This document shows positions 1 to 39,686 of a stretch of 39,686 nt of DNA, one piece after another. This stretch comes from Verrucomicrobiota bacterium. Lineage in GTDB: Bacteria > Verrucomicrobiota > Verrucomicrobiia > Palsa-1439. Position numbers and translations under genes: made by a program. The number at the start of each line of letters is the position of its first letter. The first letter of the stretch is position 1. The notes beneath the pieces were generated by a model. The model was given only the letters and a program-made list of their open reading frames with translations. It was not told the DNA's origin and ran no database searches. The stretch spans positions 1-39,686 of the forward strand of contig PLZV01000033.1 of the NCBI GenBank assembly GCA_003152315.1, in the 5' to 3' direction.

Positions 1-69
1 CAAGCGCGCTTTCAGAGATGACGGAAAGGTGCGACTAGGTAGTCGCTGAGTGCCACGCCCAACCTAAGC

Positions 70-354
70 CTAAGTGTTCTTCGTAATGCATCTGCTGAGC
101 ATTGCGATAGCCACAACGTCTAACGCGAGCAATATGAAACCCTCGATTCTCGTCTCCACCACAACACGGCTGTTCCTACGAAGCTCTTCTCGCATAGCAA
201 CTTCCGTTTGCGGAGTCGGGTTTCGATGCCATTCAATAACAGCCTTTCCAACATCGCCCCGATCAACGAGAACAGGAACAAACTGTATCGTCAGGAGTCC
301 CAGTGCTACCACGATTAATAATGCGCGGATTACGTTCAGCAGATTGGAACTCAT
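70..354 (-). CDS. Small two-helix membrane protein, unknown function
   Basis: This encodes a 94-aa protein of unrecognised family. The sequence shows a hydrophobic segment at about residues 8-28 (after the start MSSNLLNVIRALL), a charged middle (about 35-68) and a second hydrophobic segment at about 70-88. That suggests a small inner-membrane protein with two helices and a soluble loop. The start at 354 was chosen because a GAGGG ribosome-binding site lies just upstream, inside the end of radC, and because frames further upstream read through radC antisense-like arginine-rich sequence. It begins 5 nt after the radC stop, so it is probably the last gene of the miaA-hflX-amidase-radC operon. 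No function is inferred. Confidence 0.6.
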   Translation of the reverse strand: MSSNLLNVIRALLIVVALGLLTIQFVPVLVDRGDVGKAVIEWHRNPTPQTEVAMREELRRNSRVVVETRIEGFILLALDVVAIAMLSRCITKNT

Positions 355-359
355 AGCCC

Positions 360-1061
360 TCACATCAATCCCAATTCCTTCAAGCTGACGAAGTCCTGGT
401 CGCGTTTGGTGGTGCGGTGGCCGAGGATGATGTGGTCGAGGACGGCGATGTTGAGCAGGTCGCCGGCTTTGACGAGGCGCTTGGTGACGGCGATGTCTTC
501 GCTGCTGGGAGTGGGGTCGCCGCTGGGGTGATTGTGCACGAGAATCATTGATGCGGCAGAAGCGGCGATGGCGTCCTTGAAGACTTCGCGGGGCTCGACG
601 ATGCTGGCGTTGAGCGAGCCGCGGGAAACCTCGCACTTCTTGATCAGACCGTTCTTCGTATTCAGCAGGAGCACGCGGAATTCTTCGCGGTCGAGAACCC
701 GCATGTCTTCGCGCACCGCGGCGGCGGCGTCCTCAGGAGAACTGATGTTCTGCTGTTTTCCCCGCGCGGATTCGCTGAGGCGCCGCGCCAGCTCGAAGGC
801 GGCTTTCAGTTGGATCGCCTTCGTTTCGCCGACGCCCTTGATTTTTGCAATGGCCTCGACCGGCGCGCGGGCAAGTTCCTCCAGCGAGCGAAACTCCCGC
901 AGGATTTGATGTCCAAGCTGGACAGCGGAAATGCCCTTCATTCCCGTCCGCAACAGGATGGCGACCAGTTCGGCGTCGCTGAGCGCCGCCGCCCCGCGCA
1001 GCTTCAGCCGCTCACGCGGGCGCTCTCCTTCGGGCATCTCCCGGATCAGATAGGTGGTCAT
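360..1061 (-). CDS. radC: RadC family JAB/MPN-domain protein
   Basis: This is a 233-aa RadC-like protein of the usual family length. The N-terminal UPF0758-type region includes a helix-hairpin-helix-like stretch around residues 60-95 (KIKGVGETKAIQLKAAFEL). The C-terminal JAB1/MPN metalloprotease-like fold carries the zinc motif HNHPSGDPTPSSED at about residues 176-189. The family was once linked to DNA repair, but its biochemical role is not established. Recent work links such proteins to DNA processing and mobile elements. The gene starts 2 nt after the upstream amidase stop and is followed by a small membrane protein, so it is co-transcribed in a housekeeping operon here. The ATG lacks a clear Shine-Dalgarno sequence, consistent with translational coupling. 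Confidence 0.95.
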   Translation of the reverse strand: MTTYLIREMPEGERPRERLKLRGAAALSDAELVAILLRTGMKGISAVQLGHQILREFRSLEELARAPVEAIAKIKGVGETKAIQLKAAFELARRLSESARGKQQNISSPEDAAAAVREDMRVLDREEFRVLLLNTKNGLIKKCEVSRGSLNASIVEPREVFKDAIAASAASMILVHNHPSGDPTPSSEDIAVTKRLVKAGDLLNIAVLDHIILGHRTTKRDQDFVSLKELGLM

Positions 1062-1063
1062 GA

Positions 1064-1714
1064 TCAGGGATGATGGGCCTGCGCTTGTAGATCACGCGCC
1101 GGGACTGCCATCACGGCGTTTGAGCTCATGCCGCCAGTTTCACCCAGTCGTTTGTGGAATTCGTCCCACGGGAACTGTGAGCCGGGGCATTCGCTGAATT
1201 CGCCGATCACCTCGCCGTGGCCGAGAATATGATCGTACGGAATGTGAAACTGCTCCTGCAACCCGTGGATGAGGAGCACAAGCGAGTCGAGCTGTTTCGA
1301 CGTGGGTTGATCGACCGAAAAATTCCCGACGAGACAGATGCCGATGCCGCGCTCGTTGATGTACGCCTGACGGCAATGGCCGCCGTGCATTTGCTTGATC
1401 CAGCGCGGCCCGGTCTCGATGAAGCCGTCGGCCTTGCCTTCCGTGCCATTGTCGATGACGAAGTGGTAGGCCAGGCCGTTGATCATCCCGCGCGAGCGAT
1501 GCGCCGCGTCGAACACTTCCGCCGACCCCATGCGCGTCGCGCTATGGTGAATGATGATCCATTCCCAATCACGCGTCGGATCAGGCTCACCCGCCACATT
1601 TCCCAGGACGAAACAGACCACAGCCAGCGCCAGCAGAAGCGGCCGCCCGGTCGCGATGGCTGCCTGCGACCGCGAGGCCGCTCCTACGGGATCATTTGCT
1701 TTCGTCCACCACAT
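1064..1714 (-). CDS. Secreted N-acetylmuramoyl-L-alanine amidase (amidase_2/PGRP fold)
   Basis: This is a 216-aa protein with an N-terminal hydrophobic segment (about residues 24-42) that looks like a signal peptide or anchor. An amidase_2/peptidoglycan-recognition domain follows. Visible ligands are the IIIHHSAT motif (first zinc histidine, about residue 56), the GHGEVIG histidine near residue 165, and the SECPGSQFPW cysteine near residue 176. This is the H-H-C set of type 2 amidases, which cleave the lactyl-alanine bond of peptidoglycan in the periplasm. The ATG at 1714 overlaps the 3' end of hflX by 23 nt, which suggests coupled translation. The last 20 residues are low-complexity and may be a tail outside the fold. 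Specificity for cell-wall recycling or remodelling cannot be decided from sequence. Confidence 0.88.
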   Translation of the reverse strand: MWWTKANDPVGAASRSQAAIATGRPLLLALAVVCFVLGNVAGEPDPTRDWEWIIIHHSATRMGSAEVFDAAHRSRGMINGLAYHFVIDNGTEGKADGFIETGPRWIKQMHGGHCRQAYINERGIGICLVGNFSVDQPTSKQLDSLVLLIHGLQEQFHIPYDHILGHGEVIGEFSECPGSQFPWDEFHKRLGETGGMSSNAVMAVPARDLQAQAHHP

Positions 1715-2984
1715 AGGGAGTTAATTCACCAGCCAGCACTTTCGGAATCTGCGCCCGGAGCACAACGTTGCCGTCTTCCATTTCGCGCGCGATGACATAA
1801 CCGCTGCGATACACCAGCGCGATTGTCTTCGCCCGGTCCTGCGGGATCGACAACGTGACATCGACGCGGCGATCCTTCAATCGATTCGCGACCTCGTCGC
1901 GCAAGGCGTCCAGATTCTCACCCGTCTTTGCCGAGATCGGTACTGCCTGGTGAAATTCGCGTTGGAATTTCTCAAGCGCCGTGGCGCCAGCCTCCAGTTT
2001 ATCGATTTTGTTAAGCACGACCACGGTGGGTTTACCCCACGCGTCGATTTCCTTCAACACAATCTCGACCGCCTTGCTCTGCTCGTACGCCTGCGGATGG
2101 CTGACATCCACCACATGCAACAGCAGATCGGCGTCCACGACCTCCTCGAGCGTGGCCTTGAACGATTCGACGAGATGATGCGGCAGCTTGCGCAGAAAAC
2201 CGACCGTGTCGGAGAGCAAAATGTTTTGGTTGTTCGGCAGGCGCAGCTTGCGCGCCGTCGGATCGAGCGTCGCGAAGAGTTTGTCCTCCGCCATCACGCC
2301 CGCACCTGTCAGCGCGTTCATCAACGTGCTCTTGCCGGAATTCGTGTACCCGATGATCGACACCAGCGGCCAGTGCAGACGTTGCCGGCCGCCGCGTTCG
2401 ACGCGCCGGTTCTTCCGCACTTCATTCAACGCATGTTCGAGGCGGTGGATCTTTTCCTGCACGCGCCGGCGGTCGACTTCGAGCTGTTGTTCGCCGGGAC
2501 CGCGCGAGCCGACGCCACCGCGCTGGCGCGACAAGTGGGTCCACAATCCTGCGAGCCGCGGGAGCATGTAATGAAGCTGAGCCAACTCCACCTGAATCTT
2601 GCCTTCACGTGTGCGCGCACGCTGGGCGAAGATGTCGAGAATGAGCTCGGTGCGGTCGATCACCTTCACGTTCAGGCCGAGGATTTCGCTAAGGTTGCGA
2701 CCTTGCGCGGGCGAAAGGTCGTCGTCGAAGATTACGATGTTGGCATCCGTATCACGACAGCGGGCTGCGAGTTCTTCGACTTTGCCGGTGCCGATGAAAG
2801 TTGCCGCCGCCGGCGAGTCACGCTTCTGGCTGATGACGTCGAGAACTTCCGCGCCGGCGGAAACCGCGAGTTCGCGGAGTTCTTCGAGGGAATCCTTCAC
2901 GGCCCACTTGTCGTGGCCGGGTCTCTCCAATCCGATAAGGAGCGCGCGCTCGCGGAGCGGCTCCTGCGTGTCGTGCATCTTCAA
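1692..2984 (-). CDS. hflX: GTPase HflX
   Basis: This is a 430-aa ribosome-associated GTPase that in known bacteria splits stalled or hibernating 70S ribosomes. The N-terminal HflX domain contains the signature RGGVGSRGPGE at about residues 155-165, followed by a helical linker. The G domain has G1 GYTNSGKST (212-220), G3 DTVGF (259-263) and G4 NKID (325-328), and the C-terminal region resembles other HflX. The longest frame begins with TTG at 2984, which overlaps the miaA stop. An ATG two codons later (2978) is equally plausible, and neither has a strong Shine-Dalgarno sequence. The gene lies directly after miaA, as in many bacteria (miaA-hfq-hflX in enterobacteria), but no hfq lies between them here. 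Confidence 0.95.
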   Translation of the reverse strand: MKMHDTQEPLRERALLIGLERPGHDKWAVKDSLEELRELAVSAGAEVLDVISQKRDSPAAATFIGTGKVEELAARCRDTDANIVIFDDDLSPAQGRNLSEILGLNVKVIDRTELILDIFAQRARTREGKIQVELAQLHYMLPRLAGLWTHLSRQRGGVGSRGPGEQQLEVDRRRVQEKIHRLEHALNEVRKNRRVERGGRQRLHWPLVSIIGYTNSGKSTLMNALTGAGVMAEDKLFATLDPTARKLRLPNNQNILLSDTVGFLRKLPHHLVESFKATLEEVVDADLLLHVVDVSHPQAYEQSKAVEIVLKEIDAWGKPTVVVLNKIDKLEAGATALEKFQREFHQAVPISAKTGENLDALRDEVANRLKDRRVDVTLSIPQDRAKTIALVYRSGYVIAREMEDGNVVLRAQIPKVLAGELTPYVVDESK

Positions 2985-3925
2985 CTTACTGAATTTTCTT
3001 CCTTATGCTTTATCATCTGGAGGATGCGTTGCGCCGTGAACGACGACAATTCCTCACGCCCAATCTCCAGCCACTCTAGTTGAGTTTCGCGACGAAACCA
3101 AGTCAATTGTCGCTTCGCCAGTTGCCGCGTGCGTATCTTGATCAGCGCCACCGCATCCGCGAGTGAGAGATCGCCGCGCACGTGCGCGACCAATTCTCGA
3201 TAGCCCGCCGCCTGCATTGCCGTCGGGTTCTTCTCCAGTCCGCTCTCCAGCAACTGGCGCACTTCAGTCACCCACCCGGAGGCGATTTGTTGGTCGATTC
3301 GCCGTTCGATGCGCAGGTGGAGATCTTTGCGGTCGCGGTTTAGCAGGAACCCCGCAGAGGCGGTGGCGCGATTGCCTTCCTCCCGGCCCCACTCCTTCTG
3401 CAGTTCGCTGATCGGCTTGCCCGTCTTGTGAAACACTTCCAGCGCGCGCACCAGGCGGCGCGGGTTGTGACGGTCGATGCGCTTCGCCGTCGCCGGATCC
3501 AGGCGCTCCAGTTCTTCGAACAATTGAACCGCAGTCATTTTCTCCAGCCGCTCACGCAGTGCCTCACTGCGGGGCGGTCCTTCAAACAATCCATGACGCA
3601 AGGCACGCACATAAAGGCCCGTTCCGCCAACGACAAGCGCTTTCCTCCCCCGCGCATGGATGCCATCAATGACTCGCGAAGCCATCTCGATGAATTTTTT
3701 TGCGTCGAAGACTTCGCTGACCTCGCAGACATCGATGAGATGGTGCGGCACGAGCGTCCGTTCCTCAGCGGTCGGTTTGGCCGTGCCAATGTCCATGCCG
3801 CGATACACCTGCATTGAGTCAGCCGACACCAGTTCCGCGTCCAGCGCGCGCGCCAGTTCCAGCGCAACAGCGCTCTTGCCGACGGCGGTCGGGCCAACGA
3901 GGAAGACCGTTTGCATTGCTTCCAT
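2981..3925 (-). CDS. miaA: tRNA dimethylallyltransferase MiaA
   Basis: This is a 314-aa enzyme that transfers the dimethylallyl group to N6 of A37 in tRNAs reading UNN codons. It shows the P-loop GPTAVGKS (residues 11-18), the DSMQVYRGMDIGTAKP block (about 36-51) and a C-terminal TRQLAKRQLTWFRR motif typical of MiaA. The open frame extends to 4189, but that extension runs antisense into the next plus-strand gene and is not MiaA-like. Starts at 3943, 3940, 3925 and 3916 are possible. The ATG at 3925 gives the usual short N terminus before the first beta strand. Its stop overlaps the start of hflX. It heads the minus-strand operon, and its promoter must lie in the short divergent gap to the plus-strand gene at 4015. 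Confidence 0.94.
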   Translation of the reverse strand: MEAMQTVFLVGPTAVGKSAVALELARALDAELVSADSMQVYRGMDIGTAKPTAEERTLVPHHLIDVCEVSEVFDAKKFIEMASRVIDGIHARGRKALVVGGTGLYVRALRHGLFEGPPRSEALRERLEKMTAVQLFEELERLDPATAKRIDRHNPRRLVRALEVFHKTGKPISELQKEWGREEGNRATASAGFLLNRDRKDLHLRIERRIDQQIASGWVTEVRQLLESGLEKNPTAMQAAGYRELVAHVRGDLSLADAVALIKIRTRQLAKRQLTWFRRETQLEWLEIGREELSSFTAQRILQMIKHKEENSVS

Positions 3926-4014
3926 ATTATCACGTGGCATCATGTCCACAACGTCTTCTATCCGTGGCTCTTTGCGCACCAAACAAGGCACAATACCTGC
4001 GGTAAAATGGCCGC

Positions 4015-6945
4015 GTGAGCACCAGGTGGCAAAAAAGCATTCAGGTCTGCGCGGTGACGGCATTGGGATTGTTTCTAAGACCGTCGGCATTCGGCGCCAC
4101 CATCCATGTGACAAACGATTTCCCCACCATCCAGGCGGCGATCGACGCCGCCGGATCGAACGACACGATCCAGGTGCAAGCCGGCACATACCGCGAATTC
4201 CTCAACATCGTCGCGCCGGTGCGCATCATCGGTTCGGGTTCCACCAATTGCATTGTTCACCATACCAACGATGTGCTGGTGACCATTACCTCGGCTGGTA
4301 CCGTCGAGTTGACGGGAATCGAGATCTGCGGCGGGGAGTTGGCGTTCGGCGGGGGGTTTTCCCCGTCGGTGCCGCGTGGGATCGTCGCCAGCAACACGAC
4401 TCTGGTGCTCAATGATGTGGCGGTCAACTTGACACGCAACTTCGCGGTGACGGTCATGGATGGATCGCTCTACGCGACGAACGTGGCGCTTTACACACGG
4501 AATTTGCTCGAACAATGGGATGTCGGGTTTCAGCTGAAAGGCTGTTTCGCCCGCATCTACCAGTTGACCCAGCAGGCTGGGCAAATCGATCACACCATCA
4601 ACATCAACGATCCGCCCGCCAAATTTTCCGATGTGCACGTCGAAAACTCCATAATCCGCGCCTCGCATTTGGGTTACGGCGAATGCATTAGGACGTACAC
4701 CCAAAGCTCGGTGGTGATCAGCAATTGCGACCTCTATCGCGCGCCGGGCGGGGACGCGGTCAGCATCGGCAACCAGGCGATCGGTGTAAACGGTTATTCC
4801 AACGTCGTGGTCATCACGGATAATCTGATTGACTCGGTGCCGACTGGTATCCGCGTTTTCGGCTCGCTCCCCAACAGCAACAAGATAAGAATCGAGTATA
4901 ATGACATCACAAACTGCGAGAGCAACGGCGTGTTGGAGGCTTCCATGTCCTATGAAGGAATCGACCTGGGCGGCGGCGTGGCGCAGTCACCCGGACAAAA
5001 CGTGTTCTCCAATCCCGGCGCGCGGGACGTGGAATTGACCGGTTCGTCCGCCAACATTCACGCCCTATCCAACTGCTGGACAACCGCCAACCCGGACGAC
5101 AGCATCATCGACCAAATTGACACGCCCGCTCTTGGCCGGGTGCTTTTCAGCCCGACATTCTGCGCACCCATTGTCGTCGATTGCACGCTGGTACCCGCGC
5201 TTGTCACCAATGTCGTCGGCCTCGCCGACACCGTGGACGCCACGGTAACAACCAACGGCAGTCCTGCAGTCGGCGCGTCCGTCGTTTTTAGCGTAGTCAG
5301 CGGTCCGAACTCGGGTCAGGGCACTAATGTCGTGACCGACTCTAACGGACAGGTCAGCTTTAATTATTCCGACCATGGCAGTGTGGGGACCGACACGATC
5401 CGCGCCATTGTTACTGTCGCCAGTGTTTCGGCCACCGGTACCGCCGCCAAGGTGTGGATTGGCACCCCGCCGCTAGTCACCTGCCCCGCCGACATTATCA
5501 CGAATACCGTCGCGGGTACCTGTGCGCGCACGCTGACATATAACGTCCCTGCCTCGGGCACGCCGGCGCCTGTTGTGACCGTCAGTCCGCCGAGCGGTAG
5601 TAGTTTCCTTCCGGGCATGACGAGTGTGACCGTTACCGCGTCCAATGTCGCGGGCACCGCCCAGTGCTCGTTCGCCGTCACTATCAATGACGACGAAATA
5701 CCGGCCATCACTTGTGTTGCCGATATCGTGACCAACATTACCCTTCCCCAGACGCAGGTGAACATCGCCTTCGGTTCACCCACGGCCAGCGACAACTGCG
5801 GCACCGTTACCACCAGTTCCTCCTCCGCGTCTGGCAGCGCTTTCGGTCTCGGCACCAACGCCGTGACTTGCACCGCGATTGACTCCGCCGCCAATACCAA
5901 TACGTGCACCTTCCGCGTTATCGTCCTGAGCCTGCCCGCTCCCAACCAACCACCGGTCGCGCTGTGCAGCAATATTACAGTGAGTGCTGACGTAAACTGC
6001 CAGGCGACGGTAGCGGCGGTCGCGGTAGATGCCGGTTCCTTCGACAGCGACGGCACCATCACGAGCCGGTCACTCAACCCGGCGGGACCGTTCCCCACTG
6101 GCACCAACAACGTCATGCTTACCGTCTTCGACAACAGTGGCGCCTCCAACACCTGTAACGCACAGATCATCGTTGTGGACACCACACCTCCCACAATCGG
6201 TCCGTGTGCCAGCGTCTTCACAAACGTGGCGGCCGGAGTCACCAACGCGATTGTCAACTTCCCCACACCATCGGCCAGCGACAATTGCGGTGTCGCCACC
6301 ACCTATTGCTCGCCCGCTTCCGGATCGGTCTTCCCGCTCGGCACTAACACCGTCACGAGTACCGCCGTGAACACTTCTGGGAACACCAACACCTGCAGCT
6401 TCAACATTATCGTACAGGGAACGCCGGCGGCGACGCACAACCTTGCGGTCCTGAGTGTCACACCGCCCAAGAAAATCAACCTCAGTGACAGCAAACCTAA
6501 TCAGACAAAAAGTGTCCGGGTGACGATCCAAAACCTTGGCAGTCATAGTGAAACCATCGCCGACCTGAATGCGCTTACAAACGTCGTCATCTTCAGCGTC
6601 GAGTCATTGGGGGTCTGTCCCGTGCCGGCGATCTCGCTGGTGCCGCCCAGAAAGGGATTCCCGATTGTGCTCGCGCCGAAGAAGAAACTGACCTTGCTCT
6701 ATAACGTCACGTTCGGCTGCGTCAATGATCCGCTCGCGACAACGAAGAGTGCTAACCATTCGGATTTCCGCTACACTGTGACGGTCAACTCCGCCGCGCT
6801 TGATGGCAACACAGACACACAACCGTCCAACAATGTGTGCCCGCGCCCGCCCAACCCAGCGATTGGCGACAAAGGTTGCGGAAACAGGGACCCGGTGACC
6901 AAACAGCTTGGGTCTGACGTGCTCACCGACGTAATTATGAAGTGA
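4015..6945 (+). CDS. Secreted beta-helix / Ig-like / HYR-repeat protein
   Basis: This is a 976-aa exported protein starting with GTG. Residues 1-27 look like a signal peptide (basic start, hydrophobic core, Ala-Phe-Gly-Ala end). Residues about 28-380 form a pectate-lyase-like parallel beta-helix, with PTIQAAIDAA and many short NxVxxxTNxxI repeats. Residues about 390-480 look like a bacterial Ig-like (Big_1/invasin) domain (DTVDATVTTNG, VVFSVVSGPNSGQGTN). At least three, perhaps four, HYR-type modules follow (about 485-815), each with TCPADI / SDNCG / PLGTNTVT motifs and paired cysteines. The C terminus (about 820-976) resembles a CARDB/DUF11-type beta domain. No PEP-CTERM or LPXTG anchor is visible. 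The role is probably adhesion or polysaccharide binding outside the cell, but no enzymatic residues were identified. It is Thr/Asn/Ser-rich, unlike its neighbours. Confidence 0.8.
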   Translation: MSTRWQKSIQVCAVTALGLFLRPSAFGATIHVTNDFPTIQAAIDAAGSNDTIQVQAGTYREFLNIVAPVRIIGSGSTNCIVHHTNDVLVTITSAGTVELTGIEICGGELAFGGGFSPSVPRGIVASNTTLVLNDVAVNLTRNFAVTVMDGSLYATNVALYTRNLLEQWDVGFQLKGCFARIYQLTQQAGQIDHTININDPPAKFSDVHVENSIIRASHLGYGECIRTYTQSSVVISNCDLYRAPGGDAVSIGNQAIGVNGYSNVVVITDNLIDSVPTGIRVFGSLPNSNKIRIEYNDITNCESNGVLEASMSYEGIDLGGGVAQSPGQNVFSNPGARDVELTGSSANIHALSNCWTTANPDDSIIDQIDTPALGRVLFSPTFCAPIVVDCTLVPALVTNVVGLADTVDATVTTNGSPAVGASVVFSVVSGPNSGQGTNVVTDSNGQVSFNYSDHGSVGTDTIRAIVTVASVSATGTAAKVWIGTPPLVTCPADIITNTVAGTCARTLTYNVPASGTPAPVVTVSPPSGSSFLPGMTSVTVTASNVAGTAQCSFAVTINDDEIPAITCVADIVTNITLPQTQVNIAFGSPTASDNCGTVTTSSSSASGSAFGLGTNAVTCTAIDSAANTNTCTFRVIVLSLPAPNQPPVALCSNITVSADVNCQATVAAVAVDAGSFDSDGTITSRSLNPAGPFPTGTNNVMLTVFDNSGASNTCNAQIIVVDTTPPTIGPCASVFTNVAAGVTNAIVNFPTPSASDNCGVATTYCSPASGSVFPLGTNTVTSTAVNTSGNTNTCSFNIIVQGTPAATHNLAVLSVTPPKKINLSDSKPNQTKSVRVTIQNLGSHSETIADLNALTNVVIFSVESLGVCPVPAISLVPPRKGFPIVLAPKKKLTLLYNVTFGCVNDPLATTKSANHSDFRYTVTVNSAALDGNTDTQPSNNVCPRPPNPAIGDKGCGNRDPVTKQLGSDVLTDVIMK

Positions 6946-6952
6946 CTATGAC

Positions 6953-7225
6953 GTGAAAGAGCCACAGCTACAGACGATCACGCTATCGGTGCGGGTTACT
7001 CCGCGTGCCAAGCGCAATACCGTAACGAAGATGGAAGACGGAAGCCTCAAAGTGTACGTCACGGCGCCGCCGGAAGATGGCCGCGCGAACGAAGCCGTGG
7101 TGGAAGCCATCGCCGAATGGCTGGGCGTGAAACGCCGACAAATCGAGATCGTAACTGGCGCGACAAGCCGCAACAAGGTCGTGCGGCTGACAGGCGTCTC
7201 GCAAGAGCAGATCGATGCTGCGTAA
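6953..7225 (+). CDS. DUF167 (YggU family) protein
   Basis: This is a 90-aa protein of the DUF167/YggU family, whose members are small single-domain alpha/beta proteins of unknown function found across bacteria and archaea. The family pattern is clear: LSVRVTPRAKRNTV near the N terminus, then LKVYVTAPPEDGRANEAV (about residues 31-48), then LGVKRRQIEIVTGATSRNKVV (about 57-77). The start is a GTG 8 nt after the upstream stop. The ATG at 6947 is closed by an immediate in-frame stop, so GTG is the only sensible choice. It probably shares a transcript with the secreted HYR protein, although no functional link is evident. Confidence 0.9.
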   Translation: MKEPQLQTITLSVRVTPRAKRNTVTKMEDGSLKVYVTAPPEDGRANEAVVEAIAEWLGVKRRQIEIVTGATSRNKVVRLTGVSQEQIDAA

Positions 7226-7240
7226 CCGAGCCGAGATTCC

Positions 7241-7618
7241 TCAGCCCAAAATCCCCACTCCCCAAGGATTGTCGATCACGAACAGCCAGCGGCCGTCCGC
7301 TTGCCGGCGCAGGACATCCGTAGTCGTTCCCTCCATTTGAATGGGTTTGCCATCGGGGCCGGTTCCCTTCAGGGTCCACTTGGCGATGGAAAGCGCAATG
7401 TCGCCGGCAACAATTGCTTGATAACGGCCCATGCTTAAGGTTGGCTTCAGTGTCAGGGATACGTTGATGGCAACGCGTAGCGCCGCAGTTCCCTCGGCCA
7501 CCTGACCCGGCTGCGCCACAAACGCCGCCTTCGGTTCATAGAATGCCAGGCATGCCTCGATGTCACCCTGGTTAAATGTCTTGAAGAATTCTCGCACCGC
7601 TGTCTCGGGGGTATTCAT
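7241..7618 (-). CDS. SnoaL-like / NTF2-fold protein
   Basis: This is a 125-aa single-domain protein with the NTF2/SnoaL-like (SgcJ/EcaC, DUF4440-type) pattern. It begins with a helix TAVREFFKTFNQGDIEACLAFY, followed by strands ending in TTTDVLRRQADGRWLFVIDNPW. Family members are small-ligand-binding or isomerase-like proteins, and no reaction can be assigned here. There is no signal peptide, so it is probably cytoplasmic. An AGGAGGAG ribosome-binding site precedes the ATG. It begins 29 nt after the msrA stop and is the last gene of the long minus-strand run that starts at the bufferin-like precursor. It converges on the DUF167 gene. Confidence 0.8.
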   Translation of the reverse strand: MNTPETAVREFFKTFNQGDIEACLAFYEPKAAFVAQPGQVAEGTAALRVAINVSLTLKPTLSMGRYQAIVAGDIALSIAKWTLKGTGPDGKPIQMEGTTTDVLRRQADGRWLFVIDNPWGVGILG

Positions 7619-7647
7619 GAACAGAACTCCTCCTCGATTGTAGGGTT

Positions 7648-8268
7648 TTAATTATCCTTAAGCTTGTCGCGGAAATGCTCCCGGAACTTCGCCACCTTGG
7701 GCGCGATCACCATCTGGCAATAAGGCTGTTTGCCGTGCAACTTGAAGTACTCCTGGTGATAATCCTCGGCCTTGTAGAACGTCTTGAACGGCGAGAGTTG
7801 CGTCACGATCTGGCCGTCCCAAATCTTCGCCGCGGCGATTTCCTTGATCACCTGTTTGGTCACGGCCTTCTGTTCATCGTTGCGATAAAAAATCGCCGAC
7901 CGATACTGGGTCCCGACATCGTTTCCTTGTCGATCCAACGTCGTGGGATCATGCACGGTAAAGAACACTTCCAAAATCACCTTGAGCGAAACGACCCTGG
8001 GGTCGAACGTAATTTGACTTACTTCGGCATGCCCCGTATCGCCTGTGCAGACCTGTTCGTAGGTGGGATTCGGCACGGTGCCTCCCGAGTAGCCCGATTC
8101 AACCTTCTCCACGCCCTTCAACTGCTCGAAGACCGCTTCCGTGCACCAGAAACATCCCCCGCCGACAGTGATGACTTCGTTTGCTTGTGAGTTGGTAACG
8201 GTTTGGCTCATGGCGTTCGTCCCCAGTACGATTCCTGCGATTAATGCGATGGCTTTCAGCATGCACAT
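7648..8268 (-). CDS. msrA: Secreted peptide-methionine (S)-S-oxide reductase
   Basis: This is a 206-aa MsrA that reduces methionine-S-sulfoxide in damaged proteins. The active-site motif [13 protein letters not shown] (Cys39 nucleophile) is intact. The [13 protein letters not shown] block and the [10 protein letters not shown] motif are present, and a resolving cysteine sits in the C-terminal [10 protein letters not shown] segment. Residues 1-21 ([20 protein letters not shown]) look like a signal peptide, so repair would occur in the periplasm rather than the cytosol. Starts at 8268 and 8262 are both ATG. It lies 58 nt after the desaturase stop, on the same strand as the bufferin-like genes. 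This fits a copper or oxidative stress role by context (inference). Confidence 0.94.
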
Positions 8269-8326
8269 TGGATGCGCCTGCCGAGAGAGGCGATTCGCGC
8301 AGAGGCGTGCAAGTTACGATATTCGG

Positions 8327-9379
8327 TCAGAGCCGGGCGGCTTGTCGCCGTTGGCGGCGAATGGCCCGGAGGTCGCTGTAGCCGATAAGCCGGTGACGCT
8401 GTTCGTCCCAAAGGCGGAAGGTGAATGACTTGAAGCTTGAGAAGAGGGTCACCGGTGGCACGGTCTGAAACAGTGGCTCGGCGTTGTGGCACTTCTCGAG
8501 GTTGTAGTTGGGAATCCGTGGGCTGAGATGATGGATATGATGGAATCCGATGTTGCCTGAGAACCATTGAAGCAACTTCGGAAGCTTGTAAAAAGAACTA
8601 CCCTTCAGCGCCGCCTCGGTGTAATCCCACTCCTCGCGGCGTTCCCAGTAAACTCCTTCAAATTGATGCTGCACATAGAACAACCACACGCCAGCCGTAC
8701 CGGCCATTGATACCACGCTCACTTGAATCAGCAGGTAAGCCTTCCAGCCGAAGACGGAGATCATGCCGCCGACCAGGCCCACGAGGGCGAGGTTCGTCCA
8801 ATACACGGAATGTCGCTCCCGCTTGCTGGCGCCCGGGGATGGAAGGCGATGCTTGATGAGAAACAAGGCGGCTGGGGCAATGACAAATAACACGATGGGG
8901 TTGCGCGCCAGTCGGTAAGCGAACCGTTTCCAGCGCGACGACTCCAGGTATTCCTGCACCGTCAGCGTCCACACATCGCCTTTGCCGCGCCGGTCCAGAT
9001 CACCGGAGCTGGCATGATGCACCGCATGCTCCCACCGCCAGAGGTAATAGGGTGTGAGCGTCACTACGCCCGTGACAAATCCCCAAAAATCATTGGCTTT
9101 GCGCGATTTGAAAAATGAACCATGACCGCAATCGTGAAAAATGATGAAAACGCGCACCAGAAACCCGGCCTCCAGGATTACCAGCGGCACGATGAGCCAA
9201 TAGGACACGGACAAACTGAGATACATCAAATACCAAATTACCGCGTAGGGGACGAGGGAGTTCGTGATCTGCCAAACGCTGCGCCAAACCGATGGCTCCT
9301 GATATTTCGCCACCACTTCTTTCCAAGGCATGGCATTCGCCTGCCGCTCGGCATCCGTATATACTAGTTCTTCAATCAT
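8327..9379 (-). CDS. Membrane fatty acid desaturase
   Basis: This is a 350-aa di-iron membrane desaturase. The three histidine boxes of the acyl-lipid (omega-6/delta-12-like) family are intact: HDCGH at residues 82-86, HAVHH at 118-122, and HHIHH near residue 285. Hydrophobic pairs precede box 1 (about 41-80) and follow box 2 (about 155-215), giving the usual four-helix topology. The open frame runs upstream to 11107, but only because a frameshift in the preceding gene removes its stop. The true start is the ATG at 9379, which has an AAGGA ribosome-binding site 7 nt upstream and leaves a 133-nt gap to the upstream gene. The product would introduce double bonds into membrane lipids. It lies between a thioredoxin-domain gene and msrA. 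Confidence 0.9.
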   Translation of the reverse strand: MIEELVYTDAERQANAMPWKEVVAKYQEPSVWRSVWQITNSLVPYAVIWYLMYLSLSVSYWLIVPLVILEAGFLVRVFIIFHDCGHGSFFKSRKANDFWGFVTGVVTLTPYYLWRWEHAVHHASSGDLDRRGKGDVWTLTVQEYLESSRWKRFAYRLARNPIVLFVIAPAALFLIKHRLPSPGASKRERHSVYWTNLALVGLVGGMISVFGWKAYLLIQVSVVSMAGTAGVWLFYVQHQFEGVYWERREEWDYTEAALKGSSFYKLPKLLQWFSGNIGFHHIHHLSPRIPNYNLEKCHNAEPLFQTVPPVTLFSSFKSFTFRLWDEQRHRLIGYSDLRAIRRQRRQAARL

Positions 9380-9512
9380 GGCGTTCCTTTTGCGGAATTC
9401 CCCCAAATGAATGGAAGCTGAACCACCTCCTTGAGGTTCCGCTGTAGCCTCAATATACCCCCCAATCGTTTCTCCGGCAACATCGAAAACCAAAAAACGC
9501 CACCGATCCATT

Positions 9513-10990
9513 TCACCACGAATAGGCACCGGCGTCGTCAAGTGCCAGCAGGTATTCGCCGACCATGCGGCCCTGATCGTCGAGCGTACGAGGTGTGGCG
9601 ATGGCGGCGAGGATATGCCGGGCGCGTTCGCGCCAAATGGCTTCGTCCTTATTGAGGTTCGCGAAGAATCGCGCACACACCACGTTATGGACAAATGGTT
9701 GTTGGCGGCGTTCTCGTCCGGGGTGTGCTCGAAATACCCACCCGACTTGGCATCTACAAAATTCTTTACGGTTGCCAGTGCAATGCGTTTGGCCGCGAGA
9801 CCATAACGCGAATCGCCACTCACCAACCCCAGCCGTACAAGCCCCCAGCCGAACGCCGCGGCATCGGCGAGATAGAACGGGCCGGTTTTTCGGTCGGCAT
9901 CGTGTGTTGCCTCATACAGGGTGCTGAGTGCGGCGATAGCGAGGCCGTTTTCACGGGCGTAGACGTGCGTGTCAATGCGCGGAAAGCCGAGTTTACGGCG
10001 GCTGGCGTCGTCGAGCGCGTAGTACGTATGGCCATCCACGAATGCCTTGTCTTTCTCGTGCGCGTTGAGGTCGGCGTCTTGCGTGGCGAAGAAGGTGCCG
10101 TTGGTCGAGGTGAAAAACTTTTCAAGATAGCTGTCAATCTTCCGCGCATCGGCGAGGAACGTCCCGTTGCTTGTCGCCTGCCAGGCGCGTGCGGCGGCCT
10201 CCAGGTTGGCGGCCTGATACGTCATCAGTTTCTCGAAATGCGGTTCGTTCCATTTGCTCGCGGCGGAATACTGGTAGATGCCGCCCCAGACCGGATCGAT
10301 CAGCGCACGCTGTTTTCCGAGACTGAAAACGGCCCGTTGGAAGGCGTTGCTGTTGCCGTGCGCGGCGCGGCGAAGTTCAAATTCGATATTCGCGCCCATG
10401 GGCGCTTTTTGCTGGCGTCCCCAGCCGCCCTCATTGGGGTCATACCAGTCGTCCATGTCACGCGTGACCCGGACACCGATCCACCCCAGCGCGTCAACGG
10501 GCGCGGACGGGTCGGCATCGATATGTCGCGCGTTCTTCGGGTTGGCATGCTCAATATCCGCCAGCGCGTTTTTCAGCTCGTCCGGTGAGAGGTACCCGCG
10601 GAATTTTCCAAGTTCCTCGGCGTCGGGCGAGAAAATCACGGTGGCGGGCCAACCCCACGCGCCGTAGCGTTCGGCCAGGTCGGGTCGCGCGTCGATATCG
10701 ACACGGATCGCCACGAAGCGGTTGCTGAGAGTGCGCCCGATGTCGGGATCCAGGTAGGTCGTCGCGTCCATGACATGGCACCAGTGGCACCACTCGGCGG
10801 CGCAATCAAGGAGGATGAAACGGTGTTCGCGTTTGGCGAGGGCGAAGGACTCGTCCGACCACGCGGCCCATTGGAAAAGCTGCTGGCGTCCGCGCTCGCG
10901 GGCCTTGGCGATATTGACGCTGTCGGGAACGTCCGCCGCGAAGACATTCACGGTGGTAACGAGGACACCGATAGCGACGAGGCGGCGCAT
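9513..10990 (-). CDS. DUF255 thioredoxin-domain protein, frameshifted near the C terminus
   Basis: This is an exported protein of about 492 aa (if repaired) of the DUF255/YyaL (SSP411-like) type. It has a signal peptide (about residues 1-19), a thioredoxin-like domain with the AEWCHWCHVMD motif (Cys68 and Cys71), and a downstream (alpha/alpha)6-barrel-like helical region. The span is 1478 nt, one short of a multiple of three. Around 9685-9686 the frame shifts, and after that point the other frame continues as sensible protein (VVCARFFANLNKDE... EYLLALDDAGAYSW) to a TGA at 9513-9515. One missing A in an AAA run on the coding strand explains it. Unrepaired, translation runs in frame into the desaturase. 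Whether this is a real mutation or a sequence error is unknown. The start at 10990 lies 8 nt from the upstream gene, and an ATG at 11032 is an alternative. Confidence 0.82.
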
Positions 10991-10998
10991 GAAGGATT

Positions 10999-11937
10999 TC
11001 ACGGATGGCAAAACCAACCGAAGGAGGTCCATTCCTTGAACCAATGCTGCACCTGTGCCGGCCAGTCTTTCGCGGCGGACCCACGACGCTTCAACAGAAC
11101 GGCACACGCCTTCTCGATTGTCGCACCCCGCTGCAAGGCCCGCAGGATTTCAAACTGTTCACGGATGAGCGGTTTGTAATAGACCGAGCACTCCATCCGA
11201 TGGACCGCGATATAGAGCCGCTGCGGTTTCAGCCCGCGAAAGCTGATGCGCCGGGCGCGCTTGTGCTGCAAGGCAACGGCGTTGCTGGCTTCGCCACGCA
11301 GCCGGTCATCGCCCTGCTTGGCCGCAATAAGCAGGTCGTCCACGGGATAGCGCACTTCCAGCAGGGTGATGTACGGCTGCAACGCGAGGCGCACTTTGGA
11401 AGGATGGCGACCGAGCAAATCGTCCACATGGATGGTCGGCTTCGTTGCCTCGTCGAAGGCGACGATATTGGCCCATTCGATCCGCACCATATCGAGCGCC
11501 AGTCGCTGGTGCGGCACGGTCCATTTCGGCTCGGCGCGCAAAAAACCCTCGACGCGACGACCGAGATTGCGGAGTGAGAACGATTCCGACGGATAGCGAG
11601 CGAGATAGGCGCGGGCCAGTCGGTCGAATTTCCGGTCGCCGAGGACAGCCCGCAAACCTGGATAATCATCGTAAAAGCAGTCGAGGATGCGGAACCAGTA
11701 CTGGCGGTTGTAGATTTCCAGGCGTTCGAACGAGGTGAGACGGTCGTTGGGCTTGATGATGGCCTCGGCAACGGGAGCGGAAGACTTTTGCATCCGGTTG
11801 CGCGGGGCCAGCGGCCGCATGATCGCGCCCGCCATCAGCGCCTGCAGTTCGCCGAGTTGCCGGGCCGACGCAACTTTAGGCGGACGCGGTTTTGTGCGCG
11901 AACTGGCGGATGAACTGGTTGGCTTTGAGCGCCTCAT
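10999..11937 (-). CDS. bufC: DUF2063 (HvfC/BufC-like) partner of the MNIO enzyme
   Basis: This is a protein of about 312 aa with the DUF2063 N-terminal domain (RQLGELQALMAGAI, then RLTSFERLEIYNRQYWFRILDCFYDDYP) and a C-terminal domain typical of BufC/HvfC proteins. In characterised systems this protein pairs with a DUF692 multinuclear iron oxidase and binds the precursor peptide leader. The ATG at 11937 has a GAGG ribosome-binding site but overlaps the 3' end of the DUF692 gene by 62 nt. The ATG at 11835 avoids the overlap but would cut into the predicted first helix. The neighbouring order precursor-DUF692-DUF2063 supports the assignment. The symbol is given by family and context, not by close sequence identity. 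Confidence 0.85.
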   Translation of the reverse strand: MRRSKPTSSSASSRTKPRPPKVASARQLGELQALMAGAIMRPLAPRNRMQKSSAPVAEAIIKPNDRLTSFERLEIYNRQYWFRILDCFYDDYPGLRAVLGDRKFDRLARAYLARYPSESFSLRNLGRRVEGFLRAEPKWTVPHQRLALDMVRIEWANIVAFDEATKPTIHVDDLLGRHPSKVRLALQPYITLLEVRYPVDDLLIAAKQGDDRLRGEASNAVALQHKRARRISFRGLKPQRLYIAVHRMECSVYYKPLIREQFEILRALQRGATIEKACAVLLKRRGSAAKDWPAQVQHWFKEWTSFGWFCHP

Positions 11938-12730
11938 GGTGAACCTCGTCGAACGACGGAATGCGATCGTCCCACTCCAGCAGCGTGGCGGTGATGCCGG
12001 CCAGTTTGACGGCGCGGGCATAAAGTTCCCAGACGGGGTCCAGCACCGGATGATCGTGGGTATCGAGAATGTATTTTTTGAATTTGGAATGGCCCGCGAT
12101 GTGGATTTGCGCGACGCGGTCGTGGGGAACGTTGTTGACGTAATCGTAGGGATTGAAATTGTGGTTCTTCGAGGAGACGTAGATGTTATTCACGTCGAGC
12201 AGAATGCCGCAGTCGGCCTGTTCGACGACTTCGGTGAGGAACTCCCACTCGGTCATCTCCGAGACATGAAACTCGGTATAGCTGCTGACATTCTCGACGG
12301 CAATGGGTATTTCCAGGAAATCGCGCACCTCGCGGACCTTTTGCGCGGTGACTTTCGCCGCCGCGAACGTGTAGGGCATGGGCAGCAGGTCGTGGGTGTA
12401 GCGGCCATCGACGCTGCCCCAGCAGAGATGGTCGGATAACCACGGCGTCTTGGTTCGCTTCACCAGATTCTTGAGGCGCCTGAGATGCTCGCGGTTCAAC
12501 TTGTCGGCGGAACCGAAATACATCGAGACGCCGTGCTGCACGACGCGGTATTGTTCGAGGATCTGGTCGAGGACTTCCAGGGGACGACCGCCATCGACCA
12601 TGAAGTTTTCGGAGATGATCTCAAACCAATCGACGACGGGCTTGCGCGTGAGGATGTGCTGGTAATGCGGCACCCGCAAGCCGATGCCGATACCGTAATC
12701 GGTGAATCCGTTGAAGCGGTTGGCTGGCAT
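11876..12730 (-). CDS. bufB: DUF692 multinuclear non-heme iron oxidase (MNIO), BufB-like
   Basis: This is a 284-aa TIM-barrel enzyme of the DUF692/MNIO family (MbnB, HvfB and BufB relatives), which oxidatively modify cysteines in ribosomal peptides. Candidate metal ligands are visible in order: PWLSDHLCWG (Asp100/His101), ENVSSY (Glu146), LLDVNNIYVSSKNH (Asp179, Asn181/182, His190), HIAGH (His210/214) and LLEWDDRIP (Glu252). The N terminus GIGIGLRVPHYQHIL matches the family's first strand. The ATG at 12730 was chosen. The frame extends upstream to a TTG at 12781, but that extension is the translated intergenic hairpin. The gene lies directly after the Cys-rich precursor and overlaps the DUF2063 gene, so the likely substrate is the product at 12795-13091. 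Confidence 0.92.
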   Translation of the reverse strand: MPANRFNGFTDYGIGIGLRVPHYQHILTRKPVVDWFEIISENFMVDGGRPLEVLDQILEQYRVVQHGVSMYFGSADKLNREHLRRLKNLVKRTKTPWLSDHLCWGSVDGRYTHDLLPMPYTFAAAKVTAQKVREVRDFLEIPIAVENVSSYTEFHVSEMTEWEFLTEVVEQADCGILLDVNNIYVSSKNHNFNPYDYVNNVPHDRVAQIHIAGHSKFKKYILDTHDHPVLDPVWELYARAVKLAGITATLLEWDDRIPSFDEVHHEALKANQFIRQFAHKTASA

Positions 12731-12745
12731 AAGTAAAGTGATTTG

Positions 12746-12772
12746 GTGGGGGCGCCGCGCAGCCGCCCCCAC
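12746..12772 (-). promoter_or_regulatory. Hairpin between bufA-like precursor and bufB-like enzyme
   Basis: This is a perfect inverted repeat, GTGGGGGCG and CGCCCCCAC, with a 9-bp GC-rich stem and a 9-nt loop. It sits between the precursor stop and the DUF692 start. There is no run of T after it, so it is not a canonical terminator. It could stabilise the precursor mRNA or attenuate transcription so that precursor is made in excess over the modifying enzyme, as in many RiPP operons (inference). It may also be one of the short dispersed palindromes common in this genome. Confidence 0.5.
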
Positions 12773-12794
12773 TTGAATCAATCACGGGTTTTGG

Positions 12795-13091
12795 CTAGGG
12801 CGCGGGAGCGGGCTTCGGCTCGTTCGTGTTGCAGCCGCCCTTACCTTTGCAGGAGTTCTTGCCTTTGCAGCCGTTGTCGCTACCGCTGCAGCCGCCAGTA
12901 CCCTTACAGGAATTCTTCCCCTTGCAGTCGTGCTTGCCCTTGTCGCCGGTATCGTCCATCTGGCCCCAGCTCGACAGGCTCGTGCCGTTGGGGGTGGTGG
13001 TGGACTGGCTGGCATACGTACGCGCGACCGCGCCCGTCATCAAACCGGCCATGGCTGCGCCTGCGACCAATGCTTTCGCTGATCTGTTCAT
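12795..13091 (-). CDS. bufA: Bufferin-like RiPP precursor with six core cysteines
   Basis: This is a 98-aa precursor peptide. Residues 1-28 are a Sec-type signal (NRSAKALVAGAAMAGLMTGAVA core). A Ser/Thr-rich linker follows to about residue 54. The core has six cysteines (56, 62, 68, 75, 81, 87) in two near-identical units of the form CKGKNSCKGxGGC, and ends in a Pro/Ala tail. This architecture matches precursors of MNIO-modified peptides of the bufferin class, which carry a cleavable signal peptide, are exported, and bind copper through thiooxazole-type groups. That chemistry is known from the family and not shown here. A strong GGAGGAG ribosome-binding site precedes the ATG. It is the first gene of the operon and lies next to DUF692 and DUF2063 genes. 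Confidence 0.85.
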   Translation of the reverse strand: MNRSAKALVAGAAMAGLMTGAVARTYASQSTTTPNGTSLSSWGQMDDTGDKGKHDCKGKNSCKGTGGCSGSDNGCKGKNSCKGKGGCNTNEPKPAPAP

Positions 13092-13544
13092 TACTACTCC
13101 TCCGTTGGGTGTTTGGTTGTTTGTGGCCTTCCGTTCCTATCACGCCAGGCAGGAACGAAAATGGATTCAGACTTGATGGAATTTCCGGCTGGAAAATGTG
13201 TGTCTGGGAAGAATCCTGGCATCGTGGGTGTACGATGCGCACCGCGTTGGTTGGATTCGTACGTTTTCACCAAGCTCCGCCGTAATTAAGATACGGTGCG
13301 ACAATGCATTTGGATTTAGACCCGTTAACCAGAGCCGCCATCGGCCCCCGAACGACCTTCACGCCAGCGGCAAAATAATCTACCGAACCGCTGAAAGCAA
13401 ATCGAATCGGAACGGGGGGTGGGGTTCAATACGGGAGTGGCAGCGCCGCTGTTCAGCGTTTCGGGAGGCGACTCAAGGGATACTACCCGGAAATATGCGA
13501 TTGTGCGGGACTGACCCATTTCCCGCGCCCTGAGGGCACTTAGG
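13092..13544. other. Intergenic region upstream of the bufA-like gene
   Basis: About 450 nt without a credible gene. Short frames here are arginine-rich shadows. It must hold the promoter of the bufferin-like operon (read leftwards). No convincing -35/-10 pair could be fixed by eye. A GGAAC box near 13130-13140 on the minus strand could be an ECF-type -35, but this is weak. Confidence 0.4.
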
Positions 13545-15065
13545 TCAGGGCAGAAGCTTTTTGGACCACTCTTGAATTGTGTGCCAATAGGGCAGCGCAC
13601 TTAAAACGGTTGCCGCCGTTGCAATTATTGCCAACCAGAGCATACGGCGCTGGAGAAGGAACGTAATCTCCATGTTTTTGCCAGTTAGATAATCGGCAAA
13701 ATAGGAGTTAATGATACCAACATGCTTCCTTAATCGTTCAGCACGTGTCCGGATCGAGAAGAGTATCGTGTTGCTCAACGGTTCAGGATTCTTGCCAAGT
13801 ACGGCAAACATCTTTTCGAGCCCAGCATCTTTCGCTAGAAGGATCTTTATCCACGAAGCGCCTTGTTCGAAGTCGTTAAGCACTCTATCCAATAGCATTG
13901 ATTCGCGTCTCAGTTGATGGCTCAGTTGGAGCGAGATAGGTACGTGGCGATGTGGAGCACCCCAGACCCCCCTTTTTACGAAGACATCTTTTCTCAGGCG
14001 AGCAACCCTGTCTTCCATCAGATTAAGCAATTCCCAGACTGCAATCCCTGCGGCCAAGCCCCTGAGAACGAATCTTGGACGATAATCCACGTTGTCTTCC
14101 TTGGATAGTGGATCGGCGACGATCACAAGACGGTGGGGCGCTTGTCGCAAAGAATCCTTGTCCGCCCAGACAAATAGTGCTCTCTCGCTCTCATATGTAT
14201 CGAACGAGAACCTAAATCCCAGCCACTCCCACCATCTGCGCCCTCGTTCACGCCACTCCTGGAATTCTTTCTTTACGGTCGGTGCGCCGCGAAGGACAAA
14301 TATCTCGATTGCGGGTAGCGTAGCCGTGTCCGTAGCGTCCTCACCTAGAAAATAACCCTTCAGATACGGACTGACGCATCCCTCAATTCTTCGACGCAAA
14401 TCGTCTTGCCAAAGCTCCATTTGATCGGACGCACCGGAAAATGGAGAAGCAACCGAATGCAGGAACCCCTTCCCGAAGGGTAGAAGGCCCCGAAACTTAA
14501 CGACGGGGAGATAGTATTTGTTCTGCAATTCCGCGACTTGTTGTCGCGCTATCTCAGTCAGATGAACATCGAATGTCAGAATCACCGATGACGAAAGGAA
14601 CTTGTGAATCGCAAGGCTAATATAGCTTACTTCAACTGGCAGTTCCGCCATGTTGCAGCAAAGGCCGACGGAAAACCATGCGTCTTTACCACCCCGACGG
14701 ATCGTTCCTACCTCGGCCCGCCCGCCCGGCCCAATCTCATCCGTAAAAGCCGTGATTGTTTCAGAAACATTGCTAATACCGAATTTGTTCTCGAATTCTG
14801 GAAAGAGCTGATTGAGCCCGGTTCTGAGCTGGTCGAAATCCTCTAAGTGGAACAGCTCGATTAACCGTAAAGTGCGCACTTCAAGGGTTGCTCCATCCGG
14901 AGGACGGCTGCCGTTAAATGCCTCCTCGGCCTCGCGTCTTTGAAATTGACGCAATTCCTGAAGCTGGGCGATCCGACCACCACCGAATTGTGGAAGCTTT
15001 TCGACAAAGTCGAGATACTTTGTCCCGAGCTTTATTCTCCAGCTTTCTGGGATTTGTATAGACAC
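13545..15065 (-). CDS. Large unknown protein with a C-terminal membrane anchor
   Basis: This is a 506-aa protein not recognised as any family. The sequence is mostly soluble and mixed alpha/beta, with several Trp-rich stretches (RGRRWWEWLGF at about 275-285) and many charged helices. Near the C terminus are a basic helix and one clear transmembrane segment (RRMLWLAIIATAATVLSALPYW, about 471-492) followed by a short tail, so it may be a tail-anchored or signalling protein. Codon use is less GC-rich than in the housekeeping genes. The frame opens with a GTG at 15065 without a visible Shine-Dalgarno, so the start is uncertain. It lies downstream of the zinc-ribbon protein and the methyltransferase-nuclease gene, so it could belong to an accessory or defence module. 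That is context only. Confidence 0.55.
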   Translation of the reverse strand: MSIQIPESWRIKLGTKYLDFVEKLPQFGGGRIAQLQELRQFQRREAEEAFNGSRPPDGATLEVRTLRLIELFHLEDFDQLRTGLNQLFPEFENKFGISNVSETITAFTDEIGPGGRAEVGTIRRGGKDAWFSVGLCCNMAELPVEVSYISLAIHKFLSSSVILTFDVHLTEIARQQVAELQNKYYLPVVKFRGLLPFGKGFLHSVASPFSGASDQMELWQDDLRRRIEGCVSPYLKGYFLGEDATDTATLPAIEIFVLRGAPTVKKEFQEWRERGRRWWEWLGFRFSFDTYESERALFVWADKDSLRQAPHRLVIVADPLSKEDNVDYRPRFVLRGLAAGIAVWELLNLMEDRVARLRKDVFVKRGVWGAPHRHVPISLQLSHQLRRESMLLDRVLNDFEQGASWIKILLAKDAGLEKMFAVLGKNPEPLSNTILFSIRTRAERLRKHVGIINSYFADYLTGKNMEITFLLQRRMLWLAIIATAATVLSALPYWHTIQEWSKKLLP

Positions 15066-15148
15066 AGGGAATTACGCCAAAATAGGGTCAGTTCGATTGT
15101 TGTTAGTATAGTTGCGCCATCGTGAAAAGCGAACCGTCTCCTTCATGG

Positions 15149-15409
15149 TCATCTCACCAGCCACTGAATCAACACTATCACCACGATCACAATAAAGGCC
15201 AACGCCCACAAAGAGGGGTTGGCGAAGGCTCGGGCTGGAATGTCGCAGCCGCATCCAGGACAGGAGACGTACGTGTATGATTTGTCACATTTGCGGCACT
15301 CCAGAAAGAACGACCCCAGGATTTTCTTGGCCGACAAAGAACTATTGCCGCAGTTGCGACAGAGGGGAAGAGGGTTCGTCTTCCCGCATTTTGGACAGCG
15401 ACCATTCAT
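15149..15409 (-). CDS. Small zinc-ribbon membrane protein
   Basis: This is an 86-aa protein with four CxxC-type knuckles: CPKC and CRNC near the N terminus, CRKC, then CPGC followed by GC. They form two probable zinc ribbons in residues 1-55. A C-terminal hydrophobic helix (about 62-84, ALAFIVIVVIVLIQWLV) should anchor it in the membrane. Proteins of this plan are often of unknown function and sometimes sense stress or regulate membrane partners. The ATG at 15409 was chosen because the zinc-ribbon pattern begins immediately after it. The longer frame overlaps the end of the methyltransferase gene. It follows that gene by 7 nt and probably shares its transcript. Confidence 0.65.
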   Translation of the reverse strand: MNGRCPKCGKTNPLPLCRNCGNSSLSAKKILGSFFLECRKCDKSYTYVSCPGCGCDIPARAFANPSLWALAFIVIVVIVLIQWLVR

Positions 15410-15416
15410 CTTCGGT

Positions 15417-16919
15417 TCACGCCAGTTTCTTGGCGATCTGCTCGTCCAGAATCTCTCGCACGGCAAGCGGGATGATGGCTTTGCCGCTTTTCTTGAAGAA
15501 GCGGTCGATCTCGGTGAGGGCGTCGCTGGAGTAGTCGAAGGCGATGAAAAAACCTTTGGTGCGGTCTTCGCGGGTCATCACGGCTTCGAACTGGTCAACG
15601 TCGGGGCGACCGACTTTGTCCTTCTGCTTCACCTGAATCGGATACCACACGTCCATGAACTCCAAGTGGCCGGTTTCCTTGCCGACGCGCGCGGGTGCGG
15701 CGCTAACGGGATAAATGCGACCGTCGATGCCCATGTCACCGACCTTCGTTACGTTCGGGATGCCACCGAGCGCGATGACGGCCCAGTTCTCAAATTCAAA
15801 CGGCGGAATCTCGCGCAGCTTCACTTCCGTCCACGGCAGATCGCGCACGATGAAGCCGCGACCGATAGCCCACAGCTTTTCGTCTTCGGGGAGGCCACAA
15901 ATGTTTTTGTCGCGGAGTCGTTTCGCCATTACGCGGCAGGCTGTTGGCGAAACATCAATGCCGATCCATTGACGTTTCAAATTCTGTGCGGCGACAAGCG
16001 CCGTGCCACAACCGCAAAAAGCGTCGAGCACAATCTCGTTCTCCTTACTGCTGGCTTTTATAATGCGTTCCAAAAGCGCGAGCGGTTTTTGAGTGGGATA
16101 ACCAAGTCGCTCCGCAGCTTGTGAATTCAAAGGCTCGATGTCGTCCCAAACATTTCCGACAAGTGTTCCTGGCATTTCGTCCAAATAGCGCTTGATACGT
16201 ATCCTTCCATCCTTGTCCTTTGGAAAATAAAGCCGCCCTTCAGCGTCAAGCTTCTCCATAAGCTCACGCGAAACTGACCAGCCATTTGGATGTGGCTTAT
16301 ATCCCTTGTAATCGTAGGTCAAATTCGGGCGGGGTGATGGGCTGCGCAAGTCGCGCGTGGTGAATTGTCGGCCATTAGAATCAACATTGCTATAGTGTGA
16401 CTTAATGTAGCTTTCCGAATACTCGACGTGCTGCGGGTTGAATTCGTAGTCATCCGAGCTACCCGTATAAAACATAATTGCGTCCGTTTGGTCGCCAAAC
16501 CTACGTTTTGCATCGCTGTGGCTGCTGGTCCGCTTCCACACGATCTCATTTTGAAAATTATTCTCCCCGAAAATCTGGTCGAGCATGACTTTGACGTAGT
16601 GGGAGGCGTGCCAGTCGCAGTGGTAGTAGAAGCTGCCGGTCTTTTTGAGGACGCGGGCGAGTTCGACACAACGCGGGCGCATGAACTCGATGTAGGCTTG
16701 TGTCGATGCGTGGCGGTCATCAAATGAGCGCGTTTCCTTGGTCTCACCCCAAAAGACTTCATAGTTGCGATTGGAATTGAACGGCGGGTCGATGTAGATC
16801 AAATCCACGCAGGCGTCGGGTAGTTTCTTCAGTTGCTCCAAGTTGTCGCCGCAGTAGATGACGCGCGTGTCCACGAGCGAGGAGGGTTTGGCTGTCGGAG
16901 CGGTAGCTTTCTTCGCCAT
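15417..16919 (-). CDS. Adenine DNA methyltransferase fused to an Mrr-type nuclease domain
   Basis: This is a protein of about 500 aa. The N-terminal two thirds are a beta-class N6-adenine methyltransferase: motif IV IDPPF at residues 43-47, YPTQKP at 274-279, and motif I DAFCGCG at 299-305. The C-terminal third resembles the Mrr_cat PD-(D/E)xK nuclease fold, with GDMGIDG (394-400), IQVKQK (428-433) and a KGFFIAFDYS strand. It may therefore be a single-chain restriction-modification enzyme (type IIG-like) or a methyltransferase with a regulatory nuclease-like domain. No separate specificity subunit lies nearby. The ATG at 16919 (MAKKATAP) looks like the normal family start. The same frame stays open to 17213 and adds 98 residues containing one membrane segment, which may or may not be translated. 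Confidence 0.85.
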   Translation of the reverse strand: MAKKATAPTAKPSSLVDTRVIYCGDNLEQLKKLPDACVDLIYIDPPFNSNRNYEVFWGETKETRSFDDRHASTQAYIEFMRPRCVELARVLKKTGSFYYHCDWHASHYVKVMLDQIFGENNFQNEIVWKRTSSHSDAKRRFGDQTDAIMFYTGSSDDYEFNPQHVEYSESYIKSHYSNVDSNGRQFTTRDLRSPSPRPNLTYDYKGYKPHPNGWSVSRELMEKLDAEGRLYFPKDKDGRIRIKRYLDEMPGTLVGNVWDDIEPLNSQAAERLGYPTQKPLALLERIIKASSKENEIVLDAFCGCGTALVAAQNLKRQWIGIDVSPTACRVMAKRLRDKNICGLPEDEKLWAIGRGFIVRDLPWTEVKLREIPPFEFENWAVIALGGIPNVTKVGDMGIDGRIYPVSAAPARVGKETGHLEFMDVWYPIQVKQKDKVGRPDVDQFEAVMTREDRTKGFFIAFDYSSDALTEIDRFFKKSGKAIIPLAVREILDEQIAKKLA

Positions 16920-17213
16920 GCCCCGCAGTCTAGGAAATGCCGTACGAATGGTCAATGCTGCGACAGAGGCTTTACGATGTGCTCGTTTCAAAGCCTTGCG
17001 TATGGACGACCAATGTTCCTGCAACAGCTTTCCGCTACCATAGACGAGCAGGAAGACGCGTACCGCAGTGATGATCAGGACTAGAGGCAGGGGGAAATGT
17101 TCATATGCTTTCCAAATACCTGAGAAGATAAAGTGTGCGCCTTGCAAGGCTGCTAGCCACGCGACGAACTCGTCTCGTGTCAGCTTTATACGTTTTTGCC
17201 TAGTTACCCGCAT

Positions 17214-17631
17214 TTTTCAGTGCTCATACATTCGCGGGGGAGTTAACCCTGCTGGCCCCTCTGCAAGGCTGGGCAAGTCTCGTTCCGGCCGCGAATTGCC
17301 GATTGGGATTGCAGCCAGTATGCCGGGGCGTATGCGTCATGTTTCGTCACAGATTGGGACACTTCCACTGGGGCGATGGTGTCCACCCGGCGGCGCAGGG
17401 CGTCTCGGTCCTCGACAAACTTGGGATGGCATTCTCTCACGCCTGTTGGCCGCGGTATTGAGGTTCAAGAGAAGCGAAGGGCGACGGTCGTAGACCGCCG
17501 CTACAGCGGCAACGGCACGACGGCAACCGGAGCGGTTGCCCTACAATCGGAAAGCGCGGCGCGGTGGGCCACCGCGCCCTACCAACGGCGGGCGGGACGG
17601 CAGCCGACTACACAGGGCGGCCGGCGAAAAG
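17214..17631. repeat. Repeat-rich intergenic DNA with palindromic GTAG/CGGCG elements
   Basis: No credible gene is present. From about 17478 to 17590 the sequence is a chain of short palindromes. It includes GTAGACCGCCGCTAC-type and GCGGTTGCCCTACA-type units and a CGCGGTGGGCCACCGCG stem ending in CCCTACCAA. Similar units recur at 23708-23757, 36178-36249 and 37863-37932 in this window. The plus-strand frames through here (for example the one reading into the CusS-like gene) are Arg-rich artefacts of the repeats. Confidence 0.6.
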
Positions 17632-18120
17632 TTCTGGACATCGTATTCCGATATTGGTATGATGTGGGGTATGGTGCTTTACCATGAGAGAACCATGCAG
17701 AAGGGCGCGAATACCCCTCACCTTAATCCTCTCCCCCAAGGGGAGAGGAAAGGGACGAGCCTACTTCGCGAGGATACTTCCTCCTTCACTCTTCGAGCTA
17801 TGGCGCGACGAGGGTTGTGTAGAAGGAATCAAGGACGCGCAGCAGCGCGTCCCTACCGAGTTCCCGACCGCTGGCCAAGCTATCAGCTATCGATAAAGCT
17901 ACTACGGGACACGCGGGCGCATCAAACATGCCATTCTGCGAAACGAACCCACCGTTTTGCGAGGGCGTTTTCGTTGTATCACTTTTATTTACAGAACCTT
18001 ATATCGTTTGCAGGCCCGGTTTGCAGGTGGGTTCGTTTTGGAAAACGAACCCAATTCTTGGGGGTCTATGGGGTCGTTTTCATTGAAAGGTGGGTTCGTT
18101 TTCGGGAAACGAACCCACTT
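17632..18120 (+). repeat. Composite dispersed repeat, copy 1 (inverted partner at 30935-31493)
   Basis: This region shares an ordered set of blocks with the reverse complement of 30935-31493. They are, in order, TTCTGGACATCGTATTCCGA, then CCTACTTCGCGAGGA followed by CTCTTCGAGCTATGGCG, then TTCTGCGAAACGAACCCACC followed by GTTTT, and finally two GTGGGTTCGTTTT...AAACGAACCC palindromes. Blocks are diverged at scattered positions and differ in spacing. A separate hairpin with stem CCTCTCCCC/GGGGAGAGG (17728-17748) lies inside. No open frame with coding character is seen, so this is a non-coding dispersed element rather than an insertion sequence. Confidence 0.7.
17728..17748. repeat. CCTCTCCCC/GGGGAGAGG hairpin
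   Basis: A perfect 9-bp stem with a 3-nt loop inside the composite repeat. Its surroundings (CCCTCACCTTAATCCTCTCCC) resemble a short interspersed palindrome seen in many bacterial genomes. It could also act as a transcript end structure, but no gene ends beside it. Confidence 0.5.
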
Positions 18121-18146
18121 AAGAATCGTAGCGTGGCCGGCCGATG

Positions 18147-18605
18147 CTACTTTTTCTTTTCTCCGCAGACCCGGGCGATCACGGCGTCCAGTGAGAACGC
18201 GCCGGGGCCGAAGATCAGGACGATGACACAGGTCAGTAGAAATAAAAATGGCACGGCGGTCACGAACGCGTCGGGGTTGGAGAAGACGCCTTTGATTTTG
18301 TCGGGGTCGGCGGTGAAGTACGCCACGAACATGGTGAAGATGAGCGGGACGGTCACGATCCGCGAACCCAATCCGAGCAACAGCAGCAGTCCGCCGAAAC
18401 ATTCCGTACTGCCGGCCATGATGGCATTCAACTTGGGCGCGGGAATGTTTAAACTGGCGAAGTATCCCGCGGTGCGGTCGAGGTTGAGCAGCTTGCCTTT
18501 GCCCGTCAGGAAAAACTGCCAACCCCAATACAGGCGAATGATCAGCAGGAATGGGGATTGCAATCGCGAAACCAGACTGACGTGCAACGCGTACAGTTTC
18601 TTCAT
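18147..18605 (-). CDS. DoxX family membrane protein
   Basis: This is a 152-aa DoxX-type protein with four hydrophobic helices (about residues 18-36, 62-84, 88-105 and 115-140). Family hallmarks are LIIRLYWGWQFFLTGKGKL near the start and ECFGGLLLLLGLGSRI in the middle. DoxX proteins are small quinone- or thiol-linked membrane proteins. In many bufferin operons a DoxX protein (BufD) is encoded beside the precursor and MNIO genes. Here it lies 5 kb away but on the same strand, 100 nt after a CusS-like sensor gene, so it may be the metal-induced output of that system (inference). A GGAGGTGA ribosome-binding site precedes the ATG. The 3' end abuts the composite repeat. Confidence 0.88.
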   Translation of the reverse strand: MKKLYALHVSLVSRLQSPFLLIIRLYWGWQFFLTGKGKLLNLDRTAGYFASLNIPAPKLNAIMAGSTECFGGLLLLLGLGSRIVTVPLIFTMFVAYFTADPDKIKGVFSNPDAFVTAVPFLFLLTCVIVLIFGPGAFSLDAVIARVCGEKKK

Positions 18606-18705
18606 GATTTCACCTCCATCATTTTGCCAACCCTGCCGGTCGATGAAGCTCCCGCGTGGCGGGCTGCCCGAGTTACGCGCATCCTATTCGCGCGTCGGCA
18701 TCTTT

Positions 18706-20157
18706 TCAAGGCGCATTGCTGGGGAAACGGAGTGTGATGGTGGTGCCCGCACCCGGCGCACTCGTGATCCCGACCGTTCCGCCATGGAGGGCCAAGATGG
18801 ATTTCACAATTGCCAGCCCGAGCCCGAAGCCTTGCGGGTGCTGCGACCGGGAGCGATCGGCGCGATAAAAACGGTCGAAGATGCGCGGCAGATGTTCGGG
18901 GCCGATTCCCGCTCCGGTATCGGTGACACTGATGTCCATCCAGCCGTCGCTCGAAGGCGCAGCCGAGATCATGACCTTGCCGCCACGCGGGGTGTACTGC
19001 AGCGCATTGGAAAGCAAGTTGCCGAGGGCCTGTCGGAAGAGCAGCGGATCAGCGTTCAACTGCCCCTCCCCCGTACCGGCCACCTCGACCCCTTGTTCCT
19101 CGGCCACGACGTCGTAAAACTCCCGGACCGCCTCGATCTCCCTCTGAACATCCAACGTCGAGCGTTTCAATTCGGTCTCGGCATTCTCCGCCCGGGCCAG
19201 AAAGAGCAGGCTGTCGATGAGATGTGAGAGGCGTCCGCATTCCTCGAGACTGGAGGCCAGCACTTGCTGGTATTCTTCCGTTGTTCGCGGCTTGGAGAGC
19301 GAGACTTCCGCCTCGCCCATGAGATTGTTGATGGGCGTTCTCAGTTCGTGGGCGAGATCTGACGAAAACTGCGAAAGCCTGGCGAATGAATCCTCGAGGC
19401 GATCGAGCATTCCATCGAAGGCCCCCGCCAGGGCAGTCAACTCTTGCGGCCAATGCGTCGAACCGATTCGCTCATGGAGCTGCGTCGGGCGGATGCGCTG
19501 CGCCGCCGAGGTGATTTCCGACAACGGTCGCATCCCCATCCCAGCCACCACGACCCCCGCCGCGGCGGACAAGCCCAGTCCCAACAGGATTACTCCCGCC
19601 AGCCGCCACCCGAAGCTCTGGACCAACCTCTCTTCCTTGGAAACATCCAGCGCGACTTCGATCACCCCCTGCGTGTCGCCCGTGTATCCGACTTGTCCCC
19701 ACGCCGAGGTCAATAGATACCATCGTCCGTCACGCCCGCGGGTCTTGGTAAATTGTCTCGGTGATTTCGTCGCTTTGACAGGGGGTGGGAATTGAGAACT
19801 CTCCACCACCTCTCTCATGTGCGACGTGGCCTCGATTTCCCGCCGCTGCTGATCGATGACTCGCGCGTAATAATTCGGGTACATACCTTCCATGCTGATT
19901 TCGGCATCCATGGCCCGGGGATTGTTGGGAAGCTCGCGCAAGGCCGCGCGGATATCGTGCACTTCGTCCTGCAGAAACTGACCGGCGAGGTGATCGACAT
20001 TCCGCGCCAGCATCCAGTAGACCAGGACGCAGCACACCGTCAGGATCCCCGCTGCCGAAAGCATGTAGAGCAACGTCAGCCGAAACGTGATCGACGACCA
20101 CCACCGCCGAGGCCCGCGCGAACCGCCTGGCGGCCGCTCATCGGTCTTCAAGGACAT
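18706..20157 (-). CDS. CusS-like heavy-metal sensor histidine kinase
   Basis: This is a 483-aa sensor kinase. Two transmembrane helices (about 25-46 and 178-203) flank a periplasmic sensor region of about 130 residues. A HAMP domain follows ([13 protein letters not shown]), then the HisKA H-box with phospho-acceptor His in [17 protein letters not shown]. The HATPase_c domain carries the N box ([15 protein letters not shown]), G1 (DTGAGIG) and G2 ([12 protein letters not shown]). The architecture fits the heavy-metal sensor kinase family (CusS/IrlS/CopS type), although the ligand is not proven. The ATG at 20157 overlaps the regulator gene by 20 nt and has a GGAG site within the regulator's last codons. 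DoxX follows. Confidence 0.9.
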
Positions 20158-20809
20158 AGCCGACTCCGCGGACGGTGTGGACCAATTTCTTCGCAAATGG
20201 TTCGTCAATCTTCCGCCGCAGACGCCGCACGGCAACGTCCACCACGTTCGTATTACTATCGAAATTCATGTCCCACACCTGCTCGGCAATGATCGTCCGC
20301 GAGAGAATCTCGCCCGCGCGCCTCGCTAACAACGAGAGGAGATCGAATTCCTTGGCGGTGAGATCGACTCGTTTTCCCCCACGCGTCACCTTGCGACGGG
20401 GAAAGTCGATTTCCAAGTCAGTGAGTTTCAGTGTTTCCACCGGGCGGGACGAACCGCGCCGCAAGACAGAATGCATCCGGGCGAGCAACTCGGAGAACGC
20501 GAAAGGTTTCACCAAATAATCGTCGGCACCCAATTCGAGGCCTTTGACCCGGTCATGAACCTGGTCGCGCGCCGTCAGAAAGAGCACCGGCGTCTGTTTC
20601 CCCGCGCGCCGCAACTCGGTAATCACCGACCAGCCATCCCGCCGCGGGAGCATCACGTCGAGAATCACGAGGTCGTAGTTGCCCGTCTGCGCGAGATGCA
20701 ATCCCTCCTCGCCGTCGACGGCGCAGTCCACGATGTAGCCGCCCTCGGAAAGCCCCTTCCGCAAATAAGCCGCTGTCTTTGGTTCATCCTCAACAATCAA
20801 AATCCGCAT
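20138..20809 (-). CDS. CusR-like OmpR-family response regulator
   Basis: This is a 223-aa response regulator. The receiver domain has the acidic pair in VEDEP (near residue 9), the phospho-acceptor in [14 protein letters not shown] (Asp near 51), a conserved Thr in LFLTARD and Lys in [13 protein letters not shown]. The C-terminal winged helix ([15 protein letters not shown]... [13 protein letters not shown]... [12 protein letters not shown]) is of OmpR/PhoB type. It most resembles heavy-metal regulators such as CusR. The frame also opens at 20815, but GAGG at -8 fits the ATG at 20809 better. An ATACCG-6 nt-CGGTAT inverted repeat at 20852-20869 lies upstream and could be an operator. It pairs with the following kinase gene. 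Confidence 0.92.
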
Positions 20810-20851
20810 GGCCATCGCCTCATTTTTGAATGTCTTCCCACCTCGGCTACG

Positions 20852-20869
20852 ATACCGCTTTCCCGGTAT
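20852..20869. promoter_or_regulatory. Inverted repeat upstream of the CusR-like gene
   Basis: ATACCG, six bases, CGGTAT, about 45 nt upstream of the regulator start. It could be an autoregulatory binding site, but it does not match the E. coli CusR box and nothing else supports it. Confidence 0.3.
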
Positions 20870-20914
20870 TCATCGACATCTTTTTTTGTCCTGAATGTTC
20901 AAGCATCGATCCGT

Positions 20915-22288
20915 TTAGGACGCCGCCGGCTTGCGATACAGTATTGCGTCTTTCCACTTCGCGATCACACGCCATTCCGCGGGAGGTTCCTCCACCCTCC
21001 AGACCGTCGGCTGGATAGCATCGTAACTCGGCAGTGTAATCCTCAAGAAACCGGCTCCCGGTGGAACATCTTCCAGCCGATCAACTGCAACGGACGGTCG
21101 TCGCGCGTGGACATCAAGAACATGATAGGAATTGGTGAACAATGGCTCGGGAGAGAGATGCGCGGCGACGACCTCTTGGGCCACGCAGGCGTAGCGGGGG
21201 TCGTTAACCCCGAGCGAATTGGTGGTGAAGACATTGGCGAGCGTGAGCAGCACGGTAAAGCTTGCATACGTCAGCCAGTATTTCCCGGTACCGGGTGCCG
21301 GCCGAAAAGCCAGGAGCACGAGGAGCAGGCCGTAACCCGTCAGCCGCGAGCCACCGGAGAAATGTCGCGCCATTTCCAGCACCCAGGTCATGCCGAGCAT
21401 TGCGATTCCCAGACAGGCATATCTTTTTCCTTCCGGGTACGGACGCAAGGTAATGAGACAGACCAGGGCACTGAGCAAAGTCAGGGCGAACGGCGCCAAC
21501 GCCTGAATCTTCCGGACGGATCCATACCAATTTGCCAGGAAGGACCGAAAGAACGTCACACAAAACTGTCCTGTCTCGTACGCACAGGTACGGAAGCTGC
21601 CAGGCTCGTGGGACGCTGGCAAGATTACCCGCATTGTGTGGTAATTGAAACCGACGACCACGGCCACCGCTACCGACCAGACCCCGAGAATGATCGCGCA
21701 ATGGAGTGGTCGAAAGAATCGGCGTCTACCGCGCAGCACGATGCAATCCACCAGCAGCAGCGCCGGCACGAATACGACTGCGATGAGCTTTACTGGTATC
21801 AACGCGCTCCAGATGCAAGCCCCCAAGGTGCGCCACCAGTTGTTTTCGACGGTAAGGCATTGCATTCCAAGCAGAAAAAGCGCGTAGGTGAAAATGTCTG
21901 GTTTGGCGAAGATGGCAATACTTCTCAGGAAACCGAATCCCAACACCAACGCGGCGCCGCTCGAAGCCAAAGGATACCAGCCGGCATTCTGGATGAGCCG
22001 GTAGGCAAAAACGACGGCAACCCCCAAAGATGCATAGTTGAGCACCAAGGCCCCTCGCAGTGGATCAGGAAACAAAGAGAGTAACCAGGAGTAGCCCGGC
22101 GGCCAATGATTCAGTGGGTTGCCGTTGGCATCTTGATAGCCATGGCCGTCTTGAATCGAGCAGGCACCCTCGGTGTAGGCACAGGCATCGGAGTCCGAAA
22201 CTGAAATGCGCGGTTGCATCCAGAAAGCCGCCGAAACTACGACGGCGAACAGGACGACGCAATGAACCAGGTGTCTTCGGTTTAGCAT
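20915..22288 (-). CDS. Polytopic GT-C-like membrane glycosyltransferase (tentative)
   Basis: This is a 457-aa protein with about 9-11 hydrophobic helices. After the first helix, the periplasmic loop carries an acidic SDSDACAYTEGA stretch and an LNHWPPGYSWLLSL motif. The latter resembles the loop-1 region of GT-C enzymes (ArnT/PMT-like, GT39/GT83/GT87), which use lipid-linked sugars. The C-terminal 90 residues are soluble (SYHVLDVHARRPS onwards), as in this class. The ATG at 22288 was chosen, and a GTG at 22321 would add 11 residues. The substrate is unknown. It is a single gene, divergent from mreB and upstream of the CusRS pair on the same strand. It is not recognisable as part of a polysaccharide cluster. 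Confidence 0.65.
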   Translation of the reverse strand: MLNRRHLVHCVVLFAVVVSAAFWMQPRISVSDSDACAYTEGACSIQDGHGYQDANGNPLNHWPPGYSWLLSLFPDPLRGALVLNYASLGVAVVFAYRLIQNAGWYPLASSGAALVLGFGFLRSIAIFAKPDIFTYALFLLGMQCLTVENNWWRTLGACIWSALIPVKLIAVVFVPALLLVDCIVLRGRRRFFRPLHCAIILGVWSVAVAVVVGFNYHTMRVILPASHEPGSFRTCAYETGQFCVTFFRSFLANWYGSVRKIQALAPFALTLLSALVCLITLRPYPEGKRYACLGIAMLGMTWVLEMARHFSGGSRLTGYGLLLVLLAFRPAPGTGKYWLTYASFTVLLTLANVFTTNSLGVNDPRYACVAQEVVAAHLSPEPLFTNSYHVLDVHARRPSVAVDRLEDVPPGAGFLRITLPSYDAIQPTVWRVEEPPAEWRVIAKWKDAILYRKPAAS

Positions 22289-22640
22289 GGAACGATCAAC
22301 CCTTAACTTCGAGCACGGCACTGGTCAACTCCGCGAAAACGCTGGAAGCCGAGGGAATACCCAACATCGCGGCGAGCAGGTGCCAACCCATGTCCAGCTT
22401 GTCTTCTTCCGTCGAGAGGCTACAGCAGGAGATGAAGTCGGACAAGCGAGATTCTTGCCGGTGTGTCCTTTCCAAATCCGCGCCAATTCACTGCTTGACG
22501 GGGTGGGCTTGGGACTGTAAAAGTGGCGCGACTTGAATGACTTCGGGCTCCGACTGCGGTTGGATGAGGGTACGGTGAAAGGTCATTGTCACTTTGAGTG
22601 GAGGGCGTGGGGAGGACGCGTGGGGAGACAAGCGATTTAG
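22289..22640. other. Divergent intergenic region between GT-C-like gene and mreB
   Basis: No credible coding frame was seen. A possible rightward promoter for the shape operon is described separately. The mreB ATG has only a distant GGGGAG (about 13 nt upstream) as ribosome-binding site. Confidence 0.5.
22495..22521 (+). promoter_or_regulatory. Candidate sigma70-type promoter of mreBCD operon
   Basis: TTGACG at 22495-22500 and TGTAAA at 22516-22521, with 15 nt between them (16 if the -10 is read one base later). This would give a 5' leader of about 110 nt before mreB. The -35 is good; the spacing is short and the -10 is poor, so this is only a candidate. Confidence 0.35.
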
Positions 22641-23669
22641 ATGTTTGGCAAATTTCTAAACTATTTTTCGACCGATATTGGCATCGATTTGGGAACCGCG
22701 AACACGCTGGTGTATGTGCGTGATCGCGGTATTGTTTTGCGAGAGCCCAGCGTGGTGGCCATCCAAACAGGGACAAGCCACGTGCTGGCGGTAGGAGAAG
22801 AGGCGAAAAGGATGTTGGGTCGCACGCCAGGTAACATCCAGGCCATTCGCCCCATGAAGGACGGCGTCATCGCGGATTTCGAGATCACCGAGGCGATGCT
22901 GCGCTATTTCATCCAGAAGGTGCACAACCGCCGTTACGGCATTAAACCGCGCGTGATCGTGGCGGTGCCGAGCGGAATCACCGAGGTGGAAAAGCGCGCC
23001 GTCAAAGACAGCGCCACCCATGCCGGGGCGCGGGACGTTTATCTGATTGAAGAACCGATGGCGGCCGCCATCGGCGTTGGGCTGCCGGTGCAAGAGCCGG
23101 CGGGCAACATGATTGTGGATATCGGCGGCGGCACGACGGAAGTGGCCCTGATCAGCCTGGCGGGCATCGTGTTGAGCCGCAGTGTGCGTGTAGCAGGTGA
23201 TGAACTGGATGAGGCCATCATCCAGTACATGAAACGCGCTTACAATTTGATGATTGGCGAACGCATGGCGGAGGACATCAAGATCAAGATCGGCTCGGGC
23301 TACCCGCTCGAACAAGAGCTCACCATGGAAGTCAAAGGACGCGACCTGGTGGCGGGCTTGCCGAAAACCTTGACGGTTACCTCCGAGGAAGTGCGCGAAG
23401 CGTTGCAGGAGCCGATCTCGACCATCGTCGAGAACGTCCGCGTCACGCTCGAGCGCTGCCCTCCTGAATTGGCAGCCGACCTCGTCGACCGCGGCATCAT
23501 GCTGGCGGGCGGCGGTGCGCTGATTCGGGGCATCGACAAGCTTCTCGCCGAGGAGACGGGGCTGCCCGTTCACATCGCTGATGATCCGCTGAGCGCGGTG
23601 GCGATGGGCACGGGTGTGGTGCTCCAGGAACTCGGCTATCTCGAGAAGCTCGCCAAGAATTCATCGTAA
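22641..23669 (+). CDS. mreB: Rod-shape-determining actin homologue MreB
   Basis: This is a 342-aa MreB that polymerises under the inner membrane and guides elongasome peptidoglycan synthesis. It shows phosphate-1 [11 protein letters not shown] (about residues 12-22), connect-1 EEPMAAAIG, phosphate-2 [14 protein letters not shown] and the adenosine motif [10 protein letters not shown] near residue 290. The amphipathic N terminus MFGKFLNYF is typical of membrane-binding MreB. It is the first gene of a plus-strand operon with mreC, mreD, mrdA and rodA. A palindromic repeat lies in the 107-nt gap before mreC. Confidence 0.98.
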
Positions 23670-23707
23670 GCGCATCCCACCTGCTCCATCCGCCAGAGAA
23701 TTGGCCT

Positions 23708-23757
23708 GTTGTAGCCGCCGGCCCTAGCCGGCGCGCAGACCAGAGTCTGCGACTACA
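23708..23757. repeat. Short dispersed palindromic repeat between mreB and mreC
   Basis: It begins with TTGTAGCCGCC and ends with GACTACA. Inside are GCCGGCCCTAGCCGGC and CGCAGACCAGAGTCTGCG, two nested palindromes. It is related to the TGTAGCGGCG units elsewhere in the window. Lying within an operon, it could form a hairpin in the mRNA and adjust mreC expression relative to mreB. Confidence 0.65.
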
Positions 23758-23776
23758 GACGGGCACGGAAGTTTGA

Positions 23777-24559
23777 TTGAACCGGAAAAATTTGGTCATT
23801 ATTGGATTGCTGGTGGTCGGCTGGATCATGTTACTGGGCCAACCCAACGCTTTCTCGGGTAAGCTGCGTATGGTTTTCGTACAACTTGGCACGCCTTTCG
23901 TGAAGCTGGGAGATTATTTTCCCTTCGTCCAATCGCGTCGACTCCTCGCCAGACAAAATGAGGATTTACGCCGGGAAAACGATGCGCTCCGCCAGCAGGT
24001 GCGTGCCCTGGGTGAAACGGGAGATGAAAATCTGCGTCTGCATCAGCTTCTCAGCCTGAAAGAGCACACCCCCTTCCACACCGTCACCGCGCGCGTCACT
24101 GGTCGCGATGCGTCCAACTGGTGGGAGAGCATCCAGATCGACCGTGGCAGCAACGATGGTCTCCACATGAACATGGCCGTGTTCAACGCCGACGGCCTCA
24201 TCGGCAAGATCGTCTCCGTCACCAAAGGCGAAAGCCGCGTGCTCCTTCTGACCGATCCGAACTGCAAAGTCAGCGCCCTCCTGCAGAACACGCGCGAGCC
24301 CGGCATCGCCGCCGGCGTCAAGCGTTCGCTCCGCTTTTCCCCGCACTGCGTGATGACCTACGTGAACCGCGATGCCAAGGTCAAGAACGGTGAGCCGGTG
24401 ATTTCCTCTGGCTTTGGCGGCGTTTTCCCCAAAGGTATTCTCATCGGGACCGTGACGGGGATGCAACTCAACAAGCAAACCGGTATGTACCAGGACGTCG
24501 AGATCAAACCCGCCGCGGATTTTCGCCGGTTGGAGGAAGTGATGGTGATCACGGAATGA
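23777..24559 (+). CDS. mreC: Rod-shape-determining protein MreC
   Basis: This is a 260-aa bitopic periplasmic protein of the elongasome that binds and activates PBP2-RodA. It has one N-terminal transmembrane helix (about residues 5-24), then a coiled-coil heptad stretch (RRLLARQNEDLRRENDALRQQVRAL, about 55-80). The beta-barrel MreC domain follows (DGLIGKIVSVTKGESRVLLLTDPN... VISSGFGGVFPKGILIGTV). It starts with TTG at 23777, which is supported by a GGAAG ribosome-binding site 6 nt upstream. No ATG occurs before the helix. Its stop overlaps the mreD start by 4 nt (ATGA). Confidence 0.96.
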   Translation: MNRKNLVIIGLLVVGWIMLLGQPNAFSGKLRMVFVQLGTPFVKLGDYFPFVQSRRLLARQNEDLRRENDALRQQVRALGETGDENLRLHQLLSLKEHTPFHTVTARVTGRDASNWWESIQIDRGSNDGLHMNMAVFNADGLIGKIVSVTKGESRVLLLTDPNCKVSALLQNTREPGIAAGVKRSLRFSPHCVMTYVNRDAKVKNGEPVISSGFGGVFPKGILIGTVTGMQLNKQTGMYQDVEIKPAADFRRLEEVMVITE

Positions 24560-25023
24560 GCACGCTCATCGCCATCGTGGGAATCCTGATCGCTACGGCG
24601 CTGCAAACGCGCTTGCCGACACTATGGATGTTCGGCGGCTTGCGAATCGAATTCCTGCCGGCACTTGTGGCGTACGCGGCGCTGACAATGCCGCGCAAAC
24701 CTGCCATTGCGATTGCGCTCGCGGCGGGCTTGATGCAGGACGCGTTCTCGGCTGCGCCGTTTGGCGTGTCGGCGTTGGCCTATGGCATTTCGGCCATTCT
24801 GATGACGAGTCTGCGCGAGGTGCTGGACCGCGATCTGCCCTGGGTGCAGATGGGCGCGGGCGCGCTGACATCGATGGCGGTTGCGGTCATCACGTTCTTC
24901 GTCATTGGTCTTTCATTCGGCGTGGTTTTCAAGATGGTTCTCGTGGCGTCGATGAGCGGGATTGTCACGATGTTGGCGTTCTTCGCGTTGGATTACGCGC
25001 AGATGGTCTGGGGGAACGCATGA
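24556..25023 (+). CDS. mreD: Rod-shape-determining membrane protein MreD
   Basis: This is a 155-aa protein with five or six hydrophobic helices covering most of its length. The pattern FLPALVAYAALTMPRKPAIAIALAAGLMQDAFSAAPFG matches the MreD core (Q-D at the end of helix 3, then a loop with a conserved G). MreD works with MreC in controlling elongasome activity. The start overlaps mreC by ATGA, and the stop overlaps mrdA in the same way, so the three are translationally coupled. Confidence 0.95.
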   Translation: MSTLIAIVGILIATALQTRLPTLWMFGGLRIEFLPALVAYAALTMPRKPAIAIALAAGLMQDAFSAAPFGVSALAYGISAILMTSLREVLDRDLPWVQMGAGALTSMAVAVITFFVIGLSFGVVFKMVLVASMSGIVTMLAFFALDYAQMVWGNA

Positions 25024-26894
25024 TCATTAGCGCGCCATTTCGGGAAAACAACCCGCGCCTCCGTGCGATCGGGACGATCATCGCCGGCGGATTGTTCCTG
25101 CTCCTCGGCGCGTTGTGGCGCGTGCAGGTCATGCGCGGTCAGCACTACGACAACAAGCAGGACGCACAATCGCTGCGCCGCATCCGCATTCCCGCGGCAC
25201 GCGGAGAAATCGTCGATCGCAATGGTGTTGTCCTCGCGAACAACCGCCCGAGTTACGACATCGCGATTTACCTCGACCAAATGGGCGTGCCCAAGAAAGG
25301 CAATGTCGTCGCCATCGCCCAGGCGAATCTGGGTATACTCGGCTCGGAGCTCGGCCTTCAGAACAAACTTGCGGATCGCGACATCAAGCTCCACTACCAG
25401 AAGCGCCGTCCCCTGCCCATGCCCGTGTGGCACGATCTTCCTCCCGAACAGGTCGCGGCCTTTTCCGAACGTACCAACAATCTCCCTGGCCCGGATCTGA
25501 TCGTCATGCCCGTGCGCCAATATCCACTGGGCCCACTCGCGGCCCATTTGATCGGCTATGTCGGCAAGGCGGATGCGGACGACGACGATGACGATATCGA
25601 GAAGTTTTCCTACTACCAACCCGACAGCGTGGGCAGGCAAGGCGTCGAGAAGGCGTGCGATGAATACCTGCGCGGTTCACCGGGCGGACGCACCATCCGG
25701 GTCAATCCGGCTGGCACGATCAAGGATGACCTGGGTGAGAAACAAGCCGAGCGTGGCGGTCGGGTAACGTTGACGATCGACGTCCGACTGCAGCGAATCC
25801 TGGAAAAGGCCCTGGGCGAAGCCCCGCCAACCGCGGGCAAACAGCTCTCCGGCGCGGCTGTGCTATTGGATGCGCGCACGGGTGAAGTGCTGGCACTGGC
25901 GTCCGTGCCGAGTTTCGACCCCAACATCTTTAGTCCAGGTACGCCCGGGCAAATGATCGAGGCCGTCATGAATAATCCCGCCAGCCCGATGCTCAATCGC
26001 ACCATCGGCGCGCGGTACCCGCCCGGCTCGACGTTCAAACCGATCACCTTGCTGGCTGGGCTCGAGTCCGGCGTAATCTCGCCGCAGGACACCGTGACCT
26101 GCCCCGGGTTCTTTACGATCGGTAACCACACCTTCCGGTGTTGGAATCATAGCGGCCACGGTCGCGTCGATGCCGAAACCGCGATCAGGGAATCGTGCGA
26201 CGTGTGGTTCTACGAGAGAGGTTTGAAAACGGGCGTGGATAACATCACCAAGGTCGCCGCTGAATTTGGCCTGGGTCAACCGACGGGGTTTGACCTTGGA
26301 AGCGAAGGCCGGGGTTTGGTGCCGAGCGCCGCGTGGAAACGGACGCAGCGCGGCGAAAAATGGTGGGATGGCGATACGGTCCAGTTGTCGATTGGCCAAA
26401 GCTTCCTGCTGGTCACACCGATGCAGATGGCGTGCGTGGCCGCGACGTTCGCCAATCGCGGCACTTGTTTGCGGCCATATGTCGTGAAGCGCATCGAGTC
26501 CTCCGATGGTCAGGTCGTCCATGAGGGTCAACCGGATGTTCGCATGCATTTGAGCGCGAAACCCCAACAGATCGAGTTCGTGCGACAAGCCATGCTCGGC
26601 GCTGTCGAGAATGGCACGGCGCGGCCCGCGGCGGTAAAGGGATTGAGCGTGGCGGGCAAGACGGGCACGGCGCAATACGACACGATCGTCGACGGCAAGA
26701 CGCAACGCCTGGAGCGAGCGTGGTTTATCGGGTTCGCACCCTACGACCAGCCACAGTTCGCAATCTCCGTACTGATTGAGGCGGCCAAAGAAGGCAGCCA
26801 CACGGCGGCCGCCGTTGCCAGCAAGGTCTTCGCGCAAGCGTTTGGAAAGACCACCGAGGACTCGCGCCCCGCGGAGGTGATCTATGCCGATTAA
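25020..26894 (+). CDS. mrdA: Penicillin-binding protein 2 (class B transpeptidase)
   Basis: This is a 624-aa peptidoglycan DD-transpeptidase of the elongasome. One N-terminal helix (about 15-35) is followed by the pedestal domain with RGEIVDRNGVVLANN. The transpeptidase motifs are SxxK as STFK (337-340), a SCD motif in place of SxN (392-394), and KTGTAQ (547-552). Four Cys/His residues (361, 370, 374, 377) cluster before the SCD motif and could form a metal site like that reported in some PBP2s. An unusual acidic run of eight Asp/Glu-type residues lies in the pedestal (about 185-193). The frame stays open to 24624, but the ATG at 25020 gives the family N terminus and overlaps the mreD stop. 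Confidence 0.97.
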   Translation: MIISAPFRENNPRLRAIGTIIAGGLFLLLGALWRVQVMRGQHYDNKQDAQSLRRIRIPAARGEIVDRNGVVLANNRPSYDIAIYLDQMGVPKKGNVVAIAQANLGILGSELGLQNKLADRDIKLHYQKRRPLPMPVWHDLPPEQVAAFSERTNNLPGPDLIVMPVRQYPLGPLAAHLIGYVGKADADDDDDDIEKFSYYQPDSVGRQGVEKACDEYLRGSPGGRTIRVNPAGTIKDDLGEKQAERGGRVTLTIDVRLQRILEKALGEAPPTAGKQLSGAAVLLDARTGEVLALASVPSFDPNIFSPGTPGQMIEAVMNNPASPMLNRTIGARYPPGSTFKPITLLAGLESGVISPQDTVTCPGFFTIGNHTFRCWNHSGHGRVDAETAIRESCDVWFYERGLKTGVDNITKVAAEFGLGQPTGFDLGSEGRGLVPSAAWKRTQRGEKWWDGDTVQLSIGQSFLLVTPMQMACVAATFANRGTCLRPYVVKRIESSDGQVVHEGQPDVRMHLSAKPQQIEFVRQAMLGAVENGTARPAAVKGLSVAGKTGTAQYDTIVDGKTQRLERAWFIGFAPYDQPQFAISVLIEAAKEGSHTAAAVASKVFAQAFGKTTEDSRPAEVIYAD

Positions 26895-28014
26895 ACGATA
26901 CGTCGAGACGATCAAGCGCATGGATTGGGTGCTATTCGGCGCCATGGCGGCGCTGGCGGTGGGCAGTGTTTTCTTCATCTATAGTGCATCATATTCCGCT
27001 TCGGGTCCGGCTGCGGCGCATCACGGGAGGCTGCCCATCTACCAGATGCAGATGATGTGGTTCGGCGTCGGGCTGCTGGTTTATCTGGCCGTGGCGCTGG
27101 TGGATTACCGGCTCATTTGCCAGTGGGCAACGGTGTGGTACGTGATCGCGCTGGGGTTGCTCGCGCTGGTACTGGTGGCCGGCGTGAAAGTGTACGGCGC
27201 CCGGCGGTGGTTGGGGCTCGGGAGTTTCGGGATTCAACCGGCGGAGATTGCCAAGTTGGCGACGCTCGTGGCGATATCCTATTACCTGTTCCATCGCACG
27301 CTGGAAGCGCGCCGGCAGTTGAGCACCGTCTGGGTTGCGCTCGTCGTGGCTGGAGCGCCGCTGGTGCTCATTATGTTGGAACCGGATTTGGGTTCGGCCT
27401 TGGTTCTGCTTCCGATTTGTTTTGGTTTGCTGTTCGTGGCGGGCGCGCGCGTGAAACACCTGGCGTTGATGATCGCATTGGGGTTGGTCCTCGCGCCGTT
27501 CGCCTGGCTGCATATGAAGGACTATCAAAGGGACCGCCTCACGGTGTTTTTGCATCCGAACAAGGACCCCGGTGGCGTCGGTTGGAATCTCACCCAATCA
27601 CTCATCTCGGTCGGCTCCGGTGGGTGGTCAGGGAAAGGCTATTTGCAGGGTACACAAAACCTGTTGGGATATTTGCCGAGCACCGTGGCGCCGAACGATT
27701 TTCTCTTCAGCGTGATCGCGGAAGAGAAGGGATTCGTTGGCAGCCTCGGTGTGGTCGGGTTGTACGCGGTCATTTTGTTTTCCGGGCTACGGATCGCCGC
27801 AAACGCGCGCGACCGTTTGGGAATGCTCCTGGCCACCGGGGTCGTGGTCATGTTGTTTTTCCATATCTTCATTAACGTGGGCATGACGATCGGCCTGATG
27901 CCGGTCACGGGTCTGCCCCTGCCATTACTCAGTTACGGAGGATCGTTCGTGCTGGCCAGCATGACCGCCCTCGGGCTGTTACAAAACATCTGGATTCACA
28001 GGAGGATCTATTGA
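26884..28014 (+). CDS. rodA: SEDS peptidoglycan polymerase RodA
   Basis: This is a 376-aa polytopic SEDS glycosyltransferase that polymerises lipid II with PBP2. It has about 10 transmembrane helices. Motifs visible are ARRWLGLGSFGIQPAEIAKLA (about 115-135), LIMLEPDLGSALVLLPI with the Asp that is functionally important in RodA, the large loop GWSGKGYLQGTQNLLGYLPSTVAPNDFLFSVIAEE..., and the C-terminal LPLPLLSYGGSF. The start lies 11 nt inside mrdA and has a GGAGGT ribosome-binding site. The next gene starts at the rodA stop. Confidence 0.97.
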   Translation: MPIKRYVETIKRMDWVLFGAMAALAVGSVFFIYSASYSASGPAAAHHGRLPIYQMQMMWFGVGLLVYLAVALVDYRLICQWATVWYVIALGLLALVLVAGVKVYGARRWLGLGSFGIQPAEIAKLATLVAISYYLFHRTLEARRQLSTVWVALVVAGAPLVLIMLEPDLGSALVLLPICFGLLFVAGARVKHLALMIALGLVLAPFAWLHMKDYQRDRLTVFLHPNKDPGGVGWNLTQSLISVGSGGWSGKGYLQGTQNLLGYLPSTVAPNDFLFSVIAEEKGFVGSLGVVGLYAVILFSGLRIAANARDRLGMLLATGVVVMLFFHIFINVGMTIGLMPVTGLPLPLLSYGGSFVLASMTALGLLQNIWIHRRIY

Positions 28015-29627
28015 GCATGGACGCAATCAAACAAATATTGAAAAAGGGCGAGGAACTGTTGACCGGGCGCCGCAAGAAACGCATCTTCAAGGAAATCATC
28101 GTCAACGCCGAGGCGCTGGAGAACCGCGTCGCCGTGTTGGAAGAGGGCCAGCTCGAGGAGTTCACCATCGAGCGCACCACCGAGTCGCGGATCGTCGCCA
28201 GCGTGTTCAAGGGGAAAATCCGGAACCTTGAGCCGGGCCTGAAAGCGGCCTTCGTCGACATTGGATTCGAAAAGAACGCCTTCCTCCACTACTGGGACAT
28301 CATCCCCGAGCAACTCGACCAGCGCATCGATCTGCTCGAAACACCGGAAACACAACGTGCCCCGCAGAAACCAAAAATCTCGCAGAAGGACATCCCGCAA
28401 CTGTATCCGCCGGGCTCCGAAGTCATCGTGCAGGTCGTCAAAGGCCCCATCGGCACCAAGGGCCCGCGTATCACCACCAACATCAGCATCCCCGGCCGCT
28501 ACCTTGTCCTGATGCCGTTCAACCCGCAACGCGGCATCTCGCGCAAAATTGAGGACGACCGTGAACGCCAGCGCCTGAAAAAAATCCTGCAGCGCCTCCG
28601 CATTCCCGAGGGCATGGGCGTCATCATCCGCACCGTGGGCGAAAACCAGAAGAAGCGCTACTTCATCCGCGACCTCGAATTGCTGCTGCAGACGTGGAAG
28701 TCGGTTGAGGAAAAAATCAAGACACAGTCGGCGCCGTATTGCGTTTTCCAGGAACCCGACCTCGTCGAGCGCACCGTGCGCGATTTCCTCACCGAGGAAG
28801 TGGATCGCATCGTGGTGGACAACGAGCACGCCTACGAGCGTATCCGCAACATGATCGGGCAGATCAGTCGGCGATCCCGCGGCAAGGTCCGGCTCTACAA
28901 CGAACCCACGCCAATCTTCAGCCGGTTCAACGTCGAGAAACAAATCGAAAACGCGTTCCGCCGCCAGGTCTGGCTCAAATCGGGCGGCTACATCTGCATC
29001 GATGAAACGGAAGCGCTCGTGGCCGTCGACGTCAACACAGGCCGCCATAAATCGCAAAAGGACCTGGACACGACGATCCTGCAAACCAATCTCGAAGCCG
29101 CGGAGGAAATCTGCCGCCAGCTTCGCCTCCGCAACATCGGCGGCCTCATCGTCATCGACTTCATCGACATGCGCCACCGCAACGACCAGCAGAAGGTCAC
29201 GCAAAAGGTGCGCGAAGGCGTCCGTCGCGATAAGGCCAAAACCCGCATCCTCAACATCTCGCAGCTCGGTCTCATGGAGATGACCCGCCAGCGTCACAGC
29301 GAGAGCATGGCCAGCGCGGTGTACGAGGACTGCCCCTACTGCAAAGGCAAAGGCATGGTCAAAAGCGCGTTGTCGATGTCGGTGGAAATCCAGCGAAAAG
29401 TCTCCGAACTGCTCCGCAAGCTGCGCGAGCAGGGCAAACACGAGCAACCGCAACTCCGCATCTTCGTTCATCCCGAGGTGCTCAACCGTCTCCGCACCGA
29501 GGACGAAAGGGTGCTCATCGAACTGGAGAAGAAGCTCAGCGGCAAACTCAGCTTCCGGGCCGACCCGACGTTCCATTTCGAGCAGTTCAAAATCGCCGAC
29601 GCCATCAGCGGCCAAGAACTCGCGTGA
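28011..29627 (+). CDS. rng: Rne/Rng family ribonuclease (RNase E/G)
   Basis: This is a 538-aa endoribonuclease that cuts single-stranded AU-rich RNA. It contains the S1-like region (ESRIVASVFKGKIRNLEPGLKAAFVDIGFEKNAFLH), which carries an inserted charged stretch (about 100-130). The catalytic DNase-I-like domain has Asp in AVDVNTGRH (near 339) and IVIDFIDM (near 381). The zinc-link CPYCKGKG lies near 440. There is no long degradosome scaffold tail, so it is closer to RNase G in size. It starts with TTG at 28011, supported by a GGAGG site 5 nt upstream. The ATG two codons later is too far from that site. Its first bases overlap the rodA stop and its end overlaps the next gene (ATGA/GTGA type). 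Confidence 0.95.
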   Translation: MSMDAIKQILKKGEELLTGRRKKRIFKEIIVNAEALENRVAVLEEGQLEEFTIERTTESRIVASVFKGKIRNLEPGLKAAFVDIGFEKNAFLHYWDIIPEQLDQRIDLLETPETQRAPQKPKISQKDIPQLYPPGSEVIVQVVKGPIGTKGPRITTNISIPGRYLVLMPFNPQRGISRKIEDDRERQRLKKILQRLRIPEGMGVIIRTVGENQKKRYFIRDLELLLQTWKSVEEKIKTQSAPYCVFQEPDLVERTVRDFLTEEVDRIVVDNEHAYERIRNMIGQISRRSRGKVRLYNEPTPIFSRFNVEKQIENAFRRQVWLKSGGYICIDETEALVAVDVNTGRHKSQKDLDTTILQTNLEAAEEICRQLRLRNIGGLIVIDFIDMRHRNDQQKVTQKVREGVRRDKAKTRILNISQLGLMEMTRQRHSESMASAVYEDCPYCKGKGMVKSALSMSVEIQRKVSELLRKLREQGKHEQPQLRIFVHPEVLNRLRTEDERVLIELEKKLSGKLSFRADPTFHFEQFKIADAISGQELA

Positions 29628-30862
29628 AGCCCTTGCGGAATCGTGCGGTAGGGGCATGGCTGGCCGTGCCTCTACTGTCATGTGCGCTCCTCTTGACGGC
29701 CCAGGCACTGGCCGCCGACGAGCCGCGCGTCCTCACGCCCACGCCGTCTTCCTTCGAGACGCTGTCGCGTTTCACGCAGGTGTTGGAGGTGCTGCAGAAA
29801 ACCTACGCCCTGCCCTCGCGCATCAACACCGCCGGGCATACCACCGCGGCCCTCCGCGGATTCGTCCGCTCCATCGATCCCGAAGCGGATTTGCTCACGC
29901 CCGAGGAGGCTGCGGTCACGAACGAACTCGCCTACACCGCTGCCGCCATCGGACTCAGTTTCGCCATCTGCGACGATTTCCCCACGGTCATCTCGCCGCG
30001 TGACGGCAGTCCGGCGGAAAATGGCGGCCTGCTCGCCGGCGAGCAACTCATCGCCGTCAGCGATGTCCTCACGCCCCATGCGCGGCGCATCGAAGTGGAC
30101 CGCCTCCTCGGTGGTCCGCGGGATTTCCCCGTGAACCTGCGCGTTCTCGATCCGCGTACCGGGGCCGTCCGCGACCTGCACTTGCATCGAACCGTACCGG
30201 GTCCCACCCCCCGGACCGCCCTGCGTTACCTCGACAAAGGCGTCGCCTACTATCGCATTTCTCAATTCACTCAGGACGCTGTCGAGAACCTCCGCGCGGC
30301 CATGATCCTCGCCAAAAGCGCAGGCGCATCGGGCATCATTCTCGACCTCCGTAACAATGCCGGTGGCGCGTTTGAAGCCGCACAGGTGGCCGCGTCGTTC
30401 TTCGTGGTGAAAGGCACCGAGATCGTCGCGCTGGAGTATGGAAGTCCGGGACTGCACACCACCTTCGTCAGTGACGAAAGTATCAAGGTCACCACGCCGC
30501 TGGTCCTGCTCGTCAACGGCGGCACCGCCGCCGAGGCGGAGATTTTTGCCGCGGCGCTGCAGGACAACAAACGCGCCCGCATCGTCGGCACCCAGAGCTT
30601 TGGTCGCGGGTTCCTCACCGCGTCCACCCGCTTGTCGGACGGCTCCGTGTTGGTCATGCCCACAGCCTACTACATGCGACCCTCGAAACAGGTTCTTCAA
30701 GGTAACGGCCTGATCCCGGATGTAGTCGTCGCCTTGCCACGCGAGACCGAACGCTCCCTCGCCCGCTCCGGCTTCGGGACCTTTGACTGGAAGAACGACC
30801 GCCGCGAAGTCCTCGCCACCGACCTCCCCCTCGCCAAAGCCGTGTCCCTGCTGGCCAAGTGA
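29624..30862 (+). CDS. S41-family periplasmic pseudoprotease (Ser-Lys dyad lost)
   Basis: This is a 412-aa protein of the C-terminal processing peptidase (CtpA/Prc) fold. It has a signal peptide (about 1-30), a PDZ-like domain (about 110-195) and an S41 core with LDLRNNAGGAFEAAQVAASFF near 240-260. In active members the catalytic Ser lies in a (S/T)ASASE motif and the Lys in a TFGK motif 25 residues later. Here the equivalents are TAAEAE and SFGR, so Ser is Ala303 and Lys is Arg328, with the same 25-residue spacing. Both catalytic residues are missing while the fold's glycines and the VLVNGGTA loop are kept. It probably binds peptides without cutting them. It is the last gene of the shape-rng operon, overlapping rng by 4 nt. 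Confidence 0.85.
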   Translation: MKPLRNRAVGAWLAVPLLSCALLLTAQALAADEPRVLTPTPSSFETLSRFTQVLEVLQKTYALPSRINTAGHTTAALRGFVRSIDPEADLLTPEEAAVTNELAYTAAAIGLSFAICDDFPTVISPRDGSPAENGGLLAGEQLIAVSDVLTPHARRIEVDRLLGGPRDFPVNLRVLDPRTGAVRDLHLHRTVPGPTPRTALRYLDKGVAYYRISQFTQDAVENLRAAMILAKSAGASGIILDLRNNAGGAFEAAQVAASFFVVKGTEIVALEYGSPGLHTTFVSDESIKVTTPLVLLVNGGTAAEAEIFAAALQDNKRARIVGTQSFGRGFLTASTRLSDGSVLVMPTAYYMRPSKQVLQGNGLIPDVVVALPRETERSLARSGFGTFDWKNDRREVLATDLPLAKAVSLLAK

Positions 30863-31551
30863 TTTGGGATCCAAAAGGTTCGGATTTGTAGGGCACGCGC
30901 TCCGCTTGCCATCAAAATCCGAACATCGCTCCAGTTGGGTTCGTTTTCCGCAAAAGTAGCGCAGCACCCCCTTAAAACCCCTCTCCGGTGGGTTCGTTTT
31001 CCAAAATGAACCCACCGATCTCCCTCGTGTATTTCTTTTCTAACTCATGCACTCATAGCCAATTACAACAAAAACTCCGCCAAAAAACGGTGGGTTCGTT
31101 TCGCAGAAACGTATATAGGGCCCGAGCTGCGCACAGCAGCGAGTCGCGCCATAGCACAAAGTGCGACGGCGGACCCCATTGCCTAGCCTTCGTTTTGTCC
31201 GCCATAGCTCGAAGAGCGACGGCGGAAGCGTCCTCGCGAAGTAGGCTTCCTCCCGTGGGAGCGATATGCTATCGGGACTCCTCCCGGCGGATCGCCTGCG
31301 AATCACTTCGTCAAATCCCAACCCCCGCATTCCTAACACATTCATATAACGCCCCTTAACTGGGGGATTCGTTTCGCAGAATCGCGGTGCGACGGCGGAA
31401 GCGTCCTCGCAAAGGCGCAAGCTGTAGCGAAGGAAGCCTGTCACAAAACTCATACCCAGGATCATACCATTATCGGAATACGATGTCCAGAAGAAATTAG
31501 TTCTCCATTCAAGGAGCTTCTCTACCGAGGCTTGTAATCTCCGAACTGCGC
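30863..31551. other. Long intergenic repeat island
   Basis: About 690 nt without a credible gene. Most of it is the second composite repeat copy (listed separately). Translated frames in it read CETNPP / KTNPP peptides, a known sign of spurious frames over dispersed repeats in planctomycete-verrucomicrobial genomes. Confidence 0.6.
30935..31493 (-). repeat. Composite dispersed repeat, copy 2 (inverted relative to copy 1)
   Basis: This is the reverse complement of the block series described at 17632-18120. It contains GGGTTCGTTTTCC units at about 30935 and 30990, then ACGGTGGGTTCGTTTCGCAG (31089-31108), CGCCATAGCTCGAAGAGCGA (about 31202), TCCTCGCGAAGTAGGC and TCGGAATACGATGTCCAGAA (31473-31492). 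The two copies differ in many bases and in spacer lengths, so this is an old family and not a recent duplication. The pair lies 13 kb apart in opposite orientation. Confidence 0.7.
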
Positions 31552-32313
31552 TTACTGCGAGATTGACTGTTTCAGAAGCTTCTCAAGAACCAGTAGGTTC
31601 TCTTCGTAGCCGACTGCTATGATAAGTCTTCGAGATCCCAGATACTTTAGGACATTCGGACCCGGAGAAATGAGATACTCGTGTCCGTCAGACAGGTGGA
31701 TCGGTTTGACCTTTCCATATACCGACTGGAGCTTCAGGACCGGCTCGCCATGAATCTCGGGTCGGACTGTATAGATTCGCACCTCGATTTGAGGATACCC
31801 CAGCACCACGGCACCCCTCCACGTGCTGTAAGGGAAAGAATACAAGTTAGCAAGCATTTGTAACGCCTCGCTCGCGGTTTGTCCGCGTTCATTCATGGAC
31901 ACATGTCGATTTGTGTCGATTCCGCTCATCAAGTCGGGTTCAAGGCGTTTCGCGTCCATCGCGCTTGCCTCAAGACGGATCTCGTCGTCGGTATGTGGCG
32001 GCATTGCCAGTTGTGGGCGACTGACATTCACAATCACAGTCGTGTTGGTTCCGGCGGCAATGCCACGTTCTCCGTCCAATTTCTGGACGTACTCAATTGC
32101 TTGGAGTACGGGCAGATTCTCGAATTTGATTTCCGGAATCTGCATCTGCATGTACCGTACTGCAAATGCCGGCAGTTCTGACGGCGGCATGTTTGCCGGT
32201 GGAATGTAGACGCCTTTTGGTGGAAAGGCACTTTCCGGGATGAGATAAGCTTCTTCCCAGGATTTTCTAATCGGCGGCCCCTTACCAAAGCCGTTTGTTG
32301 TGCAGGTTCCCAT
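31552..32313 (-). CDS. Secretin/STN-like hypothetical protein
   Basis: This is a protein of about 253 aa. It contains a segment resembling an STN/secretin-N short domain (IPEIKFENLPVLQAIEYVQKLDG, about residues 58-80 of this start), followed by beta-rich sequence (TTVIVNVSRPQ; VVLGYPQIEVRIYTV). It ends with a helical tail. No signal peptide or membrane helix follows the chosen ATG (32313). The longer frame to 32433 overlaps the upstream gene by 150 nt and adds a poor N terminus. It overlaps the upstream SLBB-like gene by about 30 nt, so the two may be co-translated. A role in export or in a polysaccharide channel is possible, but it is not recognised as a known family. Confidence 0.5.
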   Translation of the reverse strand: MGTCTTNGFGKGPPIRKSWEEAYLIPESAFPPKGVYIPPANMPPSELPAFAVRYMQMQIPEIKFENLPVLQAIEYVQKLDGERGIAAGTNTTVIVNVSRPQLAMPPHTDDEIRLEASAMDAKRLEPDLMSGIDTNRHVSMNERGQTASEALQMLANLYSFPYSTWRGAVVLGYPQIEVRIYTVRPEIHGEPVLKLQSVYGKVKPIHLSDGHEYLISPGPNVLKYLGSRRLIIAVGYEENLLVLEKLLKQSISQ

Positions 32314-32746
32314 GCCTAGCTGTAACCAAATCTCCTTCCTGTAGAAGAAATTTGCATTCGGATATATTCGATTCCGAATTGGTCCAACTGACAGAAAAAC
32401 AGTAGACCGCACCAATCGGATTTGGATCGTCACTGGAAGGCCGCATGACGTTGATTGTGTGAACGTCCCAATGGAGCTTCATCCGTTCGTCGCTAACCAG
32501 TCCCCCAGCCGCCGCGATGAGGTCGGCCACGGTCATGCCCTGCTGGAAAGGATACGCACCCGGCGCTTTGACCCAAGGCCAAACATAGACGGCATGAACG
32601 TAGTTCGTTTTGTCACCCGCAGTGGCAGAATCGATCAGGTCTGAATAGGGGGCAGGCGTCTGCATGGCCCACGATCGGCAGAGGCAAGGGAGAATCACCA
32701 ACAATAGAATCAGCCAGCGCACGATTAATCCTGATAGTCGCGCCAT
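32282..32746 (-). CDS. Exported SLBB/Wza-like small protein
   Basis: This is a protein of about 154 aa. It has a hydrophobic signal (about residues 1-24, LIVRWLILLLVILPCLC) and a domain with YVWPWVKAPGAYPFQQGMTVADLIAAAGGLVSDER. That pattern is the SLBB beta-grasp of polysaccharide export proteins (a V-x-x-P-G-x-Y-x-x-x-x-G-M-T-V-x-D-x-I-x-x-A-G-G pattern). Unlike full Wza proteins it has only one such unit and no PES/Poly_export domain, so it is either a fragment or a single-domain member. The ATG at 32746 was chosen because it precedes the signal directly. Longer starts exist at 32803 and 32815. It is divergent from the TPR gene. Confidence 0.55.
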   Translation of the reverse strand: MARLSGLIVRWLILLLVILPCLCRSWAMQTPAPYSDLIDSATAGDKTNYVHAVYVWPWVKAPGAYPFQQGMTVADLIAAAGGLVSDERMKLHWDVHTINVMRPSSDDPNPIGAVYCFSVSWTNSESNISECKFLLQEGDLVTARHGNLHNKRLW

Positions 32747-32859
32747 GCGGCTATTCTGGCAACTTCGGAACGCGCCATCAATCACATAGTCTAATGATCG
32801 CATTTGTTCCCGCACAATTCCTGGCGAAAAACATTACCCCACCTGCCCCGTGAACACAG

Positions 32860-32889
32860 TTGCGGTGTTTCGGCTTGGTCTGCTAGCAT
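32860..32889 (+). promoter_or_regulatory. Weak promoter candidate for the TPR-larB operon
   Basis: TTGCGG at 32860-32865, 18 nt, TAGCAT at 32884-32889. The TPR-gene ATG at 32897 would then start the message almost at its 5' end. The match to the consensus is only moderate. Confidence 0.3.
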
Positions 32890-32896
32890 AGGTGGC

Positions 32897-34231
32897 ATGT
32901 CCGCCATGAATCTCCGTTTGCGAATCGCCACGGTGCTGGCGCTGGTGCTCATGGCTTTCCCAGCGCACGCCCAAATCGCCACCCTGAAAAAACTCACCGC
33001 GCAAGCCAACGACCTTTACCGACAGGCGAAGTATGCCGACGCCGTCCGCGTCGGGCAGGACGCGCTGAAGATCGCCGAGAAGACGTTTGGCCCTTCGCAC
33101 CGCGAAGTGGCCACCGCAATGAGCAACCTCGCGGAGTACCACCGGGCGCAGGGTGATTACCCGGAAGCCGAAACGTTGTTGAAACAGGCGCTGGCCATGG
33201 ACCAGCGGTTGCTGGGCTACGACCATCAGGACGTCGCCGTCGACCTCAACAACCTCGCCCTGCTCTCCGACAACCTGCGCCGCTATGCCGACGCGGAACA
33301 ACTTTACAAGCAGGCGCTCACCATCGACGAGAAGGCCCTCGGCACGAATCACCTCGGCGTGGCGACCGACCTGAACAACCTCGCCGGAGTGTACCGTGCG
33401 GAAGGCAAACTCACCGAAGCCGAGCCGCTGTACCAGCGCGCGCTCGCGATTTGCGAGCAGTCGCCCGTCCAAAATAGTAGTGCCACCGCCACGACGCTCA
33501 ACAATCTCGGCGCGCTGGCCGCCGCCCAGGGCAAGAACGCCGAGGCCGAAAAGTTGCTGACGCGGGCGTTGGACATCTGGCGCAAGACCGTGCGGCCGGA
33601 TCATCCGAGCCTCGCGGCAACCTGGCGCGCGCTCGGTTCCGTGCAGACTTCCTTGCGCGAGTATGCGAAAGCGGAGGCCTCCTACAAGGAAGCGCTCGCC
33701 ATCAGCGAGAAAAGCAGCGGTAAGAAAAATCCGCAATTGGCCAAGGACCTCAGCAACTTCGGTCTCGTGCTTTATCTCGAAAAGAAATACGCCGCCGCGG
33801 AACCGCCGCTCAAACGCGCGCTCGAACGCGACGAGGCGAATTACGGCAAGAAACACCTCACCGTTGCCTCCAGCCTCAACAACCTGGCGGAAGTCTACCG
33901 CAGCCAGGGCAAATTCACGCTGGCCGAGCCGCTCTACCGGCGGGCGCTGCTGATCGATGAGGAACTTCTCGGTCCCGACCACCTCGACGTGGGAACCGAC
34001 CTCAACAATCTCGGCGCGCTGTACTTTTCCGAGGGCCGTGCCGCCGATGCGCTGCCCTTGTTGAAACGGGGGCTCGCCATCAAGGAAGCCGCTCTGGGTG
34101 CCAACAGCCCCCAATTGCTGCAGATTATCGACAATTACACCGTCGTCCTCCACGCGCTGGGCCGGGCCTCGGAAGCCGCGCCACTGGAAGCGCGCGCCAG
34201 GGCGCTTCGTGCGTGGACTGTCACACCATGA
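32897..34231 (+). CDS. Exported TPR (kinesin-light-chain-like) repeat protein
   Basis: This is a 444-aa exported protein with a signal peptide (about 1-25, ending AFPAHA) and about nine 42-residue TPR units of the kinesin-light-chain type. Each has the pattern LNNLAxLYxxxGxxxEAExLxxxALxIxExxLGxxHxxVA. No enzymatic domain is present. Such proteins act as periplasmic scaffolds, with unknown partner here. The frame opens at 32804, but the ATG at 32897 is followed directly by the signal sequence. Its stop overlaps the larB start by ATGA, so it is translationally coupled with the lar gene. That is unusual for larB and may be an assembly of unrelated genes. Confidence 0.8.
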   Translation: MSAMNLRLRIATVLALVLMAFPAHAQIATLKKLTAQANDLYRQAKYADAVRVGQDALKIAEKTFGPSHREVATAMSNLAEYHRAQGDYPEAETLLKQALAMDQRLLGYDHQDVAVDLNNLALLSDNLRRYADAEQLYKQALTIDEKALGTNHLGVATDLNNLAGVYRAEGKLTEAEPLYQRALAICEQSPVQNSSATATTLNNLGALAAAQGKNAEAEKLLTRALDIWRKTVRPDHPSLAATWRALGSVQTSLREYAKAEASYKEALAISEKSSGKKNPQLAKDLSNFGLVLYLEKKYAAAEPPLKRALERDEANYGKKHLTVASSLNNLAEVYRSQGKFTLAEPLYRRALLIDEELLGPDHLDVGTDLNNLGALYFSEGRAADALPLLKRGLAIKEAALGANSPQLLQIIDNYTVVLHALGRASEAAPLEARARALRAWTVTP

Positions 34232-34983
34232 ACGAAGTGAGGCTCAGGAAACTACTCGGCGACGTGCGCACCGGTCGCGTGCCGGCCGAGACCGCGCTCA
34301 AACAGTTGAAGTCCCTCGCGACTCACGATCTCGATTTCGCGCGCGTGGACGGCCATCGCGCCCTCCGCAAAGGTTTCCCCGAGGTAATCTACTGCGAGGG
34401 CAAGACGCCGACGCAGGTCGTGAAGATCGCGCAGGCCATCTTGCGCCACAACGACAACCTGCTCGCCACGCGGTCTTCCAAGGAAACATTTTGCGCCCTG
34501 AAGCGCGCTTTCCCGAAGGCGAAATATCACGAAGCGTCCCGCGCGGTGACCGTCGTCCGCAAACCGCTGCCGAAACGCGGTGGCACGATCGCCGTGCTGT
34601 GCGCGGGCACGACCGATATTCCCGTTGCCGAGGAAGCAGTCGTCACCGCCGACGTCATGGGCAACACGGTGAAGCGATACTACGATGTCGGTGTCGCTGG
34701 CCTCCACCGCTTGCTCGCGCTGAACGAGGAATTGCTCGAAGCCAACGTCTTGATCGTCGTCGCCGGTATGGAAGGCGCCTTGCCCAGCGTCGTCGGCGGC
34801 CTCGTTGACAAACCCGTCATCGCCGTGCCCACTTCCGTCGGCTACGGCGCCAGCTTCGGCGGTCTCGCCGCCCTTCTCGCCATGCTCAACTCCTGCGCCA
34901 GCGGCGTCACCGTAGTGAACATCAACAACGGCTTCGGCGCCGGCTACGCCGCAAGCTTGATGAACCAACTCGCGAATCCCTGA
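34228..34983 (+). CDS. larB: Nickel pincer cofactor biosynthesis protein LarB
   Basis: This is a 251-aa enzyme. LarB carboxylates nicotinic acid adenine dinucleotide and hydrolyses the phosphoanhydride, the first step to the nickel-pincer nucleotide cofactor of lactate racemase and related enzymes. The N-terminal domain contains FARVDGHRALRKGFPEVIYCEGKTPTQ (about 36-62). The C-terminal PurE-like domain has AGTTDIPVAEEA (about 130-141), VAGMEGALPSVVGGL (about 182-196) and the GVTVVNINNGFGAGYAASLMNQL terminus. The ATG at 34228 overlaps the TPR stop. The last 70 nt are repeated in diverged form at 35643-35728. larE is not in the window. larC lies 1.7 kb downstream, separated by inserted DNA. Confidence 0.95.
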   Translation: MNEVRLRKLLGDVRTGRVPAETALKQLKSLATHDLDFARVDGHRALRKGFPEVIYCEGKTPTQVVKIAQAILRHNDNLLATRSSKETFCALKRAFPKAKYHEASRAVTVVRKPLPKRGGTIAVLCAGTTDIPVAEEAVVTADVMGNTVKRYYDVGVAGLHRLLALNEELLEANVLIVVAGMEGALPSVVGGLVDKPVIAVPTSVGYGASFGGLAALLAMLNSCASGVTVVNINNGFGAGYAASLMNQLANP

Positions 34984-34984
34984 G

Positions 34985-35012
34985 TTGACATGGGTATAAC
35001 TTCGGTTATACT
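34985..35012 (+). promoter_or_regulatory. Sigma70-type promoter of the mazEF module
   Basis: A consensus TTGACA (34985-34990) and TATACT (35007-35012) are separated by 16 bp. They lie two bases after the larB stop. The predicted start of transcription is within 2-5 nt of the antitoxin ATG at 35022, so the message should be nearly leaderless. No ribosome-binding site is visible in TATTGTTGCT before the ATG. Confidence 0.75.
34994..35011. promoter_or_regulatory. Palindromic operator over the mazEF -10 box
   Basis: GTATAAC, TTCG, GTTATAC: a perfect 7-bp inverted repeat with a 4-bp centre that overlaps the -10 element. This is the expected place and form for binding of an autorepressing ribbon-helix-helix antitoxin (inference). 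Transcription from this promoter would therefore fall when antitoxin or complex is abundant. Confidence 0.7.
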
Positions 35013-35021
35013 ATTGTTGCT

Positions 35022-35258
35022 ATGAAAACTGCCATTTCTATTCCCGACAAGGTATTCGATTCAGCGGATCTGCTGGCCAGAAAATTGAAGATCTCCCGCA
35101 GCCAATTGTATGCAAAAGCGGTCGAGGAGTTCGTCACCGAACATGCGCGTACAGGCGTGCGCGAGAATCTTGATCAAGTATATGCCGCCGAATCCTCCAC
35201 GATGGACCCGGCGCTGGCGCGCGCTCAAGCCACCGCCATCACCCGTGAGGATTGGTGA
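35022..35258 (+). CDS. mazE: Ribbon-helix-helix antitoxin (MazE-like)
   Basis: This is a 78-aa protein. Its N terminus KTAISIPDKVFDSADLLARKLKISRSQLYAKAVEEFV forms a strand-helix-helix pattern typical of RHH (CopG/ParD/MetJ-like) DNA-binding antitoxins. The C-terminal 35 residues are charged and likely disordered (ENLDQVYAAESSTMDPALARA), fitting a toxin-binding tail. It precedes a MazF-type toxin gene with a TGATG overlap. The RHH fold, rather than the E. coli MazE swapped-hairpin fold, places it with mycobacterial-type MazE partners. The gene has no leader and probably a leaderless message. Confidence 0.85.
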   Translation: MKTAISIPDKVFDSADLLARKLKISRSQLYAKAVEEFVTEHARTGVRENLDQVYAAESSTMDPALARAQATAITREDW

Positions 35259-35596
35259 TGCAGCGTGGCGAGATTTGGTGGGCGAACCTTCCAACGCCGC
35301 GCCGCTCCGAACCCGGTTACCTTCGCCCGGTCCTGATCATCCAGCAGGATGACTTCAACCGCAGCCGCATCGCCACGGTGATCGCGGCCGTCTTGACTTC
35401 CAACCTTCGCCTGCAAGCGGCTCCCGGCAATGTACTGTTGCGCTCGCGTGATTCAGGGTTGCCGAAGGACTCGGTGGTGAATGTTTCGCAATTGGCTACA
35501 TTCGACAAGTCGATCCTCACCGAGCGCGTGGCTGCCGTACCCACGACAAAATTGAAACAGATCGAGAATGGCATACGGCTGGTTTTGGGATTATGA
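35258..35596 (+). CDS. mazF: MazF/PemK-family endoribonuclease toxin
   Basis: This is a 112-aa toxin. The N-terminal MQRGEIWWANLPTPRRSEPGYLRPVLIIQQD has the family pattern GEIWWxxL...G.RPVLIIQ, with the catalytic Arg in RPVLI. Later come TVIAAVLTSN (Thr near 46), NVLLRSRDSGLPKDSVVNVSQLATFDKSIL and the C-terminal helix KLKQIENGIRLVLGL. MazF toxins cleave mRNA at short sequences, and the specificity here is unknown. The ATG at 35258 shares its base with the antitoxin stop. The open frame from 35252 (TTG) is less likely. The pair sits between larB and a relict larB segment. Confidence 0.9.
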   Translation: MQRGEIWWANLPTPRRSEPGYLRPVLIIQQDDFNRSRIATVIAAVLTSNLRLQAAPGNVLLRSRDSGLPKDSVVNVSQLATFDKSILTERVAAVPTTKLKQIENGIRLVLGL

Positions 35597-35642
35597 ACGA
35601 GCCGACGAACATGTCCCGCGTTGGTCTCGAATGTTTTCAAAA

Positions 35643-35728
35643 CCAGCAGTGTCACCGTCGTCAACATCAACAACGGCTTCGGCGCCGGCTACGCCGCAAG
35701 CTTGATGAACCAGTTGGGCCGTCCATAA
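35643..35728 (+). pseudogene. larB: Relict 3' end of a second larB
   Basis: The segment reads in frame as TSSVTVVNINNGFGAGYAASLMNQLGRP followed by TAA. It aligns with the C terminus of the intact larB (34898-34983) with changes mostly at silent or terminal positions. The two ends differ (NQLANP against NQLGRP), so this is not a fresh copy of the intact gene but the tail of a diverged larB. Its stop overlaps the start of the next ORF (TAATG), suggesting it once led a coupled operon. Confidence 0.75.
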
Positions 35729-36120
35729 TGAGCATTATGATCATCGGTACACTAATCGGCTTCGTGATGGTCGTGGCGTACGCGTTGATTCTAATAAAGG
35801 CCCATTGGAGTGTCAGGATTGTCGTTTCTGCGTTGTTGATTATTGGATCAATCAGGTTAACCGTTCTGTGGACGGCGACGAGAGAGCGAAACACCATCTG
35901 GAACAGGTCTGGACGCCCTCTTGGGATTATTTTCACCTATGCTCAACAAAACTATCTCAGGCGAGGACGCACGAACGAGGTTGACTCGATGCTCAGCAGA
36001 TTGAATGAAGGCGACCTCCTGTCCGGAACATTCTTCGGCCGGACTAACTACCCAGTCGACTACGATGATCTATTTAAGCCGTTGAACACAACGAATTCTG
36101 CAAGCCGAGGTCGGCAGTGA
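35728..36120 (+). CDS. Small membrane protein of unknown function
   Basis: This is a 130-aa protein with two N-terminal hydrophobic helices (about 3-22, MIIGTLIGFVMVVAYALILI, and about 30-52) and a soluble C-terminal half (about 55-130) rich in Arg, Asn and Tyr. It is more AT-rich than most of the window. It is not recognised as any family. The ATG at 35728 overlaps the TAA of the relict larB tail, and its stop overlaps a GTG that begins a relict larC. It therefore seems to have been inserted in, or always part of, an ancestral larB-ORF-larC order. Its function is unknown. Confidence 0.55.
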   Translation: MSIMIIGTLIGFVMVVAYALILIKAHWSVRIVVSALLIIGSIRLTVLWTATRERNTIWNRSGRPLGIIFTYAQQNYLRRGRTNEVDSMLSRLNEGDLLSGTFFGRTNYPVDYDDLFKPLNTTNSASRGRQ

Positions 36121-36167
36121 AACTCCTCTACCTCGATTATTTTGCGGGCATCAGCGGTGATGTGCAT
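36117..36167 (+). pseudogene. larC: Relict 5' end of a second larC
   Basis: From GTG at 36117 the frame reads VKLLYLDYFAGISGDV, which matches MKLLYLDCFAGISGDM at the start of the intact larC (36660). Differences are mainly third-base plus Cys to Tyr. After about 36164 homology stops abruptly and dispersed-repeat DNA begins. GTGA overlap with the upstream ORF indicates earlier translational coupling. Confidence 0.75.
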
Positions 36168-36177
36168 CCGCGCATTC

Positions 36178-36249
36178 TTGGTAGGGCGCGACCGCTGGGC
36201 GCGCCGCATTTGTAGGAAGACGGACGGCCCGGCGGTCCGTCCCTACCAA
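36178..36249. repeat. Dispersed palindromic repeat with TTGGTAGGG/CCCTACCAA ends
   Basis: A 72-nt element with exact 9-bp terminal inverted repeats TTGGTAGGG and CCCTACCAA. Internal GCGCGACCGCTGGGCGCGCC-type and GGACGGCCCGGCGGTCCGTCC-type palindromes are present. It follows the break in the larC relict. The CCCTACCAA end recurs at about 17577. Confidence 0.65.
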
Positions 36250-36295
36250 CTGCTCCGAGTTTGACCCACTAAAGGATTTCGACTAGGCTCCCACC

Positions 36296-36547
36296 ATGAA
36301 GAAGGCTACGAAAGCGCAGGCCAAGGTGCGACTTGGGACATCGAGGGATGCCACTCTGCGCATGAGCGATGCGGCGGCGGACTATCTCGCCCGTGAAGCG
36401 CGTCTGGAATTGGAGGCCGGACTCGCCCAGGTGCATGAGTCACACAAAGCACTCTTGGACGCACGGCAGAACGCGGTTGCCGAGGGTCGCGAGAAGATTC
36501 TTAATTGGGATGCCGCGAAGCGCTCTTTGCGCGTGACGCGCCGATGA
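36296..36547 (+). CDS. Small orphan protein, possibly an antitoxin
   Basis: This is an 83-aa, very basic, helical protein. Its N-terminal part (MKKATKAQAKVRLGTSRDATLRMSDAAADYLAREA) suggests an RHH-like or similar DNA-binding start. The C-terminal EGREKILNWDAAKRSLRV resembles ends of several addiction-module antitoxins. No toxin gene follows; repeat DNA and larC do. The ATG at 36296 lacks a strong ribosome-binding site. It is either an orphan antitoxin or an unrelated small gene. Confidence 0.4.
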   Translation: MKKATKAQAKVRLGTSRDATLRMSDAAADYLAREARLELEAGLAQVHESHKALLDARQNAVAEGREKILNWDAAKRSLRVTRR

Positions 36548-36565
36548 ACGCGCTTGCCTGCCCTG

Positions 36566-36651
36566 TTGTCATTCTGAGCGCAGCGAAGAATCTCAGTCTT
36601 TCTAATCCGGAGAAAACGACAGAGACCCTTCGACAAGCTCAGGGTGACAGA
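36566..36651. repeat. GTCATTCTGAGCG...CAGGGTGACAG intergenic repeat
   Basis: It contains TGTCATTCTGAGCGCAGCGAAG at the left and ACCCTTCGACAAGCTCAGGGTGACAG at the right. The two motifs belong to a well-known interspersed element seen between genes in many bacterial phyla. It sits immediately upstream of larC, so it lies in the larC 5' region and may form mRNA structure there. Confidence 0.65.
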
Positions 36652-36659
36652 CGAAAGTT

Positions 36660-37880
36660 ATGAAACTCCTCTACCTCGATTGTTTTGCGGGCATTAGCGG
36701 CGATATGTTTTTGGGCGCGTTGCTTGACCTGGGCGTGTCGGAAGACGCGTTGCGGGCCGAGTTGGAGAAACTTCACCTCCCGGGTTACCGAATCTCGTCG
36801 CGTCGCGTGACCAAGCAGAACATCTCGGCGACCAAGTTTGATATTGTGGTGATCGAGGATGCGGCGGTTCGCTCGCCTTCGCCAATGCTGCATGCGGTAA
36901 TCCATGAGCATCGCGGTTACGCGGAGATTGCGGCGATGATTGAGAAAAGCGGCCTGACGCAAGGCGTCAAGGACCGCGCGCTACACGTGTTCCGCCGTAT
37001 CGGTGAAGCGGAAGCGAAGATCCACGGGATTCCGCTGGAGAAGATTCACTTCCATGAGATCGGCGCGGTGGATTCCATCGTGGACATCGTGGGCGTCTGT
37101 ATCGCGCTCGAATCGCTCGGCGTGGACGAGATCCACGCGTCACCACCGCGACTCGGTTCGGGTTTCGTGGAAACAGCACACGGACGCTTCCCCGTTCCCG
37201 CGCCCGCGACGCTGGAGTTGCTGAAAGGCATTTCCGTCCAGCCGTCAAATGAGGCCTTCGAACTGGTCACGCCCACGGGCGCGGCGTTGCTGGCGGAGTT
37301 CTGCACCCGGTTCGGCCCGCTGCCCGCGATGAGTCTCGAGAAGATTGGCTACGGTGCGGGAACACGCGATCTCGAGAAAACACCCAACGTGCTCCGCGCG
37401 GTTTTGGGGGAAGCCAGTGCCGCGGCGAGCACGGCGGAAGAAGCGGACGCGATCGCGATCATCGAAACGAACATCGATGATATGAATCCGCAGTTGTTCG
37501 GCGACGTGATGGAACGGTTGCTCGCGGCGGGCGCCCTGGACGTTTTTCTGACGCCGGTGCAAATGAAGAAAAACCGTCCCGGCACCTTGTTGACCATTCT
37601 CTGCGAGCGTAACGCCGTGGACAGCCTGGCGGAGTTGGTCTTGACGCACACGACAAGCTTCGGTGTGCGCGTACATGAAGCGCAGCGGCGCAAGCTGGCC
37701 CGCGACATCGTCAAGGTGAAGACCCGCTTCGGCGAGATTGAGGTGAAAATCGGGCGACTTCGTGGCAAAATCGTCTCGCGGTCGCCGGAATTTGAATCGT
37801 GCAAACAGGCAGCGGCCAAGTTTAATGTGAGCGTGAAGGAAGTCTGCGACGAAGCAGTTCGCTGTAGCGGCGCTCTATGA
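36660..37880 (+). CDS. larC: Nickel insertion protein LarC
   Basis: This is a 406-aa nickel insertase that places Ni into the pincer nucleotide in a CTP-dependent step. It shows MKLLYLDCFAGISGDMFLGALLDLG at the start and HFHEIGAVDSIVDIVG near 135-150. ELVTPTGAALLAEF follows, then the C-terminal domain with ETNIDDMNPQLFGDVMERLLAAGALDVFLTPVQMKKNRPG. The gene is a single frame of full length, so no programmed frameshift between larC1 and larC2 (known in Lactobacillus) is needed. The last five codons (CSGAL) and stop are made by the start of a dispersed repeat at 37863. The upstream 100 nt are repeat DNA, so its transcription source is unclear. Confidence 0.95.
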   Translation: MKLLYLDCFAGISGDMFLGALLDLGVSEDALRAELEKLHLPGYRISSRRVTKQNISATKFDIVVIEDAAVRSPSPMLHAVIHEHRGYAEIAAMIEKSGLTQGVKDRALHVFRRIGEAEAKIHGIPLEKIHFHEIGAVDSIVDIVGVCIALESLGVDEIHASPPRLGSGFVETAHGRFPVPAPATLELLKGISVQPSNEAFELVTPTGAALLAEFCTRFGPLPAMSLEKIGYGAGTRDLEKTPNVLRAVLGEASAAASTAEEADAIAIIETNIDDMNPQLFGDVMERLLAAGALDVFLTPVQMKKNRPGTLLTILCERNAVDSLAELVLTHTTSFGVRVHEAQRRKLARDIVKVKTRFGEIEVKIGRLRGKIVSRSPEFESCKQAAAKFNVSVKEVCDEAVRCSGAL

Positions 37881-37932
37881 GCGCCGAGGAATTTGCGGCG
37901 GGCGACAACGGCGGTCACAGACCGCCGCTACA
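37863..37932. repeat. TGTAGCGGCG...CGCCGCTACA dispersed repeat at the larC 3' end
   Basis: A 70-nt element with exact 10-bp terminal inverted repeats TGTAGCGGCG (37863-37872) and CGCCGCTACA (37923-37932). An internal CGGCGCTC/GAGCGCCG hairpin is present. It contributes the end of larC, including its stop, and ends 18 nt before the Trm112-like start. Confidence 0.7.
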
Positions 37933-37950
37933 ACCAGCGGAGGAGATAGC

Positions 37951-38124
37951 ATGATCGACAAAGAGTTGCTCGAAATACTGGCCTGCCCCAAATGCAAGGC
38001 CAACGTGAAACTCGAAGGCGAGAAAATCATCTGCACCAACCCCCAGTGCGGCCTGCGTTACCCGATCCGCGACGGCATCCCCGTGATGCTGATCGACGAG
38101 GCCGAGAAACCACCGGACAAATGA
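37951..38124 (+). CDS. Trm112/YcaR-like small zinc-ribbon protein
   Basis: This is a 57-aa protein. MIDKELLEILACPKCKANVKLEGEKIICTNPQCGLRYPIRDGIPVMLIDEA matches the Trm112/UPF0434 family. It has a CxxC pair at Cys12/Cys15, a C-terminal pair (Cys28, Cys33), and the family ending YPIRDGIPVML. Such proteins support methyltransferases or lie beside glycosyltransferases and lipid A genes. The gene is too short for many gene finders. A GGAGGAGAT ribosome-binding site precedes its ATG. Its stop overlaps the next gene's start by ATGA, so it is coupled to a GT2 enzyme. Confidence 0.9.
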   Translation: MIDKELLEILACPKCKANVKLEGEKIICTNPQCGLRYPIRDGIPVMLIDEAEKPPDK

Positions 38125-38858
38125 GCGAACCGACGCTCTCCGTGATCGTTCCCGCGTGGAACGAGGAGAAATACGTCGGTCGCGCCATCGATTCCCTGCG
38201 GCACGCCATGCAGGTGTACGGGCGCAAGCGGGGTTGTTCGGCCGAGATCATCGTGGTCGATAATAATAGCCAGGATCGCACGGGGGACGTTGCGCGCGAG
38301 CATGGCGCGAAGGTGGTCCTGGAACCGATTAACAACATCGGCAAGGCTCGCAATGCGGGCGTGAAGGTCGCGCGCGGCAAGTACATTGCGTTCTGCGACG
38401 CCGACAACCAGGTCACCGAAAATCTGCTGGTCCTGATTCACGACCACCTCGAAGACCCGAAAATCGCCGGGGGTGGCACGTGGATCGAGCCCGAGCGCCG
38501 CGACTTCAAGATCAGTTTTTTCTACTTCCTCTGGGGCATCTATGTTCGCGGCAGCGGTGTCGGCGTGGGTATGATGCATTGCCGCAAGGCGGATTTTGAC
38601 TCGTTCGGTGGGTTCGACGAGACCATCTACGCCGCCGAGGACGTACAACTCGCCTATGACCTCAAGAAAATCGGCTCACCGCGTGGACAAAAGTTCCAGC
38701 TGATCAAGAAAGGCTGGATCATCACCTCCACGCGCAAAATCGACCAGACACCGCTGTTCACCATGATCGCCAAGCTGGTCGGGTTCACGTTCGGCCTGCA
38801 GAAGAAAATTCGCAGCAAAGAGTATTGCGAACACTGGTACGACAAGGCCGCGCGTTAA
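38121..38858 (+). CDS. GT2 family glycosyltransferase
   Basis: This is a 245-aa inverting glycosyltransferase of family GT2. Nucleotide-sugar-binding LSVIVPAWNEEKYVGRAIDSL is at the N terminus (about 6-26). EIIVVDNNSQDRTGDVA comes next (about 45-61), then AFCDADNQV (the DxD-like motif, near 91-99) and the acceptor region GGFDETIYAAEDVQLAYDL (the E-D motif). No transmembrane helix is seen except a modest hydrophobic patch near 130-150. The sugar and acceptor are unknown. It starts by overlapping the Trm112-like gene and converges with the PGPGW gene, overlapping it by 4 nt. Confidence 0.9.
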   Translation: MSEPTLSVIVPAWNEEKYVGRAIDSLRHAMQVYGRKRGCSAEIIVVDNNSQDRTGDVAREHGAKVVLEPINNIGKARNAGVKVARGKYIAFCDADNQVTENLLVLIHDHLEDPKIAGGGTWIEPERRDFKISFFYFLWGIYVRGSGVGVGMMHCRKADFDSFGGFDETIYAAEDVQLAYDLKKIGSPRGQKFQLIKKGWIITSTRKIDQTPLFTMIAKLVGFTFGLQKKIRSKEYCEHWYDKAAR

Positions 38859-39112
38859 ACCTTTTTGACCGGCCCGTCTTTTCGAAAGCGCTTCCGCACC
38901 TTGCTCACCACCTTCTCCACCTTACTCTTCAGGTAGGTATTCAGCCGATGCGCCCAAACATAATCCACCGCGAGGATACTCAACCCCAGAAGGATCAGTA
39001 AAAACCCGGGCCCCGGTATCCCGGGAATCATCAGGATCAAGCCGACGATCAACAACAGGATGCCGCTGCTGATCCGCAAGATGCGCTTCGTGTGATGAAT
39101 CAGCCATTTCAT
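38855..39112 (-). CDS. PGPGW-type small transmembrane protein
   Basis: This is an 85-aa protein with two adjacent hydrophobic segments (about 12-34 and 36-53) around the IPGIPGPGFLLILLGLSILA motif. That motif defines the putative transmembrane PGPGW family. The basic tail (about 60-85) is likely cytoplasmic. No biochemical function is known for the family. Its ATG overlaps the Rieske-gene stop (ATGA), so it is co-translated with that gene. Its 3' end overlaps the convergent GT2 gene by four bases. Confidence 0.85.
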   Translation of the reverse strand: MKWLIHHTKRILRISSGILLLIVGLILMIPGIPGPGFLLILLGLSILAVDYVWAHRLNTYLKSKVEKVVSKVRKRFRKDGPVKKV

Positions 39113-39456
39113 TCATCCCAGTCCAGATAGATCACGCCCGCGTCCACCACCAGTGGCAAGCGTTCAAGGGACTTCCCCTGCCCCGGTCCACCGACGCATT
39201 TGCCCGCTTTTGGGTCGTATACCGATCCGTGGGTCTTGCACACAAACAGATTTCCGTCGCCGGTGAAGAAATCGTTGTCGTCCAGGTCCAACGTGATCGG
39301 CAGGTGCACGCACCGGTTTACGAACGCAACCAGCTCACCCCGGAAATTTGCCAGAAATGCCTCCGTCTTCCGTCCGTTCGCGTCGAATATGAACTTTTTC
39401 GTCGCGCCCGGCGGCAGGTCCTCCACGCGCGCCAGTGAAATTCTGTGGCTGCTCAC
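39109..39456 (-). CDS. Rieske-type [2Fe-2S] protein
   Basis: This is a protein of about 115 aa with a single Rieske domain. The two cluster-binding loops are CVHLPI (CxH) and FVCKTHGSVYDPKAGKCVGGPGQ (CxxH), and the spacing between them is normal. There is no oxygenase catalytic domain, so it is probably a small electron carrier, or a ferredoxin subunit. An AAGGTG ribosome-binding site fits a GTG start at 39456. The frame remains open to a TTG at 39492, which would add 12 residues. It is followed on the same strand by the PGPGW gene and is divergent from the superoxide dismutase start. Confidence 0.85.
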   Translation of the reverse strand: MSSHRISLARVEDLPPGATKKFIFDANGRKTEAFLANFRGELVAFVNRCVHLPITLDLDDNDFFTGDGNLFVCKTHGSVYDPKAGKCVGGPGQGKSLERLPLVVDAGVIYLDWDE

Positions 39457-39526
39457 AACGGTCACCTTAGACCGCGCAACCGGCTTTGACAAGCGGGTCT
39501 ACCGTTCGACTTTCTACGGAGGCGGT

Positions 39527-39555
39527 TTGACACGCCCTCTTCCACGCGCTACGAT
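39527..39555 (+). promoter_or_regulatory. Sigma70-type promoter upstream of the sod gene
   Basis: TTGACA at 39527-39532 and TACGAT at 39550-39555 with a 17-bp spacer. This gives a leader of about 50 nt with an AAAGGA ribosome-binding site ahead of the ATG at 39613. Confidence 0.6.
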
Positions 39556-39612
39556 GGAGTGGCGTTGGTTTTTCTCAAGGGTTGAACTGAAATTCACGAA
39601 AGGAATCTGATT

Positions 39613-39686
39613 ATGGCGCACGAACTACCGAAACTGCCTTATTCGTACGACGCACTCGAGCCGCACATCGACGCGCGCACGATGGA
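39613..39686 (+). CDS. sod: Fe/Mn superoxide dismutase, 5' part only
   Basis: Only the first 24 residues are in the window. They include [20 protein letters not shown], which matches the N terminus of iron/manganese superoxide dismutases (E/[17 protein letters not shown]). The remaining active-site residues are outside. An AAAGGA site is about 9 nt upstream. Whether it is an Fe or Mn form cannot be told. Confidence 0.85.

What the first reader, a model, noticed from the sequence alone, without database searches (positions are those of the whole stretch)
12795..13091. Precursor core with two near-identical three-cysteine units
The core repeats CKGKNSCKGxGGC twice with spacings of 6, 6, 7, 6 and 6 residues between Cys56 and Cys87. 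The doubling suggests two metal-binding modules in one peptide and an internal duplication visible in the DNA. The MNIO family is known to convert such cysteines into thiooxazoles, but how many of the six are modified is unknown.
Basis: partly seen in the sequence, partly recalled or inferred. Interest (0 to 1): 0.7.

Follow-up and report, generated by a model that had tools for sequence, protein, structure and literature searches.

The report
Copper-binding peptide precursor, bufferin type
This small gene encodes an exported cysteine-rich peptide that a neighbouring iron enzyme very probably turns into a copper-binding metallophore; it is an ordinary member of a recently described family, and its relatives show that the real building block is a six-residue Cys-Lys-Gly repeat rather than a duplicated three-cysteine unit.

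Summary
The minus-strand ORF 12795-13091 (98 aa) has cysteines at 56, 62, 68, 75, 81 and 87, in two 13-mers that match at 12 of 13 positions. It is the bufA of a complete bufABC operon: BufB scores above the NCBIfam bufferin-maturase cut-off, and BufC has a DUF2063 domain and a TglI/RRE-like predicted fold. A DoxX gene and a copper-type two-component system lie upstream. It belongs with the published Cys-Lys captophorins (bufferin 2, "Buf_6/12Cys"), though it scores below the BufA2 model's cut-off, as do the other sampled members of its phylum. Eighty of 81 precursors, including this one, share the six-Cys 6-6-7-6-6 pattern, so the doubling is ancient and not peculiar to this locus. At DNA level there is no sign of recent duplication (7 of 12 synonymous codons identical, 5.4 expected). 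BufB-anchored sampling shows 3 to 11 cysteines spaced mostly by 6, pure hexad arrays, and two-Cys and single-triad forms. I expect four CKG cysteines to become 5-thiooxazoles, with Cys68 and Cys87 kept as thiols or a disulfide; that count is inference. One side result is worth follow-up: a BufB clade with Gly instead of Asp beside the catalytic Asp goes with Cys-Pro precursors.

The parts
12795..13091 (-). bufA-like precursor gene, 98 aa, six cysteines
   Evidence: ORF and Cys positions; NF050166 Cu_RiPP_BufA2 E 4.1e-6 but 26.9 bits, under the cut-off of 60; 79 loci with relatives
13011..13091 (-). predicted Sec signal peptide, residues 1-27 (MNRSAKALVAGAAMAGLMTGAVARTYA), inferred cleavage after Ala27
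   Evidence: sequence features only, no predictor run; hydrophobic stretch conserved in homologues
12888..12926 (-). first unit CKGKNSCKGTGGC, residues 56-68
12831..12869 (-). second unit CKGKNSCKGKGGC, residues 75-87
   Evidence: the NF050166 match lies at 12831-12950
13097..13103 (-). ribosome-binding site GGAGGAG before the bufA ATG
   Evidence: read from sequence; a GGAG-type site also in the same-genus relative
13092..13480 (-). conserved upstream region, likely promoter and 5' leader
   Evidence: alignment with L110 of the same genus, 86% mean column identity over 478 columns
11876..12730 (-). bufB, MNIO (PF05114) maturase; start inferred (the mechanical ORF runs to 12781)
   Evidence: NF050167 MNIO_BufB 343.9 bits, over the cut-off of 310; PF05114 354.4 bits; only MNIO in the genome; motif LLEWDDRIP
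10999..11937 (-). bufC, DUF2063 partner protein with RRE-like C-terminal part; start inferred, overlapping the end of bufB
   Evidence: PF09836 55.6 bits, over 27.2; HvfC model 30 bits, under its cut-off of 142; AlphaFold2 model pLDDT 85.7 with TglI of TglHI as best PDB match
18147..18605 (-). DoxX gene, a core gene of bufferin clusters
   Evidence: PF07681 76.9 bits, over 23.6; HvfX model 71.3 bits, under its cut-off of 80; DoxX found in 61 of 79 related loci, mostly next to bufC
18706..20235 (-). heavy-metal sensor histidine kinase, CopS/CusS type
   Evidence: TIGR01386 403.7 bits, over 292.55
20138..20815 (-). heavy-metal response regulator, CopR/CusR type
   Evidence: TIGR01387 343.4 bits, over 279.2

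Best explanation
The gene is the precursor of a periplasmic Cys-Lys captophorin (bufferin-2-like metallophore) made under copper stress. The peptide is translated with a Sec signal peptide that also serves as leader. The BufB-BufC complex binds it in the cytoplasm, and BufB oxidises cysteines in Cys-Lys-Gly hexads to 5-thiooxazoles. Sec then exports it, and the thiooxazole sulfurs sequester Cu(I) in the periplasm. I expect four modified cysteines (56, 62, 75, 81, each followed by Lys-Gly), with Cys68 and Cys87 (followed by Ser and Asn) left as thiols or a disulfide. Shown here: precursor, enzyme, partner, signal-like N-terminus, copper-type two-component system, conserved cysteines. Inferred: the chemistry, the number of sites, export and copper binding. 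The confidence given is for the metallophore reading; for exactly four sites it is about 0.45.
For: BufB passes the bufferin-maturase cut-off. The gene order bufA-bufB-bufC is kept: bufB follows in 72 of 79 related loci, bufC in 64 and DoxX in 61, within the flanks held. The six cysteines are kept in 80 of 81 precursors. BufC has DUF2063 and its model matches TglI, the MNIO partner in TglHI (8hci, 8hi7), with weak matches of its C-terminal part to a stand-alone RRE, TbiB1. CopRS-type regulators and DoxX lie upstream on the same strand and keep that order in a same-genus genome. In one search the residue beside the catalytic Asp is Asp (EWDDR) where the Lys-Cys type MNIO 3bww has Phe (ERDFN); PMC13097082 reports this Phe-to-Asp change for Cys-Lys MNIOs, with BufB2-Asp251 modelled against the substrate Lys. 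[quoted passage not shown] PMC13097082 shows 5-thiooxazoles and copper binding for related products.
Against: The precursor scores under the curated BufA2 cut-off (26.9 against 60), as do all 10 matching genomes sampled in its phylum. DoxX and the two-component system are separated from bufA by about 5 kb of unrelated genes, so co-regulation is not shown. Lys after Cys is not a strict rule: G333-type precursors have CAG at the fourth Cys, and in most homologues Cys68 is also followed by Lys (72 of 80), so the four-site prediction could be wrong. No experimental datum exists for this locus. The precursor fold prediction is uninformative (pLDDT 51).
Confidence: 0.82

Rival explanations
1. All six cysteines become thiooxazoles (six sites, about 24 Da lost), with no thiol left over.
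For: All six cysteines are almost invariant. In relatives with pure hexad arrays nearly every Cys is in the same CKxK context (L093, L095, L168; L171). Published relatives modify all repeats, for example seven in fontiphorin (PMC13097082) and six in MmrA (PMC12538549).
Against: Cys68 and Cys87 end GGC motifs and here are followed by Ser and Asn; position 88 is Lys in only 5 of 80. In Buf1 only the two central cysteines are modified and the outer two form a disulfide (PMC12452194).
Confidence: 0.35
2. The peptide works as an unmodified metallothionein-like thiol peptide and the MNIO acts on something else.
For: Cys-rich, Lys-rich, predicted disordered. PMC12452194 notes some bufferin precursor genes without an MNIO.
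Against: It is the only precursor found in the genome next to the only MNIO, with the strict bufABC order kept in most relatives.
Confidence: 0.07
3. The product protects against another metal or against oxidative stress rather than copper.
For: TIGR01386/01387 cover several heavy metals. MerC-bufferin fusions and gold-induced operons are known (PMC12452194). A methionine sulfoxide reductase lies downstream.
Against: The characterised products of this enzyme class read here bind copper (PMC13097082, PMC12538549).
Confidence: 0.15
4. The repeat is a recent local duplication of one three-Cys unit in this lineage.
For: 12 of 13 residues identical between units.
Against: The same two units are in 80 of 81 precursors across phyla. 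Synonymous codons agree about as often as expected, and the same-genus relative shows 30 of 39 bases.
Confidence: 0.03

Closest known systems
Bufferin 2 / BufA2 (Buf_6/12Cys; NCBIfam NF050166)
   Same: Sec-type signal, six conserved cysteines, bufABC order, BufB equivalog, DUF2063 partner, DoxX nearby
   Different: Under the BufA2 model cut-off (26.9 against 60 bits); the Verrucomicrobiota/Acidobacteriota subfamily has a stereotyped CKGxNxCKGxGGC core; a CopRS-type system lies upstream
Captophorins, Cys-Lys group (PMC13097082)
   Same: Multiple Cys-Lys motifs beside an MNIO and DUF2063 pair; Asp in place of FonB Phe250
   Different: No product from this subfamily has been characterised in the papers read here
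Oxazolin, fontiphorin, gonophorin (EGKCG, Lys-Cys group)
   Same: Same enzyme pair type and signal peptide logic
   Different: Lys precedes Cys and the repeat is five residues; here Lys follows Cys and the repeat is six
Bufferin 1 (DUF2282)
   Same: Same maturase family and function class
   Different: Four cysteines, no DUF2282 domain here
Methanobactin
   Same: MNIO-made copper peptide
   Different: MbnB model 41 bits against a cut-off of 325; no Sec signal, copper acquisition rather than protection

Membership tests
Buf2 / BufA2 bufferin | Score over the NF050166 curated cut-off | tested here: not met
   26.9 bits against 60; the whole sampled phylum is under it, so I call it Buf2-like and do not call it a BufA2 equivalog
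Buf2 / BufA2 bufferin | Six conserved cysteines | tested here: met
Buf2 / BufA2 bufferin | Strict order precursor, MNIO, DUF2063 protein | tested here: met
Buf2 / BufA2 bufferin | BufB-type maturase over its cut-off | tested here: met
   343.9 bits against 310
Buf2 / BufA2 bufferin | Sec signal peptide | tested here: inconclusive
   Basic start, hydrophobic stretch and a plausible TYA site seen by eye and conserved; no signal-peptide predictor was available
Captophorin, Cys-Lys group | Multiple Cys-Lys motifs encoded next to MNIO and PME1 | tested here: met
   Four CKG motifs, PF05114 and PF09836
Captophorin, Cys-Lys group | Asp at the FonB Phe250 position | tested here: met
   EWDDR against ERDFN of 3bww; same motif in 64 of 66 related BufB with a match
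Captophorin, Cys-Lys group | Partner protein is DUF2063 fused to an RRE | tested here: met
   PF09836; model best matched by TglI, C-terminal part weakly by RRE TbiB1
Captophorin, Cys-Lys group | 5-thiooxazoles on the peptide and Cu binding | not testable with these tools
   needs expression, mass spectrometry and metal titration
Bufferin 1 | DUF2282 domain | tested here: not met
   no Pfam match at E up to 1
Methanobactin | MbnB over its cut-off | tested here: not met
   41.2 bits against 325

The most novel reading that the evidence does not exclude
Two things not excluded. First, the unit of evolution is a Cys-Lys-Gly hexad whose copy number (2 to about 11 cysteines) sets copper capacity, and the window's peptide is one fixed arrangement that keeps two unmodified GGC cysteines, so that copper is held by a mixed thiooxazole-thiolate site. 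Second, the residue beside the BufB catalytic Asp reads the residue after Cys: Asp for Lys, Gly for Pro. The second was seen in a related family in which three genomes carry both types of BufB.
Probability: 0.3. Interest if true: 0.55.

Novelty: new member of a known kind. Interest (0 to 1): 0.33.

Why it matters
It extends the copper-protective bufferin/captophorin class into a Verrucomicrobiota and Acidobacteriota subfamily that the current BufA2 model under-detects, so such precursors may be missed by annotation. The relatives give ready-made natural variants (2, 4, 6, 9 and 11 cysteines; CKG against CPG; single triad) to test how many cysteines are modified and what the enzyme reads around the cysteine.

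Tried and rejected
A recent tandem duplication at DNA level was tested by codon identity and rejected. Structure prediction of the precursor gave pLDDT 51 and no usable fold. PDB sequence search found nothing for the precursor or BufC. The hairpin before bufA is no more stable than shuffles of its surroundings (z -0.08), so I do not claim an RNA element. An automatic precursor picker failed for several loci; some were read by hand, and for L136-L138 no precursor was found. The first-pass conservation table is biased, since the seed patterns included CKG peptides; therefore a BufB-anchored sample was added. L001 and L006 in the table are picker artefacts (a contig without bufB, an overlong ORF).

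Full report
What is there. The ORF 12795-13091 lies on the minus strand and encodes 98 residues with six cysteines at 56, 62, 68, 75, 81 and 87. Two 13-residue stretches match at 12 of 13 positions, far beyond shuffles of the same composition (best 9 in 20,000). It has a ribosome-binding site (GGAGGAG) and a typical signal-peptide start.

The operon. Directly downstream are an MNIO enzyme and a DUF2063 protein. The enzyme passes the NCBIfam bufferin-maturase model (343.9 against 310 bits) and Pfam PF05114, and it is the only one in the genome. The DUF2063 partner has a confident predicted fold (pLDDT 85.7). Its best solved match is TglI, the partner in the TglHI holoenzyme; its C-terminal part weakly matches the stand-alone RRE TbiB1. 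Upstream on the same strand are DoxX and a heavy-metal response regulator and sensor kinase of CopRS/CusRS type, both regulators over their curated cut-offs. A second species of the same genus keeps regulator, kinase, DoxX, bufA, bufB, bufC, DUF255 and msrA in the same order. It has different cargo between DoxX and bufA, and the region upstream of bufA is conserved.

Family. The precursor hits the BufA2 model at E 4e-6 but under the cut-off, as do all matching genomes sampled in its phylum. A collection scan gave 79 loci. Eighty of 81 precursors, the window's included, carry six cysteines at 6-6-7-6-6; the exception (L002) has Phe in place of the last Cys and an extra hexad before the core. 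That scan was seeded with pieces of the query, so conservation inside the seeds is overstated. Published work describes Buf2 precursors with six cysteines in 90% and twelve in the rest, in clusters of precursor, MNIO, DUF2063 and DoxX (PMC12452194), and a Cys-Lys group of captophorins (PMC13097082). Six-cysteine precursors before a DUF692 gene were already noted in Antarctic soil metagenomes (PMC8692599).

What the doubling means. To avoid the seed bias I searched for BufB in whole genomes and read the gene before it. Among 38 distinct Cys-Lys precursors, 20 have six cysteines, 15 have 7 to 11 and 3 have 3 or 4. Of 230 Cys-to-Cys intervals, 186 are 6 and 30 are 7. Some are pure arrays of CKGKDG or CKAKES hexads with no GGC triad (L093, L095, L168; L171). 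One family has only two close cysteines (CKGKQSCKG, or GSCxQCS). Three loci have a twin-arginine-type protein with a single CxGGNSCxxLGxC triad. So the hexad, not the triad, is the likely unit, and single-unit forms do exist. At DNA level the window's two units show no excess of identical codons, so the arrangement is old.

Which cysteines are modified. PMC13097082 reports that MNIOs of the Cys-Lys group carry Asp where FonB has Phe250, beside the catalytic Asp249, and models it against the substrate Lys. The window's BufB has Asp there (EWDDR against ERDFN in 3bww), as do most relatives. With Lys-Gly after Cys56, 62, 75 and 81 but Ser after 68 and Asn after 87, I expect four thiooxazoles and two thiols or a disulfide, by analogy with Buf1, where two of four cysteines are modified (PMC12452194). 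This is inference; homologues often have Lys after the third Cys (72 of 80).

A side result. One clade of BufB has Gly at that position (single origin, support 100/99), and the six precursors found with it all have Cys-Pro repeats; a seventh, truncated, agrees (L142). Three genomes (G333, G355, G368) carry both a Gly-type BufB, with a Cys-Pro precursor, and an Asp-type BufB, with a CKG precursor. The rule is not strict: Ala occurs with CKG precursors, and one Asp clade has lost Cys-Lys. It rests on one evolutionary event.

Verdict. The finding is real and its general interpretation is right, but it is a member of a described class. The doubled unit is a family trait, and the DNA-duplication claim is not supported.

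Noticed in passing
window 8327-11107: One 926-aa ORF joins a DUF255 thioredoxin-like N-terminal part to a fatty acid desaturase. A DUF255-like continuation appears in another frame at 9513-9683, and in L110 the desaturase is broken into several frames, so a frameshift or decaying genes are likely.
   Followed up: partly
window 13545-17213: A DNA methylase with an Mrr-type domain, a small Cys-rich ORF and a 506-aa ORF without any family match sit between DoxX and bufA. The same-genus relative has a different 666-aa ORF there, so this looks like an insertion hot spot.
   Followed up: partly
window 13129-13160: An 11-bp stem (TTCGTTCCT...AGGAACGGAA) precedes bufA and is kept in the same genus only; it could be an operator.
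   Followed up: partly
L102, L104, L105, L139, L143, L144: Precursors built of 23-27-residue repeats with one Cys-Pro-Gly or Cys-Pro-Asp each, next to BufB with Gly beside the catalytic Asp.
   Followed up: partly
L113 4667-5392; L140; L141: Twin-arginine-type proteins of about 200-240 aa with a single CxGGNSCxxLGxC triad before a divergent BufB. The one scanned, L113, has no Pfam match and only a weak TAT-signal hit in NCBIfam.
   Followed up: partly
L097, L100, L101, L103, L145-L150: One family with small genomes (about 1.9-2.5 Mb) has minimal precursors with only two close cysteines and Lys-rich tails; BufB is present in 11 of 13 genomes searched.
   Followed up: partly
L136, L137, L138: BufB with Ala beside the catalytic Asp, no precursor found before it; a sigma-factor-like gene lies just upstream, although sigma genes are reported for Buf1 and not Buf2 clusters.
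   Followed up: no
window 7648-8268: A methionine sulfoxide reductase A with a signal-like N-terminus lies downstream of the buf operon in both species of the genus.
   Followed up: no

Follow-up and report, generated by a model that had tools for sequence, protein, structure and literature searches.

The locus and its genes

The protein described here is encoded within a window (the whole stretch of DNA analysed, 39,686 nucleotides) by an intact open reading frame of 412 aa, at the position where the earlier note had placed an S41 protein. Its assignment to the S41 family is supported by Pfam (Peptidase_S41, PF03572, residues 207-369, E=1.2e-35), and it is referred to below as S41x. Translation starts at a GTG codon that shares four bases (GTGA) with the stop of the preceding gene, rng. 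The features of the locus are as follows:

22641..28014, + strand: mreB-mreC-mreD-mrdA(PBP2)-rodA gene string (Pfam)
28011..29627, + strand: rng (RNase G), the invariant upstream neighbour of S41x, with a 4-base overlap (Pfam, locus comparison)
29624..30862, + strand: S41x, a probably exported S41/PDZ pseudoprotease, 412 aa (ORF, Pfam Peptidase_S41, AlphaFold model)
29624..29716, + strand: probable Sec signal peptide of S41x, ending ...AQALA-A (sequence inspection; the N-terminus varies among orthologues)
29882..29887, + strand: Glu87-Ala88, where the DPHS motif has His-Ser (motif here DPEA; alignment)
29987..30145, + strand: PDZ domain, residues 122-174 by Pfam (PDZ_6; fold match 6bxg)
30110..30112, + strand: Gly163 in place of the substrate-sensing Arg (HpCtpA R162, BsCtpB R168; alignment)
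30242..30730, + strand: S41 core domain, residues 207-369 (Pfam)
30521..30541, + strand: GTAAEAE block, with Ala303 (30530-30532) at the catalytic Ser position (alignment, invariant run)
30605..30607, + strand: Arg328 at the catalytic Lys position (alignment)
30617..30619, + strand: Thr332 at the conserved catalytic Gln position (alignment)
30856..32835, no strand assigned: interval of about 2 kb that separates S41x from the TPR gene and is missing from G001 and G002
32897..34231, + strand: kinesin-light-chain-type TPR protein, probably exported, the next gene in the genus (Pfam, locus comparison)

The PDZ_6 match (4.7e-06, 26.7 bits) lies slightly below the 27-bit cut-off of Pfam, and the score of S41x against the NCBIfam prc model (TIGR00225; 161.1 bits) is below the curated cut-off of 218.6. 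The PDZ domain and the S41 fold are retained, as had been noted from the sequence, and the signal peptide, recognised by inspection, is a probable one.

Loss of the catalytic and substrate-sensing residues

The residues of S41x were compared with those of 46 aligned CtpA-type relatives from many phyla. The catalytic Ser and Lys, which are found in 46/46 of the relatives, are replaced by Ala303 and Arg328; since both are invariant in that set, the loss of the dyad and the 25-residue spacing are real, in agreement with the earlier note. The catalytic Gln (also 46/46) is Thr332 in S41x, and the column reads T, N, A, I, and W among the five intact S41x copies. Further upstream, Glu87 takes the place of the DPHS-motif His (38/46; for the role of His84 in PaCtpA, see PMC11021448), and Ala88 that of the adjoining Ser (46/46). 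Substrate sensing is affected as well: the sensing Arg (46/46) is Gly163 (G, G, G, T, and D across the five copies) and the hinge Phe (45/46) is Ala106. In HpCtpA, this Arg and Phe contact the C-terminus of the substrate, and the R162 and F105R mutants have lost their activity entirely or largely (PMC12749690). None of the five intact S41x orthologues has kept the catalytic Ser, Lys, or Gln or the switch Arg or Phe. As the activity of PaCtpA is abolished by S302A or K327A alone (PMC11021448), S41x is presumably devoid of proteolytic activity. Because every known cutting residue is replaced, it most likely regulates or scaffolds instead of cutting.

The longest invariant run across the five intact copies is the GTAAEAE block in the region of the former nucleophile (permutation p 0.007), a region that is also conserved among active enzymes. 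Ala303 is found in 6/6 S41x homologues and Arg328 in 5/6. At the position of Glu304, the active relatives have Ala or Gly (46/46). Glu304 and Arg328 co-occur in five S41x copies and are both changed in the sixth (G004; Ala and Val, respectively), which is suggestive of a salt bridge in place of the dyad, on the strength of one event only.

Orthologues, distribution, and selection

S41x was found in 6 of the 11 sampled genomes of its family, the sole family of the window's order in the sample. The carriers (G000, the genome of the window, and G001, G002, G004, G006, and G008) belong to four genera, and the identities are 83-84% for G002, 65-66% for G001, about 41% for G006, and about 36% for G008. 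Both Ser and Lys are gone in 6/6 homologues over this whole range, which rules out a recent loss or a sequencing error in the window's genome. No close homologue following rng was found with an intact Ser-Lys pair, and no active S41x orthologue in the family genomes; the other strong CtpA-like match there is a separate, active CtpA. The loss of the dyad is, judged by these alignments, old and fixed.

When 384 genomes of the class were searched with a profile, the intact S41x proteins (n=5) scored 570-734 bits and nothing else exceeded 252 bits; the S41x of G004, split by its frameshift, reached 230 bits with its second half. With no close homologue in the 373 other genomes of the class (the class draw being itself a sample), this gap indicates that close relatives of S41x are confined to the family in this sample. 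Querying genome contigs with the single protein gave no match; with an alignment as query, one named orthologue was obtained (OMJI01000224.1, 'Verrucomicrobia bacterium isolate AM_0936'), which is likely the same as the G006 copy. In the S41 tree, S41x forms one clade on a long branch, whose position relative to ctpA is not fixed by the tree. As to a single gain versus losses, the AU test gave p 0.38 for one clade of carriers. S41x can be described as a predicted pseudoenzyme that is restricted to one lineage.

The reading frame is intact in 5/6 homologues. In the exception, G004 (a genome that is 75% complete), the frame is broken at a run of ten C (L056, around 2080-2100), possibly by decay, phase variation, or an assembly error; decay in relatives, which would speak against a conserved protein, was therefore encountered at most once. 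Within the genus, dN/dS of S41x is 0.13-0.25, depending on the pair and the method, compared with 0.06-0.09 for active ctpA and 0.01-0.04 for rng, and dN is 2-3x that of ctpA. The between-genus values (0.27-0.48) were set aside as dS is saturated. Together with the intact frames, the within-genus values rule out a pseudogene in the genus. The initial description as a conserved pseudoprotease is borne out by the purifying selection in the genus, the five intact frames, and the missing dyad in every homologue between rng and larB.

Gene neighbourhood

The gene string upstream of S41x codes for MreB, MreC, MreD, a PBP2-type transpeptidase, RodA, and RNase G, as the earlier note had read it. S41x, which it placed at the end of the shape operon, does not end the conserved gene string, larB being the next gene in relatives. 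S41x lies directly downstream of rng in 6/6 carriers, and the complete mreB-to-rng string was seen in G000, G001, G002, and G006. Its immediate neighbours are rng and either larB or the TPR gene, none of which is a shape gene. In four family members (G003, G005, G007, and G009), larB comes after rng without an S41x at this locus; in G010, rng was not found. Since these relatives have the same rng-larB arrangement, S41x is dispensable there, and its link with the shape genes is positional. The proposed tethering of the elongasome consequently loses its footing. The small ORFs in the rng-larB gap of G003 (L054) and G004 (L056) and in the larB-larC gap of G007 (L053) differ by genus, marking an apparent site of gene gain and loss.

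A partnership of S41x with the TPR protein, resembling CtpA-LbcA or Prc-NlpI, was considered and rejected: the TPR gene follows S41x only in one genus (g1) and lies 2 kb off in the window. By eye, a shared promoter-like stretch (TTGCGG ... TAGCAT) belonging to this gene itself was made out, and a sequence comparison of its product with the PDB lists kinesin light chains as relatives but neither LbcA nor NlpI. The interval in between (30856-32835) holds minus-strand genes (including an SLBB protein, 32282-32815) and repeats; G001 and G002 have roughly 50-150 bases there. An interspersed palindrome built on GGTGGGTTCGTTTT is located in the window at 30986-31017 and found genome-wide. The genome has 93 copies of this 14-mer and none of the reversed control; most of the copies form inverted pairs with a spacing of 2 bases. 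Directly 3' of the S41x stop lies an imperfect 22-nt inverted repeat (30878-30924, GTTCGGATTTGTAGGGCACGCG / CGCTTGCCATCAAAATCCGAAC).

Predicted structure and comparison with known S41 proteins

The AlphaFold model of S41x (pLDDT 89.1, pTM 0.83) was obtained from an input alignment of 48 sequences, nearly all of them active CtpAs, and its top match in Foldseek is the CtpA of P. aeruginosa. Residues 45-412 align with HpCtpA (9jr1) at Z 38.7 and rmsd 2.2 over 343 aligned residues (VIA-align). The fit to the resting CtpB(S309A) (4c2e) is similarly close (Z 37.5, rmsd 2.0, 355 aligned), and the fit to active-state CtpB (4c2c) is poorer (Z 25.2, rmsd 5.8, 350 aligned), a difference that may reflect a bias of AlphaFold towards resting forms. 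The PDZ domain superposes on a CTP PDZ with bound peptide (6bxg) at Z 15.7 and rmsd 1.8 (91 aligned). Both helices from which the CtpA ring is built, at the N- and the C-terminus, fall within the aligned part.

S41x therefore shares with the CtpA-type proteases (PaCtpA, 7rpq/8sxe; HpCtpA, 9jr1; BsCtpB, 4c2e) the N-helix, cap, PDZ, S41 core, and C-helix (full-length Z 37-39), but differs from them by the lack of the Ser, Lys, Gln, DPHS His, substrate-sensing Arg, and Phe and by a score under the prc cut-off. All six carrier genomes also encode an active CtpA with the GSAS..E and TFGKG motifs. The one in the genome of the window (G000:C36:37587-38729) has the S41A architecture in common with S41x at about 31% identity, whereas it has GSASGSE and TFGKG, scores 342 bits against prc, above the cut-off, and evolves 2-3x slower.

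Degenerate S41 copies were also found elsewhere in the class, so that the phenomenon is wider than the rng locus. The same genome has a second, probably exported S41 core without the catalytic Ser (G000:C53:55406-56014, L003), for which Pfam finds S41 only (2.2e-27). Unlike S41x, it has no PDZ that could be found, carries the motif TRGSAE...TAGSA, lies away from the rng locus, and occurs in many families of the class. A sample of twenty such PDZ-less loci (L172-L191) was taken from other genomes in the class; in the 17 that could be aligned, Ser is never at the nucleophile position (0/17), which is usually Gly, and Lys is kept only in L180. Among other CtpA-like second copies, Lys alone is lost (Asn, Thr) in L192 (G026:C43) and L194 (G190:C41), and both catalytic residues in L195 (G013:C11) and L197 (G052:C28). 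Going by the aligned motifs, catalytic loss in extra S41 copies is recurrent across the class. No description of a dead CtpA-type protein in bacteria was found in the open-access literature searched.

Possible function of S41x

We tentatively favour, with a probability of roughly 0.35, that S41x is a CTP subunit held permanently in a resting, non-cutting state, or a decoy, in the CtpA pathway controlling wall-hydrolase turnover. S41x is an old, maintained paralogue of the periplasmic CtpA that has presumably lost proteolysis. Its predicted structure has kept the CTP fold together with the two terminal helices (N and C) through which known CtpA rings dimerise and trimerise, and its C-terminal region is conserved as much as the core, or more. 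With these parts kept, S41x may enter the rings of the cell's own active CtpA or compete with it, and the turnover of peptidoglycan hydrolases by CtpA would be lowered or localised near the elongation machinery. The contact with CtpA, the effect on the hydrolases, and the link to elongation are what we infer. This explanation is preferred since S41x retains what is needed to form a ring but neither catalysis nor substrate sensing, and since known CtpAs rest one subunit per dimer and control wall hydrolases. In HpCtpA, one subunit per N-dimer is active and the other resting (PMC12749690); the inactive PaCtpA S302A, with LbcA, co-purifies wall hydrolases (PMC6050968); and wall hydrolases needed for growth are controlled by CtpA-type proteases (PMC11021448). 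On the other hand, S41x is only about 31% identical to the CtpA of its own genome, is missing from the rng-larB relatives, and has an N-helix that is only 30-43% identical between genera. That S41x is a dedicated pseudo-subunit of the CtpA ring, which co-assembles with active CtpA and sets wall-hydrolase turnover from within the shape operon, is unlikely.

A substrate trap or scaffold, whose PDZ and protease groove would bind the C-terminal peptides of envelope or elongasome proteins uncut and thereby tether or protect them, is conceivable but doubtful. The PDZ fold and the core with the groove are kept, S41x always adjoins rng in the mre string, and a Ser-to-Ala CtpA works as a trap (PMC6050968). 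However, the two residues that hold the substrate C-terminus in HpCtpA (PMC12749690) are gone in 5/5 intact copies, and S41x is absent from relatives at the same locus. Furthermore, in G000 and G001, the closest pair that could be tested, no folded domain is less conserved than the PDZ, with 57% identity versus 72% for the core plus C-terminus (Fisher p=0.015). Other S41x pairs point in the same direction and are individually non-significant. The same comparison for the active paralogue gave 92% versus 86%, the PDZ being its most conserved domain. The loss of the sensing Arg and Phe and the low conservation of the PDZ thus disfavour ordinary recognition of C-terminal peptides, which the earlier note had ascribed to the protein.

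It is improbable that S41x is weakly constrained, heading for loss, and kept for now by translational coupling to rng. Such slow decay would account for a dN above that of ctpA, for the frameshift and the Val at the Lys position in G004, and for the absence of the gene in four relatives; it fits poorly with the within-genus dN/dS, the intact frames of five genomes with identities as low as 36%, and the 7-residue invariant block. Quite improbable, too, is that the pocket now serves a small or lipid-like ligand in the manner of IRBP/RBP3. That protein is a descendant of bacterial S41 proteases in which the catalytic residues are lost and which is a carrier of retinoids and fatty acids (PMC11750400). 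The modules of IRBP match S41x by profile and fold, and the block at the former active site is the most conserved stretch of S41x, but this block is conserved in active enzymes, too. Besides, S41x retains a PDZ, whereas IRBP is a vertebrate, multi-module protein that S41x matches in the S41 part only. A hydrolase kept active by a rebuilt site (Arg328 together with Glu304 or Glu306, for instance) is highly implausible, for although the joint presence and loss of Glu304 and Arg328 would suit a functional pair as well as a structural salt bridge, position 303 holds no nucleophile, single substitutions of the dyad abolish PaCtpA, and the Gln and His are gone too.

Dead S41 proteins have a precedent in IRBP, and S41x is a well-conserved pseudoenzyme of one verrucomicrobial family. 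In animals, the iRhoms are pseudoproteases that control a protease family. If S41x tunes CtpA, bacteria would likewise use pseudoproteases, in this case on a protease family that governs cell-wall growth.
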